Shown piece after piece: positions 1-64,000 of a stretch of 64,000 bases of DNA (the stretch's first letter is position 1; every line of letters starts with the position of its first letter). The position numbers were made by a program, and so were the translations under genes. A model generated the notes under the pieces. That model saw only the letters and a list, made by a program, of their open reading frames with translations, made no database searches and had not been told where the DNA came from. The DNA comes from Acidimicrobiaceae bacterium. GTDB lineage: Bacteria; Actinomycetota; Acidimicrobiia; Acidimicrobiales; RAAP-2. The stretch is taken from contig PLZF01000090.1 of assembly GCA_003152015.1 (NCBI GenBank), positions 34,133 through 98,132 on the forward strand. The letters are read 5' to 3'.

Positions 1-45
1 GCAGTGACGGTTTCGGAAGTGCGCCTCCTGGTCGATCCGGACTGA
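1..45 (+). CDS. 3' end of an unidentified upstream gene (partial)
   Basis: Frame 1 is open from the window edge and ends at a TGA after the residues AVTVSEVRLLVDPD. This looks like the C-terminus of a protein transcribed toward the phosphodiesterase gene, but 14 residues are too few to name a family. It could also be chance reading frame. Confidence 0.3.
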   Translation, partial: AVTVSEVRLLVDPD

Positions 46-70
46 CCGGGTTCGCCGGGTGGCCTACAGT
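42..70 (+). promoter_or_regulatory. Candidate promoter for a leaderless phosphodiesterase mRNA
   Basis: CTGACC (42-47), a 17-base spacer and TACAGT (65-70) fit an actinobacterial sigma-70 promoter (TAnnnT). The -10 ends only 8 bases before the ATG at 79 and there is no Shine-Dalgarno, so the transcript would begin at or next to the start codon. The -35 is a partial match. Confidence 0.45.
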
Positions 71-78
71 CACTAGTC

Positions 79-1260
79 ATGTCGGCGTCTTCTCTCTCCC
101 TCGGATCGGCCGTACCGATCCTTCCTGACTACAACGGCGCCTGCCTGGCCACCCTGGTACCGGCCCTGTTGTCAGGGTTCGCGGGGGGCAAGGGCGATGC
201 CGGACAACCTCCGACCTGGCTCCCCTCTCCGGCCCGTGAGGCGAACCAGATTGTTCTGTTGATCGTGGACGGGCTGGGATGGGAGCAACTGACCGCGCGT
301 CGTGAGCTGGCTCCCACCCTGACCGGAGCCGCCGGCAGTGAACTATCGATTACCTCGGTGGCTCCGACCACCACCGCCTGTGCGCTCACGTCCATCGCCA
401 CCGGTCGTCCGCCCGCCGATCACGGTCTCCTGGGGTACCGGTTGGCCACCCCGAACGCGGAGATCATGAACGTGCTCCGGTGGACAGTGGGCACCTACCG
501 TCCGCGGGACGCCCGCCAGGAGTTACCGGCCTCCGCCTTTCAGCCGTACCCGCCGTTCCCCGGAGCAACCCATCCGGTGCCGGTGGTCTCCCGGGGCGAA
601 TTCGGAGGCACCGGGTTCACCGCCGCCCACCTCGGGGCCTCTCCGCTGGCCGGGTACAAGATCACCTCGTCGCTCCCTCTCGAAATCCGCCGTCTGCTCG
701 GGGCCGGGGAACCATTCGTCTACGCCTACTACGACGGTATCGACAAGGTGGCCCACGAACACGGGCTGGGCGAGTATTACGACGCCGAGTTGGTCGCCGT
801 CGACAGGTTGGTGGCTGATATCGCCTCCGAGCTGGCCCAGGGGGCGGTGCTGGTGGTCAGCGCCGACCATGGCCAGATCGAGGTGGGGGCCAATGTGGAG
901 TTGTTGGGCCGCGAGACGATGGCCGGCACCCGTTTTCTGTCGGGCGAGGGCCGGTTCCGCTGGCTGCATGCCCGGCCCGGTGCCGCCGATGACCTGTTGG
1001 CCACGGTGACTGAGCAGTATCACGACACCACTTGGGTCATGAGTCGGGATCAACTCATCGACGAGGGATGGTTCGGCGGACCTCTCCGTGACGGTGTGAT
1101 CGATCGGCTCGGCGACGTCGCACTGATACCTCATGCGCCCATTGCCTTCCTCGACCCCGCCGACGCCGGGGAGACCACCCTGGCGGCCCGACACGGTTCG
1201 TTGACCGCCGACGAAATGCTGGTCCCTTTGGTCGCCATCGCGTCAGATGGCAATATCTGA
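79..1260 (+). CDS. Alkaline phosphatase-fold phosphodiesterase / nucleotide pyrophosphatase family protein
   Basis: A 393-residue protein of the type I phosphodiesterase/nucleotide pyrophosphatase branch of the alkaline phosphatase superfamily, probably a two-metal phosphoester or pyrophosphate hydrolase of unknown substrate. The metal-site signatures appear in the usual order: LLIVDGLGW near residue 65, the nucleophile region APTTTACALTSIATG near 95-110, YYDGIDKVAHEHG near 215-228, and SADHGQ near 260. I see no clear signal peptide or membrane helix, so it is probably cytoplasmic. The ATG at 79 is preceded by a -10-like TACAGT but no ribosome-binding site. It ends two bases before bpa, so the two are probably co-transcribed. 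Confidence 0.85.
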   Translation: MSASSLSLGSAVPILPDYNGACLATLVPALLSGFAGGKGDAGQPPTWLPSPAREANQIVLLIVDGLGWEQLTARRELAPTLTGAAGSELSITSVAPTTTACALTSIATGRPPADHGLLGYRLATPNAEIMNVLRWTVGTYRPRDARQELPASAFQPYPPFPGATHPVPVVSRGEFGGTGFTAAHLGASPLAGYKITSSLPLEIRRLLGAGEPFVYAYYDGIDKVAHEHGLGEYYDAELVAVDRLVADIASELAQGAVLVVSADHGQIEVGANVELLGRETMAGTRFLSGEGRFRWLHARPGAADDLLATVTEQYHDTTWVMSRDQLIDEGWFGGPLRDGVIDRLGDVALIPHAPIAFLDPADAGETTLAARHGSLTADEMLVPLVAIASDGNI

Positions 1261-1262
1261 CC

Positions 1263-1787
1263 ATGGACAACGACGGACCCAACCCGGCTGAACATCCGCC
1301 CGCCCTGCAACCCGAGGTCGTCGACCCGGTGAATGATACGGCCGGAGAGAAGCAATCGGACGATGGCGCCCTCGACGAGAAGCGGACGGAGTCGATCGAG
1401 AAGCCGGCCAAGCTCCTTCGTATCGGGTCCATGGTCAAGCAGCTCCTCGAAGAGGTCCGCCAAGCCCCCTTGGACGAACTCAGTCGGGGACGCCTTCGCG
1501 AAATCTACGAACAGTCGGTCCGGGAGTTGGCCGATGGCCTCTCCGACGACCTGGCCGCCGAGCTCGATCGGGTCTCCATTCCCTTCGAAACCCCAACCCC
1601 GTCCGACGCCGAGCTGCGCATTGCTCACGCCCAGTTGGTGGGCTGGCTCGAGGGGCTCTTCCATGGGATTCAGGCCACCTTGGTGGCCCAGCAGGTGGTC
1701 GCTCGTGCCCAGCTCGACGAGATGCGTCAGCAGGCCTTGCCGCCGGGAGGTGGGCCACCGGTCTCCCGTCCCGGCACCTATCTCTGA
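1263..1787 (+). CDS. bpa: Bacterial proteasome activator (Bpa family)
   Basis: A 174-residue protein with the helical core of the Bpa/PafE family (DUF2587; Rv3780-like), an ATP-independent ring that opens the 20S proteasome gate in Actinobacteria. The N-terminal 40 residues are acidic and disordered. The core runs from about KPAKLLRIGSMVKQLLEE to RAQLDEMRQQAL and includes LVGWLEGLFHGIQATL. It ends GTYL, equivalent to the C-terminal GQYL tail that docks in the proteasome alpha-ring pockets. The start lies two bases after the phosphodiesterase stop. The tail implies a 20S proteasome elsewhere in the genome; no proteasome subunit is in this window. Confidence 0.9.
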   Translation: MDNDGPNPAEHPPALQPEVVDPVNDTAGEKQSDDGALDEKRTESIEKPAKLLRIGSMVKQLLEEVRQAPLDELSRGRLREIYEQSVRELADGLSDDLAAELDRVSIPFETPTPSDAELRIAHAQLVGWLEGLFHGIQATLVAQQVVARAQLDEMRQQALPPGGGPPVSRPGTYL

Positions 1788-1926
1788 CCCGGGCCCAGCC
1801 CCCGGTGCGGGTCCCCACCGGGTGGTGGCTCGCGCTATGGTCGGAATCACACCGCTGTAACTCCTCCACAGCCTGTGGAGGAGCTGGGTCGGTGATCGTC
1901 GAAATGACGAGGAAGGCGCCAGTTCG

Positions 1927-4900
1927 TTGGCATCACGGTCGTTCACACATCTGCACACCCACACCGAGTTCTCGATGCTCGACGGTGCCGCCCGGGTCGA
2001 CGATCTCGTTCGGGCGGCGGTGGAGGACGGCCAACCGGCCCTCGGGATCACCGATCACGGGAACATGTACGGAGTCCTCGACTTCTACGCCGCCTGTCGC
2101 AAAGCCGGCATCAATCCGGTTATCGGCACCGAGGCCTACATGGCGGCCGAGTCCCGACTCGAACGGCCGGTGCGACGAGGAAAGGTGGACGACACCGGAG
2201 GCGATGTCGAGGGCGGGGAAAAGCTCTACTACCACCTCACCTTGCTGGCCGAGACCACCGAGGGATACCGCAACCTGCTGAAACTGTCATCGGCGGCCTA
2301 CCTCGAGGGCTACTACTACAAGCCTCGGGTCGACTGGGAGTTGCTCGAACGGCATCACGCCGGACTGATCGCCACCACCGGATGCCTGGGCGGGGTGGTC
2401 CTCCAGGCACTCCTGGCCAACGATCAGGTGAAGGCCGAGGGTTTGGCCGCTCGTCTCCAGGACATCTTCGGCAAGGACAATTTGTTCGTCGAACTCCAAG
2501 ATCACGGGCTGCCGGCCCAGCGAAAGACCAATCCGGTCCTGGTGGAGATCGCCCGGAGGATCGGGGCTCCCCTCCTTGCCACCAACGATAGCCATTACAC
2601 CCACCGCGAAGACCATGTTGCCCACGACGCGTTGTTGTGCGTCCAGACCGGTGCCCTCATTGCCGACCCGAAGCGCTTCAAGTTCGAGGGCGCGGAACAC
2701 TATCTGAAGTCGGCGGCGGAGATGCGGCATCTCTTCGGCGAACTCCCCGAAGCCTGCGACAACACCTTGCTCATCGCCCAGAGAGCCAACGTCGAGATCG
2801 AGTTCGGTCACCCGAGTCTTCCGCAGTTTCCGGTCCCCGACGAGTTCGTCGGCGACTCCTACGAGGTCCGCGCTGCCCAGTACCTCCGTCACCTGAGCAT
2901 CGAAGGGGCCAAGGAGCGCTACGGCCACCCCATCCCTGCTCCCGTACTCGAACGGCTCGACTACGAGCTCGGTGTGATCGGTGAGATGGGATTTTCCGCC
3001 TACTTCCTGGTGGTCTGGGACCTCATTCACTTTGCCCGGTCACGGGGAATCCGGGTGGGGCCGGGGCGAGGATCGGCGGCGGGTTGCTGCGTGGCGTACT
3101 GCCTGAAGATCGTCGACCTCGATCCCATCCGTTACGACCTCCTGTTCGAGCGCTTCCTCAACCCGGGCCGGACACAGATGCCCGACATCGACATGGACTT
3201 CGACGAGCGCTACCGCGGTGACATGATCAAGTACGCGGCCGAGCGGTATGGGTCGGACCACGTGGCCCAAATCGTCACGTTCTCGACCATCAAGGCGCGG
3301 GCGGCGGTGCGTGACGCCGCGCGGGTGCTCGGCAAGCTCTACGGGGTGGGCGACAAGATCGCCAAAGCCATGCCGCCACTAATGATGGGGCGCGACACGC
3401 CGTTGAACGCCTGTCTGACCAAGACCGAAGGGTTCGAAGAGGGCTTCGCCGCCGCGGGCGAACTTCGCACCATGTACGAGACCGACCCGGAAGCCAAAGA
3501 GGTCATCGACGTGGCCAAGGGTCTCGAGGGCCTCCGTCGCCAAGATGGCATCCACGCCGCCGCGGTGGTCATCACCGACCAACCGCTCACCGAGTACGTA
3601 CCCATCCAACGAAAACCCGACAGCAACAACCCCGATGACGCCCCCGTCGTCACCCAGTACGAGATGCACGGCGTCGAGAATCTCGGGCTGTTGAAGATGG
3701 ACTTCCTCGGGCTTCGCAACCTTTCGGTGATTGAACGAGCGCTCGACCTGATTCAGGTCTCCACCGGGGAGCGCCCCGACATCGACAGCATCCCCCTCGA
3801 TGACGAGAAGACATTCGCCATGTTGCGCAAGGGCGATTCGATGGGTGTGTTCCAGCTCGAAGGCGGACCCATGCGATCATTGATGCGATCGCTGGCGCCT
3901 ACCACCTTCGATGATGTGGCGGCTCTTGTTGCCCTGTATCGGCCCGGGCCGATGGCGGCGAATATGCACCGCGACTATGCCGACCGGAAGAACGGCCGAC
4001 AGGCGGTCACCTACCTCCACGACGACTTGGCAGAGATTTTGGCCGATACCTACGGTCTCATGATCTACCAGGAGTCGGTCATGCGGGTCGCCCAGAAGTT
4101 CGCCGGCTACTCCTTGGCTGAAGCTGACAACTTGCGCAAGGCGACCGGTAAAAAGGACCGGGTCCTCATTCAGGCGGAGCGGAACAAGTTTGTCATCGGC
4201 TGCGAAACTCAGGGTTATGGCAAAAAACTCGGCACTGCCTTGTTCAACATCATCGAGCCATTCGCCGATTACGCTTTCAACAAATCCCATTCCTACGGGT
4301 ACGGCTACATCGCCTATCAGACCGCGTGGCTGAAGGCCCATTACCCCGTCGAGTACCTGGCCGCTCTGCTCACCTCGGTCAAGGACACCAAAGACAAGAC
4401 GGCCGTCTATCTGGCCGAGTGCCGCTCACTCGGGATTCAGGTACTCGTCCCCGATGTCAACCGCTCGCTCTCCGACTTCGCGGCCGACTACTCGAGACGT
4501 GACACGTCGGAAGAAGGGACCTTGGGGGACATTACCTTCGGGATGGCCGCTATCCGCAATGTCGGCCAGGGGTTGGTGGGCCACATCGTGGCCGAACGCC
4601 AAAAAAACGGGCCCTTTGTCGATTTCTATGACTTCTGCCAAAGGGTCGACCCCCAGGTGCTGAATAAGCGGACCATCGAGTCGTTGATCAAGGCCGGAGG
4701 ATTCGACTCTCTGGGTCATCCACGCCGCGGTCTCTTTCTTGTGTACGAAGAGATCACCGATCTCACCCTCGAGCGCCGGCGCCAACACGACGCTGGGGTG
4801 GTGTCGCTGTTCGCCTCCATCGAAGTCGAGACCCAGGGGCACACCGTGGGATTCAGCGATACCCGGATCCCCATTCCCGATGTCGAGTTCGAGAAGACCC

Positions 4901-5556
4901 AACGCCTCGCCTTCGAGAAGGAGATGCTCGGGCTTTACATCAGCGATCACCCGTTGATGGGCCTGGAGGGATCGCTCTCCCGGCTCACCGACTGCACCCT
5001 GGCCGAACTCCGAAGTATCGACCCCGAGGCCCCCGGGGGTGAGAGCGCTTCCGGCGCCGGTGGATACGGGAGCGAGGGCCAGGTTCGCCTGGCCGGCGGT
5101 GTCATCACCGAACTTTCGCGCCGCTACACCAAAAAAGGCGACCTCATGGCCAGCTTTGTACTCGAGGACCTGCAGGCGTCCATCGATGTCTTCGTATTCC
5201 CCAAGACGATGAGTGAGTACGGTGCCCTTCTCGACGATGACGCCATCGTATTGGTCAAGGGCCGCATCGATATGCGCGACGACCAGGTGAAGTTGATCTG
5301 CCTCGAGATTCAGCGCCCCAATCTGACCACCGATGGCTCGATCGACCTTCGGATCTCTCTTCCGATCAATGCGCTCACCGACACCAAAGTCACTGCGTTG
5401 AAGCGGCTACTTTCCGAGCACCCCGGAGACTCCCCGGTGTTTCTCCATGTCGGGCAGAAAGTCATCCGACTACCGCCCGAATTCAGGGTCGACAGCCGCC
5501 GGGGGCTGATCGGTGAGCTGAGAGTGCTCCTCGGTCCCAACGCCATCCAGAGTTGA
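1927..5556 (+). CDS. dnaE: DNA polymerase III subunit alpha
   Basis: The 1209-residue replicative polymerase catalytic subunit, full length for the DnaE1 family. An N-terminal PHP domain begins FTHLHTHTEFSMLDG and contains ITDHGNMYG. The polymerase core has VGPGRGSAAGC and the catalytic aspartates in PDIDMDFDERYR near residue 420, then GIHAAAVVITD. A C-terminal OB fold (VRLAGGVITELSRR) lies near 1055-1120. The start codon is TTG, preceded by GAGGAAGG at good spacing; the next residues ASRSFTHLHTH match where the family normally begins. A 139-base gap separates it from bpa. Confidence 0.97.
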   Translation: MASRSFTHLHTHTEFSMLDGAARVDDLVRAAVEDGQPALGITDHGNMYGVLDFYAACRKAGINPVIGTEAYMAAESRLERPVRRGKVDDTGGDVEGGEKLYYHLTLLAETTEGYRNLLKLSSAAYLEGYYYKPRVDWELLERHHAGLIATTGCLGGVVLQALLANDQVKAEGLAARLQDIFGKDNLFVELQDHGLPAQRKTNPVLVEIARRIGAPLLATNDSHYTHREDHVAHDALLCVQTGALIADPKRFKFEGAEHYLKSAAEMRHLFGELPEACDNTLLIAQRANVEIEFGHPSLPQFPVPDEFVGDSYEVRAAQYLRHLSIEGAKERYGHPIPAPVLERLDYELGVIGEMGFSAYFLVVWDLIHFARSRGIRVGPGRGSAAGCCVAYCLKIVDLDPIRYDLLFERFLNPGRTQMPDIDMDFDERYRGDMIKYAAERYGSDHVAQIVTFSTIKARAAVRDAARVLGKLYGVGDKIAKAMPPLMMGRDTPLNACLTKTEGFEEGFAAAGELRTMYETDPEAKEVIDVAKGLEGLRRQDGIHAAAVVITDQPLTEYVPIQRKPDSNNPDDAPVVTQYEMHGVENLGLLKMDFLGLRNLSVIERALDLIQVSTGERPDIDSIPLDDEKTFAMLRKGDSMGVFQLEGGPMRSLMRSLAPTTFDDVAALVALYRPGPMAANMHRDYADRKNGRQAVTYLHDDLAEILADTYGLMIYQESVMRVAQKFAGYSLAEADNLRKATGKKDRVLIQAERNKFVIGCETQGYGKKLGTALFNIIEPFADYAFNKSHSYGYGYIAYQTAWLKAHYPVEYLAALLTSVKDTKDKTAVYLAECRSLGIQVLVPDVNRSLSDFAADYSRRDTSEEGTLGDITFGMAAIRNVGQGLVGHIVAERQKNGPFVDFYDFCQRVDPQVLNKRTIESLIKAGGFDSLGHPRRGLFLVYEEITDLTLERRRQHDAGVVSLFASIEVETQGHTVGFSDTRIPIPDVEFEKTQRLAFEKEMLGLYISDHPLMGLEGSLSRLTDCTLAELRSIDPEAPGGESASGAGGYGSEGQVRLAGGVITELSRRYTKKGDLMASFVLEDLQASIDVFVFPKTMSEYGALLDDDAIVLVKGRIDMRDDQVKLICLEIQRPNLTTDGSIDLRISLPINALTDTKVTALKRLLSEHPGDSPVFLHVGQKVIRLPPEFRVDSRRGLIGELRVLLGPNAIQS

Positions 5557-5657
5557 CCCTTTGACTCGATATTCACGAATTCCCTGGCCACAGCCGTGTT
5601 TACCCCTCATTCACCGGCTTTTTGGGTGCCCCTGGATGGGGCCGGCGGACACTGAAT

Positions 5658-5686
5658 GGGACAAGTGCCGTCAAATCCCGTAAAAT
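5658..5686 (+). promoter_or_regulatory. Candidate promoter of the 5806 gene
   Basis: GGGACA (5658-5663), a 17-base spacer and TAAAAT (5681-5686). Initiation would fall near 5693, inside the longest ORF in the track, which supports a downstream start codon for that gene and gives a leader of about 110 bases. Confidence 0.45.
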
Positions 5687-5707
5687 TGGCGGACGGCTCC
5701 CGCTCAG

Positions 5708-5737
5708 GGGCACCGATGGCCCGTGTTGGCGGTGCCC
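5708..5737 (+). other. Inverted repeat in the 5806 gene leader
   Basis: GGGCACCG (5708-5715) and CGGTGCCC (5730-5737) form a perfect 8-bp stem with a 14-base loop. It lies just downstream of the candidate promoter and about 70 bases before the ATG. There is no following T-run, so it is unlikely to be a simple terminator. A leader structure or operator is possible. Confidence 0.4.
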
Positions 5738-5805
5738 GGGGTGCTTGTGGCGGACCCGAGTCGCCGGCTGAGGCCGCAGGGCAAATGAGGAGTATGGAAC
5801 GGCTT

Positions 5806-6480
5806 ATGTCCATTCAGGTGGAGACCAAGGACTGCACATCACTAAGTGACGCCGAGTTGGCCGAAATGGCCGATCTTTGCGCGATACGAGAACCCCACTT
5901 CGACATCGGCTTCCTGTCGAAACAGCGCGAGGAGTGGGTATTGGTAACCCGTGCCCGGGAGGGGAACAAACTCCGGGGCTATTCCTTCTCCACCCTTGAA
6001 CGTATCGGCGGCACGCCGTCGTTGTTGATAGGCGTGGGCACCATCGACCGCACCGCCCGGGCCGACACGGTCCTCCGGTCCATGATGGGCGACAAATACC
6101 GTCGGGCGCTGTTGGCATTCCCTGACGAAGACGTCCTGGTCGGCACCCGCCTTCTGGCCCCCGAGGGCTTTCGCGCCTTCGCCGGCCTCACTGACGTGGT
6201 TCCGGGGCCGGATCACAAAGCCACCGGCGAGGAGCGGGCCTGGGGACGTCGTCTGGCCAAGCGATTCGGTGCCGAGGCCCGCATCGACGACCGCACCTTT
6301 TTGATCAAGGGCGATGGGTGCGAATCCGGGGGGTTTGATATCGGCAGTTCAAAGACTCCGGTACCTGAAGAGGTGACGATCATCTTCGAGAAGAACAATG
6401 CTTCATCCGGCGGCCGGTTGGTGACCTTTGGATGGGCCATGGCCGAGGATCTGGCCGCAGGAAGACTCGGTGGTCACTGA
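5806..6480 (+). CDS. Hypothetical protein, family not recognised
   Basis: About 224 residues from MSIQVETKDC. I do not recognise the family. It has no membrane helix or signal peptide. The order LSDAELAEMADLCAIREPHFDIGFL... followed by RGYSFSTLERIGGTPSLLIGVGTI faintly recalls the first half of a GNAT acetyltransferase fold, but I cannot identify an acetyl-CoA loop. In-frame ATGs occur at 5656, 5785, 5794 and 5806. The first lies upstream of the likely -10 element and is rejected; the last three are all plausible. It sits alone between dnaE and the Rrf2 gene with its own promoter. Confidence 0.65.
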   Translation: MSIQVETKDCTSLSDAELAEMADLCAIREPHFDIGFLSKQREEWVLVTRAREGNKLRGYSFSTLERIGGTPSLLIGVGTIDRTARADTVLRSMMGDKYRRALLAFPDEDVLVGTRLLAPEGFRAFAGLTDVVPGPDHKATGEERAWGRRLAKRFGAEARIDDRTFLIKGDGCESGGFDIGSSKTPVPEEVTIIFEKNNASSGGRLVTFGWAMAEDLAAGRLGGH

Positions 6481-6552
6481 TCCGATCCCCCACCTGCCTT
6501 AGGTCCGACCACCACTCGCGTGCCGAACCGTCCCAGGCAATAGCATGACCAC

Positions 6553-7002
6553 GTGAAGGTTTCGACCCGGGGAGACTATGCCAGCCGAGCTCTGTTGTCC
6601 TTGGCCCTGCATACCGAGAGCGACGGTCCCACCGCGGTCCGGGATATCGCTGAGCGGACAGGTCTCCCCCAGCCCTACCTCGAGCAGATTCTGTTGGCGC
6701 TGAAAGGAGCGGGCTTGGTCCGCTCGAAACGTGGCGTGGGGGGCGGCTATGCGCTGGCCCGCTCGCCCGAGGACATCACTTTGTCGCAGATCGTCAGTGC
6801 CGTGGACGGACCCATTGTGGCCGGAGACTTCGGCCTAGCTCACGAAAACGGGGCGTGTGACCATGAGGGCCAGTGCGTCCTCTTGGATGTCTGGGCCGAC
6901 GTCGGCGAGCACATGCGGACCCACCTCGACTCGTTCAGACTGGCAGACATGGTGAGGCGCGCCCAGGGCCGGGTATCCGCCCTCCCCAAGAACTCCAACT
7001 GA
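6553..7002 (+). CDS. Rrf2 family transcriptional regulator
   Basis: A 149-residue Rrf2-type winged-helix repressor. The N-terminus MKVSTRGDYASRALLSLAL and the recognition segment RTGLPQPYLEQILLALKGAGLVRSKRGVGGGYAL are diagnostic. Near residues 100-107 it has CDHEGQC, which matches the first two of the three Fe-S cysteines of IscR/NsrR in spacing (C-x5-C). The third position is a tryptophan, so any cluster would need another ligand. The start is GTG with TAGCAT ending six bases upstream and no ribosome-binding site, suggesting a leaderless message. No isc/suf genes are next to it, so its targets are unknown. Confidence 0.85.
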   Translation: MKVSTRGDYASRALLSLALHTESDGPTAVRDIAERTGLPQPYLEQILLALKGAGLVRSKRGVGGGYALARSPEDITLSQIVSAVDGPIVAGDFGLAHENGACDHEGQCVLLDVWADVGEHMRTHLDSFRLADMVRRAQGRVSALPKNSN

Positions 7003-7041
7003 CCAGGGTTCGGCGGCCAGATCCCGTGAAGCAATGACACC

Positions 7042-8154
7042 ATGACCGTCGTGAGGGGTCTGGTGTTGGCACTCGGCATCGTGGTGCTGGTGATGAACGC
7101 CGCCAGCACCATCCGGATCCTGATTGTCCCCCGGGCGGCCACCGGGGTGGCCACGATGCCGATGCGGTCGGTGAGGGTGGCATTCCGCCGGCTGGCCCAA
7201 CTGGCTCGTTCCTATGTGGCCAAGGACCGAATTCTGGCCTTGAGCGAGCCCGTGGCCCTCATGGCCCAGCTGGGCACCTGGCTGGTGACCTCGGTCATCG
7301 GATTCATGCTGGCCATCTGGGGCCTCGGTAGCGGCGCTCTCAGTGCCGCGTTCATCGAGGCGGGCTCATCGGTATCCACCCTTGGCTTCGCCCACGGGGT
7401 CGGCAACGGCAACCAAACGGTCGACTTCGTTGCTGCCGGTACGGGCATGGTCTTGGTGGCGCTCCAGATCGCCTATCTGCCCACCATCTACAGCGCATAT
7501 AACCGCCGGGAGACGTTTGTCACCCTCCTCGAGAGTCGGGCCGGGGCACCGGCCTGGGGCCCGGAGATCTTGATCCGTCACCACCTGGTTGGTCTCATTG
7601 CCGATCTGCCCGATTTGTACGCCGATTGGGAACGGTGGGGCGCGGATGTTGCCGAGAGCCACACCAGCTATCCGTCGTTGATGTACCTGCGATCGCCCCG
7701 GGCGCAGAACTCCTGGGTGGTCAGCCTCATTGCCGTCATGGACTCGGCCGCCATCGCCCTCGCCGTCGACCCGGAGGGAACCCCCATCCAGGCTCGGATG
7801 TGCGTGCGGATGGGCTTCACCTGTCTCCGTGACATCGCCCAGGTGATCGGCATCCCGTTTAACCCCGATCCAAACTCGGATGACGACATCGCGCTGCCGC
7901 GCCAGGAATTCGACGCCGCCTACATGCGCCTCCACGAAATCGGGTACCCGATCTCACGTGAGGTCGACGATGCCTGGGCCCATTTCCGGGGGTGGCGGGT
8001 CAACTATGAGAGCGTGGCCTACGCCCTGGCGGCCATCCTCGATGCCCCGCCCGCCCGCTGGTCGGGCCCACGCCGGATGTTCCGCGGAGAGTCGCTTTCA
8101 CCCGATCGCCCAATCGACCGCCAGCCCGGAGGGGCGGCTCGCGAGATCAATTGA
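7042..8154 (+). CDS. Potassium channel-like membrane protein
   Basis: 370 residues. One N-terminal helix lies at about 5-27. A helix-pore loop-helix module follows: LGTWLVTSVIGFMLAIWGLG, then the P-loop GSSVSTLGFAHG, then AAGTGMVLVALQIAYLPTIYSAY. The C-terminal part of about 210 residues is cytoplasmic. The module and the following YLPTIYSAYNRRETFVTLLESRAGAP resemble actinobacterial ion_trans_2 proteins, where the sequence is typically YLPVLYQAFSRRE...LLDARAGSPP. The expected filter TxGYG/TLGFG reads TLGFA-HG here, so selectivity or conduction is doubtful. Its 3' end overlaps the convergent phosphatase gene by 8 bases. Confidence 0.65.
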   Translation: MTVVRGLVLALGIVVLVMNAASTIRILIVPRAATGVATMPMRSVRVAFRRLAQLARSYVAKDRILALSEPVALMAQLGTWLVTSVIGFMLAIWGLGSGALSAAFIEAGSSVSTLGFAHGVGNGNQTVDFVAAGTGMVLVALQIAYLPTIYSAYNRRETFVTLLESRAGAPAWGPEILIRHHLVGLIADLPDLYADWERWGADVAESHTSYPSLMYLRSPRAQNSWVVSLIAVMDSAAIALAVDPEGTPIQARMCVRMGFTCLRDIAQVIGIPFNPDPNSDDDIALPRQEFDAAYMRLHEIGYPISREVDDAWAHFRGWRVNYESVAYALAAILDAPPARWSGPRRMFRGESLSPDRPIDRQPGGAAREIN

Positions 8155-8722
8155 GGTTCCAGCGCACGACCACTGGACAGGCACGCTCCCAGCCCAGGAT
8201 GCTGATGGAAGCCGGATCGAGGGCGAAGCACCTCCCTTCCCTCGGGTCGAGGCCAAGCCAGCGGGCGGCCAACACCCGAAGTACGTGGCCGTGGGCGAAA
8301 CACACCACATCGCCATCGGTGGCCCGGATCCGCTCGATGACCCGGTCAACCCGGGCCGCCACCTCCTGAATCGTCTCGCCACCCGGAGCGCCATCGGTGA
8401 AGAGATCCCATTGTGGCCTTTCCCTCAAGATCTCAGCCGTCGTCAGCCCTTCCAAGGAGCCGTAGTCCCACTCGGCAAGATCAGGTTCGATTTCCGCCTT
8501 GTTCCCGAGTCCGGCAAGCCGGCAGGTTTCCCTGGCCCGGGCCAATGGGCTGGTCAGGACCGAGTGGAACTCATGGGAGGACAGCGGTGTCTGCAGCGCT
8601 TCGGCCTGAACCGTCCCCGTGGGCAAGAGGGGCAGGTCGGTCTGCCCGGTATGCCGGTGATGGAGGCTCCACTCCGTTTCACCGTGACGTACCACGAAAC
8701 ACCGATTATCCTGGTAATTCAT
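8147..8722 (-). CDS. Histidine phosphatase (phosphoglycerate mutase-like) family protein
   Basis: A 191-residue branch-2-like histidine phosphatase. The phosphohistidine motif VVRHGETEWS lies at residues 10-19. The second catalytic histidine is in FAHGHVLRVLAARWLG near 142-157. EWDYGSLEGLT supplies the acid residue region. The ORF track extends this frame to 9199 across the sigma gene, but the family begins at MNYQDNRCFVVRHGE, so the ATG at 8722 is used. Substrate cannot be told from sequence; mutase, cobalamin or sugar phosphatases share the fold. It is divergent from the sigma gene and overlaps the channel-like gene by 8 bases at the stops. Confidence 0.9.
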   Translation of the reverse strand: MNYQDNRCFVVRHGETEWSLHHRHTGQTDLPLLPTGTVQAEALQTPLSSHEFHSVLTSPLARARETCRLAGLGNKAEIEPDLAEWDYGSLEGLTTAEILRERPQWDLFTDGAPGGETIQEVAARVDRVIERIRATDGDVVCFAHGHVLRVLAARWLGLDPREGRCFALDPASISILGWERACPVVVRWNLN

Positions 8723-8881
8723 TGTGCTGACCGACCATTTCGGACGTAGATGTGCAAACCGGCCGGGAAACGGGTAGTTATTCAACCGGGAGAATCGCAT
8801 GCGCCATGCCACTGCAGGAATGTCCGGCGCTCCCCGGGCGTTGAGAGTAGTGCAACCCACATGAGAAGGGTGAAACCAGGC

Positions 8882-9814
8882 ATGACAACTCGCACGTTGA
8901 CCACCAGCAACGGTCAGAATAAGACGAACGCCCCGACCGGCACGGGGAAGGGGCGCGCCGCCACCTCGCCGACCGCGGCGCGCAGCCGCGGAGCCGATGC
9001 AGACAGCCTGGGCCTCTTCCTCCGCGATCTCGACCATCACCCGCTTCCCGACCATGAAGCACAGACCGAATTGGCCAAACGGGTGGCGGCCGGTGACGAG
9101 GATGCCCGCCGGGAGATGGCGGCGGCCAACTTGCGCCTGGTCATCCACTGGGCCCGGCGGTATCAGGACCGCGGGGTCGACCTTCCCGATCTCATCCAAG
9201 AGGGCACCTTCGGTCTGATGCGGGCTGTCGACAAGTTCGACTGGGAACGCGGCTTCCGGTTCTCCACCTATGCCACCTGGTGGATCCGCCAGGCCTTACA
9301 GCGAGCCGTCCAACAGCATGGTCGGACCATCCGCCTTCCGATGGAGGTAGCCGAGCGCAATCAGCAAGTCGAGGCGGCCACCTGGGAACTCACCCATCAA
9401 CTACAGCGTCCGCCTACTGACGCCGAGCTGGATGATGCCACCAATACCACCGCCGACGTGCGGGATGACCTCACCCGGGTCGCCCGGGTGGTGGCCAGCC
9501 TCGACCAGCCGGCCACCACCGACTCGACCTCCACGCTGGGTGATTTGGTGTCGACCGACAGCAACGAGTTCGAGGACGAGGTCGCCTCCGAGCTCACGTT
9601 CGGGATGGTGCGCAACGCCCTGGACCGGCTCACCGACTTGCAACGAGCGGTCATCCGCAATCGGTTTGGATTCGATGGCTCTGACCCCGCATCGCTCCAG
9701 ACGACAGCGGAACGGCTAGGGGTGGGTGTCCGAAAGGTACGCCAAGCCGAAGCCGAGGCTCTGGGGATCCTGGCCGACAGCGAGGCTCTCGAGGCGGCTC
9801 ACGAAGCAGCCTGA
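8882..9814 (+). CDS. RNA polymerase sigma factor, sigma-70 group 2
   Basis: About 310 residues from MTTRTLTTS. A 35-residue polar N-terminus precedes sigma region 1.2 (DSLGLFLRDLDHHPL) and region 2 (AAANLRLVIHWARRYQDRGVDLPDLIQEGTFGLMRAVDKFDWERGFRFSTYATWWIRQALQRA), which closely resembles primary-type sigmas. Region 3 (TIRLPMEVAERNQQV) is present. Region 4.2 is divergent: GVGVRKVRQAEAEAL replaces the common RERIRQIEAKAL. There is no large region 1.1, so a SigB-like alternative sigma is likelier than the housekeeping factor. The ORF start at 8750 is rejected because conserved sequence begins much later; 8861 and 8882 are the candidates. Confidence 0.88.
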   Translation: MTTRTLTTSNGQNKTNAPTGTGKGRAATSPTAARSRGADADSLGLFLRDLDHHPLPDHEAQTELAKRVAAGDEDARREMAAANLRLVIHWARRYQDRGVDLPDLIQEGTFGLMRAVDKFDWERGFRFSTYATWWIRQALQRAVQQHGRTIRLPMEVAERNQQVEAATWELTHQLQRPPTDAELDDATNTTADVRDDLTRVARVVASLDQPATTDSTSTLGDLVSTDSNEFEDEVASELTFGMVRNALDRLTDLQRAVIRNRFGFDGSDPASLQTTAERLGVGVRKVRQAEAEALGILADSEALEAAHEAA

Positions 9815-9853
9815 CGGTGACGGGTACCGGCGAGAAGAATTCGCCGGTACCCG

Positions 9854-10798
9854 TCAATGCGACAGGCGTTCGAGTTCTGCCCTGAGATCAGCAGGGAGCG
9901 GCGACGACCACTCCATCCGCTCCCCGGTCACCGGGTGGTCGAACGCCAGGGCGTAGGCATGGAGAAACGGCCGGCTCACTGTGACCCCGGGCAACGTTCG
10001 ACCTCGGCTGTAGACCCCGTCACCCACCACCGGATGGCCGATCGCCGATAGGTGAACGCGGATTTGGTGGGTCCGGCCTGTTTCGAGCGTCGCCTCCAGC
10101 AGGGTGGCCGGGACCGGCTCGGTGAATCTCTGTTCAACCCGGTAGCGGGTCCGGGCCTCTTTTCCCTTGCGCGAGACCGCCATTCGAGTAGGCGACGTGG
10201 TCGACCGACCGATGGGGGCGTCCACGACCCCCGACTCACCATCGACCTCACCCAACACCAAGGCACGGTATCGACGGGACACCGTGCGTTCACCCAGCTG
10301 GGCCACCAACGAGCGGTAGGCGCCGGCATTCCGCGCCACCACCAGCAGACCCGACGTGCCGCGATCGAGGCGGTGCACGATGCCGGGGCGTTCAGGATCG
10401 GCGCCCACCTCATCAGCCAACGTAGCCAGGTCGGGGAATTGGGAAAGTACCCCATTCACCAGGGTGCCGGTTCGATGCCCGGCTCCGGGGTGAACAACCA
10501 AGCCGGCAGGTTTGTCCACAACGACGATGTCGGCGTCGGCGTACACCACGCCGAACACCACTGACTCATCGGCTTGAGGAGGAGGAACCACTTCCTCCTC
10601 ACCAAGCTCCACGGCCAGGAGCTCGCCCTCCCGAAGTGGGCGGCTCCGAGCATGGACGGTCACACCATCCACCTGCACCCAACCACCCGCTATCAGGCCG
10701 TCGACGGCGGAACGGGAGATATCTGCCAGTAACGCCACCGCTCGATCCACTCGGACTCCGTCGAGAGACGGGGGCACCGATAGGGACAGATCACTCAC
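9854..10798 (-). CDS. rluD: RluA/RluD family pseudouridine synthase
   Basis: A 314-residue rRNA or tRNA uridine isomerase. The N-terminal S4 RNA-binding domain (VRVDRAVALLADISRSAVDGLIAGGWVQVDG) is followed by the catalytic domain with the essential Asp in HRLDRGTSGLLVVARN. RTHQIRVHLSAIGHPVVGD lies toward the C-terminus. The GTG at 10798 overlaps the lspA TGA by four bases (GTGA), so translation is probably coupled; the longer ORF would run into lspA. RluD-type enzymes modify helix 69 of 23S rRNA. The exact target here is inferred from family only. Confidence 0.92.
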   Translation of the reverse strand: MSDLSLSVPPSLDGVRVDRAVALLADISRSAVDGLIAGGWVQVDGVTVHARSRPLREGELLAVELGEEEVVPPPQADESVVFGVVYADADIVVVDKPAGLVVHPGAGHRTGTLVNGVLSQFPDLATLADEVGADPERPGIVHRLDRGTSGLLVVARNAGAYRSLVAQLGERTVSRRYRALVLGEVDGESGVVDAPIGRSTTSPTRMAVSRKGKEARTRYRVEQRFTEPVPATLLEATLETGRTHQIRVHLSAIGHPVVGDGVYSRGRTLPGVTVSRPFLHAYALAFDHPVTGERMEWSSPLPADLRAELERLSH

Positions 10799-11334
10799 GA
10801 TCCGGGAGTCCTGCGTAGGAGAGAGAGCACCAGCAGCAGACAACCAATCACAATGCATGCATCAGCCACGTTGAACGTCGGCCAGAAGTGGAGATCGATG
10901 AAGTCGACCACGGCGCCGTGTTCGTTACGAAACATGCGATCGGACAAGTTGCCGATGGCTCCTCCGATGATCAACCCGCACACTGCAGCGCGGGACAGTG
11001 ACGGCGCTCGGTAGACCATCACCAGCAACGCGCCCACCAGGACCACCGCCACCGCCACCAGCACCGCGGCAAACCCCTGAAACAGGCTGAACGCCGAACC
11101 GCTGTTCCGGGTCAGCCCGAGATCGAGGGTCCCGATCACATGGATCGGCCCACGAGACAAGCGGTCGAGAGCCCACCACTTGGTCAACTGATCCACCAGC
11201 ACCGCCAGAGCGGCAACTGACACGGCACTCACTAATCGGAGGGTTGTGCCAGCCAGCACAACCCGTCGAACCGTGTTCGATTCGGTAGTGCCGGTCAGCG
11301 TCGCGACAGCCCCCCGCTCTTGCAGGCCACACAC
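10795..11334 (-). CDS. lspA: Prolipoprotein signal peptidase II
   Basis: Membrane aspartyl protease that removes lipoprotein signal peptides after lipid attachment. Four hydrophobic segments are visible. The signatures DQLTKWWA, TRNSGSAFSLF, GAIGNLSDR, GAVVDFIDLHFWPTFNVADACI are present, with both catalytic aspartates (VVDFI and NVADA). The longest start is a GTG at 11334 that overlaps the dksA-like gene by 40 bases. A GTG at 11259 would give 154 residues with a family-typical N-terminus. I cannot decide because neither has a convincing ribosome-binding site. It lies between the dksA-like gene and rluD. Confidence 0.92.
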   Translation of the reverse strand: MCGLQERGAVATLTGTTESNTVRRVVLAGTTLRLVSAVSVAALAVLVDQLTKWWALDRLSRGPIHVIGTLDLGLTRNSGSAFSLFQGFAAVLVAVAVVLVGALLVMVYRAPSLSRAAVCGLIIGGAIGNLSDRMFRNEHGAVVDFIDLHFWPTFNVADACIVIGCLLLVLSLLRRTPGS

Positions 11335-11873
11335 AGCCGGGCATAGGGAAGCGCACGGAGTCGAGCCTTGGGAACGGACTGGTAACAGCGCTCGCAGGTG
11401 CCATAGGTCTTTCGGGTGATTCGCCCAAGTGCATCATCGATCTCTTCCACTGCGGCCTGGGCCTGGGCCGAGAGGGCCAGGTCGCGCTCGCGGTCGACAG
11501 CTGCCGTTCCCCCTTCGCCACCCTCGGCATCAAACTGTACGTCGCCGGGCTCACGTTCCTGAGCCAGCGAGTCGGCTTCGGCTCGCAAATCCTCAGCCTG
11601 ACCCTGGCAAACGATGCGCTCTTCGATTAGCAACACCCGCTGCTCATCGAGAAACTTGGGCTCCTTGGCATAGGGACCTACCGTCGGCCTCTTTGGCGCA
11701 GGAGGGACAGAGAGAGCCGCCTTCTTGGCCGGAGCCGGCTTCGGAGCTGGGGCGACCTGCTTGGCTGGGGCGACCTGCTTGGCTGGGGCCGGCTTCGGAG
11801 CCGGGGCGACCTTCTTGGCTCCCTTACGCGCCGGCGTTGCTTTCACCAATGGCGCCAGCTTCGTTGTCGTCAT
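11295..11873 (-). CDS. DksA/TraR-type C4 zinc finger protein with Ala/Pro/Lys-rich N-terminus
   Basis: 192 residues. The first 60 are low complexity, with repeats of the type APKPAPAKQVAPAKQVA (histone-tail-like and basic). A DksA-like coiled-coil region (EERIVCQGQAEDLRAEADSLAQ...) follows, and then a C-terminal zinc finger CERC-x17-CVAC. The family binds RNA polymerase through its secondary channel, and actinobacterial members are sometimes called RbpA-independent TraR/DksA homologues. The start has an excellent site, TTAGGAGGTTGAAGTA before ATG. A perfect 12-bp palindrome lies about 70 bases upstream. The gene occupies the usual slot between divIVA/ileS and lspA. Confidence 0.85.
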   Translation of the reverse strand: MTTTKLAPLVKATPARKGAKKVAPAPKPAPAKQVAPAKQVAPAPKPAPAKKAALSVPPAPKRPTVGPYAKEPKFLDEQRVLLIEERIVCQGQAEDLRAEADSLAQEREPGDVQFDAEGGEGGTAAVDRERDLALSAQAQAAVEEIDDALGRITRKTYGTCERCYQSVPKARLRALPYARLCVACKSGGLSRR

Positions 11874-12202
11874 TACTTCAACCTCCTAAGGGACCGATCG
11901 CATCCGCCATGAGCCCGATTGGACCCAAAAAAACCAAGTAACACTACGTAGTGATGAGCGGGTGACGATACCGTGCCCTGCTGCCTCCGGCAATCCGAAT
12001 ATCCACATACCGTGCCGGGCACCCTAGCGGGAGAATGGCCATCGTCATCCCACTTCAGGAGCGAGAGCCATTATTTGCCTCATTACGAGGGCCCGAAACC
12101 TCCCAAGGCCAGCACCAGCAGAGGCGTATTTCTAGAATCCAGCCGCTTCGAGGGTCAGCGTGGCGGAGAGAGTCCGTCGAACCTCACCGATCAACCATCC
12201 GC
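11874..12202. other. Intergenic stretch between divIVA and the dksA-like gene
   Basis: 329 bases with no convincing ORF on either strand. It holds the dksA-like ribosome-binding site, the CACTACGTAGTG palindrome and an A-rich run (CCCAAAAAAACC on the plus strand). In many Actinobacteria ileS lies between divIVA and dksA. Nothing resembling an ileS remnant or a T-box core is visible here. Confidence 0.6.
11942..11953. promoter_or_regulatory. Perfect 12-bp palindrome upstream of the dksA-like gene
   Basis: CACTACGTAGTG is its own reverse complement. It stands about 70 bases before the dksA-like ATG, in the position of an operator or promoter. No known actinobacterial regulator site is recognised. 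Confidence 0.4.
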
Positions 12203-12937
12203 TCAGTTCGGGCGAGCCTGAGCTGCTTCGCCCGTTCTCGGCATGCTCCTCGCACCGGCCGATTGATTGGCGTCCGCTGCCTGTGGCCTGGGCTGACCCG
12301 AGGTTGACCCTTGTGCCGGGCGCTTGGCGTTCCCACCCGATGCCTGGCCGCTCCCGCCACCGGGTCGCCCCGCCAAGGCTGCAGCCGGCTGCACGTTGTC
12401 ATCGACCCATTTGATGACCTCGGTGAGTGCCGCCCTCAGTCGCTGGCGTTCCGCCTCGAGATGGCGAGCCATGGCCTCGACATCGCCGGACAGCTGAACC
12501 CTGATTCTCTCGAGGCGGGTGACTTCCTCACGTAGGCGCCGCTCAGAGTCGACAGTGGTTTGCGCGACGTTCGACTCGGCATCGGCCCGTACTCTCCGGG
12601 CATGGGCGTCGGCCTCGGCCACCAGCTTCGCAGCTTGCGCCTCGGCGTCCGCCTTTGTCTCGTCCACAAATTTCTGCGCCAGGAGAAGCGTGCGCTGCAG
12701 CGTGTCGTCGGCCACGTCGGGAGCCGGCCGGTGCTCGGCCGATGCCTCCAGTTGGGAGATGCGTTCTCCCGCCTGGCGGAGGCGCTCACTCGTCTGTCGC
12801 AGCTGCTCCTGGAGGCCTTCGGCTTCGGCCGCGGCCTTCTCCAAGTATTCGTCCACGTCATCCCGGTGATACCCCTTGAGGGTCTCACGGAACTCGACGG
12901 TCCGTAGCGAATCAAGAGCAGATTGTGATGAAGCCAT
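12203..12937 (-). CDS. DivIVA/Wag31-like polar growth and division protein
   Basis: 244 residues. The DivIVA N-terminal lipid-binding motif is present as LRTVEFRETLKGYHRDDVDEYLEKAAAEAEGLQEQL. A long Ala/Glu/Arg-rich coiled coil follows to about residue 185, then a flexible tail rich in Gly, Ser and Pro. Wag31-type proteins mark poles and septa and organise wall synthesis. The ATG at 12937 (MASSQSALDS) is preferred over 13018 and 12946 because TAGCAT ends seven bases before it, suggesting a leaderless transcript. The family alignment also begins soon after. It follows yggT, with a 97-base gap. Confidence 0.88.
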   Translation of the reverse strand: MASSQSALDSLRTVEFRETLKGYHRDDVDEYLEKAAAEAEGLQEQLRQTSERLRQAGERISQLEASAEHRPAPDVADDTLQRTLLLAQKFVDETKADAEAQAAKLVAEADAHARRVRADAESNVAQTTVDSERRLREEVTRLERIRVQLSGDVEAMARHLEAERQRLRAALTEVIKWVDDNVQPAAALAGRPGGGSGQASGGNAKRPAQGSTSGQPRPQAADANQSAGARSMPRTGEAAQARPN

Positions 12938-13034
12938 GCTGAGCATGCTAGTGGCGCCAGGCACACGGCCCGTGGATAGCTCCTCCTTGGTTCGGAGTCG
13001 CTTCCCGGACAGAGTCATTCACGTGATGCCCGGG

Positions 13035-13295
13035 TTAGCCAAGGATCAGCGGGAGCAGCACGACCTCGATGACGATGATGACGATCAGGACCGACATATC
13101 CAGCCCGACCCCACCGATCCGGGCGGTGGGAATGACCCGTCGCACCAGATTGAGTACCGGATCGCACACCGTGGCGAGCCCACGCTGAATGCTCCGGATG
13201 GGTGAGTCATATGAGGGCTGTACCCAACTCAGGAGGGAGTACGCGATCAAGACCAATACATAGAGCTGAAGGATGTAACCGACGAACCTCAACAT
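13035..13295 (-). CDS. YggT family membrane protein
   Basis: 86 residues with two hydrophobic helices (YILQLYVLVLIAYSLLSW and VGLDMSVLIVIIVIEVVLLPLIL) joined by a loop containing DPVLNLVRRVIP, typical of YggT. The family sits next to sepF in Gram-positive division clusters and is associated with division or osmotic stress; its biochemical role is not established. It lies 47 bases downstream of sepF on the same strand. Confidence 0.9.
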   Translation of the reverse strand: MLRFVGYILQLYVLVLIAYSLLSWVQPSYDSPIRSIQRGLATVCDPVLNLVRRVIPTARIGGVGLDMSVLIVIIVIEVVLLPLILG

Positions 13296-13342
13296 GACAG
13301 CTCAGAGCCTCTCGGCGAGGTCGCCAGCCGACTGGTTCTCGA

Positions 13343-13900
13343 TCAGGGGTTGACCAGGCCGCGCTCGGTGAGGCGCTGCCGCTCCTCGTCCGACACTTTG
13401 ACGTTTGACGGCGTCAGCAGGAACACTTCGTCGGCCACCCGTTCCATGCCACCCGCCAACGCATAGGTGACGCCGCTGCAGAAATCGATCATCCTTCGCT
13501 GTAGGTCGCGATCGCCGTTTTGAAGGTTCACAATGACCGGCTGGTTGCTCATCAACCGGTTGGCAATCTCCTGGGCATCAGCAAAGCGATTCGGCGCCAC
13601 CACGTGGACCTTGGCCCCTACTGACTCTGCGGACATGGGCCTGATCGAGGACGTGCGGGCCGCAATCGTAGGCTGCTGGGCGACAGGCACGGGACCGGGC
13701 GTGTGCTCCGTCGAGAGGGTCCGGATCCGGCTGGGCGCCACCGTCGGCAGCGCCTCATCCCTCTCGTCCATCCGTCTGGGGCGCTGAGGGGCGCGACCCA
13801 ACGTCCCGGGACCCCGGGGCTCGTCGTAGTCATAGTCGTCATAATCGTCATCGACGAGACCTAGATAGGCCATCGTCTTTTTCATAAATGAGGCTGCCAT
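13343..13900 (-). CDS. sepF: Cell division protein SepF
   Basis: 185 residues. The N-terminal amphipathic membrane anchor is MAASFMKKTMAYLGLVDDD. An acidic, Tyr-rich linker (DDDYDDYDYDEPRG) follows, and then the SepF core VHVVAPNRFADAQEIANRLMSNQPVIVNLQNGDRDLQRRMIDFCSGVTYALAGGMERVADEVFLLTP. SepF tethers FtsZ to the membrane and can replace FtsA, fitting the absence of ftsA here. The ATG at 13900 is preceded by GGAGGGAAAG; the longer ORF start at 13936 lacks such a site. Confidence 0.95.
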   Translation of the reverse strand: MAASFMKKTMAYLGLVDDDYDDYDYDEPRGPGTLGRAPQRPRRMDERDEALPTVAPSRIRTLSTEHTPGPVPVAQQPTIAARTSSIRPMSAESVGAKVHVVAPNRFADAQEIANRLMSNQPVIVNLQNGDRDLQRRMIDFCSGVTYALAGGMERVADEVFLLTPSNVKVSDEERQRLTERGLVNP

Positions 13901-13961
13901 CTTTCCCTCCGCCCGACAGCGTAGTGCGTGTCTCACCCGGTAGGTGGATACCCGGGCACTT

Positions 13962-14636
13962 TCAGCCCTTGGGTGGTCGTTCGCCGAAAAGTCCCCGTCC
14001 GATGCGTACCATCGTCGAACCTTCAGCCACCGCTACTTCAAGATCATCGGTCATCCCCATGGAACGAACGGGCAGGTCAAGTCGGTCCGCCATCGTTGCC
14101 ACCAGATGAAATCCCGAACGGGACCCCTCGGGTGGCCCCGGCCGGCCAACAGCCATCAGACCGACAACATCGAGGTCCACGTCGCGCAGGACCGACACCA
14201 GCTCCGGTACATCCTGGGGGTCGCAACCGCCCCGTCCGGGAAGCCCGGCAATGTCGACCTGGACGAGCACGGTCGCGCCGGGGCGCCGTCGGGCGATGGC
14301 TCGTCCTTCCTCCACCCGGCTGACCCCTTGCCAACATGCAACCACCGGTGCCAGGCGCGGAACCTTGTTGCGCTGTATGGAGCCAAGAAAATGCCACCTG
14401 GGGATGGGCTCGGTTCCTTCCGTCGCTGTCGCCTTCACCAGCAGCTCATCGGCATAGTTCTCCCCGATATCGAGGATGTCGGCCGCCAGGGCCGCCCGCA
14501 CCGCATCTTCACTGAAGCCTTTGGTGACGGCCACCACGGTGACAGCTGCAGGATCTGGTGAACATGCCGAAATCCTTTGGCGAATGGCGGCCAGGCGGCC
14601 AGAGATGAAGTCGGCACTGAATTGTGCCGGCGTCAT
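13962..14636 (-). CDS. YggS/PROSC family PLP-binding protein
   Basis: 224 residues, fold type III PLP protein that buffers pyridoxal phosphate and affects amino-acid homeostasis. The PLP lysine is in VTVVAVTKGFSEDAV; GENYADELLVK and WHFLGSIQRNKVPRLAP are diagnostic. The C-terminal SMGMTDDLEVAVAEGSTMVRIGRGLFG closes the barrel and phosphate site. It overlaps pgeF by four bases and sits in the usual ftsZ-pgeF-yggS-sepF order. The sequence gives no sign of an independent promoter. Confidence 0.93.
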   Translation of the reverse strand: MTPAQFSADFISGRLAAIRQRISACSPDPAAVTVVAVTKGFSEDAVRAALAADILDIGENYADELLVKATATEGTEPIPRWHFLGSIQRNKVPRLAPVVACWQGVSRVEEGRAIARRRPGATVLVQVDIAGLPGRGGCDPQDVPELVSVLRDVDLDVVGLMAVGRPGPPEGSRSGFHLVATMADRLDLPVRSMGMTDDLEVAVAEGSTMVRIGRGLFGERPPKG

Positions 14637-15388
14637 GGTCGGGGGGATTCTGCTATCGACCAGACAACCAGCGCTTGGCGGCCGTCATCTCGGCGGCCCC
14701 GGTGCGAGAAGTACCTGTCGCTACAGGAGGTGCAGGCATCGATCCCCGGGACAGGACAGACGTTGGCACCATCGAAGGCGGCAGCTACGGCGGCGGGCAC
14801 GTCCAGTGCCGGGCGGCCACCTGAGGTCACCGAGCGGATCCCGTCGCCATACCGGGCAGCCACCGAGGCCAGATCATCCTCGGAGAATTCATAGCATTCG
14901 GCGTGGATTGTCGGGCCCAGGGCCCCGTGCACCACGGTGGCACCGAGATCACGCATGGCTGCGGTGGCCACCTCGATCACTCCCCCCAGCAGTCCCCGCC
15001 ACCCGGCGTGGACTGCCGCGAACACCCCTTCCTCACTGCCCAGCGCAATTGACGCGCAATCGGCGGTCAGTATGGCCAGCCCCGCCGAAGGCGACGCCGA
15101 CACCATTCCGTCCCCTTCGAGGACAGATCGGGTCCGGTGGCCATCATCCACTACGGCGTCGCCGGTCTCATGGATGATATGGACTTCGGCCCCGTGCACC
15201 TGCCGAAGGCAATGGAGGTACCCGCCGCCCGAAGGGTTTCCGGTTGCCTCGGTGGCGAACCTCCGGAGTGCTTCCCCGCCTTGATGCCCGTCCGGTCGCC
15301 ACCGCAGGTCCCCGTGCGAGCGATCCGACCAAGTGGCCCGGATGTCACCGACAACGGTGACGATGGCCGGAGAAGGGCTCTGGGTCAG
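14633..15388 (-). CDS. pgeF: PgeF/YfiH (laccase-domain) peptidoglycan editing factor, probable CTG start
   Basis: A 251-residue multicopper-like domain protein of the YfiH family, linked to removing misincorporated L-Ser from muropeptides or to purine nucleoside cleavage. Motifs are [35 protein letters not shown] and [13 protein letters not shown], including the zinc ligands C and H. The ORF track begins at a GTG at 15199, but the frame upstream encodes a family-like N-terminus ([16 protein letters not shown]...). That upstream stretch has no ATG, GTG or TTG before an in-frame TGA. A CTG at 15388 overlaps the ftsZ stop as CTGA, giving a normal-length protein. The start is inferred. Confidence 0.8.
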
Positions 15389-16509
15389 CGAAGGAACGAC
15401 GGGACGTCAAAGTCGTCGTCCCCGATGTCGAGGTCGTCATCCGCCGGAGAGGCGAAAATATCCTCGTGTGCCGTGTCCAAGCCGAGCACCTTGCTGCGAC
15501 CTTCGTCACGGCCGGTCGTGGACGGCGCCGGCTCGGCCCCACCGCGGCCGCCGGACTCCCAGCGTTCGAATCCAGCCGCGATCACCGTGACCCGGACTTC
15601 CTCGCCCATCTCTTCGTCGATGACACTACCGAAAATGATGTTGGCATCGGGGTGAGCCACCCCGTGAATGATCTCCGCTGCCTCATTGACCTCGAAGAGG
15701 CCGAGATCGGGACCGCCGGCGATGTTGAGCAAGATGCCGCGGGCGCCCTCGATCGATGCCTCCAAGAGGGGACTGGTAATGGCCGCCCTGGCTGCATTCA
15801 CCGCCCGTCCCTCGCCGGTGGACGATCCGATCCCCATGATCGCCGTACCGGCGTTGCTCATGATCATCTTCACGTCAGCGAAGTCTGTATTTATCAGACC
15901 GGGAATCGTAATCAGGCTGGTGATGCCTTGGACGCCCTGCATGAGAACTTCATCCGCCATCTTGAATGCGTTGACCATGGTGGTCTTTTCGCTCGACACG
16001 GTCAGCAACCGGTCATTGGGGATGATGATGAGGGTGTCAACCTTCTCTTTCAGGTTCTGGATACCAGCCTCGGCCTGGACCGAGCGCCGACGGCCTTCGA
16101 AGGTGAAGGGACGGGTCACAACACCGATGGTGAGGGCGCCCAGGCTCTTGGCGATTTCGGCCACGACCGGGGCGGCGCCGGTTCCCGTACCGCCGCCCTT
16201 GCCAGCGGTGATGAAGACCATGTCGGCACCCTTCAGCGCCTCCTCGATCTCTGACCGGTGCTCTTCGGCCGCCAGGCGCCCGACTTCGGGGTCGCTCCCG
16301 GCTCCGAGCCCATGGGTCAGCTGACGACCGATGTCCAACTTGAGATCGGCGTCACTCATCAGGAGTGCTTGCGCGTCGGTATTGGTCGCGATGAACTCGA
16401 CCCCCCGAAGGCCGGCGTCGATCATGCGATTGACGGCGTTTACGCCGCCACCTCCAACGCCTACCACCTTGATGACAGCGAAGTAATTGTTCTGAGCAGG
16501 AACGGTCAT
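15385..16509 (-). CDS. ftsZ: Cell division GTPase FtsZ
   Basis: The 374-residue tubulin homologue that forms the Z-ring. The GTP-binding tubulin signature is [10 protein letters not shown] near residue 107, with [12 protein letters not shown] at the N-terminus and NTDAQAL following. The synergy-loop region is [21 protein letters not shown] variable linker leads to the conserved C-terminal peptide DFDVPSFLR, which binds SepF. ATG at 16509 follows AAGGGAATA; the track start at 16566 lies in the -10 region. It has its own consensus promoter. The stop overlaps the presumed CTG start of pgeF. Confidence 0.98.
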
Positions 16510-16531
16510 TATTCCCTTACCCTCGACAAAA

Positions 16532-16550
16532 GGTTGAAACCGTTCCAACC
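16532..16550. promoter_or_regulatory. Near-palindrome between the ftsZ transcription start and ribosome-binding site
   Basis: GGTTGAAACCGTTCCAACC is an imperfect inverted repeat with nine-base arms and one mismatch around a single central base. It lies about 10-25 bases downstream of the inferred ftsZ transcription start. It could be an operator or a small hairpin in the leader; no known site is matched. Confidence 0.3.
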
Positions 16551-16565
16551 AGCGAGTTCGACACA

Positions 16566-16594
16566 ACGATACGGTTAGTGGAGTACCTGGTCAA
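16566..16594 (-). promoter_or_regulatory. ftsZ promoter
   Basis: Reading the minus strand: TTGACC (16594-16589), exactly 17 bases, then TATCGT (16571-16566). This is a strong sigma-70-type match. Initiation near 16559 gives a leader of about 50 bases before the ftsZ ATG, so ftsZ can be transcribed separately from the upstream mur genes. Confidence 0.65.
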
Positions 16595-16656
16595 GCACCA
16601 TCGACGCCGTCGTGAGTCTACGTCGTCTCGGACCCGCAACGAGGGATGGGTCATCA

Positions 16657-17463
16657 TCAGCTCTCGGTGGGTGCTTCGGGGACCGTCACATCGATGGTCT
16701 TCTTCCCCTGGAGCGATGCGTGGGCGATGATACTGGCCACGTCCTGGTACTTGACGGTCAGATCGGTGACCGTGCCCATGACCACCGTGAGGCCCGAGTT
16801 GAGGGCGAGGTCGACAGTTGTGTCCGGTGCCACGGTGATGGAGAGCACCTGGGCAGAAAAGGCCAAAGGCAGAGTCCGACACACCTGTAGTCCGGGTCCG
16901 GCTGCCGCAGGCAGCGTGGTTCCGACCCCGGCCGGAACCACGGACCCCTTGGCCGTGGATACCACGAGTTGAATGAAACCAGTCGGCTGGGTCGGTTGGA
17001 CCGCCAGAATTCGCCCTGAACCGTCCACCTGTGACCACGAGTTGGCCCGCCCGGCCATCATGGCCATTGGAATCCTTTCACTCACCGCGATCTGCACGCC
17101 GTCGGGCCAGTGTCTGGTGACCCGAGCAGAGGCAATGAAGGGCAGTGCCTTCACCCGGGCCTCGGCACCAGAGGGGCTCACGTTGATCATCAGGGGTCGG
17201 TGGGCCAGACCGGCAGCCGTCACAATGGCGGCCGTGCTGGTATGCGGATGGGTGCCGGTCACCGCCACCACCCGGGCGGTGAAGAGCGAGGTGTGGAGCA
17301 GTGCCGCTCCCCCGGCGACGATCGCCACCGCCACCACTACGGCGATGACCACCCGGAGGCGGCGCCGACCGACCCGTCGCCGCACGGCAAGACGCCGTTG
17401 CCGGATCCGAGGGTCGATGGACGGACGACCCGAAGTGGATGTGCCGCGGGGTGGCGGGGTCAC
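16657..17463 (-). CDS. ftsQ: FtsQ/DivIB-type division protein with POTRA domain
   Basis: 268 residues: a 30-residue Arg-rich cytoplasmic tail, one membrane helix (VVIAVVVAVAIVAGGAALLHTSLF), then the POTRA domain starting FTARVVAVTGTHPHTSTAAIVTAAGL and a beta domain (WPDGVQIAVSERIPMAMM). FtsQ links early and late divisome proteins through FtsL and FtsB. It overlaps murB by four bases. It ends 147 bases before ftsZ, with no ftsA between. Confidence 0.9.
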   Translation of the reverse strand: MTPPPRGTSTSGRPSIDPRIRQRRLAVRRRVGRRRLRVVIAVVVAVAIVAGGAALLHTSLFTARVVAVTGTHPHTSTAAIVTAAGLAHRPLMINVSPSGAEARVKALPFIASARVTRHWPDGVQIAVSERIPMAMMAGRANSWSQVDGSGRILAVQPTQPTGFIQLVVSTAKGSVVPAGVGTTLPAAAGPGLQVCRTLPLAFSAQVLSITVAPDTTVDLALNSGLTVVMGTVTDLTVKYQDVASIIAHASLQGKKTIDVTVPEAPTES

Positions 17464-18392
17464 CCGGCGCCCGACCCCGGGCCACTGAAACCGACCATAC
17501 GCACTTCCGTCCTGAGCGCCACCCCGGTCGTCTCAGCCACCACTGCCTGCACGTGAGCAATCAACCTGGCCACGTCATCAGCGGAGCCGCGCTCGTCGGC
17601 CTGAATGAAGTTGGCGTGTTTCTTCGAAACCTCAGCACTTCCGAGCCTGAAGCCCTTCAATCCGGACTCCTCGATCAACCGCCCAGCTGAGTCACCGTCC
17701 GGGTTGGTGAAGACCGACCCGGCATTACTTCCACCGGGTTGGTTGGCACGGCGCCATCTCACGATGTCGGCAATCGTGGCCGCTCCGATCTCGGGGTCAC
17801 CGGGAATCAACCCGAAGGTGGCGGACACAACCACATCGGTGGAGGACAGCACGGTGTGGCGGTACCCACTCTGCAACCGTGCGGCCGGGCCGTCTGTTGC
17901 CGTAGCCGTCATGAGATCCACCCATCGATAGCCAACCAGGGTGGCGACGGTATCCGAACCATGCCCACCGGCGTTCATCCGCACGGCACCGCCAACCGAA
18001 CCGGGGACCCCCACCGCCCATTCCAGCCCGGACAGCCCGGCCGCCGTCGTCCGGCGGGCCAGTACGGGAAGGCTGACCGACGCCCCCGCCCGAACCTCCA
18101 TGCCGTCGATGGCCAACTCCTCGAATCCTTTGTCCAGCGTCACCACCAGGCCGGAGAATCCACCGTCGGCCACCAGGAGGTTGGAGCCCCGGCCGAGGAC
18201 AAGCACGGGAACTGGCACCCCGTTGACCGCCCTGGCCACCTCCACCAGGTCATCTTCGTCGGCCGGCTCGACCAGGAGTGCCGCTGTCCCTCCCACCCGA
18301 TAGGTGGTGCGCACGCCCAGGGGGGCATCCCACTGGGCCCGGTGCCCAAGCGCTTCTCCAACGCAACGCAGGTCGTCGGAGACGGCCGTCAC
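17460..18392 (-). CDS. murB: UDP-N-acetylmuramate dehydrogenase
   Basis: A 310-residue FAD enzyme that reduces UDP-GlcNAc-enolpyruvate to UDP-MurNAc. FAD-domain motifs are TTYRVGGTAALLVEP, GRGSNLLVADGGFSGLVV and GVPGSVGGAVRMNAGGHG. The catalytic serine is in NAGSVFTNPDGDSAG and the general acid Glu in RTEVRMVGF. This is a type I layout. The GTG at 18392 lies seven bases beyond the murC stop; the longer ORF to 18611 would run into murC and is rejected. Confidence 0.96.
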   Translation of the reverse strand: MTAVSDDLRCVGEALGHRAQWDAPLGVRTTYRVGGTAALLVEPADEDDLVEVARAVNGVPVPVLVLGRGSNLLVADGGFSGLVVTLDKGFEELAIDGMEVRAGASVSLPVLARRTTAAGLSGLEWAVGVPGSVGGAVRMNAGGHGSDTVATLVGYRWVDLMTATATDGPAARLQSGYRHTVLSSTDVVVSATFGLIPGDPEIGAATIADIVRWRRANQPGGSNAGSVFTNPDGDSAGRLIEESGLKGFRLGSAEVSKKHANFIQADERGSADDVARLIAHVQAVVAETTGVALRTEVRMVGFSGPGSGAG

Positions 18393-18399
18393 CGACCGC

Positions 18400-19809
18400 C
18401 TACCATCCCTGGCTGTCCAGGAGTTCGTCGGGGAGCGACGTGAGGTCGCCGGCGCCAAGGGTGAAGCACAGGTCCCCGGGCCGGACGATCTCCTGGATAA
18501 TTTGGCGTAGCTCGCTCCGCCCCGGCACGTATCGCACAGTCTTGTCCGGGCTCGACCGACGGATGGCGTCGGCCACCAGTTCACCCGACACACCGGGAAT
18601 CGGAGCTTCACCCGCCCCGTACACGTCGGTCACCACCACCACGTCAGCGTCGGCGAAGGCACCACCGAACTCCTCCCACAGCGCTTGGGTCCGGCTGTAC
18701 CGATGGGGTTGGAATACCGCGATCACTCGTTGCCAGCCACCGTCCTGGGCGGCTTCCAGCATCGCCTTGACCTCACTGGGCAGATGGGCATAGTCGTCCA
18801 CGAACGTCACGCCGTTGGCATCGCCCCTGAACTCGAACCGACGGGCTACACCGGCGAACCTGGCCAGGGCACGGGCTGCGGCATCGAAGGAAACCCCGGC
18901 AGCCAGACCGGCCACCGCCGCCACCGCCGCATTCCGGGCATTGTGAAGCCCAGGGACGGGAATGGACAGATGACCCAGCGGCGCCCCTGTTCCATCGAGC
19001 AGATCGAAAGCGATCGAACTACGGGACGGGCTGATGTTGACCATCCTCCGGCTGCAGTCGGTGCCGGTCCCGACCGTCTCTGCCCCGTTGCGACGTCCGA
19101 TCTCCGAAGCTATCGGGTCATCCCCACCCACCACGGGCGGAAGCGACGCATGAGATACAAAATCCTCGAATGCCGCCTGTACCGCGTCGAAAGAGCCATA
19201 GTGATCGAGATGGTCGGCCTCCACATTGGTCACGATGGCGATCTCGGGATCCAGAGACAGGAACGTCCCGTCACTCTCGTCGGCTTCGACCACCAACCAC
19301 TCTCCGTCGTCCCAGACAGCATTGGTCCCGATCTCATTGACTTCGCCGCCAATGATGAACGAAGGGCGCAGTCCCGCCTCGACCAGCATCAGTGCCAGCA
19401 TCGAAGCCGTGGTTGTCTTCCCGTGGGTCCCGGCAACCGCTATACATCGCCGCAAGGAGGCGATGGCGGTCAACGCCTCGGCCCGGCGGTAGACCGGAAT
19501 CCCCCGGCGCACGGCTTCGGCCACCTCGGGGTTGAGATCGCTCACGGCGGAAGAACGGGTCACCACGTCGGCCGCTCCCAGATTTACCGGGTCGTGGCCC
19601 ACAGCCACGGATATCCCTGCGCCCCGCAATCGGTCGGTGACCGATGAATCCTTCAGGTCGCTTCCGGTCACCGTGTGGCCCATGGTGGCGAGCACCATGG
19701 CGATCGCACTCATCCCGGCCCCGCCGATCCCCACGACGTGGATGGCCATCGGTCGGGAGACATCGAGCCTCGGCGGCGTGCGCTCGTTCTTCATCGTTCG
19801 CCCTTTCAT
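18400..19809 (-). CDS. murC: UDP-N-acetylmuramate--L-alanine ligase
   Basis: A 469-residue Mur ligase that adds the first L-Ala to UDP-MurNAc. The N-terminal nucleotide fold is VVGIGGAGMSAIAMVL, the ATP loop AGTHGKTTTASML near residue 120, then VVEADESDGTFLSL and HLDHYGS. The C-terminal domain contains VFQPHRYSRTQALWEEF. The ATG at 19809 overlaps the murG TGA (ATGA). An ATG at 19794 is an alternative. This is one of only two Mur ligases in the cluster, the other being murE. Confidence 0.97.
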   Translation of the reverse strand: MKGRTMKNERTPPRLDVSRPMAIHVVGIGGAGMSAIAMVLATMGHTVTGSDLKDSSVTDRLRGAGISVAVGHDPVNLGAADVVTRSSAVSDLNPEVAEAVRRGIPVYRRAEALTAIASLRRCIAVAGTHGKTTTASMLALMLVEAGLRPSFIIGGEVNEIGTNAVWDDGEWLVVEADESDGTFLSLDPEIAIVTNVEADHLDHYGSFDAVQAAFEDFVSHASLPPVVGGDDPIASEIGRRNGAETVGTGTDCSRRMVNISPSRSSIAFDLLDGTGAPLGHLSIPVPGLHNARNAAVAAVAGLAAGVSFDAAARALARFAGVARRFEFRGDANGVTFVDDYAHLPSEVKAMLEAAQDGGWQRVIAVFQPHRYSRTQALWEEFGGAFADADVVVVTDVYGAGEAPIPGVSGELVADAIRRSSPDKTVRYVPGRSELRQIIQEIVRPGDLCFTLGAGDLTSLPDELLDSQGW

Positions 19810-20939
19810 TGTGGACCGCTCCGGGCATGCTTTTCGACCACCTGCGCCCCGGCATCTGCGGCATCGGGCCGTCCGAGCGAGCGAGCCGCCCGACCCATGG
19901 CGTCGAGGACCCCGTCCTCGGCCAGCAACTTGTCGAGGACGATGGCCAGTCGAGGTCCATCGCAGTCGCCGTCGGCGAGCAGAACCGCCCCGTTGACCCG
20001 CTCGAGGACCCGGGCATTGGCAGTCTGATGGTCTCCGGGTGCCCCGGGCAGCGGCACCAGCACCGAAGGCACGCCGGCCGCGGCCAACTCAGCCACCGTC
20101 ATCGCTCCTGCCCGGCAGACGACGACGTCGGCCGCGGCGTAGACGGTTGCCATCCGCTCCTCATAAGGGACCCGGACCACCTGGTCGTGGAGTCCAGGCG
20201 ATGCCGATGCCGCCTGGGTCGCCTCCCAGTCCCGTCGCCCCACGATGTGATAGATCGACCGGTCATCCCGGTCCTTCCATTGTTCGGCCAGACCCGCCAC
20301 CGCCGCGTTGATGCTGCGGGCCCCCAGGGACCCTCCGAACACCACAACCGTCGGGCTGCCGGTCGGCAGTCCGAGTACCCGACGGGCGGCCCGGCGATCG
20401 TCCGCGGAGCGCCCGACGGCAGCAATGTCGGTCCGCACCGGCGTCCCGGTCACTACGGCCCGAGGCAACCGGGTACCGGGCCAGCCCACCGCGCTGGCCC
20501 GGGCTAAGCGGCCGAGAAGGCGATTGGCGACACCCGGGGCCGCATCCACATTCACGAGAACCAACGGAACCCCCAGCGCCAGTGCGCCCAGGGAAGCGGG
20601 AAGGCTCGCATACCCACCCACCGACACGACCACCCGGGGGCGGCGGATTGCTACCAGGCCCAAGGCACGGATGAGGGCTATCCCCAACCCGGCCAGCGCT
20701 CCCAGGTTCTGGGCAATCACCCTTGGCCGCATGCTGCGGCTGATCCCCCGGCCGGGCAACAAGGTGAAGGGGAACCCTCTTCCGTCGAGGGCGATTCGGT
20801 CCTGTCCCCGGGAAGAGCCCACGAACTCGATGGCCTCCCGATCATGACCACGTGAGACGAGGGATTCGGCGATCGCCAACGCCGGTTGCAGGTGGCCGGC
20901 GGTACCTCCTCCCGCCATCAAAGCGTACCGTCGCACCAT
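19806..20939 (-). CDS. murG: UDP-GlcNAc:undecaprenyl-PP-MurNAc-pentapeptide GlcNAc transferase
   Basis: A 377-residue GT28 glycosyltransferase that converts lipid I to lipid II at the inner face of the membrane. The N-terminal loop is MAGGGTAGHLQPALAIAESL, the second glycine loop FGGSLGARSIN, and the UDP-GlcNAc site CRAGAMTVAELAAAGVPSVLVPLPGAPGDHQTANA. The ATG at 20939 shares one base with the ftsW TAA (TAATG). The 505-residue ORF in the track extends into ftsW and is not used. Confidence 0.96.
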   Translation of the reverse strand: MVRRYALMAGGGTAGHLQPALAIAESLVSRGHDREAIEFVGSSRGQDRIALDGRGFPFTLLPGRGISRSMRPRVIAQNLGALAGLGIALIRALGLVAIRRPRVVVSVGGYASLPASLGALALGVPLVLVNVDAAPGVANRLLGRLARASAVGWPGTRLPRAVVTGTPVRTDIAAVGRSADDRRAARRVLGLPTGSPTVVVFGGSLGARSINAAVAGLAEQWKDRDDRSIYHIVGRRDWEATQAASASPGLHDQVVRVPYEERMATVYAAADVVVCRAGAMTVAELAAAGVPSVLVPLPGAPGDHQTANARVLERVNGAVLLADGDCDGPRLAIVLDKLLAEDGVLDAMGRAARSLGRPDAADAGAQVVEKHARSGPQ

Positions 20940-22240
20940 TACGCCGAGGGCGGTCGTCGGGCCGTGCGCGCCGCGGGCCGCGGTAGGCGCTCGTGCCCGG
21001 CGATGTTCAACAGAATGCCCACGGCAGCCAGGGAGATCACCAGCGATGAACCTCCGAAGGAAACGAACGGGAGGGGAATTCCCGTCACCGGCAGGAAGCC
21101 GATGACCGCACCGATATTGATCAATGCCTGACTGGTGATCCAAATCGTCACGCCGATGGCCATGAGGCTCCCGAACCGGTCGGGTGCCCGGGTGGCCGCT
21201 TGCAACCCGTACCAGGCAAAGAGGAAGAACAGGCCCAGGAGCACGACCGCACCGACGAGGCCGAGTTCCTCTCCCACTACCGAGAAGATGAAGTCGGTGT
21301 GAGCATTGGGCAGAAGGCCCCACTTCTGGCGGCCGCCACCCAGACCGAGACCGAACAGATGACCGGAGCCGAGGCCGATCAGGGACTGCCAGACCTGGTA
21401 TCCCGAGCCGGAATGGTTGGCACCCGGGTTGAGGAACGACAGGATTCGGTCCCGCCGGTAGGGGTCAGCCAGCCCCACCACCACGGCCAACGCCACAAAG
21501 GCGATCAGAATTTTGACGATCGGGCGCATGGGAACGCCGCCCATGAAGAGGATCCCGAAGGCGACACAGCACAGAACCAGGGCGGTACCCATGTCCGGCT
21601 GCTTCAGAATCAGCAGCGATGAGATCCCCAAGATGATGAGGACCGGGAGGATCACCGACTTTGTGTCCGAGGTTTTGTCCACCCGACGGGTCAACAAATC
21701 GGCAACGAAGACGATGAGCGCAAGTTTCATCAACTCGGACGGCTGGAGGCGAAACTGCCCGAACCCGATCCAGCGTGAGGAGCCACCGGCGGTGACGCCC
21801 AGACCCGGCGTGAGCACCGCCACCAACATCCCCATGGTCCCCACCAGCAGCGGCACCCGGATCTTTCGCCATTTCCGGTAATCGATCCGCGAGAACGCCA
21901 TCATCGCCGCGACTCCGACTCCCATCCACATCACCTGGCGGATAAAGATTGCCCAGGTCGACCCGTAGAGGCCCATCGAGATAACCGGGGACGCCGATCC
22001 CACCATGACCAGACCGAACACACACAGCACCCCGACCAGAACTGTCAGGCGTGTGACGTTGGGAACACGGGCGAGCCTCGAGGAAGCCGCGGCCGATCTC
22101 GGGTGAGCGGCACCCGCGCCGCGGGACCCCGCACTCGTGGTCGACGGGCGCCGGGTTGGGCGCGACGGGTGGCGTCCACGGGTGGCGGAACGATGCGAAG
22201 GGCTTCGAGATGGTGTTCGGATGCTCGAGGTGTCAACCAT
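20939..22240 (-). CDS. ftsW: SEDS peptidoglycan glycosyltransferase FtsW
   Basis: About 433 residues with roughly ten membrane helices, preceded by a 60-residue Ser/Arg-rich cytoplasmic tail. SEDS signatures are GLGLGGGRQKWGLLPNAHTDFIFSVVGEELGLVGA and the later GIPLPFVSFGGSSLV. It polymerises septal glycan from lipid II together with the transpeptidase FtsI. Initiation at ATG 22240 (MVDTSS) or 22255 cannot be separated. In most dcw clusters murD lies just upstream; here a 92-base spacer after mraY precedes it. Confidence 0.95.
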   Translation of the reverse strand: MVDTSSIRTPSRSPSHRSATRGRHPSRPTRRPSTTSAGSRGAGAAHPRSAAASSRLARVPNVTRLTVLVGVLCVFGLVMVGSASPVISMGLYGSTWAIFIRQVMWMGVGVAAMMAFSRIDYRKWRKIRVPLLVGTMGMLVAVLTPGLGVTAGGSSRWIGFGQFRLQPSELMKLALIVFVADLLTRRVDKTSDTKSVILPVLIILGISSLLILKQPDMGTALVLCCVAFGILFMGGVPMRPIVKILIAFVALAVVVGLADPYRRDRILSFLNPGANHSGSGYQVWQSLIGLGSGHLFGLGLGGGRQKWGLLPNAHTDFIFSVVGEELGLVGAVVLLGLFFLFAWYGLQAATRAPDRFGSLMAIGVTIWITSQALINIGAVIGFLPVTGIPLPFVSFGGSSLVISLAAVGILLNIAGHERLPRPAARTARRPPSA

Positions 22241-22332
22241 AGACAGCACCAGCATCCCCTAGCCCGGTACCCAAGTGGTGGAACCTCCGTCTCATCTGAT
22301 TCGAATTCGTGCGTAGTTGAAGCCCGGCGCCA

Positions 22333-23370
22333 TCATCCCGCCAACTTGTACACGGATAGAAAATCGCCGTAGAAGATGCCGAGACCGCCGACGGCAAACA
22401 GGCCGGCCAGAATCCAGAATCGGATGATCACGGTTGTCTCGGGCCACCCCATCAGTTCGAAATGATGATGCAGCGGGGCCATCAGGAATACCCGTCGGTG
22501 AAAGACCCGGAAGCTGATCACTTGGATCACCACCGACAGGGTCACGATGACGAACAGGCCCCCGATGATGGCCAGCAGTAGATCGAGGTTCATCAACAGG
22601 CACAGAGCGGCCAGCCCTGATCCAATCGACAACGACCCGGTGTCGCCCATGAAGATCTTGGCCGGGGCGGCGTTCCACCACAGGAACCCCAGGCAGGCGC
22701 CGGCCAAGGCCACCGAGGCCAGGGCCAGATCGAGGGCATCGGCGACGTGATAGATCCCGAAGTGGCGGTACTGCCAGTAGCCGATCACAGCCAGAACCGC
22801 GAAGCAGAATGTCGAAGACCCGGCGGCCAAGCCGTCCAGGCCATCGGTCAGGTTCACTGCATTGGCGGTGGCGGCGATAATCACGGTGGCCCACACCACC
22901 CATATCCCGGTACCCATATGGATACCAATGGAGTCGTAACGGGTGAAGGACAGGTTGGTCGACACGTGGGCCCAATACACAGAGAGCAGCGAGAACCCCA
23001 GGCCCAGGGCGATTTGCGCGCCGAACTTGGCTCGCTTGTTCAGACCCAGGCTGCGGCGGTGACGGACCTTGATCCAGTCGTCGGCAAATCCGATCAACGA
23101 CGCCCCCAACACCGTCAACAACACCAGCATCCCCGAGGGAGAGAATTTCGCACCAGGGATGGCCCGGGCGGCCAGATACCCGATGATGACGGCGATGACA
23201 ATACCGATACCGCCCATGGTGGGCGTGCCGGCTTTGGCGATGTGGACCTGGGGACCGTCTTCGCGAATTTGCTGGCCGATGTTGTTCTTGATGAGCCACC
23301 CGATGAGGACAGGGGTCAGGAGTGCCGCCACCAGCAAGGCCACACCGCCCGAGGTCATCAACCAGATCAT
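22333..23370 (-). CDS. mraY: Phospho-MurNAc-pentapeptide transferase
   Basis: A 345-residue, ten-helix membrane enzyme that makes lipid I from UDP-MurNAc-pentapeptide and undecaprenyl phosphate. Motifs are GTPTMGGIGIV, GFADDWIKVRHRRSLGL (the DD pair), NAVNLTDGLDGLAAG, FMGDTGSL and the loop APLHHHFELMGWPE. Its ATG overlaps the murE stop by four bases, so murF, which normally stands between, is absent from this locus. Confidence 0.97.
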   Translation of the reverse strand: MIWLMTSGGVALLVAALLTPVLIGWLIKNNIGQQIREDGPQVHIAKAGTPTMGGIGIVIAVIIGYLAARAIPGAKFSPSGMLVLLTVLGASLIGFADDWIKVRHRRSLGLNKRAKFGAQIALGLGFSLLSVYWAHVSTNLSFTRYDSIGIHMGTGIWVVWATVIIAATANAVNLTDGLDGLAAGSSTFCFAVLAVIGYWQYRHFGIYHVADALDLALASVALAGACLGFLWWNAAPAKIFMGDTGSLSIGSGLAALCLLMNLDLLLAIIGGLFVIVTLSVVIQVISFRVFHRRVFLMAPLHHHFELMGWPETTVIIRFWILAGLFAVGGLGIFYGDFLSVYKLAG

Positions 23371-24788
23371 CGGCGTTTCCCCATGTCGAGGGCGGCCAGA
23401 GCACGACGAGCTTCGGCCCGATCATCGAACGGAATGATCCGGTCCCCGATCACCTGGGTGGTCTCGTGACCCTTCCCGGCCAAGATGATCACGTCGCCGG
23501 TACGACCGAGGGCCAAGGTTCGCGAAATGGCGGTGGACCGGTCCGGCTCCATCAGCAATTCCACTCCGGGGCCGATACCGGCTCGAACCTGGGCCATGAT
23601 GTCCAAGGGGTCCTCCGATCGGGGGTTGTCCGAGGTGAGCACCACCACATCGGCCAGCCGGCCGACCACCTCCCCCATCATCGGGCGTTTCTCGGGATCG
23701 CGGTCACCTCCGCACCCGAACATGCACACAACTCTGCCCGGTCCGGCCAACAGACGCGCGGAGTCAAGCGCGGCACCGAGTCCAGCCGGAGTATGAGCGA
23801 AGTCCACCAGGACGGCGAACGGGGGACCGGGCGCCACCACATCCATGCGACCCGCCGGCGGAGTCACCGAGGCGAGGCCGACCACGATGGCATCCTCCTC
23901 GACTCCGAGGCCGGTGGCTATGGCCGCGGCCAGAAGGGCATTGTCGACATTGAATACCCCCGAAAGCGGCAAGCTCACGTGGCGCCCCCGCCACTGGAAC
24001 GACGATGAGCCAACGGTGAGCACGACGTCGGAGGCGTCTGATCGGCGAACGTTGAGCACGCCGACTCCGCCCAATTGCCGGGAAAGTCGTGCACCCCAGG
24101 GGTCGTCCACGTTGACCACCGCCAACCGGGTCCTCTCTGGGGCGAACAGGCTCGCCTTGGCCGCGAAGTATGCCTCCATTGTGTGGTGGTGGTCGAGATG
24201 GTCATGACTGAGGTTGGTGAATGCGGAGATATCGAACACGATTCCATCCACACGGTGCTGGGTCAACGCGTGGGATGACACCTCCATGGCCACCGCCTGG
24301 CGGCCTTCATCCCGCATCCCGGCCAGCGTGGCCTGGAGTTCCGGTGACTCCGGGGTCGTCCGTTCACCGGTCAGCGTGCCGATCATTCCGGCCGGTCTTC
24401 CGGCCGCGGCGAGAATCGACAGTACCAGGTGGGTCACAGTGGTCTTGCCGTTTGTGCCCGTCACCCCCACCATGGCCATGTGGTGGGAAGGAAACCCGAA
24501 GAACGCCGAAGCCACCTGGGCCATCGCCGGGCGGACCCCACCTTCGGCCACCCGTATCTGGGGAACATCGACGTCGAGAAACCTCTCACAGAGGAGAGCA
24601 GTGGCACCACCTTGCACGGCGTCGGCGGCGAAGTCATGACCGTCGGAGGTCCGTCCGGGGACACAACAGAAGAGGGATCCCACCCCGACCTGGCGACTGT
24701 CGAATTCAATGGCGCTCACGTCGACCGCACCCGGGTCCCCACGGGTTCCGATGACGTCGACGCTTCCGAGCAACTCCGTCACGCGCAT
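23367..24788 (-). CDS. murE: UDP-MurNAc-tripeptide synthetase, meso-diaminopimelate adding
   Basis: A 473-residue Mur ligase. It has the ATP loop GVTGTNGKTTVTHL near residue 110, VAMEVSSHAL, FTNLSHDHLDHHHTMEAYFAAK with the carbamylated Lys region, and FGCGGDRDPEKRPMMGEVV. The substrate motif DNPRSEDP indicates specificity for meso-DAP rather than lysine, matching the dap genes elsewhere in the window. It lies 53 bases downstream of ftsI. Confidence 0.96.
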   Translation of the reverse strand: MRVTELLGSVDVIGTRGDPGAVDVSAIEFDSRQVGVGSLFCCVPGRTSDGHDFAADAVQGGATALLCERFLDVDVPQIRVAEGGVRPAMAQVASAFFGFPSHHMAMVGVTGTNGKTTVTHLVLSILAAAGRPAGMIGTLTGERTTPESPELQATLAGMRDEGRQAVAMEVSSHALTQHRVDGIVFDISAFTNLSHDHLDHHHTMEAYFAAKASLFAPERTRLAVVNVDDPWGARLSRQLGGVGVLNVRRSDASDVVLTVGSSSFQWRGRHVSLPLSGVFNVDNALLAAAIATGLGVEEDAIVVGLASVTPPAGRMDVVAPGPPFAVLVDFAHTPAGLGAALDSARLLAGPGRVVCMFGCGGDRDPEKRPMMGEVVGRLADVVVLTSDNPRSEDPLDIMAQVRAGIGPGVELLMEPDRSTAISRTLALGRTGDVIILAGKGHETTQVIGDRIIPFDDRAEARRALAALDMGKRR

Positions 24789-24841
24789 GCGGCGGGCACT
24801 CGCATCGAAGCCACGTGTGCTCCCCGAGCGCTCACAATCAT

Positions 24842-26719
24842 CTACGCACTTTCCTTGGCGGCGCCGGCCGGGACCGTCACCGACCCGGTACCCCCGATGG
24901 CTCCGCTCGACGTAGATGTCGTGGCCGCGGCATTGGTGGGAATGCCGTAGTGCTGAAGGGCATACTCCATGATCGTAGAGAATACCGGTGCCGCCACCGC
25001 GCCCCCGTAGATCGGGGTGGGGTGGTCGAGCACCACCACCGCCGACAACACAGGCTTCTCGGCGGGAGCGAAACCGACGAAGGAACCGAAGAACGCCCCG
25101 GGGATGTACCCCAGATGGCTGGGGTCAGGGATCTGGGCGGTTCCCGTCTTACCCGCCACCGTGTACCCGTCGATGGCAGCCGATGTACCGGTGCCGCTCT
25201 TCACCACCCCCTCGAGCATGGTGGTCAATTCAGCATTGGTAGTCGAATCGATCACCCTCCGGGTGGGCAAGGCATGGGCGGCGGACATTGATCCATTGGA
25301 CGAGATAGTGCCGCGTACCAGGCGGGGCTGGACCATCACGCCACCATTTGCCACCGCGTTGTACGCATCCAGAAGCTGTTGGGCTGTGACCGCATCGTTC
25401 TGACCGATAGGGGTCGACCCGATCGAACTACCCGTCCAGGCATTGGGCCCGGGGACCAGCCCTTGAGATTCGCCGGGGAAGTTGAGCCCGGTCGGCTTGC
25501 CGAATCCCAGGTTGCCGATTTGGGCCAGCAGACGGTCCTTTCCGAGTGCTCCCGCGATCTGGATTGTCCCGATGTTGGATGACTGATCCAATATGTCCGT
25601 AGCGGTCATGCTCTGCGTTCCGTGATTTTCTGCGTCATGGAAGGTATAGGTGCCTATGGACAGCGAACCTGGGACTGAAAATGTCTGGTTGGGACTGATG
25701 ACATTGTTTTGCAACGCGGAAGAGAACGTGACCAGCTTGAATACAGACCCCGGCTCGTAGACCTGGGTGAGCGCCGTGTTCGAAGGTGCTTCTTCGACAC
25801 CGCTCGGGAGCGTGTCGGCTCGGGCGATGAGCGTTGCCCCCGACGACGACTGGGGGGAGGTCGAAGAGGTGGCTGACGCGGTGACGGCCGACGCGGATCC
25901 GGTCGATGGAGTACTCGATCCCGAAGTCGTCGCCTGAAGGTTGGCCATGGCGATCACGTCACCCGTTTTGACATCCATCACGACGACAGTCCCACCTAAG
26001 GCGTGAGCCGCCAGCACCTCGGCTCCGAGAGCCTGCTCGGCCACGTACTGGACGGATTCGTCGATGGTCAGCTCGATCCCCGTCCCGGCTTTGGCCGACG
26101 TGCCCGCGGCTCCGGTCGCACCGGGCAGCGTCACCCCGTTGGGCGACTGAAGCAAAATCTTCGATCCGGCGATACCGGCCAATAGTGATTGATATTGGTA
26201 TTCGAGTCCCGAGAGCCCGGAGCCTGCGGTTCCCACCGTCCCGATAAGCGGCAGGGCCAGCTGCCCAACAGGTTGGACCCGTTGTGATTCCGCCACCAGA
26301 TTGATTCCGGTGAGGTTGAGGGCGGTGACCTCCGATGCCACCGGATCTGCCACCCGATGCGCCAGGTAGACGAAACCAGAGTGTTCGGTCAGCTGGGAGC
26401 GGAGTTTGTCAGCCGAGAGGCCCAGGACCGGGGCCAAGGAAGCCGCCACAGTACCGGGGTCCTTGATGAGGTACGGATCGGCCACCACTGTCTGCTTGGT
26501 GACCGACTCGGACAGCACCTCACCGTTTCGGTCATAGATCCCGCCACGAACGGCGGGGACCGTCACCGTCTGGGTCAGTTCGGCGCTGGAGAGCGAGGCA
26601 TAGCGCTGGTGGGAGAATTCCTGAACTGCCACCAATCGAAGGATCATGGCCACAAACACCACGAAGAGCAGAATCCGCAACGCTCGAGTTCGGCGTCCAA
26701 GAAGGACGATGGGGCTCAC
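24842..26719 (-). CDS. ftsI: Septal peptidoglycan transpeptidase FtsI (PBP3, class B PBP)
   Basis: 625 residues. One N-terminal membrane helix is at about 12-30, then the PBP dimer domain (VPAVRGGIYDRNGEVLSES) and the transpeptidase domain. Catalytic motifs are the SxxK in YEPGSVFKLV (Ser325, Lys328), SSN in LDQSSNIGTIQ near 380, and KTG in VAGKTGTAQI near 535. Between IAMANLQA and LIARADTLP lies an unusual Ser/Thr-rich segment of about 35 residues (roughly 263-297). The ATG overlaps the ftsL-like stop by four bases. Confidence 0.95.
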   Translation of the reverse strand: MSPIVLLGRRTRALRILLFVVFVAMILRLVAVQEFSHQRYASLSSAELTQTVTVPAVRGGIYDRNGEVLSESVTKQTVVADPYLIKDPGTVAASLAPVLGLSADKLRSQLTEHSGFVYLAHRVADPVASEVTALNLTGINLVAESQRVQPVGQLALPLIGTVGTAGSGLSGLEYQYQSLLAGIAGSKILLQSPNGVTLPGATGAAGTSAKAGTGIELTIDESVQYVAEQALGAEVLAAHALGGTVVVMDVKTGDVIAMANLQATTSGSSTPSTGSASAVTASATSSTSPQSSSGATLIARADTLPSGVEEAPSNTALTQVYEPGSVFKLVTFSSALQNNVISPNQTFSVPGSLSIGTYTFHDAENHGTQSMTATDILDQSSNIGTIQIAGALGKDRLLAQIGNLGFGKPTGLNFPGESQGLVPGPNAWTGSSIGSTPIGQNDAVTAQQLLDAYNAVANGGVMVQPRLVRGTISSNGSMSAAHALPTRRVIDSTTNAELTTMLEGVVKSGTGTSAAIDGYTVAGKTGTAQIPDPSHLGYIPGAFFGSFVGFAPAEKPVLSAVVVLDHPTPIYGGAVAAPVFSTIMEYALQHYGIPTNAAATTSTSSGAIGGTGSVTVPAGAAKESA

Positions 26720-27159
26720 GGCGTCGTCGGCGGCGTCTTAGCGGAAGATGACTGCCCGGTATTGGGGACGGGCAGTGCCACGTTCAGCGGTACCGAGGGC
26801 AGATCAACGAACTGGGTGGGGCTCACCATTCCCAGTTGTCGGGCCTTGATAACGACGATCTGCGGTGCGGACAGCTGGGCCACCGCCACCTGAAGTTGTT
26901 TCTGCTGGATCAACGCCACCGCCGCTAGGCGTTGGGTGTTGGCCAAACGGATCTGGCCTTGGGCAACGACGTCATCGGCTACCACCACGGACAGCAGGCT
27001 CCCTACGATCAACACACTGGCGATGAGCATGGTGGGGCGGCGGCGTGACCGATGGCGGGCCCTCGGCGCCGATTCAAACAGCCGGAGCGGCGGGCGCCTC
27101 GGCGCCGGCGCGTTCCGAACCGCCGGTCGCCGAGCGGCCGAAGAAGCAGGCGGTGCCAT
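26716..27159 (-). CDS. FtsL-like divisome protein
   Basis: 147 residues: a basic Pro/Arg-rich N-terminus of 42 residues, one membrane helix (TMLIASVLIVGSLLSVVVADDVV), then a short helical, Gln/Ala-rich coil (IRLANTQRLAAVALIQQKQLQVAVAQL) and a proline-rich tail. Size, topology and position between rsmH and ftsI are those of FtsL, which pairs with FtsB and FtsQ. Sequence identity in this family is low, so the call rests on topology and context. It overlaps rsmH by one base (TGATG) and ftsI by four. Confidence 0.75.
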   Translation of the reverse strand: MAPPASSAARRPAVRNAPAPRRPPLRLFESAPRARHRSRRRPTMLIASVLIVGSLLSVVVADDVVAQGQIRLANTQRLAAVALIQQKQLQVAVAQLSAPQIVVIKARQLGMVSPTQFVDLPSVPLNVALPVPNTGQSSSAKTPPTTP

Positions 27160-28154
27160 CAGGCCACCTCACCATTGGCCAAGGAGTGGCCAACTGGCGC
27201 TGATATCCGTTCGATGACCCGTAGCCGGGCCGCTTCCGAACGACGATTCCGGCCGATCTCTTCCGATGACGGCCGACGTGATCCCCGTACCACCAACCGG
27301 TAGTCGGGGACCGCACCGCACACACACGGGAGACCCGGCGGGCACGTGCAGCCGCCGGTCGATGCGTTGACAAATTTGGCCTTGACCAGCCGGTCTTCCC
27401 CCGAGTGGTAGGAGATCACCACACACCGGCCGCCTGCACCCACCATGTCGAGGGCGGCATCGAGGGCCCGATTGAGTTGGTCGAGCTCCTCGTTGACGGC
27501 GATACGGATTGCCTGGAATACCCGCCGAGCCGGGTGGCCGCCGGTGCGGCGGGTGGCGGCGGGGATGGCTGCTCGCACCACTTCGGCCAACTCCCCGGTG
27601 GTGGCGAACGGGCGGGCGGCAACCACAGCCCGGGCGATACGTCGGGCGAACCGGCTCTCACCGTTCTCCGCGAACAAATGGGCCAAGGAAGCCTCGTCGA
27701 ACTCATTGACCACATCGGCGGCGGTACGACCCGAGGTCGGATCCATCCGCATGTCGAGAGGAGCATCCCGGCGATAGGAGAAGCCGCGCTCGGCGAGATC
27801 CAGTTGAGGCGAGCTGACTCCCAGGTCGAAGAGGGCACCGGAGAGACTGACCGAATCGAGGGGGATTCCCATCTCCATCTGCACGCCGCGGACGATGGCG
27901 GCGAGGTCGTCAAACCGGGCCTGACGGACAATGGCCCGCTCGCCAAAACGGGCGAGTTCGGTGGCAGCGGCCGCAACAGCCATCGGATCACGGTCAATGC
28001 CGAGCACACTCAGATGAGGGTGTGATGCCAGGATGGCGGCGGCGTGCCCGGCTCCCCCGAGGGTGGCATCCACAATCAGCCCCGGCGGAACCGGGGCAAA
28101 GAGGTCCACCACCTCGGTGGTCATGACGGATTCGTGCTGAAATGCCTGGCTCAT
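27159..28154 (-). CDS. rsmH: 16S rRNA (cytosine1402-N4)-methyltransferase
   Basis: 331 residues. The start MSQAFQHESVMTTEVVDLF is the family N-terminus, followed by the SAM loop VDATLGGAGHAAAIL, GIDRDPMAV, FDLGVSSPQLD, RDAPLDMRMD and the RRVFQAIRIAVNEEL segment. VISYHSGEDRLVK is near the C-terminus. A CTCPPGLPCVCG motif of metal-binding type is seen as in actinobacterial RsmH. The ORF stays open to 29180 but the family starts at ATG 28154. Confidence 0.96.
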   Translation of the reverse strand: MSQAFQHESVMTTEVVDLFAPVPPGLIVDATLGGAGHAAAILASHPHLSVLGIDRDPMAVAAAATELARFGERAIVRQARFDDLAAIVRGVQMEMGIPLDSVSLSGALFDLGVSSPQLDLAERGFSYRRDAPLDMRMDPTSGRTAADVVNEFDEASLAHLFAENGESRFARRIARAVVAARPFATTGELAEVVRAAIPAATRRTGGHPARRVFQAIRIAVNEELDQLNRALDAALDMVGAGGRCVVISYHSGEDRLVKAKFVNASTGGCTCPPGLPCVCGAVPDYRLVVRGSRRPSSEEIGRNRRSEAARLRVIERISAPVGHSLANGEVA

Positions 28155-28519
28155 TCGCAGCCCCACGACCGGTGCGGTGCCTGGGGGTGGAGTTCCCGAG
28201 CGACCAGCGTGGAAGCAAGCGGAGGAGGATTCTTCCAACTGTTCGGTCGAAGGGCTGCGCATGAGCCAGACGCGTTCAATGTGCACATCGGGTCGGGCAA
28301 CCGCCGCCATTGCCGCCTCATATGGCGTCGGGCGGTGGTCGGTCCCATTGCCAGCGGGGATGGCCGCCGATGTGGAAGTGGTGATGGTCCGAGTGGCGTG
28401 GGTCCTTTCGTTCGGGAGTTTCGGGTAAGCGTCGATCTCTGACGGGTCGAAACCTGTGGATCCTGGGCGCCGCCCGCCTTCGTCAACATGTCGGACAACG
28501 TGGAGACGGACCGCATCGC
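28155..28519. other. Long spacer between mraZ and rsmH
   Basis: 365 bases with no assigned gene. The rsmH frame stays open through it without a stop; the residues just before MSQAF (about PYEAAMAAVARPDVHIERVWLM) are weakly protein-like. However, third codon positions are less GC-rich than in rsmH, and no homology to RsmH N-termini is recognised. The spacer is unusually long for a pair that normally abuts. It may hold an rsmH promoter, but I see no clear -35/-10 pair. Confidence 0.5.
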
Positions 28520-28939
28520 TCAGCCGTCGTCGCCCTCGGTAAGCCGCTGCTCCTCGGGCTGCACTTTCTGCTCCCACCATGTGGGATTCCACAACTCCAC
28601 CCGATCGATGGCTCCGTGGACCAACACGTCCCCTTCCAAGCCGGCGAAGGCCCGAAGATGGGAGGGAATGGCCATGCGGCCCTGCTTGTCCACTTCCACC
28701 TCGTGTGAAGTCGACGCCCACAACCGAGCCAGGTTGCGGTCGCTTTTGCTGGTCGAGGCCCGGCCCTGCATGGTCTCCATCTGCAATTCGAACTCGTCCG
28801 GCGTCCATAACGACAGACATCCGTCCTGGTACTGGGTGAGAAAACCGCCATGATCGAAGGGTCCACGGAACTTCGCCGGAAGGATCACCCTCCCCTTGTC
28901 GTCGAGCGAGTGCTCGTACCTTCCGAAAAATCGTGCCAC
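28520..28939 (-). CDS. mraZ: Transcriptional regulator MraZ
   Basis: 139 residues with two SpoVT-AbrB halves. The first is FFGRYEHSLDDKGRVILPAKFRGPF and the second is SHEVEVDKQGRMAIPSHLRAFAGLEGDVLVHGAIDRVELWNP, each carrying the DxxGR motif. MraZ forms a ring that represses its own dcw operon. The promoter region 60-105 bases upstream contains AAAGTGG-type direct repeats at about 10-bp spacing, as expected for autoregulation. The 20-residue tail is acidic. Confidence 0.96.
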   Translation of the reverse strand: MARFFGRYEHSLDDKGRVILPAKFRGPFDHGGFLTQYQDGCLSLWTPDEFELQMETMQGRASTSKSDRNLARLWASTSHEVEVDKQGRMAIPSHLRAFAGLEGDVLVHGAIDRVELWNPTWWEQKVQPEEQRLTEGDDG

Positions 28940-28996
28940 TGGCGCTTGCTCCCACGATGCTCCTCGTAGTGCTCGGAAACCGATTGTTCGGATCCC

Positions 28997-29043
28997 TCCC
29001 TTTCACACCACTTTCTACCACTTTACGCCCCCGTCCCCCACTC
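28997..29043 (-). promoter_or_regulatory. MraZ operator: phased AAAGTGG-type repeats
   Basis: On the minus strand, in transcription order: GAGTGGG (29043-29037), AAAGTGG (29024-29018), AAAGTGG (29014-29008) and AAAGGGA (29003-28997). The central two are exactly 10 bp apart and the others are in near-helical phase (11 and 19 bp). This matches the architecture of MraZ boxes (tandem repeats about 10 bp apart). They cover the -10 element and the transcription start. Confidence 0.65.
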
Positions 29044-29048
29044 GTCAA
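29020..29048 (-). promoter_or_regulatory. mraZ (dcw cluster) promoter
   Basis: Minus strand TTGACG (29048-29043), exactly 17 bases, TAAAGT (29025-29020). Initiation near 29013 gives a leader of about 74 bases. The -10 overlaps one of the MraZ repeats, which fits repression by steric exclusion. Confidence 0.7.
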
Positions 29049-29193
29049 CAACTTTGGCTCCCCAATCACCAAAATCAGGGTCGGCTGCACCGGTACGGGA
29101 GACGTCTGCGGCCCGACAGAGTTGGAGAAAACCATCCACCAGTGCGCCCGCCACCGCCTCGGGTCGAACGGGACGGCCAACCCCTGGGTCGGC
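29023..29193 (-). pseudogene. Possible gene remnant upstream of mraZ
   Basis: A minus-strand frame between a TGA and a TAA encodes 56 residues that look protein-like (RPEAVAGALVDGFLQLCRAADVSRTG...WGAKVVDEWGTGA). It has GC-rich third positions but no good start or ribosome-binding site. Its stop falls in the mraZ -10. It could be the degraded C-terminus of an old gene or a chance frame. Confidence 0.25.
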
Positions 29194-29306
29194 TCAGGGT
29201 GGAATCACGTGATGGAGGTCAGGGCCCTCACCCGATGGCTGTGCTCAGACCTGGGAGCAGACCTCGAACGTTGGGATCCACCAGTACCGCGGTCAGCAAC
29301 GAAATG

Positions 29307-30023
29307 TCACGACGGCAATGCCTCGACGAGGGCGGCCACCATCGTGGGCCCATCGATGACTCCGCCGTCGGACGTGCCCACCAGGTCAACCACCCCCGCC
29401 ACCGCGTCGGCGAGGCCGAGCCGAGCCGACGTCCGTTCGGCGTCGGGGAGGTCCAGGACTCCTAGCAACTCGGTGGCGTCCCACTCCAGAACGCAGGCGC
29501 TGTGAAACCAGGCGCCGTTGCGGGTCCGACGCTGGGACACCCCCACCACTTTGCGCCCGTCGGAGGTGACCACCTCACCAGTCCCCACCCCTCCAAAACA
29601 GACCAACGACGACCAGCGCGTGCATGCCGCGTACCCGCCCCGGTGAGCGGACATCCCCTCGCACCCCACGGCTTCGAGCGCCGTGGTCCAGGCGTCTCCG
29701 AGCCAATCAAAAGCCCGTCCCACGTCGTCGTTCCATAGTGGATCCCCCCGCGGGACCCAGGCGTCGACCCACACCGGATCGCCCGGCATCACCAGGACGG
29801 CTCCCCCACCCGACCGGCGGCGAACCACCTCGATCCCCTGTGCCCCGGCTCGCCGGGAGTCGACCACGCCCTCGGCCTGGGTGGAACCCAACACGACGGC
29901 AGGTCCGGTCACCCGGCACACGGCAATGGCGCGTTGTGATGGGTGCGTTTCGGTCGCCGGCCACGACGCATGGAGCATTCCAGCCGCGCCGGCCCGCTCC
30001 TCGATCGACCACATGTCCCCCAT
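29307..30023 (-). CDS. Lipoate-protein ligase / BPL-LplA-LipB family protein
   Basis: 238 residues. The ligand-loop motif EVVRRRSGGGAVLV near residue 72 corresponds to the RR(S/T)GGGA signature of lipoate and biotin protein ligases. DGRKVVGVSQRRTRNGAWFHSAC contains the expected lysine and later strands. The family activates lipoate or octanoate to its AMP ester and transfers it to an E2 or GcvH lysine. Without a neighbouring lipoylated protein the substrate is inferred only. It follows the HNH gene by 14 bases. Confidence 0.8.
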   Translation of the reverse strand: MGDMWSIEERAGAAGMLHASWPATETHPSQRAIAVCRVTGPAVVLGSTQAEGVVDSRRAGAQGIEVVRRRSGGGAVLVMPGDPVWVDAWVPRGDPLWNDDVGRAFDWLGDAWTTALEAVGCEGMSAHRGGYAACTRWSSLVCFGGVGTGEVVTSDGRKVVGVSQRRTRNGAWFHSACVLEWDATELLGVLDLPDAERTSARLGLADAVAGVVDLVGTSDGGVIDGPTMVAALVEALPS

Positions 30024-30037
30024 CGTCGTCTATGCCT

Positions 30038-30568
30038 TCAGGCAGTCAGGGGCTCGAAGTGGTCGATGCCGCCGCCCAGATACGTACGCCAATCGTCGCT
30101 GGCTCCCCCACACGATGCGAGCAGCTGCACACGGTGGTGAGGCGCCACCGGCGTAGCTCGGAGCACCATCCCGGCCTCGTGGGGTAGTCGATCTTCCTTT
30201 CGGGTGTTGCACCACCTGCACGCCGCCACCACGTTCTCCCACGTATGTGGGCCACCTTTGCTCCGGGGGATGACATGGTCGAGATTCTCAGCCGCCGCCC
30301 CGCAGTACTGGCAGCGCGAACCGTCGCGGGCGAAGACCGTACGACGATTGACAGCCACCCGATACTGACGGGGGATGTGCACGTAACGCACCAACCTGAC
30401 CACCGAGGGCTCGGGGACTGTCACCCGTTCCGCTCGGAACACACGGTCAGTGGTGTGAAGCAGCTCGGCTTTGGTCCCCAGTACCAAAAGCACCGCCCGA
30501 CGCGAGGACACGATGCCCAATGGCTCGAAGGTGGCGTTGAGAACCAATGCCCGCCGAGAGGGTGACAT
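30038..30568 (-). CDS. HNH endonuclease family protein
   Basis: 176 residues from MSPSRRALVLNATFEPLGIVS, the usual N-terminus of a chromosomal actinobacterial HNH protein. The nuclease motif is CQYCG...NLDHVIPRSKGGPHTWENVVAACRWCNTRK, with two CxxC zinc pairs around the catalytic DH and N. These proteins are common housekeeping-region genes of unknown role and are not evidence for a mobile element. The ORF extends 25 codons upstream to 30643; that part does not resemble the family. Confidence 0.85.
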   Translation of the reverse strand: MSPSRRALVLNATFEPLGIVSSRRAVLLVLGTKAELLHTTDRVFRAERVTVPEPSVVRLVRYVHIPRQYRVAVNRRTVFARDGSRCQYCGAAAENLDHVIPRSKGGPHTWENVVAACRWCNTRKEDRLPHEAGMVLRATPVAPHHRVQLLASCGGASDDWRTYLGGGIDHFEPLTA

Positions 30569-30660
30569 TGGGGACCTGACGGGGACGGGCACCATCGAAT
30601 CCCCCGTCACCGTCTTCGCCTCGGACTTCGACCGTCGAATCACTAGATCGGAAATTAGCC

Positions 30661-31005
30661 CTATCGAGCCGCCGATGGGCGATTCTCCCGATTCCCCACA
30701 TCGTGCAACGTTGGTGCCGGTGCACGAGGGGGTGACGATCTACCGACCGACCGACACCATTCAAGGAAGGACACGACGTCCGGACCATTAGGGATGGCGT
30801 CAGCGTGTCCGTAGGCTGTGACCATCCGGAACGCCCAGAGCCGTTCGTCGGGCAGAGGTAGGAACGGGCGTCGCTTCCACCAACCGGGAGCCGCCAATCG
30901 ATGAGCAGTACCGAGGGCGGTCAGCCACAGACTCGGACGGAACACCACGGCCAGTACAACCGTCGGTGCCGCCGCCCGTGAGGCCACCACTGACTCCTCA
31001 GTCAC
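30661..31005 (-). CDS. Small conserved protein of unknown function
   Basis: 114 residues. The GTG at 31005 overlaps the ROK gene TGA by four bases (GTGA), so translation is probably coupled. The core VVFRPSLWLTALGTAHRLAAPGWWKRRPFLPLPDERLWAFRMVTAYG...DVVSFLEWCRSV recalls a small actinobacterial hypothetical family I have seen without assigned function. There is a short hydrophobic N-terminal segment (APTVVLAVVF), too short to call a membrane helix firmly. The track version to 31536 mostly shadows the ROK gene. Confidence 0.65.
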   Translation of the reverse strand: MTEESVVASRAAAPTVVLAVVFRPSLWLTALGTAHRLAAPGWWKRRPFLPLPDERLWAFRMVTAYGHADAIPNGPDVVSFLEWCRSVGRSSPPRAPAPTLHDVGNRENRPSAAR

Positions 31006-31949
31006 CCGTACACCGGAGAATCGGCTCGACCGAATACGGACCGTCGACCCACCGCCGCCGCTCCCACCAGTGGACCGTCCGCCCCGAGCCCGGCGGGGAC
31101 GATGCGGGTCCCCCGGGAAAAACTCAGCCGCGCCCGGGAGTCGATCTCTGTCTGGGCGGCCGAAAAGAAGGGCTCGCCGAACCCCAGGGCCACCGAGCCG
31201 GCCACCACCGCCAACTGGAAGTCCAACAAGTTGGCCACCGAGGCAACCGCTCGGCCGACAAGCGTGCCGGTTCGCCTCCGCACCTCGTCCGAGGCCTCCG
31301 TCGGAGGGCACCCGGTGATGGCCGCGATGGACGGTCCGGAAGTTTCCGCCTCCAGGCAGCCCCGGGCCCCACATACACACCGCTTCCCCTCGGGTTCTAC
31401 CATCACGTGGCCGATATGACCGGCATTTCCGCTTGCCCCATCGAGCAGTCGGCCGTCGAGCACAATCCCGGCACCGACGCCGGTGGATACCACCATGGCC
31501 ATATAGTCGCTCACCCCCACCGCGGCCCCCACCCAACCCTCCCCCAAGGCCAGCGCTTTGGCGTCATTGTCCACGGCGGTCGGCAGCTGAACCAGGGCCT
31601 CGAGCCGGGCCCGGAGGGGAAAGTCCTTCCATCCCGGGATGTTGAGGGGCGCAACGGTCTGGCCCTTCGCACTCATGGGACCTCCACAGCCAACGCCGCA
31701 GACAACCGGTGACGGTGCCGGTGCCGATAAGACCTGACCGATGATCGACGACATCGACGCGAATACCACCTCGGGATCATCGTCGCTCGGGGTACGGGTT
31801 TGGGCTTCAACCAGAATGGCGCCGCGGTCATCGACAAGGCCGGCCGCCATTTTGGTACCGCCGACATCGACAGCTAATACCACCAAGCCGTCCGACAAAG
31901 GTTCAGTCGTCGCGATGGAGGCGACCGCGGATCCAGTCCCGTGGATCAT
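31002..31949 (-). CDS. ROK family sugar kinase (glucokinase-like)
   Basis: About 315 residues. The ATP loop is VLAVDVGGTKMAAGLVDDRG, the catalytic site VDNDAKALALGEG, then STGVGAGIVLDG and the ROK zinc motif GHIGHVMVEPEGKRCVCGARGCLEAETSG with CxCGxxGC. Most such actinobacterial proteins phosphorylate glucose or a related hexose with ATP or polyphosphate; specificity is not visible. The start is uncertain: ATG 31949 overlaps the DUF3040 gene, whereas TTG 31898 or GTG 31883 would begin just after it. Confidence 0.88.
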   Translation of the reverse strand: MIHGTGSAVASIATTEPLSDGLVVLAVDVGGTKMAAGLVDDRGAILVEAQTRTPSDDDPEVVFASMSSIIGQVLSAPAPSPVVCGVGCGGPMSAKGQTVAPLNIPGWKDFPLRARLEALVQLPTAVDNDAKALALGEGWVGAAVGVSDYMAMVVSTGVGAGIVLDGRLLDGASGNAGHIGHVMVEPEGKRCVCGARGCLEAETSGPSIAAITGCPPTEASDEVRRRTGTLVGRAVASVANLLDFQLAVVAGSVALGFGEPFFSAAQTEIDSRARLSFSRGTRIVPAGLGADGPLVGAAAVGRRSVFGRADSPVYG

Positions 31950-32277
31950 GAACCGCGGTGCCGATATTCCGGTTATGAATCGACCGCGAGATATCGTCGA
32001 TACCTGCTTTGCCCATGCGCCGTGCATTGTTGGCGAACACCACGGCGGAAAGGAACATGATGACGACGCCGAGGAATCCGAGCACCACCGAACTCGAGAA
32101 GGTCAGGAACATGAATACGAGGGCGGCCACGAACACCAGGGCTGACCAGATGCAGTACCTGCCGGCGTGCCGGTAGACGGTTTCGGAGCGCACTCGTTCC
32201 GCGAACGCAGGATCCTCCCGATAGAGGGATTCCTCCAGTTCGTGGAGAATTCGCTGCTCGTGATCAGAGAGCGGCAA
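31903..32277 (-). CDS. DUF3040 membrane protein
   Basis: 124 residues. MPLSDHEQRILHELEESLYREDPAFAERV is the diagnostic N-terminus of DUF3040. Two hydrophobic helices follow (CIWSALVFVAALVFMFLTFSSS and VVLGFLGVVIMFLSAVVFA), and then a basic tail. It is an Actinobacteria-specific family of unknown role, often next to dinB as here. The start codon is TTG after GGGGAGGAG, which decides the start. Confidence 0.9.
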   Translation of the reverse strand: MPLSDHEQRILHELEESLYREDPAFAERVRSETVYRHAGRYCIWSALVFVAALVFMFLTFSSSVVLGFLGVVIMFLSAVVFANNARRMGKAGIDDISRSIHNRNIGTAVHDPRDWIRGRLHRDD

Positions 32278-32430
32278 GAACTCCTCCCCTCCGTCTAGTC
32301 ATCGATCTTGTTGTCATCCTCGACTCCATGATCGCGCACCTCCTTGCATAAAGCATCGCGCACTGCGACAAGCCCTGACAACGCAGAATCACTTTTCGCT
32401 CTCCACCCGCCCCGGGCGTCGCTGAAAGGC

Positions 32431-33846
32431 TCACGTTCGAAGGTTCCGATCCTGGTCGGGATCGTCTTTTGGCTCTGCGGCCGGGCCCCACTGGGACTCG
32501 CCCCGATCCCGGACCCGGAGCCCGTCGACCCCCACCAACGATGCAGAACCCACCGAAGCATGGCCATATCGAGCCCGGATGCTGTCCACTGCGGCCGTAA
32601 TTCCACCCCACGACTGTTGAAGGCGCTCAGCCTCCTCTCCTGCCCGGAATATCCGGTCATCGACCTCATCTTGAAGGCCATGGCCGTCGACACCCGCGTG
32701 GAGGACCACACCTTCGGCGCCCCCCAGGTCCAAGGAGAGTTGTTCGTTGGCACCGGTAGCGCCGAAACCGGACAGGCTGACCCCGAGAAGTCGGATCCCC
32801 TGGGAAAGGTCGACAGAGTCGAACAACGCCGTGGCGATCACTCCGATGGACGGCGCCGAGTCGACCGGGGTGACCATCGAATGAGATCGAGTGACCATGG
32901 TGAAGTCACCGAACTTGATCTTGACAGTGATGGTGCGGGCCCCGAGTTCGCTTCCCCGAAGGTGGGATGCAGCCGCATCCACGATCCGGGCCAAGTGGCC
33001 CCGAATGACGTCCGGGTCCCACAAGTCGGATGGGAATGTCTCTTCGTGGCCTATGGATTTCGCTTTCTGGTCGGGGATGACCTGCCGTGCATCCTCACCT
33101 CGGCACAACCCGGCCAGATGTGAGCCCTGCGCCTTTCCGAGATGCCGCTGAAGCGTGGAGGTCGGGAGAGACGCCAGATCACCGACGGTCCGTACTCCCA
33201 GCCCGTTGAGGCGGCGGGCGGACACCGGGCCCACACCCCACAGAGCCTCGATCGCCAATGGGTGGAGGAACTCGAGTTCACGGGCAACCTCGACCACGAC
33301 GATTCCCGGCCCAGGGTGAACACCCGATCGGTCAGCCACCGGTTTGGCCGCTTTCGACGCCAGTTTCGCCAACAGCTTGTTCGATGCCACTCCTACCGAA
33401 CAGGTCAGATGCAAGTCGTTCTGCACACTTCTGCGGATGTCAGCGGCGATGCTCGGGCCATCCCCGAGCAGGCGCACGGACCCCGTCACATCGAGAAACG
33501 CCTCGTCGATGGAGATCCCTTCGACCAACGGCGTCACCGTTTCGAAGATGGCGTGCAGTTTGGCGCTCTCTTCCACGTAACGGTGGTATCGGCCGTGGAC
33601 GAATACGGCCTGCGGACACAGTCGGCGGGCGACCGACGAGGGCATGGCGGAATGGACACCGAACATCCGGGCCTCGTAGGTGCAGGCAGCCACGACACCT
33701 CGGCTGCCGGCGCCCCCCACAATCACCGGGCGTCCGGCCAGAGTCGGATCGTCCAACACTTCCACCGAGGCAAAGAACGCATCCATGTCGACGTGGAGTA
33801 TCACCCGATCAACTGATGGAACCCAGCTCCCCGGGCTGCGCGCCAT
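32431..33846 (-). CDS. dinB: DNA polymerase IV (Y family)
   Basis: 471 residues. MARSPGSWVPSVDRVILHVDMDAFFASVEVL contains the first catalytic carboxylate and steric region; VEGISIDEAFLDVTGSVRLLG holds the catalytic DE pair. HhH residues (PIEALWGVGPVSARRLNGLGVRTVGDLA) and the little-finger domain follow. NEQLSLDLGG near residue 370 is a beta-clamp-binding motif; about 95 extra residues of low-complexity tail come after it. It follows the PIG-L gene by 28 bases in a run headed by the SOS-controlled LysM gene. Confidence 0.93.
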   Translation of the reverse strand: MARSPGSWVPSVDRVILHVDMDAFFASVEVLDDPTLAGRPVIVGGAGSRGVVAACTYEARMFGVHSAMPSSVARRLCPQAVFVHGRYHRYVEESAKLHAIFETVTPLVEGISIDEAFLDVTGSVRLLGDGPSIAADIRRSVQNDLHLTCSVGVASNKLLAKLASKAAKPVADRSGVHPGPGIVVVEVARELEFLHPLAIEALWGVGPVSARRLNGLGVRTVGDLASLPTSTLQRHLGKAQGSHLAGLCRGEDARQVIPDQKAKSIGHEETFPSDLWDPDVIRGHLARIVDAAASHLRGSELGARTITVKIKFGDFTMVTRSHSMVTPVDSAPSIGVIATALFDSVDLSQGIRLLGVSLSGFGATGANEQLSLDLGGAEGVVLHAGVDGHGLQDEVDDRIFRAGEEAERLQQSWGGITAAVDSIRARYGHASVGSASLVGVDGLRVRDRGESQWGPAAEPKDDPDQDRNLRT

Positions 33847-33874
33847 GCCGTCAGGTTGTGGATGGGTCGGGAGG

Positions 33875-34585
33875 TCATCCACCGAGGCGCAGCCTCCGGA
33901 ACCCCTCGGCGAAGCGGACCCCGGCATTCCGGCCGGCATCCTCGGCTGCCCCATGAACCGCAGACCTGGCCCACTCGGCACCGTCGGGGAACTGACTCTG
34001 ATGGCGCCCCACCGCCAGCACCTTCACCTCGACGGTTGCCGAGATATCCACCCAGACGTCGGGTTCGAGTGTGCCCGACATCAGCACAGTGGATACCTGA
34101 TGGGCGGGTCCGGCTTCGGGGAAATACAGGGGTAGCGCCGTCGCCGGGGCCACCGCGTCGAGGACCGCCCATCCGGTGATCCGGTGATCCCGATGATTGA
34201 AATAGTCCTGTCCGAAGAAGACGGCTGTGGGATCGGGGCAGAGAACGACGTCCGGTCGGAGACGACGGATCACCGAGACAAACGCCTGCCGCAAACCGTC
34301 ATCGTCATGGAGCTCCCCATCCAGATAGTGCAGGAACTCCTGGCCGGCCAGCCCGATCAGCGCCGCGGCTTCGCCAGCCTCGACGGCTCGCCTGGTGGCC
34401 AGCTCTCCCGGATCGGCCGAAGGGTCGGTCGATCCTTTGTCCCCATCGGTGCACAGGAGGGTATGGACCTCGCTCCCCTTTGCCGCCCACGCCGCTAGCG
34501 TTCCGCCACAACCCACATCGGGATCGTCGGGATGGGCATAGATGGCGAGCGCCCGGGCGGGAGCATCCTCCAAGAGCTCCGCCAC
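33875..34585 (-). CDS. PIG-L family (LmbE-like) zinc deacetylase
   Basis: 236 residues. The zinc motif AIYAHPDDPDVGCGGTLA near residue 15 and the later NHRDHRITG supply the HxDD and H ligands. The family removes acetyl groups from GlcNAc-type substrates. In Actinobacteria it includes MshB (mycothiol synthesis) and Mca (mycothiol conjugate amidase), but this shorter protein is not clearly either. It starts two bases after nrdR, so the two are probably co-transcribed. Confidence 0.88.
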   Translation of the reverse strand: MAELLEDAPARALAIYAHPDDPDVGCGGTLAAWAAKGSEVHTLLCTDGDKGSTDPSADPGELATRRAVEAGEAAALIGLAGQEFLHYLDGELHDDDGLRQAFVSVIRRLRPDVVLCPDPTAVFFGQDYFNHRDHRITGWAVLDAVAPATALPLYFPEAGPAHQVSTVLMSGTLEPDVWVDISATVEVKVLAVGRHQSQFPDGAEWARSAVHGAAEDAGRNAGVRFAEGFRRLRLGG

Positions 34586-34587
34586 GC

Positions 34588-35061
34588 CTACGACCCGATC
34601 TGCTTGGGGGCAGTGGTCTTGGTCAGGAGCCCGACCTCGCGCCGAAAATCGTCAACACCTTCAAAACCCTTGTACACGCTGGCGAACCGGAGATATGCCA
34701 CCTCGTCCACTAACCTCAGCCGATCAAGCACCGCAAGGCCGATCTGCTCAGTCGTTGGCACAGTGCCATCCTCCCGCAAGGCATCCTCGACAGCTTGCGC
34801 CACCCCTTCGAGCTGTTTCTCAGAGACCGGTCGGTTCTTCGTCGCGGCTCGCAAGCCGTTGATGACCTTCATCCGATCGAATGGTGCACGGAGCCCCGAA
34901 CGCTTCACGACCATCAACGGAACCTCGTCGATTCTCTCGAACGTGGTGTACCGGTGGCCGCACCCGTTGCATTCCCGACGGCGTCTGGTCGCCGCACCGT
35001 CTTCCGCCAACCGAGAGTCGACGACCCGATCATCGTCAGTCAGGCACCAGGGACACAGCAC
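34588..35061 (-). CDS. nrdR: Transcriptional repressor NrdR
   Basis: 157 residues. The N-terminal zinc ribbon is CPWC-x25-CNGCGHRYTTFER; the ATP-cone is VVKRSGLRAPFDRMKVINGLRAA...VEDALREDG. It senses ATP/dATP and represses ribonucleotide reductase operons. No nrd genes are in this window. The start is GTG at 35061; TAGCCT ends six bases upstream, so it may be leaderless. Its position beside lexA and a LysM gene matches the mycobacterial order lexA - Rv2719c - nrdR. Confidence 0.96.
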   Translation of the reverse strand: MLCPWCLTDDDRVVDSRLAEDGAATRRRRECNGCGHRYTTFERIDEVPLMVVKRSGLRAPFDRMKVINGLRAATKNRPVSEKQLEGVAQAVEDALREDGTVPTTEQIGLAVLDRLRLVDEVAYLRFASVYKGFEGVDDFRREVGLLTKTTAPKQIGS

Positions 35062-35175
35062 GCACCGAGGCTAGTGCTGCAACGAACGGCCTCGGGCGAG
35101 TCCAGCGGCGGGGGTAGTTCCTCCATTTTGTCCACATGATTGCCCCCGGGCCGGGCCGGCCCTCCTCGCCGGCGA

Positions 35176-35661
35176 TCAGGGAAGGGCTATCCGCTCGCCA
35201 GGCTCCACGCCGGAAGACCCGGTCTGCGACGCCAATTTCGCCACCATGGGTCGGGGGTCCGCGGAAGGATCCACGGCAACGGCGATGGACCATAGGGAAT
35301 CGCCGGGCTGCACGGTGTACTCAACGGCATGCCCGGCCCCCGCCAGAGCAGAACCGGGGGTGTGGGAGTGATCACCGGTTCCGCCCAGCGGAAGAGCGAG
35401 GCCGATCAGGAAAAGACCGGTGACCGCCAACATCGTGCGCCGAAGCCTGACCGCCTGCGACGTCCGGCGTCGTGTGCGGCACGCCCGTTGCCGATCGGGC
35501 ACGACCACCAGGAACGGGCCCTCGGCAGTCTCCGAGAGCGGCTCGGCACCGCTCATCGGTCGGATGACTTGGTCACCACTCATCAGCCGTAAGGACGCGC
35601 CACCCTGGCGACAACGGCCCCCAGCCCGGGCCAACGGCGATGGCATCGAGAGTGCAGCCAT
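35176..35661 (-). CDS. LysM-domain, SOS-linked cell-wall protein (YneA/ChiZ-like)
   Basis: About 161 residues. A cytoplasmic Arg-rich part is followed by one helix (MLAVTGLFLIGLALPLGG, near 75-92 of this start) and a C-terminal LysM domain (AVEYTVQPGDSLWSIAVAVDPSADPRPMVAKLASQ...LEPGERIALP-like). The position divergent from lexA and upstream of nrdR is that of Rv2719c/ChiZ, a DNA-damage-induced division inhibitor. The N-terminal GGASLRL resembles GGAPLRY in that protein. The track start at 35742 lies inside an SOS box and is rejected; ATG 35661, 35646 or 35583 are possible. Confidence 0.75.
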   Translation of the reverse strand: MAALSMPSPLARAGGRCRQGGASLRLMSGDQVIRPMSGAEPLSETAEGPFLVVVPDRQRACRTRRRTSQAVRLRRTMLAVTGLFLIGLALPLGGTGDHSHTPGSALAGAGHAVEYTVQPGDSLWSIAVAVDPSADPRPMVAKLASQTGSSGVEPGERIALP

Positions 35662-35707
35662 TACCGGCCCGGCCCCATGGCCAGTCCCCGAACCGGATGC
35701 TGTTTCA

Positions 35708-35723
35708 TCGAACGTTTGTTCGT
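35708..35723. promoter_or_regulatory. LexA (SOS) box 1
   Basis: TCGAACGTTTGTTCGT matches the Gram-positive/actinobacterial SOS consensus CGAAC-N4-GTTCG exactly in both half-sites. It lies downstream of the inferred LysM gene promoter. Confidence 0.85.
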
Positions 35724-35732
35724 CATGGCTAT

Positions 35733-35762
35733 ATCGAATCACGAACGTCTGTTCGGTGTCAA
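35733..35762 (-). promoter_or_regulatory. Candidate promoter of the LysM gene
   Basis: Minus strand TTGACA (35762-35757), 18 bases, TTCGAT (35738-35733). The -35 is perfect and the -10 weak. SOS box 2 exactly fills the spacer and box 1 lies just downstream, an ideal repressor arrangement. Confidence 0.5.
35741..35756. promoter_or_regulatory. LexA (SOS) box 2
   Basis: ACGAACGTCTGTTCGG has both perfect half-sites (CGAAC-N4-GTTCG). It occupies the spacer between the candidate -35 and -10 of the LysM gene. Confidence 0.85.
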
Positions 35763-35770
35763 GGCGTTTC

Positions 35771-35786
35771 TCGAACGGATGTTTGC
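35771..35786. promoter_or_regulatory. LexA (SOS) box 3
   Basis: TCGAACGGATGTTTGC has one perfect half-site and one with a single change (GTTTG). It overlaps the -35 of the inferred lexA promoter. Confidence 0.7.
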
Positions 35787-35811
35787 TTTTTGGGATCCCC
35801 TGGGTTACCGT
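35783..35811 (+). promoter_or_regulatory. Candidate lexA promoter
   Basis: TTGCTT (35783-35788), 17 bases, TACCGT (35806-35811). Initiation near 35818 falls in SOS box 4, and box 3 overlaps the -35, consistent with autorepression. The leader would be about 78 bases. Confidence 0.5.
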
Positions 35812-35814
35812 CTT

Positions 35815-35830
35815 ACAAACAGATGTTCGC
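35815..35830. promoter_or_regulatory. LexA (SOS) box 4
   Basis: ACAAACAGATGTTCGC has one perfect half-site (GTTCG) and one single-mismatch half-site (CAAAC). It covers the presumed lexA transcription start. Confidence 0.7.
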
Positions 35831-35895
35831 CGTCACATGCCGCGTCGCCGAGCACACCGAGAGCAGCACTCCGACCGCACAGAGCAGGGGGACCC

Positions 35896-36525
35896 GTGGC
35901 CCAGGTACTGAGCATCAAGCGTAAACAGATACTGGACTGTATTTCGGAATCACTCAGGGACCGCGGGTATCCACCCTCGGTGCGAGAGATCGGCGAGTCG
36001 GTGGGCTTGGCCTCGTCTTCTACGGTCCATGCCCACCTGGCAGTGTTGCAACGCGAGGGGTATCTGAGAAGAGACCCCACCAAACCGAGGGCGATCGAGG
36101 TCCGGTTCGATCCCTCGTCCAAGGTGGTGATGGACTCGCGTCCCATTCGCCACGTTCCCCTCGTCGGTGATGTAGCCGCGGGTACCGGGGTACTCGCACA
36201 AGAGAACATTGAGGAGTTGTATCCGCTCCCCGAGGACTTCACCGGGACGGGATCGCTGTTTATGGTGAAGGTCCATGGCGACTCGATGGTGGATGACGGC
36301 ATTGTGGACGGCGACTTCGTGGTGGTCCGACAGCAACCCGAAGCCGAACGGAACGACATAGTGGTGGCCGGGATACCGGATGGGGAAGCGACGGTGAAGC
36401 GATTCTCCACCCGTGATGGCAAGGTGGTCCTGACCCCGGCCAATCAGCGCCTGACACCCATGGAGTTCGACCCGGCCGAGGTGACCATCTATGGAAAAGT
36501 GGTCACCGTCCTGCGACGCCTGTAA
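35896..36525 (+). CDS. lexA: SOS repressor LexA
   Basis: 209 residues. The winged helix is SIKRKQILDCISESLRDRGYPPSVREIGESVGLASSSTVHAHLAVLQREGYLRRDPTKPRAIEV. The autocleavage site Ala-Gly is in GDVAAGTGVLAQE. The catalytic serine is in VHGDSMVDDGI and the lysine in GEATVKRF. RecA-stimulated self-cleavage lifts repression. The GTG at 35896 follows CAGGGGGA; the longer ORF to 35677 crosses four SOS boxes and is rejected. Confidence 0.97.
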   Translation: MAQVLSIKRKQILDCISESLRDRGYPPSVREIGESVGLASSSTVHAHLAVLQREGYLRRDPTKPRAIEVRFDPSSKVVMDSRPIRHVPLVGDVAAGTGVLAQENIEELYPLPEDFTGTGSLFMVKVHGDSMVDDGIVDGDFVVVRQQPEAERNDIVVAGIPDGEATVKRFSTRDGKVVLTPANQRLTPMEFDPAEVTIYGKVVTVLRRL

Positions 36526-36534
36526 GTCACCGAT

Positions 36535-37536
36535 TCAGAGGTTGGGGCTGGGAACCCCGATCGAGCTCATGTCGGGGTAGCGCTCCCCCGACACAACCCC
36601 TGTCGGAAATACGTCTTCGATGGCCGCCAGGTCCGCCGGTGTGAGTTCGATGGTGAGGGCGGCCACATTCTCGGCAAGATGGGTTCGCCGCTTGGTCCCT
36701 GGGATCGGCACCACGTCCTCACCACGTGATTGGACCCATGCCAGAGCCAGCTGGCCGGGCGTTGCGCCCTTCTGGTTGGCCAGCGAACGGACCCGATTGA
36801 CCAGTTCGATATTGCTGTCGAAGTTCTTCCCGGTGAACCGGGGGAGGTATTTCCGGAAGTCACCTTCGGGAAAGTCATCGGGCGAAGTGATCTGGCCGGT
36901 GAGGAAACCACGACCAAGCGGGCTGTAGGGCACAATCCCGATACCGAGCTCGCGGGCCGTCTCGATGACCCCGCCCTCGACGTCACGGCTCCAGAGAGAC
37001 CATTCGCTCTGCAGGGCGGCGATCGGGTGCACTGCATCGGCGCGTCGCAGCGTGTCGGGTGACGCCTCGGACAAACCGAGATAACCCACCTTTCCCTCCG
37101 CCACCAGTTCAGCCATGGCGCCCACTGTCTCCTCCACCGGCACCGTGCCGTCGGTTCGGTGTTGGTAGTAGAGATCGATATGGTCCACGCCCAATCGGGC
37201 CAGGGAGGCGTCGCACGATTGATGCACATACTCCGCATCACCCCGAATCGACCGATGGGTGGGATCCTCCCCCCGGACAATGCCGAATTTGGTGGCAAGG
37301 ACGACCTCATCGCGTCGGGTGGCAATCGCGCGTCCCACCAGCTCCTCGTTGACATAGGGCCCGTACATATCGGCAGTGTCGAGCAAGGTGACCCCGAGGT
37401 CGAGCGCGGCGTTGATGGTGGCAATCGACTCCGATTCGTCGCCCGGGCCATAGAACTCGCTCATCCCCATGCATCCGAGGCCCTGGGCCGACACCACCAG
37501 TCCGCCGGTGCCCAGTATGCGAGTGGGAATTGCCAT
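36535..37536 (-). CDS. Aldo/keto reductase
   Basis: 333 residues, NADPH-dependent TIM barrel. The N-terminus [12 protein letters not shown], catalytic [19 protein letters not shown] (Asp and Tyr), ATKFGIV with the Lys, and [15 protein letters not shown] with the His are present. [15 protein letters not shown] near the C-terminus is the cofactor loop, here as [15 protein letters not shown]. It is close to the AKR13-like group; the physiological substrate is unknown. It is the last gene of the long minus-strand run and ends 9 bases from the convergent lexA stop. Confidence 0.92.
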
Positions 37537-37545
37537 ATCCCGACC

Positions 37546-38130
37546 CTACTGGGCCGGCGATTCCGCCCAGGCCGGATCACGTCCGAGGAAGGCAATCAGC
37601 CGATTGATGGCGGGGGCCCGGTCGCTCACCGGGACAATCGCACCGAACGCCATGCCCTCGCCCTGGTATTCGGGTGGGAGCGTCACCTTGGCCAGGTTCA
37701 GCACGTCGGTCGCTTCGGCTTCGGCGTAGGGACTCACCTGACCGGTGGCCGAGGCCAGGTCCCACCCGTGGGCCAGGTACTCCATCACCGTCATGTTGAA
37801 GACCATCGCCCCCGGCATCATCCCACTACCCGAGATTCGTACCTGACGGTCGAAACCGTGCTCTTCCCAGCCGGCCACAATACTGTTGGCCGCTTTGGCA
37901 AACTCGGCGGCAGCATCATGGCCACAGATGTACTCCGCCGGGTCTCCCTCGTAGGTGCGCCCGTGGCAACCGGCCTCGAACACCTGAATCCAACCCACCA
38001 TGTGGTTCATCAAGTCATGAACGCTGAACTCCTCGCACGGCGTCGGGAGCCTCCACCGATCTTCGCCCACACCGGCCACGACGGTAGTTGTCTTGGTCAG
38101 GACACCCGACAGCAGTTCAATCTCATCCAT
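37546..38130 (-). CDS. TIGR03086 family protein (mycothiol-dependent maleylpyruvate isomerase-like, DinB fold)
   Basis: 194 residues. LPTPCEEFSVHDLMNHMVGWIQVFEAG is the characteristic N-terminal metal-binding motif of TIGR03086. The HGWDLASATGQ segment supplies a second histidine. Proteins of this group belong to the DinB/MDMPI superfamily and are thought to use metal, and often mycothiol, as cofactor. The true reaction is unknown. It overlaps dapE by eight bases and precedes the aldo/keto reductase by nine. Confidence 0.85.
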   Translation of the reverse strand: MDEIELLSGVLTKTTTVVAGVGEDRWRLPTPCEEFSVHDLMNHMVGWIQVFEAGCHGRTYEGDPAEYICGHDAAAEFAKAANSIVAGWEEHGFDRQVRISGSGMMPGAMVFNMTVMEYLAHGWDLASATGQVSPYAEAEATDVLNLAKVTLPPEYQGEGMAFGAIVPVSDRAPAINRLIAFLGRDPAWAESPAQ

Positions 38131-39214
38131 GGTTGAAATTTCCCGTCAACATCGTGGCAAGCACATCTGCGGCCTGTTCGAGTTCGGAGAGGCTCACATG
38201 TTCACCCGGCGTGTGGGCCAACAGCGGGTCGCCGGGCCCGAAGTTGGCGGCCGGTATCCCGTGAGCGGCGAAGGATGCCACGTCGGTCCACCCCACCTTG
38301 GCCTCGGGTGGGGCGCCGGTAGCGGCCACCAGCCTGGACAACAACGGAGCCCCGAGGGCTGGGGGCGCCCCTGCTACCGCCTCGACCAACTCCCATGAGT
38401 CACCAGGCTCCATCACGTGGTCAAAACGCGCCCGCACCGATGCTTCGGCCTCGGCGGCATCACGATCAGGGGCGAAACGGTGATTGATGATCACCACCGC
38501 TTCGTCGGGCACCACGTTTCCGGCCACTCCCCCTTCGACCAATACCGCTTGGAGTTGCTCGGCGTACTCGCAGCCGTCGATCACCACCCGGCGGCTCTGG
38601 TAGGCGCCGATGGCATCAAGCACGGGGCCGAGCCGGTGGATGGCATTGCGCCCGGCGAAAGGTCGGGCGGTATGGGCCCGTTCCCCGGCCATCACCATCC
38701 GGATCCGCATGGTGCCCTGACAACCCGCCTCCACCACACCGCCGGTGGGCTCCCCCAAGATGGCCGCATCGGCCTGGAGGAGCTCGGGACGCTCGTGCCA
38801 CAACACTTCAAGGCCGCTGTCGCGTCGGGCCACCTCTTCGCAGGCGTAGAAGCACCACGTGACATCCACCGCCGGCTCGGGGATGGTGCCGGCCAGGTGG
38901 AGGAAGACGGCCAGCCCCCCCTTCATGTCGGTTGCCCCGAGGCCATAGAGAATGTCACCCTCGAGCCGTGGTTCGTCGTTTCCGGCAGCAGGCGGGACGG
39001 TATCGAGATGGCCGGCCAACATCAGCCGGGTCGACCTACCGAGATCGGTCCGGGCCACCACATTGTCCCCCACCCGGTCCACAAGCAGCCACGGACAGAG
39101 CCGCAGCGCCGCTTCCACTGCGTCGGCCATGGGTCCCTCGTGATGGCTCACCGACGGGATGGCCACCAGCGACCTGGTCAGACCGAGCAGACCGCTCGGA
39201 ATGGCATCGGTCAC
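38123..39214 (-). CDS. dapE: Succinyl-diaminopimelate desuccinylase
   Basis: A 363-residue M20 zinc peptidase-like enzyme. Zinc ligands are in LAGHLDTVPPA and GATDMKGGLAVFLHL, with the catalytic Glu in YACEEVARRDSG. The dimerisation domain is near 175-285. It releases succinate from N-succinyl-LL-DAP, and direct adjacency to dapD (four-base overlap) supports this over a general peptidase. The length suits the actinobacterial DapE type. Confidence 0.93.
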   Translation of the reverse strand: MTDAIPSGLLGLTRSLVAIPSVSHHEGPMADAVEAALRLCPWLLVDRVGDNVVARTDLGRSTRLMLAGHLDTVPPAAGNDEPRLEGDILYGLGATDMKGGLAVFLHLAGTIPEPAVDVTWCFYACEEVARRDSGLEVLWHERPELLQADAAILGEPTGGVVEAGCQGTMRIRMVMAGERAHTARPFAGRNAIHRLGPVLDAIGAYQSRRVVIDGCEYAEQLQAVLVEGGVAGNVVPDEAVVIINHRFAPDRDAAEAEASVRARFDHVMEPGDSWELVEAVAGAPPALGAPLLSRLVAATGAPPEAKVGWTDVASFAAHGIPAANFGPGDPLLAHTPGEHVSLSELEQAADVLATMLTGNFNHG

Positions 39215-40038
39215 GTCGAGACGCCGTGCTGACGGAGAATGTCGTTCAGCTGCGCCTTGTCGTGGCGTTGCCCCTCGGTCAACCGTTTGATAACCAGCAC
39301 GCAGGGCAGAAAGAACTCCCCACCGGAGAACTCACGACGGCGGGAGGCCTGAACGGCCACGCACCACGGCGGAACGTGGCCGCGACTCAGTTCCTCGCCG
39401 GTCTCGGCATCGATGACCGGGATGGACGGATTGAGAATCACTCCGGCACCCAGCAGCGACCCGCGGCCGACCCTGGCCCCCTCGGTGACCATGCACCGGC
39501 TCCCGATCGTCACGTCGTCCTCGATGACCACCGGGGCAGCCTGGGCGGGCTCGAGCACCCCGCCGATGCCCACTCCGCCCGAGAGGTGGACCCGTTCGCC
39601 GATCTGGGCGCACGAGCCCACCGTGGCCCAGGTGTCCACCATGCTGTCAGCTCCGACCCGGGCCCCGATGTTGACATAGCTAGGCATGCAGATGACCCCT
39701 CGGTCGAGGAACGACCCCCATCGGGCCGACGCGCCCGGAACCACCCGGACACCCGCCGCCGCGTAATTCCTCTTGAGGGGAAGCTTGTCGGCGAACTCGA
39801 ACGGCCCGACTTCCATCGTCTCCATCGACTTGAGGCGGAACAGCATCAGGATCGCCTGTTTCAACCACTGGTGGACCACCACTTCATCGGAGATCGGGTC
39901 CACCTCGGCGATCCGGGCCTCGCCGGAATCGAGGAGCTCGATGGCCTCGGTCACAGTGGTCAGGGCATCGGTGTCGTCGGGGGTCAACTCGGATACCCGG
40001 GCCCACAACTCTTCGATGTGCGACTGAAGGTCTGCCAT
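39211..40038 (-). CDS. dapD: Tetrahydrodipicolinate N-succinyltransferase
   Basis: A 275-residue left-handed beta-helix acyltransferase. LLDSGEARIAEVD...VVHQWLKQAILMLFRL and MPSYVNIGARVGADSMVDTWATVGSCAQIGERVHLSGGVGIGGVLEP align closely by eye with the E. coli-type DapD (274 residues). They do not resemble the longer actinobacterial (Rv1201c) form. It succinylates tetrahydrodipicolinate using succinyl-CoA. It is flanked by dapC (51-base gap) and dapE. Confidence 0.95.
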   Translation of the reverse strand: MADLQSHIEELWARVSELTPDDTDALTTVTEAIELLDSGEARIAEVDPISDEVVVHQWLKQAILMLFRLKSMETMEVGPFEFADKLPLKRNYAAAGVRVVPGASARWGSFLDRGVICMPSYVNIGARVGADSMVDTWATVGSCAQIGERVHLSGGVGIGGVLEPAQAAPVVIEDDVTIGSRCMVTEGARVGRGSLLGAGVILNPSIPVIDAETGEELSRGHVPPWCVAVQASRRREFSGGEFFLPCVLVIKRLTEGQRHDKAQLNDILRQHGVST

Positions 40039-40089
40039 GGAGAGACGTTAGCCCTGACGATCCGACTCTCCGGTCGTGGTCATCGGCCT

Positions 40090-41271
40090 CTACCTACCGG
40101 AGAGGTCCTTGCCCGCCAGTCGTTCGCCCACCAATCGCAACCGCTCCATCGGCTGGACCATCGCCACCCGGACAAAGCCGGCACCGCCCTCTCCGTAGAG
40201 TTCGCCGGGACTGGCCAGCAGGCCGCCTTCCAATGCCAACGTTTCGACCAGGCCCCACCCGCCATCGGGGACCGTGGTGGGAACTGCCACCCACAGGTAG
40301 AAGCCACCTGCCGGCATCGGAGTCGGGAGACCGGCGTCGGCCAATACTCCGCGGAGGTAGCTCAGCCGATCCCGGTAACGCTGCCGTTGGACCTCCACGT
40401 GCGAGTCGTCATCGAAAGCCACCACCGCGGCAGCCTGGACCGGGCCCGGAACCATCAGCCCGGCATGGCGCCGGACATCGAGCAGGTAACCGACGATATC
40501 GGGGTCCCCGGCGTAGAAGCCGGCCCGGACCCCGGCCATGTTGGACCGTTTGGACAGGGAATGCACCGCCACCACCCCGCCCAATCCGTTGGTCAAGACG
40601 GTCCTGGGCGGCCCATCCCAGGTGAACTCGGCATAACACTCGTCGGAAAAGATGGGGATCCCACGATGGCGGCCCCACTCGGCCACCGCATCCATATCGG
40701 TGAGCAACCCGGTCGGGTTCGACGGTGTGTTGGCCCACAACAGCAGGGCCCGTTCGACGTCGCCGGCGGAAATCGAGTCGAGGTCGAGTCCTCCCCCCGG
40801 GAGCTCCTTCACCGGGACGGATCGGCAACTGCCCAGTAACGCCCCCATGGCGTAGGTGGGGTACGACACCGACGGGTAGAGGACGGTGTCCCGCCCGGGA
40901 GTACGAAGGCGGAGGTACTGGGCGGCCGACGCTACGAACTCCTTGGTCCCTACGCAAGCGGCCAACTCGAGCTCAGGGTCGACAACCGCCCCGAACCGCC
41001 TGGACAACCACCCGGCGGCGGCATGGCGATAGGCGCGCGACCCGGGAGACGTGGGATAGCCCCGCTCTGTTCCCGACGACGCCTCGGCCTCGATGACTGC
41101 ATCCGGCGGCGGGTCGCACGGAGTGCCTATGGAACAGTCGACGATTCCGGTGCTCCCCTGGACCAGATCACCGAATCGCTGAACCGCCCGCTCTCGTAGA
41201 GCCGTCAACCGGTCGTAGGGATACGGCGGAGGCGAGAAGCCGACCGTGGAATGTGGCGTGATGGTGCTCAT
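40090..41271 (-). CDS. dapC: Succinyldiaminopimelate transaminase
   Basis: About 393 residues, fold type I aminotransferase. NTPSNPTGLLTD binds PLP and FSDECYAEFTWDG precedes the Schiff-base lysine in VHSLSKRSNMAGVRAGFYAGD. It converts N-succinyl-2-amino-6-ketopimelate to N-succinyl-LL-DAP. Function is assigned from its position directly upstream of dapD and dapE. ATG 41271 overlaps the hflX stop by one base (TGATG); ATG 41280 is an alternative. Confidence 0.9.
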   Translation of the reverse strand: MSTITPHSTVGFSPPPYPYDRLTALRERAVQRFGDLVQGSTGIVDCSIGTPCDPPPDAVIEAEASSGTERGYPTSPGSRAYRHAAAGWLSRRFGAVVDPELELAACVGTKEFVASAAQYLRLRTPGRDTVLYPSVSYPTYAMGALLGSCRSVPVKELPGGGLDLDSISAGDVERALLLWANTPSNPTGLLTDMDAVAEWGRHRGIPIFSDECYAEFTWDGPPRTVLTNGLGGVVAVHSLSKRSNMAGVRAGFYAGDPDIVGYLLDVRRHAGLMVPGPVQAAAVVAFDDDSHVEVQRQRYRDRLSYLRGVLADAGLPTPMPAGGFYLWVAVPTTVPDGGWGLVETLALEGGLLASPGELYGEGGAGFVRVAMVQPMERLRLVGERLAGKDLSGR

Positions 41272-42578
41272 CAGGCGCAAAATTCCCGGAATCGAGCCTT
41301 GCCCACGTCGTCCAGCACCACATGGAGGTGGGTGGCGTCATCGCTGGCCACCTCACTGACGATCTCACCCTCGCGGTGGACGGCGGCCAATACGTCGCCT
41401 CTCGCCCAGGGGATGACCAGCTCCACCGCCCGGTTTCCGACCCGGAGCCGGTCACCGATGGCTGTCAATAGCTCGTCGATTCCCTCGCCGGTGAGAGCTG
41501 ATGCAATGACCGAGCCGGGGTGGGCGTCCATGAGCCGCTTGCTCTCTTGGGCCGCTTCTTCGCCAAGGGCCACCACCGCGTCAGCTTTATTCACCACCAG
41601 GAGCTCGGGGAGCCCTTCGGCTCCGATTTCGGAGAGTACTGAGCGGACCGCGTCGATCTGACCCTCGAAATCGGGGGCCGATCCGTCCACCACGTGGACG
41701 ATGAGATCCGACTCACATACAACTTCGAGAGTGGACCGGAACGCTTCGACCACCTGGTGGGGCAGTTTGCGGACGAACCCGACGGTGTCAGTGAGGAGCA
41801 CCGTCTCGCCGCCGGGTAGGGCGAGCTGACGGGTCCTTGGATCGAGAGTGGAGAAGAGCCGGTTCTCCACCAGCACGTCGGCACCGCACAGCCGGTTCAG
41901 GAGTGTCGACTTGCCGGCATTGGTGTATCCGACCAGAGAGACTGTGCGCTGTCGGGACCGCGCCCGCCCCTTGCGTTGGGTACGACGGGTTCTGTCCAAC
42001 TGCCGGAGATCGGATTCGAGTCTGGTCATCCGCCGCACGAGGCGCCGGCGATCGACTTCGAGCTGGGTCTCACCGGGACCCCGTGTCCCGATCCCACCGG
42101 CTTGCTGGCTGAACGCCGTGCCGCGTCCCCGGAGGCGGGGAAGCCGATACCGGAGCAGTGCCAGCTCCACCTGGGCGCGCCCCTCGGGAGTGCGGGCATT
42201 CTGGGCAAAGATATCGAGTATCACCGCCGTCCGGTCGATGGCGGTCCGGCCGAGGATCTTCTCGAGGTTCCTCTGTTGGGCCGGGCTCAGATCGTCGTCA
42301 AACACCACCGTGTCAGCGTCGACGGCCAGGCATATCGACAGGAGCTCTTCCGCTTTGCCCTTCCCCACGAAGGTGGCGGGATCAGGGGTAGCCCGGCGCT
42401 GGACGATCCGATCCATCACATCGGCCCCGGCCGTGTCCACCAGCCGGGCCAGCTCATCAAGGCCGGCTTCGACAGAGGCCACGGTGGTATGAGGGAAGAC
42501 AACGCCGACCAGCACGATGCGCTCCCGGAACTTCCGGGAGATCAGGGTGTCGGTGAAGGCGGAATCGTTGGGGCTCAT
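41271..42578 (-). CDS. hflX: GTPase HflX
   Basis: 435 residues. An N-terminal HflX domain includes DELARLVDTAGADVMDRIVQRRATPDPATFVGKGKAEEL and GTRGPGETQLEVDRRRL. The G domain follows with VSLVGYTNAGKSTLLNRL (G1), DTVGFVRKLPHQVVEAFRSTLE (G3) and NKAD (G4). It splits stalled 70S ribosomes and helps in heat stress. It is inserted between dapF and dapC and overlaps both, a neighbourhood without obvious functional link. Confidence 0.96.
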   Translation of the reverse strand: MSPNDSAFTDTLISRKFRERIVLVGVVFPHTTVASVEAGLDELARLVDTAGADVMDRIVQRRATPDPATFVGKGKAEELLSICLAVDADTVVFDDDLSPAQQRNLEKILGRTAIDRTAVILDIFAQNARTPEGRAQVELALLRYRLPRLRGRGTAFSQQAGGIGTRGPGETQLEVDRRRLVRRMTRLESDLRQLDRTRRTQRKGRARSRQRTVSLVGYTNAGKSTLLNRLCGADVLVENRLFSTLDPRTRQLALPGGETVLLTDTVGFVRKLPHQVVEAFRSTLEVVCESDLIVHVVDGSAPDFEGQIDAVRSVLSEIGAEGLPELLVVNKADAVVALGEEAAQESKRLMDAHPGSVIASALTGEGIDELLTAIGDRLRVGNRAVELVIPWARGDVLAAVHREGEIVSEVASDDATHLHVVLDDVGKARFREFCA

Positions 42579-43405
42579 CGGCGGGCCGCACCCAGCACAC
42601 TCGAGGGAGTGACCTCGATATCAGCCACCTTGCGCACCGGCCCGGCCAGTCGTATCCCATCGGGGTTGAGGGTCACTTCGAGCGTCCCCCCCGGGTTGTG
42701 TACCCGCACCCGGTCACTGACCATTCCCCAGCTGCGGGCCGCGGCCGCCGCTGCGCAGCTTCCCGTCCCACACGCCTGGGTCTCCCCCACCCCACGCTCC
42801 CATACCCGGAGGTCGAGATCGTCGGGAGTCGGACCGACCGAGATGAACTCGACATTGATGCCGCCGGGGTGCACGCCCTGAAGCCGGCTCCCGATCTCGG
42901 CCACGTCCACGCTGGTTGGATCGGGGCCCAGGAGGACGAGATGGGGATTGCCCATGTCGACGGTACGGGCCCGGCGATCAGCAAACTGCTGCGCCTGGTC
43001 GGGACCCAGTTCGGCTTTGCCCATATCGACCGAGGCCGCCGCAGCCCCGACTGCGTCTCCGGTCCGGTACTCGACGGTCCGGACGCCGCCCAGCGTCCAT
43101 ACGCTGAAATCGGGAGGAGTCACCAGTCCGGCGTCCACTGCGGCTTGGGCCAAGCAGCGAATGCCGTTGCCGCTCATTTCCGCCTCGGAGCCGTCGGCAT
43201 TGCGAAGATCCATCGACAGATCGGAGCCCTCGCGACCAGCCAGAATTCTGATCACCCCGTCGGCACCGATTCCAAACCGCCGGTCGCACAGGGCGCGCAC
43301 CAACTCCGGTGCCACCCGGTGCCGGTCCTCGATGTCGACCACGACAAGGAAGTCGTTTCCGGCACCGTGGTGCTTGGTCAACTGGAGTGTTCGATGGTCA
43401 TCCAT
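42575..43405 (-). CDS. dapF: Diaminopimelate epimerase
   Basis: 276 residues, PLP-independent epimerase converting LL-DAP to meso-DAP. The two catalytic cysteines are in EMSGNGIRCLAQ and TQACGTGSCAAA. The N-terminus LTKHHGAGNDFLVV is diagnostic. The ATG at 43405 (MDDHRTLQL) overlaps miaA by eight bases; the track start at 43510 lies in miaA. It completes the DAP pathway with dapC, dapD and dapE downstream. Confidence 0.95.
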   Translation of the reverse strand: MDDHRTLQLTKHHGAGNDFLVVVDIEDRHRVAPELVRALCDRRFGIGADGVIRILAGREGSDLSMDLRNADGSEAEMSGNGIRCLAQAAVDAGLVTPPDFSVWTLGGVRTVEYRTGDAVGAAAASVDMGKAELGPDQAQQFADRRARTVDMGNPHLVLLGPDPTSVDVAEIGSRLQGVHPGGINVEFISVGPTPDDLDLRVWERGVGETQACGTGSCAAAAAARSWGMVSDRVRVHNPGGTLEVTLNPDGIRLAGPVRKVADIEVTPSSVLGAARR

Positions 43406-44474
43406 GGTTCTGGTTCTCTGCGTCGAGGTCAGTCTCCCACCGTCTCGGTGGATCTTGGCGTAGCAGGGTCTGGCCGAACAGGTCGGCAATCCGAGCCACC
43501 CCGTCTTCACCTGGTTCTAACCACAGGATACGGGGATCACGACGGAACCATGCCCATTGCCGGCGAGCGAAGGTGCGGGTGCGCCGAACCGCTTCGGCCA
43601 CCGCATCATCCAGCGGAACTCCGTCTTCGACGTGGGACAACAGTTCGCGATACCCGAGGGCCTGGCGGGCGGTACGCGACAATCCGCCCGGCAACGCAGC
43701 CAGGGAACGCACTTCGTCGAGGAAACCGAGGTCCATCATGGTGTTGAAGCGTTCAGCAATACGGCGGTCTGTCTCCTCGGGGACGTAGCGGACGCCCACC
43801 AGGGTGACCTGACTGGGTGGATACGCCTCCAACCCGGGCCCGAACGACGAAAACTGTCGCCCCGATCCGAGTGACACTTCCAGGGCCCTGACCAGACGGC
43901 GACGATTGGTGGGCTCCAGGCGACCGGCCGCCACCGGATCGAGGGACGCCAACCGGGCGTGAAGTGCCGCCATCACCACCCACTCGCCTGGGCTCCCTTC
44001 CGGTCCCCCGGCCGCCAACTCGTCGTTGAGCCGGGTCACCACCTCGGGGTAGCGACCCGGAAACGACAGATCGTCGACAATCGAACGCAGATAGAGTCCG
44101 GTCCCCCCGACCAGTAGGGCGCCATGGGCCCGGGCCGAGACTTCATCCAAGGCGGTACGGGCCGCGGCCTGAAACTGCTGCACGGCGAACTCGTCGGTGG
44201 GCTCGACCAGGTCGATCAAGTGATAATCCACCCGGCTGCGTACGGCCGGGGGCGGCGTGGCGGTGCCGATATCCATACCCCGATACACCGCCATGGAGTC
44301 CACCGACAGGAGCTCCACCCGAAATGGCCAACCGGTCCCACCGTCGGTTGCAGCGTTGTCCGATGCTTCGGCCACCGCCAATGCCAAAGCCGACTTCCCC
44401 GAGGCGGTGGGGCCGACCAGGGCCACCACGCCGGGAGACGATGCTCCCATCGGTGGGACGGAGTCAGCCGGCAA
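43398..44474 (-). CDS. miaA: tRNA dimethylallyltransferase
   Basis: 358 residues. The P-loop is VALVGPTASGKSALAL, SVDSMAVYRGMDIGTATP binds substrate, and LVGGTGLYLRSIVDDL and QALGYRELLSHV are later family motifs. It prenylates A37 of tRNAs reading UNN codons, the step before MiaB. ATG 44474 overlaps the miaB stop region by 11 bases; ATG 44450 (MGASSPG) is also possible. Confidence 0.95.
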   Translation of the reverse strand: MPADSVPPMGASSPGVVALVGPTASGKSALALAVAEASDNAATDGGTGWPFRVELLSVDSMAVYRGMDIGTATPPPAVRSRVDYHLIDLVEPTDEFAVQQFQAAARTALDEVSARAHGALLVGGTGLYLRSIVDDLSFPGRYPEVVTRLNDELAAGGPEGSPGEWVVMAALHARLASLDPVAAGRLEPTNRRRLVRALEVSLGSGRQFSSFGPGLEAYPPSQVTLVGVRYVPEETDRRIAERFNTMMDLGFLDEVRSLAALPGGLSRTARQALGYRELLSHVEDGVPLDDAVAEAVRRTRTFARRQWAWFRRDPRILWLEPGEDGVARIADLFGQTLLRQDPPRRWETDLDAENQNHG

Positions 44475-45924
44475 CGACAGGGATACGGGTGCGGTGTCGG
44501 GGCAGAGCGGTGACCTCGATGAGCTCTCCGAACAGGTGATGGCGGGCGGAACCCGTCACCCGCACCTCGGCAAACGATCCGATGGCAATCCGTCGCCCTT
44601 CAACCGGCTCGAAATGAACCAGTTTGTTTTGACCGGTGCGGCCGGTAATGACTGACGGATCCCGTTTGGAAGGACCTTCCACCAGCACTTCCTCCACCTT
44701 TCCGATTCGGGCCCTGTGCCGGACGAGCGCGGAGCGCTCAACCACCGCCCGGAGTCGCTCCATCCGTTCAGCCGCCACTTCCGATGGGACGAATCGATCC
44801 TGCATGGCCGCGGCTCGGGTGCCGGGGCGGGGGGAGAAGACGAAGGTGTACGCGCTGTCGTAATTGGCCTCGGCGGCAACCTCGAGGGTGCGTTCGAAGT
44901 CGTCTTCGGTCTCACCGGGGAAACCGACGATGAGATCGGTGCTGACCGCCAGATCGGAAATGGCGGCTCGGGCGTCGGCCAGGCGGGCCAGGTACCGTTC
45001 GGCTGTGTAGCCACGGCGCATGGCCGTCAGGGTGGTATTGCTGCCGGCCTGCAGAGGAAGGTGGAGATGGTCGCAGACTTCGGGTGTCTCGGCCATGGCG
45101 GCGATGGTCTCGGGCCGGAGGTCTTTGGGGTGGGGGCTGGTGAAGCGAACCCGGCGGATGCCATCCACAGCACTGACCAACCGGAGCAGCTCGGCGAAGA
45201 GGGGTGCCCGTTTGGTGATGTCGCGTCCGTACGAGTTGACGTTTTGGCCCAGCAGGGTGACCTCGGTCACCCCGCGGTCGGCCAGGGTCCGGACTTCCGC
45301 CACCAGGTCATCCATGCGACGAGATACCTCACCGCCTCGGACCGAGGGCACGATGCAGAAGGCACACGAGTTGTTGCATCCCATCTGAATCGTCACCCAG
45401 GCGGCATAGGGAAGGTCGCGTACCGCACCGACGGCGGCGGCCTGTTGCCCCTGGGCGGAAAGATGGCTCTCCGGTAGTGGTTCGTCGAGGATCTCCACGA
45501 TCGGTCCGGAGCGAGCCGCCCGGCGCAGCAGCTCTGGCGCGTTGGCCAAATTGTGGGTGCCGAAGACCACATCCACGTGACTGGCCCGCTCCCGGATCCG
45601 TCCTTTGTCCATTTGGGCCAGGCACCCCCCGACCGCAATCTGCATGTCGGGTCGCTGTTCGCGCAGGGTCTTGAGGTTTCCCAGATGTCCGTAGAACTTG
45701 TTGTCGGCATTCTCCCGGATGCAGCACGTGTTGAACACCACCACGTCAGCCGACTCCAGGTCGGGGATCGACACCAGGCCGTCGGCGGTGAGCAGCCCGG
45801 CCAGCCGCTCCGAATCGTGATCGTTCATCTGGCAACCGAAGGTTTGGATATGAAATGTCCGCTGGGGGGATGCAAGCCCTGGCCCCAGGGGAGCTCCTGG
45901 GTCGGGATCGGTGCCTGATATCAC
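44464..45924 (-). CDS. miaB: tRNA-2-methylthio-N6-dimethylallyladenosine synthase
   Basis: A 486-residue radical-SAM methylthiotransferase. The N-terminal cluster cysteines are in TFGCQMNDHDSERL, NTCCIREN and VGGCLAQMD. The radical-SAM motif is QMGCNNSCAFCIVPSVRG (CxxxCxxC). A C-terminal TRAM domain ends the protein. It methylthiolates the i6A37 made by MiaA, whose gene follows directly. Confidence 0.96.
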   Translation of the reverse strand: MISGTDPDPGAPLGPGLASPQRTFHIQTFGCQMNDHDSERLAGLLTADGLVSIPDLESADVVVFNTCCIRENADNKFYGHLGNLKTLREQRPDMQIAVGGCLAQMDKGRIRERASHVDVVFGTHNLANAPELLRRAARSGPIVEILDEPLPESHLSAQGQQAAAVGAVRDLPYAAWVTIQMGCNNSCAFCIVPSVRGGEVSRRMDDLVAEVRTLADRGVTEVTLLGQNVNSYGRDITKRAPLFAELLRLVSAVDGIRRVRFTSPHPKDLRPETIAAMAETPEVCDHLHLPLQAGSNTTLTAMRRGYTAERYLARLADARAAISDLAVSTDLIVGFPGETEDDFERTLEVAAEANYDSAYTFVFSPRPGTRAAAMQDRFVPSEVAAERMERLRAVVERSALVRHRARIGKVEEVLVEGPSKRDPSVITGRTGQNKLVHFEPVEGRRIAIGSFAEVRVTGSARHHLFGELIEVTALPRHRTRIPVVAG

Positions 45925-45952
45925 CGTCCCATGGTATTGCCCCGATGACGAC

Positions 45953-46309
45953 CTACGGGTGCGAAGCCTCCACCACCGTGTGAATGCCCCCCCTGACCAG
46001 CCAGTCGGTGATCACTGTCATCTCATTGGGGGCGATCGCACCCACCAGATCATCGAGGATCCGGTTGGTCACATCCTCGTGGAATGCACCCTCATCCCGA
46101 TAGCTCCAGAGGTAGAGCTTGAGCGACTTGAGTTCCACGATGAACTCGCCGGGGACGTAGGACACCGTTACCGTGGCAAAGTCGGGCTGTCCGGTCATCG
46201 GGCAGATGCACGTGAACTCCGGTGTATCGCAGCGCACCTCGTAGCGGCGCCCCGGATGGGGATTGGGAATGGCCTGCAATTCTTTCGATGGGCAAGACGG
46301 CACGGCCAA
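45953..46309 (-). CDS. queF: 7-cyano-7-deazaguanine reductase (preQ1 synthase), short type
   Basis: 118 residues, the unimodular QueF. The catalytic cysteine is in PEFTCICPMTGQPDFA, with the motif VELKSLKLYLWSYRDEGAFHED. It reduces the nitrile of preQ0 to preQ1 with NADPH in queuosine synthesis. Other queuosine genes are not in this window. Its neighbours miaB and miaA are also tRNA-modification genes. It lies 17 bases after thrB and 28 before miaB. Confidence 0.95.
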   Translation of the reverse strand: MAVPSCPSKELQAIPNPHPGRRYEVRCDTPEFTCICPMTGQPDFATVTVSYVPGEFIVELKSLKLYLWSYRDEGAFHEDVTNRILDDLVGAIAPNEMTVITDWLVRGGIHTVVEASHP

Positions 46310-46326
46310 GATTCTACGGGCGGAAA

Positions 46327-47346
46327 CTACCGGTTCCCGTCAAAGTCGTAGAACTGGCCCCCGCCGTCGGGAACCGTACCGCCAGCCTCGTCCGTATCGC
46401 CTTGTCCATCGGCGGACCACGAGGGCTGGCGATCACGCCAAAAATCATCAGAGCCGTCTCGATCGACGATCAGTCCGTGCATGTCCGGCCCGAGAAGAAG
46501 CGCCTTTCCCGGGACATCCGCTTCGGCCATCGCTTCTTTGGCCGCTTGTTGCACCTTGGCCCCATCCGCACCACGGCAGATCCCGAGCAGCGAGGACCCG
46601 GCCCCTGACCAACACACGGCCAGGGCGCCACCGGCCGAGAGCTTGGAAAGCAGATTCGGTGCCGCCGGGAAGAGCGGGCTCCGAAAATCCTGATGGAGTC
46701 GGTCTTCGGTGGCTTCCTTCAGCAGTACCCGGCTGTCGGCCAACCCGGCGATCAGGAGAGCCATGCGGGACAGATTGAAGGCGGCATTTTCGCGGGTGAC
46801 CTCGTTGGGGAGCGCGAACCGCGCCTTGGCGGTCGACAAGATGAGATCGGGGACGATGATCACGAAGACCAGGCTGACATCGAGCGTGAGGCGCACTACC
46901 CGCACCGCACCCTTGACCATGGCTGCGGCTACCAGGCCACCAACCACTGCTGCAGCGGCATTGTCGGGGTGCCCGTCCATGTAGGCGGCCACGGCCAACG
47001 GATCCTTGGCCCCGGCCGCGGCCGCGGCGGCGGCGGCGAGGGCGGCGGAAGATCCGAGCCCTCTTCCCACCGGAACCTCAGACCGGACGGTAATCGCCAG
47101 TCGGTCCGTCCCCGCCACCTCGATGGCCACCCGGGCGGCCAGATGGGAAGGGTCGTCGGACATGCCTGCACCTTCTCCCACCGATCGGACGATCAGGCGG
47201 GAGGCCTTTTCCACTTCGACCTCGACATATAGATCGAGGGCAACGGCAAGGGTATCGAATCCCGGGCCGAGATTGGCAGACGATGCTGGGGCACGTGCTC
47301 GCACGACGTCAGGGTACTCGTCACACGCGGCTCGGGGCGGGACCAA
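46327..47346 (-). CDS. thrB: Homoserine kinase
   Basis: 339 residues, GHMP kinase. ARAPASSANLGPGFDTLAVAL is the typical N-terminus and PVGRGLGSSAALAAAA the ATP loop; HPDNAAAAVVGG binds substrate. It phosphorylates homoserine in threonine synthesis, so it shares aspartate semialdehyde with the dap genes in the same run. A GTG at about 47304 could be the start instead of the first codon. The 25-residue C-terminal tail is poorly conserved. Confidence 0.9.
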   Translation of the reverse strand: MVPPRAACDEYPDVVRARAPASSANLGPGFDTLAVALDLYVEVEVEKASRLIVRSVGEGAGMSDDPSHLAARVAIEVAGTDRLAITVRSEVPVGRGLGSSAALAAAAAAAAGAKDPLAVAAYMDGHPDNAAAAVVGGLVAAAMVKGAVRVVRLTLDVSLVFVIIVPDLILSTAKARFALPNEVTRENAAFNLSRMALLIAGLADSRVLLKEATEDRLHQDFRSPLFPAAPNLLSKLSAGGALAVCWSGAGSSLLGICRGADGAKVQQAAKEAMAEADVPGKALLLGPDMHGLIVDRDGSDDFWRDRQPSWSADGQGDTDEAGGTVPDGGGQFYDFDGNR

Positions 47347-47382
47347 CGCGGCCGGCTGTCCGGGACAGCATCGGGGAATCGC

Positions 47383-48858
47383 CTACCGGTGAATCAGGCG
47401 CCACCACCAAGACGGTTCAGGAAGAGTCTTGGACAGGCGCAGAGGCACCAACTCGAGCTGGGTTCCGAGTGCATAGGAGACCGTCCCGACCCGTGCACCG
47501 CTTCGCCCGCCGGGAGGCACCGACAATGTGTGGGTGGCGACAACAGTCTGTCCCGGCCACGCCAGCACCATGGCCGGGCCCGAGGTGGCCACCGCCACCT
47601 CGTGAGGCATGCCTCCCCAGGTGGACGTGGCTGTGCCGACCACCTTGCCCGGATAGCTGAGAAGCACCGGGACCACTGCGCCCTCGGCCGCCGACAGCAA
47701 CGACTCTGCCGCCGGCCGGGTGAAACGCTCCGGATCCGGAACTATCAGATCTTGCACCGGCGTGGTGGTGGGCGGCGTGGTGGCCGGAGGCGGCGTGGTG
47801 GCCGGAGGCGGCGTGGTGGCCGGAGGCGGCGTGGTGGCCGGAGGCGGCGTGGTGGTCGTGGTGGTCGTGGTGGGGGGGACGATGGGCGCCGGCACCGGTT
47901 GCCCGATCACCACGGCCAGAACCAGCACCGGTCGACCGGCGATCACCCGTTCGGCCGCCAACACCATGCAACCACCGGCTTGCGAGGTGTACCCCGATTT
48001 GATCCCCACCACGCCGTTGGAACCGATTTCGGTCACGAGGTTGGGAAGGGTGCCGACCAGGGGAAGCGTCACCGATGACTTGGCCGCCACTTCGGCAAAT
48101 GTCGGAATTGCCATGGCTGCCGCCGCCACTTTCAGGCTGTCGACGGCGGAGGACACCGAGTGTTGGTCGAAACCGCTGGCATCGACGTAGTGGCTGCTGG
48201 TCATCCCCAACGAGGCGGCCAAAGCGTTCATCTTCACCACGAACGCCGCCTCGCTCCCCGCATCCCATACGGCAAGGGTGAAGGCGATGTTGTTGGCCGA
48301 TCGGGCCAGCAGCCCCTCGAGGAGTTGGCGTTCGGTCAGCACTTCGCCGACCGCAACCGCAATGACCGATTCGTCGCTGTGAGCGTCCTTGTCATATTCC
48401 GCCACGTCCGAGGCAGTCAGGGTGATGGAAGGCCCACTGGCGTTGGCTGGCACCGGGTGATCGCGAAGGATCACGACCGCGGTCGCCAACTTGGTGAGCG
48501 AGGCGACAGGCACCGGAGTGGTCTCATCCGAATTGGCGGCGAATCCCAGCGCCGGGACCTGCACCGCGCCCTGTCCCTTGGACGGCCATGGAAGGACCGG
48601 CGGGCCACCGGGAACCTTCACGGAGGCCAACGACGATTGCGATGCCGGCACGGGAAGGGGTCGGGTCACGTGCCACGCCTCGGCCAACCCGATTCCAATC
48701 ACTACCACCACCCCGATGCTCACCAGTGACCACCTGAGTCGATGTGACCCACGCTTGCTGTGGCGCCCACCACGCCGTCCGTTGTCGGCCGGAAGTGGAT
48801 CGGTAGGTTCGGAACTCGATCGTCCTACGATCGATTCCTCCGCTGTGCTGTTGATCAA
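47383..48858 (-). CDS. D-alanyl-D-alanine carboxypeptidase (PBP5/DacB-like, S11)
   Basis: 491 residues. One membrane helix lies near residues 43-62 (LRWSLVSIGVVVVIGIGLAEAW). The S11 domain has SxxK in VASLTKLATAVV, SxN in LLARSANNIAF and KSG in VGIKSGYTSQAGG. A threonine/proline linker with four copies of TTPPPA then leads to a C-terminal domain of about 110 residues, probably extracytoplasmic. It trims the terminal D-Ala of muropeptides. The TTG start overlaps the ftsK stop (TTGA). Confidence 0.88.
   Translation of the reverse strand: MINSTAEESIVGRSSSEPTDPLPADNGRRGGRHSKRGSHRLRWSLVSIGVVVVIGIGLAEAWHVTRPLPVPASQSSLASVKVPGGPPVLPWPSKGQGAVQVPALGFAANSDETTPVPVASLTKLATAVVILRDHPVPANASGPSITLTASDVAEYDKDAHSDESVIAVAVGEVLTERQLLEGLLARSANNIAFTLAVWDAGSEAAFVVKMNALAASLGMTSSHYVDASGFDQHSVSSAVDSLKVAAAAMAIPTFAEVAAKSSVTLPLVGTLPNLVTEIGSNGVVGIKSGYTSQAGGCMVLAAERVIAGRPVLVLAVVIGQPVPAPIVPPTTTTTTTTPPPATTPPPATTPPPATTPPPATTPPTTTPVQDLIVPDPERFTRPAAESLLSAAEGAVVPVLLSYPGKVVGTATSTWGGMPHEVAVATSGPAMVLAWPGQTVVATHTLSVPPGGRSGARVGTVSYALGTQLELVPLRLSKTLPEPSWWWRLIHR
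47774..47845 (-). repeat. 18-bp tandem repeat, four copies, coding TTPPPA
   Basis: On the plus strand GGCGTGGTGGCCGGAGGC occurs four times head to tail without change, followed by a partial unit. It lies inside the D,D-carboxypeptidase gene and encodes a flexible Thr/Pro linker. Identical copies suggest recent expansion and possible length variation between strains. Confidence 0.9.
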
Positions 48859-51392
48859 CGCTCTTCGAGTTCCTCGACAGTCATCAACACTGTTCGGGCC
48901 TTGGATCCCTCTGAAGGTCCCACCACGCCACCGCGCTCCATCAGATCCATCAGACGGCCGGCCCGGGCAAACCCCACCCGAAGTTTGCGCTGCAGCATCG
49001 AGGTGGACCCCAACTGGGACCTCACCACAAGATCCATCGCCTGAGCCAACAACTCCTCGTCATCGTCATCGGCACCCCGTTGGCCGGCCCGGCCGGTTCG
49101 GGCCACCTCGTCGATACCGGCCACCACTTCCATCGGCCGCTGACGCTTCCAGTGGGCGGCAACGGCCCGAACCTCGTCTGCTCCGACCCACGGGGCCTGG
49201 AGACGCTGTGGATTCGACGACGATGCGGTCACCAACAGCATGTCGCCCTTGCCGATGAGCCGCTCGGCCCCGGGTTGATCGAGGATCACTCGACTGTCGG
49301 CCAGCGACGACACCGAAAAAGCCATGCGAGATGGAATGTTGGCCTTGATCACTCCGGTGATCACATCAACCGACGGACGCTGGGTAGCCAGCACAAGATG
49401 GATCCCGACCGCCCGCGCCATCTGGGCGATCCGACACACCGAGTCCTCGACGTCCCGGGCGGCCACCATCATCAGGTCGTTCAGCTCATCCACCACTATG
49501 AGAATGAAGGGCAGCCTCTGGTAACGCCGCTCGTCTTCCTCGGGCGACTGCTCGGATTCGTCGTCGTCGGACCCAGTGCCGCGCATGCGGAGCCGGTAGG
49601 CCTCTTCGTGATCTTCGAGCTGGCCACTATCGACGGCAATGTTGTACCCGGTGATGTCGCGCATCCCCGCCTCGGCCAGGAGGTCGTAGCGGCGCTCCAT
49701 CTCCTTGACCGCCCAGGACAGGGCGTTGGCCGCCTTCTTCGGGTCCACCACCACCTGGGTCAGCAGATGGGGAAGGTCGTTGTACTGACCCAGCTCCACC
49801 CGTTTCGGGTCCACCAGCATCAGGCGCACCTGATCGGGAGTGGCCCGGATGAGGATGGAGGTGAGAATCGAGTTGATGCACGATGACTTGCCCGACCCGG
49901 TAGATCCCGAAACCAGCAGGTGGGGCATGTCAGCCAGGTTCACCATGTACGCATTGCCAGCGATATCGCGACCCAGCGCCACCTCCAACGGATGATGGGC
50001 CTTGGCGGCTTCGGGCGAGGCCAGGATGTCCCCCAACGCCACCAACTGGCGATGGCGATTGGGAACCTCTACACCGATGGCGGATTTGCCGGGGATGGGC
50101 GCAAGGATGCGCACGTCGGGTGAGGCCATGGCGTAGGCGATGTCCTTGGACAACGACGTCACCCGGGCCACTTTGACGCCGGTCCCGAGCTCGAGCTCGT
50201 AGCGGGTCACGGACGGCCCGACCGTGCGGCCTACCAGCCGGGTTTCGACGCCATGGGCGGCCAGCGCGTGCACCAGGGCGGTGCCGCCGGCATCCACTTC
50301 GCGCTCGTCGACAGCCTGTGGCTTCAACCTCTTCAGGAGGGTGGGCGGGGGTAGGCGCCAACCTCCGGCACCCGGACCCAGCTTCATCTCGAGCTGGGAG
50401 GCCTTGCCGGCCTTGGTGGCGGCCTCAGGAAGGGTCGCCACGTCCGGAGGCCCACCCGATCCGTCCATCGGGTCCAACACCGAATCGGCGGCCACCGGCA
50501 ACGCCACCTGGGGAACCACCGCCATCTCGGGGTCGGGGTTGCGAGCGGCATTCCCCTCGTTCACTTCTGCTTCGTCTCCACCGGATATCGCCCGGCCGAA
50601 GGGGTCGGTGGGTTGGTCATCATTTGCGTCGGTCTCGACACGACCCGATCTCCCCTCGGGGCCGCCCCGAGCCACATCGAATGCCCACCGGGCCGCCACC
50701 CTTACGCCGTGAGCGGCGGTTTTGACCGACACCCCGGTGAACAGCACCATGGCCACCACCATCACCGCTATCAACACGGTGGCGGCGCCGAAACCCCCGA
50801 GACCGGCCTGGAGGGGGTTGCCAATCACCGCACCGACCCAACCGCCGGCGGACGACAGGCTGGTCGTCGACGCCCCGAGCCTGGGTGATCCCCCTGCCAA
50901 CGCGGCCAAACCTGCTGTCGCCAACAGGGTGAGCGTCCCTCCGAGCACCGCTCGGCTGGGATCCCGACCCGGAACGGATTCTTCCGAGTTGCGGCCGGCA
51001 ATCAACCGGACACCGACCGCCACCGCCACCACCGGCACCAGAAATCTTCCCCACCCCAGGAGGTCACCGAGAACCTGTCTCGCCCCGTGGCCGACCGGGC
51101 CCAATGCATCGGCGTAAAGGGCCAGTACGCCGAGGAGGCCGGCCGTCACCAGCACCACCCCCCACACGTCGGCGGCGTGGGCGGCCACCACGTCCCACAT
51201 CCCCGCCGCCATCCCGTTCGGTAGTTGCCGGGATTGTCCGCGCCCAGTCCGCGCTCTTCCCCGACCCTTGCGCATGGATCTCTTCTTCGAGGCGGCTTTT
51301 GCTCCTGAACGGGAACGAGCCGGAACTGCGGCCTTGGCTCTCGACCGCGAGGCGCCGGATCGACCCGCCGGTCGCTTCGTAGCGGTCGTCAC
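48855..51392 (-). CDS. ftsK: DNA translocase FtsK/SpoIIIE
   Basis: 845 residues. A basic N-terminus is followed by four membrane helices (about 65-240), a linker, then the RecA-like motor with Walker A LVSGSTGSGKSSCINS and Walker B PFILIVVDELNDLMM. The C-terminal winged helix DLVVRSQLGSTSMLQRKLRVGFARAGRLMDLMERGGVVGP recognises KOPS-type polar sequences. It pumps chromosome ends through the septum. The start codon is GTG. It sits downstream of rnj, as in many Actinobacteria. Confidence 0.96.
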   Translation of the reverse strand: MTTATKRPAGRSGASRSRAKAAVPARSRSGAKAASKKRSMRKGRGRARTGRGQSRQLPNGMAAGMWDVVAAHAADVWGVVLVTAGLLGVLALYADALGPVGHGARQVLGDLLGWGRFLVPVVAVAVGVRLIAGRNSEESVPGRDPSRAVLGGTLTLLATAGLAALAGGSPRLGASTTSLSSAGGWVGAVIGNPLQAGLGGFGAATVLIAVMVVAMVLFTGVSVKTAAHGVRVAARWAFDVARGGPEGRSGRVETDANDDQPTDPFGRAISGGDEAEVNEGNAARNPDPEMAVVPQVALPVAADSVLDPMDGSGGPPDVATLPEAATKAGKASQLEMKLGPGAGGWRLPPPTLLKRLKPQAVDEREVDAGGTALVHALAAHGVETRLVGRTVGPSVTRYELELGTGVKVARVTSLSKDIAYAMASPDVRILAPIPGKSAIGVEVPNRHRQLVALGDILASPEAAKAHHPLEVALGRDIAGNAYMVNLADMPHLLVSGSTGSGKSSCINSILTSILIRATPDQVRLMLVDPKRVELGQYNDLPHLLTQVVVDPKKAANALSWAVKEMERRYDLLAEAGMRDITGYNIAVDSGQLEDHEEAYRLRMRGTGSDDDESEQSPEEDERRYQRLPFILIVVDELNDLMMVAARDVEDSVCRIAQMARAVGIHLVLATQRPSVDVITGVIKANIPSRMAFSVSSLADSRVILDQPGAERLIGKGDMLLVTASSSNPQRLQAPWVGADEVRAVAAHWKRQRPMEVVAGIDEVARTGRAGQRGADDDDEELLAQAMDLVVRSQLGSTSMLQRKLRVGFARAGRLMDLMERGGVVGPSEGSKARTVLMTVEELEER

Positions 51393-51447
51393 AGTGAAAC
51401 CAGGTTACTCCGTGGGCTCTCCGACTACGGGGACTCCCCAGGAGTTG

Positions 51448-53277
51448 TCAGACAGTGACGATGACCGGGACGATCATCGGGCGCTGCTTGGTCCGGTTCC
51501 CGACCAACTGGCCGAGCGCCTTTCGTGCCACCCGGTTGAGCGATTCGTGGTCTTGACTTCCACCGGACAGAGCCTTCTCCAACGCCTTGGTTACTGCCAC
51601 TCGCGCCTCATCGAGCAGACGATCGGTGTCGTCGTCGTAGGCCCAGCCACGGGTGACTATCTGGGGGGCGCCGACGACTTCCCCCCGCTTCAGATCGATG
51701 GTGGCCACCGCCATCACCACGCCGTCTTCGGCCAGGACTTTCCTGTCGCGCAGAACTCCGTGGCCGATGTCACCCACCGAGCTTCCGTCGACGAAGAGAT
51801 ACCCCCCGGGAACGCTGCCGTCACGATGAAGACCCGATGCCTCGAGCTTCACCGCGTCTCCGTCCTCGCACAACAGGATCCGGTCCCCGCTGATCCCCAT
51901 CGAGTTGGCCAACCGCACATGGTTGGCCATGTGACGGTATTCGCCGTGCACCGGGATGAAAAACTCCGGTCGGGTCACCGACATCAGCATGGCCAGTTCC
52001 CCCTGGCGTGCGTGCCCACTCACGTGAACCGCTTCCACCCCCGAGTGGATGACCTCCACCCCCCGGCGATGAAGACTGTCAATGACCCGTCCCACCGACC
52101 ATTCATTTCCGGGAATCGGGTGGGCGCTGATCACCACCACGTCGTCCTCGCGGAGTGTGAAGAATCGGTTCTCGCCCACGGCCAACCGGGACAGGGCCGA
52201 CATCGGCTCACCCTGCGAGCCGGTGGAGATCACACACACCTGCCCCGGGGGCAGCGTGTCCACCCGCTCGATATCCACCAATGCACTGTCGGGGATCTCG
52301 AGAATGCCCAGCTGCCGGGCCAAGGCCACGTTTTTCTGCATCGAACGACCCAGGGTTGCCACTTTTCGTCCACCGGCGATGGCGGCGTCGGCCACCTGCT
52401 GGACCCGGTGGATGTGGCTGGCAAAGCAGGTCACGACGAATCGTCGGTCGGGACGGGCCAGGAACACCCGGCGCAGGGTGACCCCCACCGTGGTCTCCGA
52501 CGGTGTGAATCCCGGCTCTTCCGCGTTGGTCGAATCGCACAGCAACAAGCGGATACCCGGGTCGGAGGCCAACGCTCCCATCCTGGCCAAATCGGTGCGC
52601 CGGTCATCGACGGGATGGAGATCAATCTTGAAGTCCCCCGAGTGCAGGATCACACCCTGAGGAGTATGAAAGGCGGTGGCAAACGCCTGGGGCACCGAGT
52701 GGGTGACCGGTATGAATTCAACATCGCAGGGCCCGATTCGCCGACGCTCGCCGTCGCGGACAGGAATCCAGGTGACCTGACTGGCCAATCCGGCCTCGTC
52801 CACCCGGTTCCGGGCCAAACCCAGAGTGAGCTCGGAACCGTAGACGTCCACCGGAAAATCACGGAGCAGGAACGCCAGCCCGCCGGTGTGATCTTCGTGT
52901 CCGTGGGTCAGGATGACCGCGTCCACCCGATCGGCGTTCTCCCGCAGGTAGGTGAAGTCGGGAAGCACCAAATCGACGCCAGGCATGTCCGGGTCGGGGA
53001 ACATGATGCCCACGTCGAGGATGAGGATGCGACCGTCCACCTCGATACAGGCGCAGTTCCTCCCGATCTCACCGAGACCACCGAGGAACACGATACGGAC
53101 CGGAGCCGCTCCTTTGGAACCCACGGCGACATGTGCCGACGGGTTCGGGTGCGGTTGACGCTTTTTCTGATCGGTGCCCTTGGCCACGTTGTCCTTGCCG
53201 GGTGATCGCCGCCGGGCCGGATCCGCGCCTTTGTTCGCCTGTTTCTTGGACCTCTCGGTCCGACCCGGATCAGGCAA
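51448..53277 (-). CDS. rnj: Ribonuclease J
   Basis: 609 residues. A Lys/Arg/Pro-rich disordered tail of about 55 residues precedes the metallo-beta-lactamase core (VFLGGLGEIGRNCACIE; zinc motif ILTHGHEDHTGG near 120; HSGDFKIDLHPVD), the beta-CASP part (VVTCFASHIHRVQQ, STGSQGEP) and a C-terminal domain. It is a 5'-3' exonuclease/endonuclease for mRNA turnover and rRNA maturation. The TTG start overlaps the dapA stop by eight bases; an internal start after the tail cannot be excluded. Confidence 0.95.
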   Translation of the reverse strand: MPDPGRTERSKKQANKGADPARRRSPGKDNVAKGTDQKKRQPHPNPSAHVAVGSKGAAPVRIVFLGGLGEIGRNCACIEVDGRILILDVGIMFPDPDMPGVDLVLPDFTYLRENADRVDAVILTHGHEDHTGGLAFLLRDFPVDVYGSELTLGLARNRVDEAGLASQVTWIPVRDGERRRIGPCDVEFIPVTHSVPQAFATAFHTPQGVILHSGDFKIDLHPVDDRRTDLARMGALASDPGIRLLLCDSTNAEEPGFTPSETTVGVTLRRVFLARPDRRFVVTCFASHIHRVQQVADAAIAGGRKVATLGRSMQKNVALARQLGILEIPDSALVDIERVDTLPPGQVCVISTGSQGEPMSALSRLAVGENRFFTLREDDVVVISAHPIPGNEWSVGRVIDSLHRRGVEVIHSGVEAVHVSGHARQGELAMLMSVTRPEFFIPVHGEYRHMANHVRLANSMGISGDRILLCEDGDAVKLEASGLHRDGSVPGGYLFVDGSSVGDIGHGVLRDRKVLAEDGVVMAVATIDLKRGEVVGAPQIVTRGWAYDDDTDRLLDEARVAVTKALEKALSGGSQDHESLNRVARKALGQLVGNRTKQRPMIVPVIVTV

Positions 53278-54178
53278 CCGATTGACGATTCAGTGAGGGT
53301 TGGTGCAGGCGCTCGATGACGCCGCGCGCGTCGGCCACCAGAGACTCGGGCGCCTCGGGATGAGGGAGACGACACTGACCGGCCGGAAGGCCCAGCGCTC
53401 GGCAGGCAGCTTTGGTCGGGACCGGATTGGGGAACAGGTCTGAGCTCTCGAAGTCATACGATTCCGCCAGACGGTGGTTGGCCAACTGTGCCCCCCGAAG
53501 GTCTCCGGCATTGAATGATGAGACCATCTCGGCCATTGCCTCCCCCGCCCAGTGGGAGGCCACGCTGACGATCCCCACCCCTCCTACCGCCAGAAACGGG
53601 AGGGTGAGCGAGTCGTCCCCTGAATACACCTCGAACTGCTCGGGGGTCTGGGCCACCACCCGGGCGGCCCCGGCCACGTCGCCGGTGGCATCCTTCACAC
53701 CGACGATGTTGGGGACCTCAGAGGCCAACGTGGTGAGCAGATCCGATCCGATGCGGCGACCGGTACGGATCGGAATGTCGTAAAGGAGCACCGGAAGGTC
53801 GGTGGCCGCCGCCACCGCCCGGAAGTGGGCCGACAGCCCCGCTGAAGACGGCCGGTTGTAGTACGGAGTGACGATGAGGACCGCGTCCACGCCGATGTCC
53901 GCCACCGAACGGGTGAACGTCACCGAGTGGGCGGTGTCGTTACTGCCCGTGGCAGCAATCACCGGAACGGTCACCGCCTCGGCCACGGCCCGGAACAGAT
54001 CGAGCGCCTCGCCATCGGTCAGCACCGGACCTTCGCCGGTGGTGCCGGCCAGCACCAAGCCGTCAGACCCAGTGGCGATCAGGTGCCGGGCCAGGACGAC
54101 GGCACCGTCCACATCGAGCCCACCATGGTCATCGAAGGGAGTGACCATGGCTGTCACCACCGAGCCGAAACGCGCCAT
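53270..54178 (-). CDS. dapA: 4-hydroxy-tetrahydrodipicolinate synthase
   Basis: 302 residues, class I aldolase TIM barrel. GTTGEGPVL is the substrate loop; YDIPIRTGRRIG carries the catalytic Tyr; the Schiff-base Lys is in NIVGVKDATGD. It condenses pyruvate with aspartate semialdehyde, the first committed step to lysine and DAP. It heads the long minus-strand run and is separated by 105 bases from the diiron gene upstream. Confidence 0.96.
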   Translation of the reverse strand: MARFGSVVTAMVTPFDDHGGLDVDGAVVLARHLIATGSDGLVLAGTTGEGPVLTDGEALDLFRAVAEAVTVPVIAATGSNDTAHSVTFTRSVADIGVDAVLIVTPYYNRPSSAGLSAHFRAVAAATDLPVLLYDIPIRTGRRIGSDLLTTLASEVPNIVGVKDATGDVAGAARVVAQTPEQFEVYSGDDSLTLPFLAVGGVGIVSVASHWAGEAMAEMVSSFNAGDLRGAQLANHRLAESYDFESSDLFPNPVPTKAACRALGLPAGQCRLPHPEAPESLVADARGVIERLHQPSLNRQSVA

Positions 54179-54283
54179 TGTCTCAGCCCCTTGTCAGGTG
54201 TATCTGCGGAGTTGGCGCCACGGTGAGGCAGGCTACCAGCAGGGACGGACGCCACCGGTCCCTGCTGATAACCATGGGCGACG

Positions 54284-55417
54284 TTACGAGGCCACCTGGT
54301 CCTGGGAAGGCACCGCGGCAAAGGAGTCGTACTCCTCGCCAGTGTCTTCCCACGATTCAAACTCGATCACACCCAGTTCGGTGAATTTGGTCCGCAGCCA
54401 GCCGTCGGCGGCGTCGAGGAGACCGAGCTTGCGACAGTTGGGAACGATTTTCGAGAAGAGGAGGGCCTGAAACTGAGCCCGCTCGGGAGCCTGCTGGATC
54501 AGCGGCACGATGGCTTTGGGGTCGATGCCCATACGGTCCCACACCTCTTGCTGGAGGAAGCGGTCACGCATGCGCACCGCGGCCTCGAAGGCGAACTCCT
54601 GGCGCTCACGCAGCTCGGCCGCGTTGAGGCCCTGGTAGTACTCCTGAAGGCTGAGCACACCGAAGGCGACGTGGCGGGCCTCGTCAGCCATCACGTAGCG
54701 CAGAAGTTGCTTCAAGAGAGGATCCCCGGTCAACTGGGCCATGAACCCGAAGGCGGCCAACGCCAATCCCTCCACCATGATCTGCATGCCGAGGTAGGTC
54801 ATATCCCACCGTGAATCAGCGATGATGTCGTCGAGGAGCATCCGCAGATGGGCGTTGATCGGGTAGTGACCCGAGCACTTGTCGTCGAGGTACTTGGCAA
54901 ATACCTCCACATGCCGGGCCTCATCCATCACCTGGGTGGCGGCGTAGTACTTGGCATCGATCCATGGGACGGACTCCACGATCTTGGCCGTGCACACCAG
55001 CGCACCCTGCTCCCCGTGGAGGAACTGGGACAAGGTCCAGTTCTGGCTCTCCACCCCGAACTGGATCCACTCCTTCTCCGACCATTTCTCAGCAGGAGTA
55101 CCGGTAAGGTCGACTCCGGCGGTAAACCCTCCGGTGGCCATGGCGTTTTCGACGATCAGCTTCTCTTGATCGACATCGGTGTCCCAGGGCAGATCGGTCT
55201 GACCATTCCACTGGGCCTTCTTGGCTTTCTCGTAGAGCTTGTCGAGTTTGGGTCGGGTTCCCTTTTCATAGTCCCACGTGAAGATGGTGTCGTAGTCGGA
55301 GTGCACTGTGTGTCTACCATCGGCTTCTTCAGTGCCGACCACAGACAAAATCGCCTCGAAGTCGTCGATGTCCTCTCGGCCGATGATGTCATTGGTGCTG
55401 TTCATATCGATGCTCAT
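54284..55417 (-). CDS. Ferritin-like diiron protein (putative oxygenase/oxidase)
   Basis: 377 residues, mainly helical. Two carboxylate-histidine helices characteristic of diiron proteins are seen: GEQGALVC with DEARHVEVFAKYL, and EGLALAAFGFM with DEARHVAFGVLSLQEYY. This pattern fits ferritin-like/R2-like oxygenases; the substrate is unknown. The ATG overlaps the TetR stop (ATGA) after a GGGGGA site, so it is co-translated with that regulator and is its likely target. Thymidylate synthase thyX, common between dapB and dapA in Actinobacteria, is not here. Confidence 0.8.
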   Translation of the reverse strand: MSIDMNSTNDIIGREDIDDFEAILSVVGTEEADGRHTVHSDYDTIFTWDYEKGTRPKLDKLYEKAKKAQWNGQTDLPWDTDVDQEKLIVENAMATGGFTAGVDLTGTPAEKWSEKEWIQFGVESQNWTLSQFLHGEQGALVCTAKIVESVPWIDAKYYAATQVMDEARHVEVFAKYLDDKCSGHYPINAHLRMLLDDIIADSRWDMTYLGMQIMVEGLALAAFGFMAQLTGDPLLKQLLRYVMADEARHVAFGVLSLQEYYQGLNAAELRERQEFAFEAAVRMRDRFLQQEVWDRMGIDPKAIVPLIQQAPERAQFQALLFSKIVPNCRKLGLLDAADGWLRTKFTELGVIEFESWEDTGEEYDSFAAVPSQDQVAS

Positions 55418-56217
55418 TGCACGTCCCCCTCGGAATGTGTGGTGGTAGTTGGGTAGGTCTGGAGATAATCGACTTGGTGGACCCTGCCGGCGTGCTTGGC
55501 CCGATCGGCGGCAATGGGAACGAGGTCAACCGGTTGGGACCGGTCAGGGGCGCGGAGCGCCCTGATCCCGGGGAGCACGAATGTGCCAACCAGGTGGCGG
55601 GCCCGGGCCGGGTCAGTGAGGTCCATCTCACTCGTCGGGGCAATGCAGTAGGAGAGCACAATCCGGGTCGCCCACTCCGCCACCCGGGCGGCTTCCTCGG
55701 GATCCATCCATCGGATGAGGAATGGGGAGATGAAACGGCTGGCCGTGGCCAGAAGACGGTTCGACTCGTCGAATGCCAGTCGGCCGAGCACCACGTCTGG
55801 TTCATGGGCGATCATGTAGGTGAGGGCCGGATGTCGGGTAATCCGGGTCACCGCTTCGACGATACCGATCACCAGCACATCGGAAAGCTCTTCGGCCGCC
55901 CCCATCCGGGCACCGAGGGCGGAGAACAACCGGGCCATCTCGGTTTCGGCCACCGCGCCCAGCAGTTCGTCTTTGCCCCCGGGGAATACCCGGTAGACGG
56001 TGGCTCTCGACACGCCGGCACCGTGGGCCACATCGTCAACAGTGGTCTTGGCCGTGCCCTGCCTGGCTATGCAGTCCAGGGCCGCGTCAACGAGTCGGAT
56101 CCGATGGGGAGAGACCCGATCGGGCACGTCGGTAGGCGCCGATGCATTCGGTGCCATGGCGGCACCAAGCCGTAGATCCCCCTGCACGACTCGAAGCCGT
56201 GCCCCCTGTCCCGCCAT
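55414..56217 (-). CDS. TetR family regulator (proximal to diiron gene)
   Basis: 267 residues. The helix-turn-helix is RLVDAALDCIARQGTAKTTVDDVAHGAGVSRATVYRVFPGGKDELLGAV, followed by a ligand domain. The N-terminus before it is about 40 residues long. TTGACA-N18-TATTGT ends seven bases before ATG 56217, so a leaderless transcript from that ATG is likely; ATG 56157 is a shorter alternative. It forms an operon with the diiron gene. Its HTH is strikingly similar to the adjacent TetR gene, suggesting an old tandem duplication. Confidence 0.9.
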   Translation of the reverse strand: MAGQGARLRVVQGDLRLGAAMAPNASAPTDVPDRVSPHRIRLVDAALDCIARQGTAKTTVDDVAHGAGVSRATVYRVFPGGKDELLGAVAETEMARLFSALGARMGAAEELSDVLVIGIVEAVTRITRHPALTYMIAHEPDVVLGRLAFDESNRLLATASRFISPFLIRWMDPEEAARVAEWATRIVLSYCIAPTSEMDLTDPARARHLVGTFVLPGIRALRAPDRSQPVDLVPIAADRAKHAGRVHQVDYLQTYPTTTTHSEGDVQ

Positions 56218-56224
56218 GTTTGGA

Positions 56225-56254
56225 ACAATAGGTCGATATTTGTCTCATTGTCAA
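56225..56254 (-). promoter_or_regulatory. Promoter of the TetR-diiron operon
   Basis: Minus strand TTGACA (56254-56249), 18 bases, TATTGT (56230-56225). The -35 is a perfect consensus. The sequence TTGACAATGAGACAAATAT contains a GACAA direct repeat and partial dyad, a possible TetR operator. Initiation would coincide with the ATG at 56217. Confidence 0.65.
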
Positions 56255-56269
56255 GGATTGCCCCCGGGC

Positions 56270-56857
56270 TCAGTCGGGCCGCTTTCCGGGCTCGGGTCCG
56301 ACCACCACGCCGGCCAGTAGCTCGCCACGGACCAACTCAGACACCTGAGCCGGATCGTCGAGATCCCATCGACCGGGTGATCCCATGTAGGAGAGCACCA
56401 TTCGAGCCAGAAAGTCGCCGGCTTCATCAGGGTCCACTCCCGGCGCCAAACCGTGCTGATGGAGGTACGGGACCAGAAAGCCTGCAATGGCGTCCCGGAT
56501 CCGATTGCTCTCCACCGTGATGGTGGGAAGGAGCGTCTCCGGCTCGGTCTGCATGACCCGTTGCAACACCTCATGCTCCTGAATCGACCGATGGGCAAAG
56601 GAGATGCCCCGCTCCATCACCGCTTCAAGGCTCTCGGCCCCTCGCACCTCGTCATAGAGGCGACCAAAAAAGGCGAAGAGCTCCCACACCACGACGTCAT
56701 GGATCAGCTCGTCACGGCCCCCAGGGAAGTGCCGGTAGACGGTGGCCCGTGATACCGCGGCTTCGCGGGCCGCATCTTCCACTGTGGTTTTGGCCACACC
56801 CCACCTGGCCACGCAAGCGTAGGTGGCCTCGATGATCCGCTGGCGGGTGTCCTCCAT
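56270..56857 (-). CDS. TetR family regulator (proximal to dapB)
   Basis: 195 residues. The HTH is RIIEATYACVARWGVAKTTVEDAAREAAVSRATVYRHFPGGRDELIHDVV. The C-terminal domain (LARMVLSYMGSPGRWDLDDPAQVSELVRGELLAGV) also parallels the neighbouring TetR protein (WATRIVLSYC...MDLTDPARARHLVGTFVL). The start lies 15 bases after the dapB stop, so it is probably read through from dapB. Its ligand and targets are unknown; the diiron operon promoter is the obvious candidate. Confidence 0.9.
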   Translation of the reverse strand: MEDTRQRIIEATYACVARWGVAKTTVEDAAREAAVSRATVYRHFPGGRDELIHDVVVWELFAFFGRLYDEVRGAESLEAVMERGISFAHRSIQEHEVLQRVMQTEPETLLPTITVESNRIRDAIAGFLVPYLHQHGLAPGVDPDEAGDFLARMVLSYMGSPGRWDLDDPAQVSELVRGELLAGVVVGPEPGKRPD

Positions 56858-56872
56858 CGATAGCCGGTTGAT

Positions 56873-57688
56873 TCAGAACCCGAGAAGAGGATCGAGCCCC
56901 AGGGTCAGCCCGGGTCGGGTCGTCACCGCTCTGATGGCGAGGACCACCCCGGCCATAAAGGAAGTCCGGTCATAGGAGTCGTGCCGGATGGTCAAGCCCT
57001 GGCCGACCGCACCGAACATGACCTCTTGGTGAGCAATCAGGCCGGTCAGACGCACCGAATGCATCCGTATCCCCCCCGGGCCCGCGCCTCCCCGGGCACC
57101 CTCGACCATCACCGTGGTGGTCCGGTCACCGGCAAACTCGTCGACCCCAGCGGCCACCCGAGCTGCCGCCATGCGCTCTGCCGTCCGCATGGATGTCCCC
57201 GACGGGGCATCGAGCTTCCCATCGTGATGGAGCTCGACAATCTCGGCTCCTTCGAACCACGGCGCGGCCATTGCCGCGAACCGCATCATCAGCACCGCTC
57301 CAATGGCGAAATTGGCGGCGACTATGCAGTTGGGTGCTCCCCGCTCCGGACCGGCGAACAGGCGCTCCAGTGTGGTGATGTCCTCGTCGTTGAACCCGGT
57401 GGTACCGACCACCGCATGGATCCCGGCCTCCGCGCACCACGCCAGCGTGTCTCTCGCCGCGTCCGCCCGGGTGAAGTCGACCACCACCTCGACACCGGCA
57501 TCTACCAGCACCCCGAGATCTCTTTCGATCGAGAGTCCCCCGGCGTCTTCCCCGGTGAGCTGGCGCAGGTCGATCCCGGCCAGTTGGGGGTCGACGGCCG
57601 CCACCAGCTCGAGCTCCCGGTCGGCACCCACTGTGCGGCACACCTCTCGGCCCATTTTCCCCCCGGCTCCGACCACTCCGACTCGCAT
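56873..57688 (-). CDS. dapB: 4-hydroxy-tetrahydrodipicolinate reductase
   Basis: 271 residues. The NAD(P)H loop is VGVVGAGGKMGREVCR, and the catalytic motif IVELHHDGKLDAPSGTSMRTAE carries the His/Lys pair. VVDFTRADA and GTTGFNDEDI are further family motifs. It reduces the DapA product to tetrahydrodipicolinate. The ATG at 57688 (MRVGVVGAG) is preferred to 57697. It lies 58 bases after the M16 peptidase gene. Confidence 0.95.
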   Translation of the reverse strand: MRVGVVGAGGKMGREVCRTVGADRELELVAAVDPQLAGIDLRQLTGEDAGGLSIERDLGVLVDAGVEVVVDFTRADAARDTLAWCAEAGIHAVVGTTGFNDEDITTLERLFAGPERGAPNCIVAANFAIGAVLMMRFAAMAAPWFEGAEIVELHHDGKLDAPSGTSMRTAERMAAARVAAGVDEFAGDRTTTVMVEGARGGAGPGGIRMHSVRLTGLIAHQEVMFGAVGQGLTIRHDSYDRTSFMAGVVLAIRAVTTRPGLTLGLDPLLGF

Positions 57689-57746
57689 AGCTACCAACCC
57701 TATCGTCGGCGGTCGTGGTGTCCCTGAGGCGAGGTGCGATCCAGCC

Positions 57747-59003
57747 TCAGCGCACGCCGAGCGTGTCGGTGTCGAAGTCCGACTCGTCGAAAGGCCCCAC
57801 TACCGACAGGGTCCGGGGTGCTGCCACCAACTCGGTGGCGGCGGCGTGTACGTCGGCGAGCGTGACCGCCTCTACCCGGGCCAACACCTCGTCGATATCG
57901 AGCACCTCTCCGTGAAGCAACAGACCCGCCCCGATCCGGCCCATTCGAGCCCCGGAGTCCTCGCAGGCCAAGATGGTCTCGGCCCGGAGATTGCCTTTGG
58001 CCACCGCCAGTTCACGTTCGGTGATGCCATCCGCTCCCAGTGCCTCGAGTTCGCCGGCCACGATTTTCAACACCTCGGAAACATGGTCCGGTGAGGTACC
58101 CATCCCCACGCTGACCGCCCCGGCGTCGTGATAGGCAACCCGTTCCGACCAGACCGAGTAAGCCAAGCCACGCCGCTCCCGGATCTCCTGGAAGAGCCGG
58201 CTCGACAGACCGCCACCCAGGACGTGATTGAGGATGGCAAGGGCATAGCGGCGCGGATCGAACCGATCGACCGAGCGCATCCCTAGGATGAGGTGGGTCT
58301 GCTCGGTACCGCGTCTGATCACTTGCAAGGGAATGACAGTGTCGCCCGGGGCGGACCGCTCCGGAGACGACCCCCCTGACGATCCGGTGAACCGGGCGTC
58401 GAGACCTGCGACCACATCGTCGTGCTCGAGATCACCGGCAATGGCTGCCACCATGTTCTTGGGTCGGTAGTGCAGAGCAAAGAATTCGCGGATCTGGGCG
58501 ACGGTCATCGCCTCGATCGACTCGTGGGTACCGAGCACTTCGCGGCCCAAGGCGTGATCAGGGAACAAGCTGGCTGAGCTCTGTTCCGCGGCCAGGTCGG
58601 AAGGCTCATCGGCATGCATGAGGATCTCGTCGAGGATGACCGACCTCTCGGCATCGAGATCGGAATCTCGCAAGGCCGGTCGCCACATGATGTCGGAGAG
58701 GATGTCGAGCCCCAATGGCAGGTGCTCGGCCAACAAGCGGATGTAGAAGGAGGTGTACTCCTTGGTGGTGAATGCGTTGAAGTCGCCTCCGACCTCATCG
58801 ACCGCCTCGGCGATGGCCGCGGCCGGCCGGTCCTCAGTGCCTTTGAAGAGGAGATGCTCCAGAACGTGGGAGGTACCGGCTCGATCGACGGTTTCGTCGC
58901 GCGAGCCGGTACCCACCCAGAATCCGATGCACACCGATCGCGCATCAGCCATCCGCTCGGTGGCCAGCGCCACACCCGACGACAGCATGTCGGTACGGAT
59001 CAT
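57747..59003 (-). CDS. M16 family zinc metallopeptidase
   Basis: 418 residues. The inverted zinc motif HVLEHLLFKGTEDR (HxxEH) lies near residue 45, with the downstream Glu region SVILDEILMHADEPSDLAAE. Two homologous halves are visible, the second containing HVLGGGLSSRLFQEIRERRGLAYSV. This is the peptidase regularly found after pnp in Actinobacteria (PepR/Rv2782c-like). Its substrate is not established. It starts 30 bases after pnp. Confidence 0.93.
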   Translation of the reverse strand: MIRTDMLSSGVALATERMADARSVCIGFWVGTGSRDETVDRAGTSHVLEHLLFKGTEDRPAAAIAEAVDEVGGDFNAFTTKEYTSFYIRLLAEHLPLGLDILSDIMWRPALRDSDLDAERSVILDEILMHADEPSDLAAEQSSASLFPDHALGREVLGTHESIEAMTVAQIREFFALHYRPKNMVAAIAGDLEHDDVVAGLDARFTGSSGGSSPERSAPGDTVIPLQVIRRGTEQTHLILGMRSVDRFDPRRYALAILNHVLGGGLSSRLFQEIRERRGLAYSVWSERVAYHDAGAVSVGMGTSPDHVSEVLKIVAGELEALGADGITERELAVAKGNLRAETILACEDSGARMGRIGAGLLLHGEVLDIDEVLARVEAVTLADVHAAATELVAAPRTLSVVGPFDESDFDTDTLGVR

Positions 59004-59033
59004 GAGTCGACAGTCCCGGTCAACCTGGCCGAA

Positions 59034-61592
59034 TCACCGACGACGGCGACCACCCCGGTTGCGTCCGCCTCCCCCGCCCGAGCGCTCGGACGGCTCAGCC
59101 CCAGCGGGACCCAGATCGCCGAACTCCTGAACGAGCTCCGCTTGAAAGGTGTCTTCGAATGATGCGGCGCCCGAGGCAGGAGCGGACCCACTCCGGGACT
59201 CTGACGAGGCTCCCGAATCGGAGTGACCGCTGTCACCCGGGTCGGCGTGATCGCCACGATTGGCGCGACCTCCACCATCGCCGCGACCTCCACCATCGCC
59301 GCGACCTCCACCATCGCCGCGACCTCCACCATCGCCGCGACCTCCACCATCGCCGCGACCGCCCCCACTGCTTTCGGGACGCCCCGGAGCCGAGGATCGC
59401 TCGTCCCCGGAAGGCTCACCGGCGAGCGAGAGGGACACTTTGCCCTGTGGGTCGATGTCGTCGACCTTCACCTCCACCGGCTGACCAAGCTCGAGCACGT
59501 CCTCGACCCGCTCCACCCGCTTGCCGCGTCCGATCTTTGAGATGTGCAACAGCCCATCGCGGCCCGGCAGAATGTTGACAAAGGCTCCGAACTTGGTGAT
59601 GTTCACGACTTTGCCCTGGTAGATAGCACCCACCTCGGCCAACGGCGGGTCGAGGATGGTCGAGATCCGCCGACGAGCCTCTTCGACGGCATTGCCATCC
59701 TTGGCTCCGATGGTCACGGTGCCAACCATGCCGTCATCGTCCACGGCGATATCGGCGCCGGTCTCCTGTTGGAGAGCGTTGATCACCTTGCCCTTGGGCC
59801 CGATGACCTCACCGATCTTGTCCATGGGGATCTCGAACGAGATGATCTTTGGTGCCGATGAGGCCACCTCACTGCGGGGCTCGGCGATGGCGCCGGCCAT
59901 GACTTCGAGAATCGCCAGTCGGGCGTCCTTGGCCTGAAGGAGAGCCTTGGCCAGCACGTCCGCCGGCAGTCCGTCGATCTTCGTGTCGAGCTGCAGGGCG
60001 GTGACCACATCTTTGGTCCCGGTGACCTTGAAGTCCATGTCGCCGAATGCATCCTCGGCGCCGAGGATGTCAGTGAGGGTCACATAGTTGCCATCGTCGT
60101 AGACCAGACCCATGGCGATGCCGGCCACCGGTGCCCGCAACGGCACGCCGGCTGCCATCATCGACAGCGTCGATCCACACACCGACGCCATCGACGTGGA
60201 GCCGTTGGAGGCCAACACGTCAGAAACCAAACGGAATGTGTAGGGAAAGTCCTCTTCGTAGGGGACAACCGGGAGCAACGCCCGCTCGGCCAGCAAGCCG
60301 TGGCCGATCTCGCGGCGCTTCGGGCCGCGCATGAAGCCGGTCTCCCCGGTCGAGAACGGCGGGAAGTTGTAGTGATGCATGTACCGCTTCGAAACCACCG
60401 GGGTGATGGTGTCGAGCAGTTGATTCATCCGGGGCATGCCCAGAGTCGTCACATTGAGCACCTGGGTCTCACCCCGCTGGAAGAGCGCCGAACCGTGCGC
60501 GGTGGGCAGAAGATCGACTTCGGCCGACAGTGGGCGGATCTGTGACGTATTCCGCCCGTCGATCCGAATGCCCTCTTTCACAATGCGCTTGCGCACCAGC
60601 TTCTTGGTCAGCCCCTTGACGGCGGCCTTGATCTCCCGCTCACGGTCGGGGAACTCGGAAGAAAGAGCCGAGACGATCGTCGCCGTAGCTGTGTCGAGAG
60701 CGCCGTTCCGTTCGGCTTTGGCCGTAAAGGCGTTGGCGGCGGCAACCGACTCCGAGCCGGTGGCAACCACCCGCTCCCACACGTCATCCCCGTAGTCGGA
60801 GAGGGTGGAGAACTCGAGAGGAACGATGGCGCCACGATCGGCAATGTGAGCCGCCACCAACTTGCGCTGCAGGACGATCGACTCGCGGATCCATGTCTTG
60901 GACACTTCGAGCCCGTCGGCCAGCACCTCTTCGGTGACCTGTGGGGCACCTTCGTCGTAGTACTGGAACGAACGCTCGGTGCCGCCGGCCTCCACCATCA
61001 TGATGGCGATATCGGCGTCGTCGGCATCGCTGAGCGCCCGGCCCGCCACCACCAGCTCGAAGGTCGAGGCGTTGCCCTCTTCGAAGGTGGGGTGCGGGAT
61101 CCAAACGCCGTCGGTCGAATACGCCACCCGGACAGCACCGATTGGTCCATCGAAGGGGATGCCTGACAGCATCAGTGCCGCCGAGGCGGCATTGATGGCC
61201 AGGACGTCGTGCGGGTTGATCTGGTCAGCCCCAAAGATGGTCCCGACCACATGGACCTCGTTGCGAAAACCCTTGGGGAACGACGGGCGAAGCGGGCGGT
61301 CGATGAGCCGGCAGGTGAGGATGGCCTGATCCGAGGACTTGCCCTCCCGCCGGAAGAACGATCCGGGGATCTTTCCGGAGGCATAGGCCCGTTCCTCGAT
61401 GTCGACCGTCAAGGGGAAGAAGTCGGCCCCCTCCCGGACCGACCGGGACGCGGTGGCTGTTGCCAGCAACACGGTGTCCCCGATACGGCCGAGGACAGCG
61501 CCGTCGGCCAGTTGGGCCAACTTTCCCGACTCGAAGGTGAGTGTGCGGTCGGTACCACTGATGGGTGCCGATACTGAAATGGCGTCTGACAT
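59034..61592 (-). CDS. pnp: Polyribonucleotide nucleotidyltransferase (PNPase)
   Basis: 852 residues. Two RNase PH domains are present, the second with the phosphorolytic site [18 protein letters not shown]. Then come a KH domain ([21 protein letters not shown]), an S1 domain ([35 protein letters not shown]), and a 130-residue tail with five RGDGGG repeats. It ends in a basic [13 protein letters not shown]. It degrades RNA 3'-5' with phosphate. The ATG at 61592 follows AAGGAG; the ORF start at 61679 is rejected. In many Actinobacteria it is also called GpsI. Confidence 0.97.
59264..59353 (-). repeat. 18-bp tandem repeat, five copies, coding RGDGGG
   Basis: Plus-strand CGCGACCTCCACCATCGC occurs five times in a perfect head-to-tail array within the 3' end of pnp. 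It encodes a Gly/Arg/Asp-rich, RGG-like flexible tail. Perfect copies imply recent expansion. Confidence 0.92.
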
Positions 61593-61608
61593 GACGCTCC
61601 TTGGTTTG

Positions 61609-61625
61609 CTCGGGGGCCCCCCGAG
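61609..61625 (-). promoter_or_regulatory. GC-rich hairpin just upstream of the pnp ribosome-binding site
   Basis: CTCGGGGG and CCCCCGAG arms around a single base end about 10 bases before AAGGAG of pnp. Together with the other inverted repeats in the rpsO-pnp spacer it could control pnp translation or processing. Confidence 0.5.
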
Positions 61626-61756
61626 CCAGTTCCCAGTTGTCGAACACCCCGTCCTGGTAGCGAGCCGGGTATTCGGCAACTGGTGACTGACCTCTGCAGG
61701 AGCCCGGTCTGTCTGTCTACGGCCTACCGCCGATGCGGCTTGCCGTTCCTACTGCC

Positions 61757-61775
61757 GGTCGACACGGTGTCGACC
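61757..61775. promoter_or_regulatory. Inverted repeat in the rpsO-pnp spacer
   Basis: GGTCGACA-CGG-TGTCGACC: perfect 8-bp arms with a three-base centre. It may act as an RNA hairpin in the rpsO-pnp transcript or as a DNA operator. Confidence 0.45.
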
Positions 61776-61813
61776 TGGCGTCCAACGGCGAGTTGCCGGT
61801 GGAAGAATTACCA

Positions 61814-61835
61814 TCGCCCGGCCAAAGCCGGGCGA
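61814..61835 (-). terminator. Hairpin downstream of rpsO
   Basis: TCGCCCGGC / GCCGGGCGA, a perfect 9-bp stem with a four-base loop, 17 bases after the rpsO stop. There is no clean U-run after it, so it may be an attenuator, a 3'-end stabiliser or a processing site rather than a full terminator. Confidence 0.5.
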
Positions 61836-61851
61836 ATCGAACGGTCACCGC

Positions 61852-62109
61852 CTAACGGCGGAGGCCGAGGCGTCCGATGATGTCCCGGTAGCGCTCGACA
61901 TCGTTGTTCCCCACATAGTCGAGGAGTCGACGGCGTTGACCAATGAGCTTCAGCAACCCACGGCGGGTGTGGTGATCACCTTTGTGCACCTTCAGGTGCT
62001 CGGTGAGGTGAGTGATGCGCTCGCTCAGAATGGCGATTTGCACCTCGGGTGAACCGGTATCGGTCTCGTGGAGCCGGTACTCGGTGATGGTTGCCTGCTT
62101 GTCGGGCAT
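61852..62109 (-). CDS. rpsO: 30S ribosomal protein S15
   Basis: 85 residues. [57 protein letters not shown] is the S15 core, which binds the 16S three-way junction. The ATG at 62109 ([11 protein letters not shown]) is chosen; the track version begins 54 residues earlier in non-coding sequence that includes the prx terminator. The gene precedes pnp, as in most bacteria, with a 259-base structured spacer. Confidence 0.97.
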
Positions 62110-62219
62110 GTGCTGGGTCGACCTCTGGGATGTTCGGAAACGGCGACGGACGGGGTTCGTCGACCCAACAATGGTAGCAGTATCAGCGGCACCAGGCACC
62201 AACGGGCTGAAGCCTACGC

Positions 62220-62251
62220 CCCGAATCCGGCCCCGCAGGGCCGGATTCGGG
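62220..62251 (-). terminator. Terminator-like hairpin downstream of the peroxiredoxin gene
   Basis: CCCGAATCCGGCCC and GGGCCGGATTCGGG form a perfect 14-bp stem with a four-base loop, about 40 bases after the peroxiredoxin stop. No U-tract follows on the minus strand, which is common in high-GC actinobacteria. Confidence 0.7.
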
Positions 62252-62289
62252 CACTCACACTGTGAAGCCAACGCGGGTCGGCAGCAGAA

Positions 62290-62925
62290 TTACTTGTTGG
62301 GCTGGGGGGTCATCCGCAGATAGGGCTTCAAGGCCTTGAATCCCTTCGGGAAACGCTCCTTGGCCTCTTCGTCGGAGACCGCGCCGGAAATGACCACGTC
62401 GTCCCCGTCCTTCCAGTTCACCGGAGTGGCCACCTGGTAGTCGGCGGTCAACTGCAGCGAGTCGAGGACCCGGAGGATCTCGTCGATATTGCGACCGGTC
62501 GACGCGGGGTAGGTCAAGGTCAGCTTGATCTTCTTGTCGGGCCCGATGATGAACACCGACCGGACGGTGAGGGTGTCGTTGGCGTTGGGATGGATCATGT
62601 CGTAGAGGTCGGCGACCTTACGATCCTCATCACCGATGATCGGAAAGTTCAGAGCCTGGCCTTGGGTCTCCTTGATGTCTTCTGCCCACTTGGCATGCGA
62701 GACGACGTCATCGACGGACACCCCGATGAGCTTGGTGTCACGCTTGTCGAACTCGGGCTTGGCCTTGGCAAACCCGCCCAACTCGGTGGTACAGATCGGA
62801 GTGAAGTCCTTGGGGTGGGAAAAGAGGATTCCCCAGCTGTCCCCGAGATACTCGTGGAAACGGACAGTTCCTTCGGTCGTCTCTGCTGTGAAATCGGGGG
62901 CGATGTCGCCCAGTCGAATTGCCAT
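62290..62925 (-). CDS. 1-Cys peroxiredoxin (Prx6 type)
   Basis: 211 residues. The peroxidatic cysteine is in SHPKDFTPICTTELGGFAK near residue 45. The C-terminal extension with SLQLTADYQVATPVNWKDGDDVVI is typical of Prx6/AhpE-like 1-Cys enzymes. It reduces hydrogen or alkyl peroxides. The ATG at 62925 follows GAGGAG at seven bases; ATG 62940 is less well placed. It has its own promoter and terminator and so is monocistronic. Confidence 0.94.
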   Translation of the reverse strand: MAIRLGDIAPDFTAETTEGTVRFHEYLGDSWGILFSHPKDFTPICTTELGGFAKAKPEFDKRDTKLIGVSVDDVVSHAKWAEDIKETQGQALNFPIIGDEDRKVADLYDMIHPNANDTLTVRSVFIIGPDKKIKLTLTYPASTGRNIDEILRVLDSLQLTADYQVATPVNWKDGDDVVISGAVSDEEAKERFPKGFKALKPYLRMTPQPNK

Positions 62926-62999
62926 GGTGCTACTCCTCATGTGTTCTGTACCGGTACTCCGGTCCGGATCGCGACCCTCACGATCCCGTCGTCTGCGTC

Positions 63000-63028
63000 A
63001 GGATAGACGAAGGAGAACCTATTGTCGA
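63000..63028 (-). promoter_or_regulatory. Peroxiredoxin gene promoter
   Basis: Minus strand TCGACA (63028-63023), 17 bases, TATCCT (63005-63000). It gives a leader of about 68 bases before the ATG at 62925. No recognised oxidative-stress operator is apparent. Confidence 0.6.
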
Positions 63029-63120
63029 CCTGATGGGTCAAGTTTCCTGGCCCCGGTGGCTGTGGCCGACCCAACCGGCATGGTCGAACCGGTCACCGGT
63101 TGCGGGCATGATATTCGCCC

Positions 63121-63795
63121 ATGCCTGATATCGCCGCATTCGATTTCGACGGAACCGTCACCACCGGTGGCAGCGTGTTCGGCTTCCTTTCTGCCGTCAC
63201 CGGTCGCCGGTTGGTGGTCGCCGCCTCAATCGCCCTCTCCCCTCGCCTGGCCCATGCCGCTCTGGCCGGGGGCACCGTAGCGGACGAGACCAAAGAGCGC
63301 CTCTTCCAACGGGTCCTGGCCGGTGTCGAGACCTCCCATCTCGACACAGCGAGCATCGAGTTCGCCAAGGGTCACCTGGCCAGCCACCTGCGCGCTGATG
63401 TCCACCGACGGTTTATCTGGCACCAGCAGCGAGGAGACCACACGGTCATTGTGTCGGCCTCTCCCGAAAGCTACGTACGCGAAGCCGGACGCCTGCTCGG
63501 AGCCGAGCACGTGATCGCCACCCGACTCGCGGTCGAAGATGGTCGCCTCACCGGACGATACGACGGGAAGAACTGTCGAGGCGAAGAGAAGTTACGCCGC
63601 CTCCAGGAGTGGGTCGCGGGTGTGGACGAGTCCTCTCCGCGCCTGTGGGCGTACGGCAACAGCCGAGGGGATCTTCGGATGATGACCGCCGCCGACGTGG
63701 GAATCAACGTCGGACGGCTTGGTCCGATCGGTCGACTTCGGGCATTTCCGGGCCTCGACAGCACCCAAACGCGACCAACTGACAGCGCTTGCTGA
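63121..63795 (+). CDS. HAD-IB family hydrolase (SerB-like phosphatase)
   Basis: 224 residues. Motif I is AAFDFDGTVTTGGS (catalytic Asp pair), motif II VIVSASPESYV, motif III with Lys near KNCRGEEKLRRL, and motif IV YGNSRGDLRMM. This is the HAD-IB1/PSPase-like arrangement often annotated as a phosphoserine phosphatase-like or lipid-phosphate phosphatase; the substrate is not evident. GATATT lies five bases before the ATG without a ribosome-binding site, so a leaderless message is possible. It is divergent from the peroxiredoxin gene. Confidence 0.9.
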   Translation: MPDIAAFDFDGTVTTGGSVFGFLSAVTGRRLVVAASIALSPRLAHAALAGGTVADETKERLFQRVLAGVETSHLDTASIEFAKGHLASHLRADVHRRFIWHQQRGDHTVIVSASPESYVREAGRLLGAEHVIATRLAVEDGRLTGRYDGKNCRGEEKLRRLQEWVAGVDESSPRLWAYGNSRGDLRMMTAADVGINVGRLGPIGRLRAFPGLDSTQTRPTDSAC

Positions 63796-63839
63796 CTGAA
63801 CCTGCTGACGGCGGAGATGGCGGTTGGCCAGGTCCGTCC

Positions 63840-64000
63840 CTACTCCGCCGAAGGCGAACCAAAGAAGGTGGCGTCACCGAAGGAGAAGATGCCGCCGTCG
63901 GAGGCCACCAGCCAGTAGCCACCACCGTCAGGGGTGGCGGTCATCCCCACCACCGGTGCGATCAATGCCTGGTTTCCCATGGATCCAAAGTAGGTGGCGT
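63840..64000 (-). CDS. C-terminus of a [17 protein letters not shown]-repeat protein (partial)
   Basis: Not in the ORF track because the start is outside the window. The frame reads [52 protein letters not shown] and ends with TAG. It shows one full repeat unit and parts of others: F(Y)GSMG...[28 protein letters not shown]. Such repeats build large secreted or surface beta-propeller-like proteins, often fused to hydrolases, and in my knowledge are characteristic of Acidimicrobiia. The N-terminal domains lie beyond 64000. Confidence 0.75.

Follow-up and report, generated by a model that had tools for sequence, protein, structure and literature searches.

A conserved leader ORF on a LexA operator, predicted to be leaderless and coupled to a candidate LysM division inhibitor gene in Acidimicrobiales

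Analysis of a 64,000-nucleotide window from an Acidimicrobiaceae bacterium (draft genome, 3.57 Mb in 114 contigs) revealed four LexA boxes between lexA and a divergently transcribed LysM gene, one of which coincides with the first codons of a short ORF whose stop codon overlaps the LysM start codon. We interpret this arrangement, with a probability of about three in four, as an autoregulated SOS locus in which each promoter has its own pair of boxes and a leaderless, operator-embedded leader ORF is coupled to the LysM gene. The boxes, their conservation, the promoter spacing, the ORF, and the stop/start overlap are read directly from the DNA. SOS control of lexA together with a LysM division inhibitor candidate is of a known kind; the conserved coupled leader ORF on the operator is new. 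Within the open-licence literature, we found neither a LexA-controlled coupled leader ORF nor anything on LexA control in Acidimicrobiia.

Paired LexA boxes at two divergent promoters

The intergenic region contains four sites of the CGAAC-N4-GTTCG type between 35709 and 35829, two perfect and two with a single change, as originally predicted. On the plus strand, these are box 1 (35709-35722; CGAACGTTTGTTCG) and box 2 (35742-35755; CGAACGTCTGTTCG), both perfect; box 3 (35772-35785; CGAACGGATGTTTG), with GTTTG instead of GTTCG; and box 4 (35816-35829; CAAACAGATGTTCG), with one change. Sites with up to two mismatches number 67 in the window versus 45 ± 6 in shuffled sequences, and hence single weak LexA-like sites mean little; four sites within 121 nt, none of them with more than one mismatch, are far beyond chance. 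A pattern search of the 3.57-Mb genome retrieved 14 perfect sites (28 rows over both strands), two of which are boxes 1 and 2, lying 33 nt apart. In the same search, recA, ruvC, and an exonuclease gene each had a perfect box in front of them, evidence that the motif serves as this organism's SOS box; the palindrome is found over the promoters of the core SOS genes lexA, LysM, recA, and ruvC. An Rfam search of positions 34500-37000 gave no match.

The LysM promoter reads on the minus strand and combines a TTGACA -35 element (35757..35762), nearly invariant in relatives, with a predicted -10 element, TTCGAT (35733..35738), for which relatives show a TGnGAT consensus. This bears out the proposed TTGACA promoter whose spacer contains box 2, its -35 element being at 35762-35757; TTGAC immediately precedes box 2 in nearly all relatives. 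Box 2 fills the -35/-10 spacer; box 1 is located downstream of the promoter and inside the leader ORF, which the original prediction had missed. On the other side, lexA (35896..36525, plus strand; GTG start, 209 aa; TIGR00498, 218 bits) has a predicted -35 element, TTGCTT (35783..35788), overlapping box 3 and a -10 element, TACCGT (35806..35811), after a 17-nt spacer that recurs in 68 of 72 family loci. Boxes 3 and 4 accordingly bracket the lexA promoter, as had been claimed, with box 3 on the -35 element and box 4 over the predicted start site. The proposed LexA control of the two divergent genes and the proposed promoter geometry are both supported. A simple consensus scan detected neither the LysM nor the lexA promoter and no terminator; both promoters were missed because their -10 elements are weak by Escherichia coli standards.

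The sequence of box 3 is itself informative. Its GTTTG end contributes the TTG to the -35 element of lexA, 17 nt before a TAnnnT element, and among loci with that promoter geometry GTTTG is found in 72/72 from the family, 21/21 from genus g3, and 25/28 from other families; GTTCG, though allowed by the scan, was never seen at this position in those loci. Box 3 therefore appears imperfect because GTTTG is forced by the -35 element, and it looks like a fixed operator/promoter compromise rather than a decayed box.

Loss of the boxes in relatives, a concern raised with the original prediction, was not observed as a general pattern: of 75 distinct family-level loci, 56 retain all four in the roughly 480 nt upstream of lexA. 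The spacing is 33 or 34 nt between boxes 1 and 2 in most loci and about 42 to 46 nt between boxes 3 and 4. The gap between the two pairs is 28 to 30 nt in the closest relatives and roughly 90 to 170 nt in others, a variability which indicates that the four-box array comprises two neighboring units. Nearly all the loci compared are metagenome-assembled sequences, families are unevenly sampled, and the genome and named-locus sets partly overlap, with duplicates removed by sequence. The window's own LexA is 99 to 100% identical to that of Acidimicrobiales/Acidimicrobiaceae metagenome genomes (isolates Chersky and palsa). Multibox clusters at lexA are present in many other Actinomycetota as well. 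In genus g3 (L143-L165; genomes of about 1 to 3 Mb), lexA is retained with only its own two boxes, and a search for a LysM gene adjoining lexA found none.

The placement of the perfect sites on the LysM side, an asymmetry that is conserved in relatives, had been taken to mean that LexA represses the LysM gene more tightly than lexA itself. This is plausible, with the odds roughly even, and it is compatible with the leader ORF explanation developed below. As tighter repression of the LysM gene would have it, nearly all close relatives have perfect boxes 1 and 2, and box 3 always carries one change. However, the -35 element dictates the change in box 3, many relatives have a perfect box 4, and the four boxes of one array may act together.

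A predicted leader ORF over box 1

The predicted leader ORF (35661..35726, minus strand) consists of 21 codons (MTNKRSMKQHPVRGLAMGPGR) followed by TAA, with the stop codon overlapping the LysM ATG in the form TAATG. Its own ATG (35726-35724) is exactly 4 nt before box 1, and box 1 in the leader frame forms codons 2 to 6, giving M-T/A-N-x-x-S. This ATG follows the predicted -10 element by 6 nt, and base counts across relatives reveal a -10-like hexamer 6 to 7 nt before the ATG or GTG in most loci. In actinobacteria, a spacing of this size between the -10 element and the ATG predicts a leaderless transcript, and the mRNA is accordingly predicted to be leaderless.

A start codon at the same position relative to box 1 is found in 40 of the 55 family-level loci that have both the LysM gene and the box pair, always as ATG or GTG and never as TTG. 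It is missing from the other 15, including genera in which boxes 1 and 2 are 26 to 30 nt apart, and from most other families. A search with the exact pattern of the module gave a single match in each of 30 of the 172 family genomes, representing 12 of 21 genera, and in each of 17 of the 397 genomes of the order, most of them from one other family, whereas the reversed-pattern control gave no matches in either set.

The relationship of this ORF to the LysM gene, which was located along with its start in relatives by motif and open frame, is similarly constrained. In 37 of 55 loci, the leader stop and a LysM start overlap, compared with 4 of 55 for each alternative frame; the overlap is seen in 36 of 40 loci against 9.9 expected with the spacer shuffled, an expectation raised by the fact that the shuffling test accepts any in-frame LysM start. 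The consolidated set takes in every distinct locus that has the module and in which a LysM frame could be detected, 48 in all. Of these, 38 are coupled, 1 is nearly so (adjacent), 8 have the start codon in frame with LysM, and 1 falls elsewhere (frame offsets 39/8/1). The leader ORF is 21 codons long in the window and 12 to 81 in relatives, and mapping of the 38 coupled rows on the LexA tree implies at least 25 changes in length with the overlap retained. Common descent of a single sequence hence offers no explanation for the overlap. Beyond the box, the leader peptide is not conserved; what is conserved is the geometry.

An alternative holds that these are plain divergent SOS promoters, with a Shine-Dalgarno site of its own driving independent translation of the LysM gene and the short ORF being incidental. 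Sequences resembling a Shine-Dalgarno site lie 4 to 16 nt before the LysM start in many relatives, and a start codon at box 1 is lacking in some genera. We nevertheless consider this account improbable, given that 38 of 48 loci have kept the stop/start overlap despite the many length changes, that the departures from overlap largely place the LysM start in frame with the same ATG rather than in a random frame, and that the ATG interchanges with GTG, as a start codon would. That the ATG is instead kept because it belongs to the promoter or to a longer LexA operator fits its fixed distance from both box 1 and the -10 element, but is very improbable, since box 2 and the other boxes have no such ATG, the string RTGNCGAACNNNNGTTCG is unique to the LysM-lexA locus in the window's genome, and the downstream reading frame is constrained too.

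Two further possibilities concern the nature of the short ORF and of its coupling. A sequencing frameshift was dropped as the source of the ORF, as dozens of independent assemblies contain it with differing lengths. RNA structure predicted over the overlap is no stronger than in shuffled sequences (mean z of about 0); coupling by RNA unfolding is not favored, as folding stability does not exceed that of the shuffles.

At loci L032, L127, L234, L236, L239-L241, and L247, the box 1 ATG (or GTG) is in frame with LysM, and there the operator would encode the N terminus of the inhibitor. In L032, the start codon at box 1 is followed by an in-frame repeat (ISPAGL).

The LysM gene and its downstream neighbors

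The LysM gene (35176..35661, minus strand) is divergent from lexA, has LexA boxes in its promoter, and encodes a 161-aa protein with one hydrophobic segment and a C-terminal LysM match, a candidate YneA/ChiZ-type division inhibitor. The Pfam LysM match scores 22.6 bits against a cut-off of 20.9 and covers only profile positions 1 to 16 of 43; inspection of the sequence reveals a single hydrophobic stretch, TMLAVTGLFLIGLALPLGG. We assign the start codon to 35661 and not to 35742, the first start codon of the open frame. Translation from the latter, a GTG, was discarded as a candidate because this codon, at the edge of box 2, would precede the predicted 5' end of the transcript. Since the longest LysM ORF begins at that edge, gene callers may misplace the LysM start.

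The putative SOS operon continues on the minus strand with nrdR (34588..35061), also located downstream in Mycobacterium tuberculosis, a PIG-L/LmbE deacetylase gene (33875..34585), and dinB (DNA polymerase IV; 32431..33813, start uncertain), the last syntenic gene. The order LysM, nrdR, PIG-L, dinB is kept in about 28 of 32 named relatives, the rest having no DNA there or no match. Within the segment corresponding to 32431-35061 of the window, nearly all named relatives have the PIG-L/LmbE gene flanked by nrdR and dinB.

Relationship to known systems

YneA and ChiZ are SOS division inhibitors with a single transmembrane segment and a LysM domain (PMC3989709, PMC13396833), and YneA blocks septal wall synthesis during the SOS response (PMC13396833, PMC3989709). 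The LysM gene described here resembles yneA of Bacillus subtilis and the gene for ChiZ/Rv2719c of M. tuberculosis in its predicted SOS control and in adjoining lexA. Its product has a hydrophobic segment and a partial LysM match where YneA and ChiZ have a single transmembrane segment and a C-terminal LysM. DivS of Corynebacterium glutamicum is a functional counterpart of these inhibitors. Unlike the YneA and ChiZ loci, the present one has an operator-embedded leader ORF predicted to be coupled to the gene, and its putative operon extends into the PIG-L deacetylase gene and dinB.

Mycobacteria commonly have leaderless mRNAs; in these bacteria, leaderless coupled small ORFs are known and stop/start overlaps are overrepresented after small ORFs (Shell et al. 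2015, PMC4633059). Our leader ORF is comparable in that it is short, is predicted to start where the mRNA starts, and has a stop codon that overlaps the following start codon. It differs in that a LexA operator forms its first codons and that it precedes a candidate SOS division inhibitor gene. The mycobacterial overlap is RTGA (PMC4633059); here TAATG and TGATG occur besides RTGA, the window having TAATG. In uPPE2-PPE2 of M. tuberculosis, termination-reinitiation at AUGA has been shown to drive the downstream gene (PMC11260477). That system shares with ours an out-of-frame uORF with a stop/start overlap, but its uORF is Shine-Dalgarno led and gated by a B12 riboswitch (PMC11260477), whereas entry here would be leaderless and LexA gated.

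A proposed mechanism

On the basis of this arrangement, we infer a scheme that takes in LexA binding, the transcription start site, translation, coupling, repression, and division inhibition. LexA on boxes 1 and 2 would block the LysM promoter, and LexA on boxes 3 and 4 would block lexA. Upon DNA damage, RecA-stimulated cleavage would remove LexA, and both promoters would fire. The first nucleotide of the LysM transcript is predicted to be the A of the leader ATG, which stands 4 nt before box 1, yielding a leaderless mRNA, and ribosomes entering at its 5' end would read the box 1 operator as codons 2 to 6. With the leader stop codon on the LysM start codon, termination-reinitiation would then hand ribosomes to the LysM gene, probably aided in many species by the Shine-Dalgarno-like sequence, which is enriched before the coupled LysM start (15 of 36 loci match at least 5 of the 6 positions of AGGAGG, versus about 4% inside the gene). 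Through the short ORF, the N terminus of the inhibitor would escape being encoded by the operator, except in a minority of lineages, in which the operator codons would become that N terminus.

SOS division inhibitors are toxic and need to be tightly set. We tentatively suggest, as somewhat less than an even chance, that the locus forms a two-step gate on the inhibitor, selected across at least two Acidimicrobiales families, in which LexA sets the amount of mRNA, and leaderless initiation together with termination-reinitiation sets the yield per mRNA and could make it stress dependent. The lexA-LysM loci cited above have been treated at the level of the promoter; here, a conserved translational layer appears to be physically joined to the operator. 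The arrangement also indicates how a repressor site can persist downstream of a leaderless start while the N terminus of the protein stays free to vary. Coupling should be simple to test in the LysM gene, as its output should give a visible phenotype, namely, filamentation.

Other perfect boxes in the same genome

A perfect LexA box (CGAACGC-ATG-TTCG) spans the predicted start codon of ruvC (L012:1490-1520; G000:C83, 25960-25973), and TACAGT is found 7 nt upstream; ruvC is probably another leaderless SOS gene with the operator over its start codon. Another perfect box (L006:1495-1514; G000:C35, 68363-68376) is found immediately 5' of a gene for a DEDD-type exonuclease-like protein, recognized by eye from its DVETTGGSP motif, and is followed by TACAGT.
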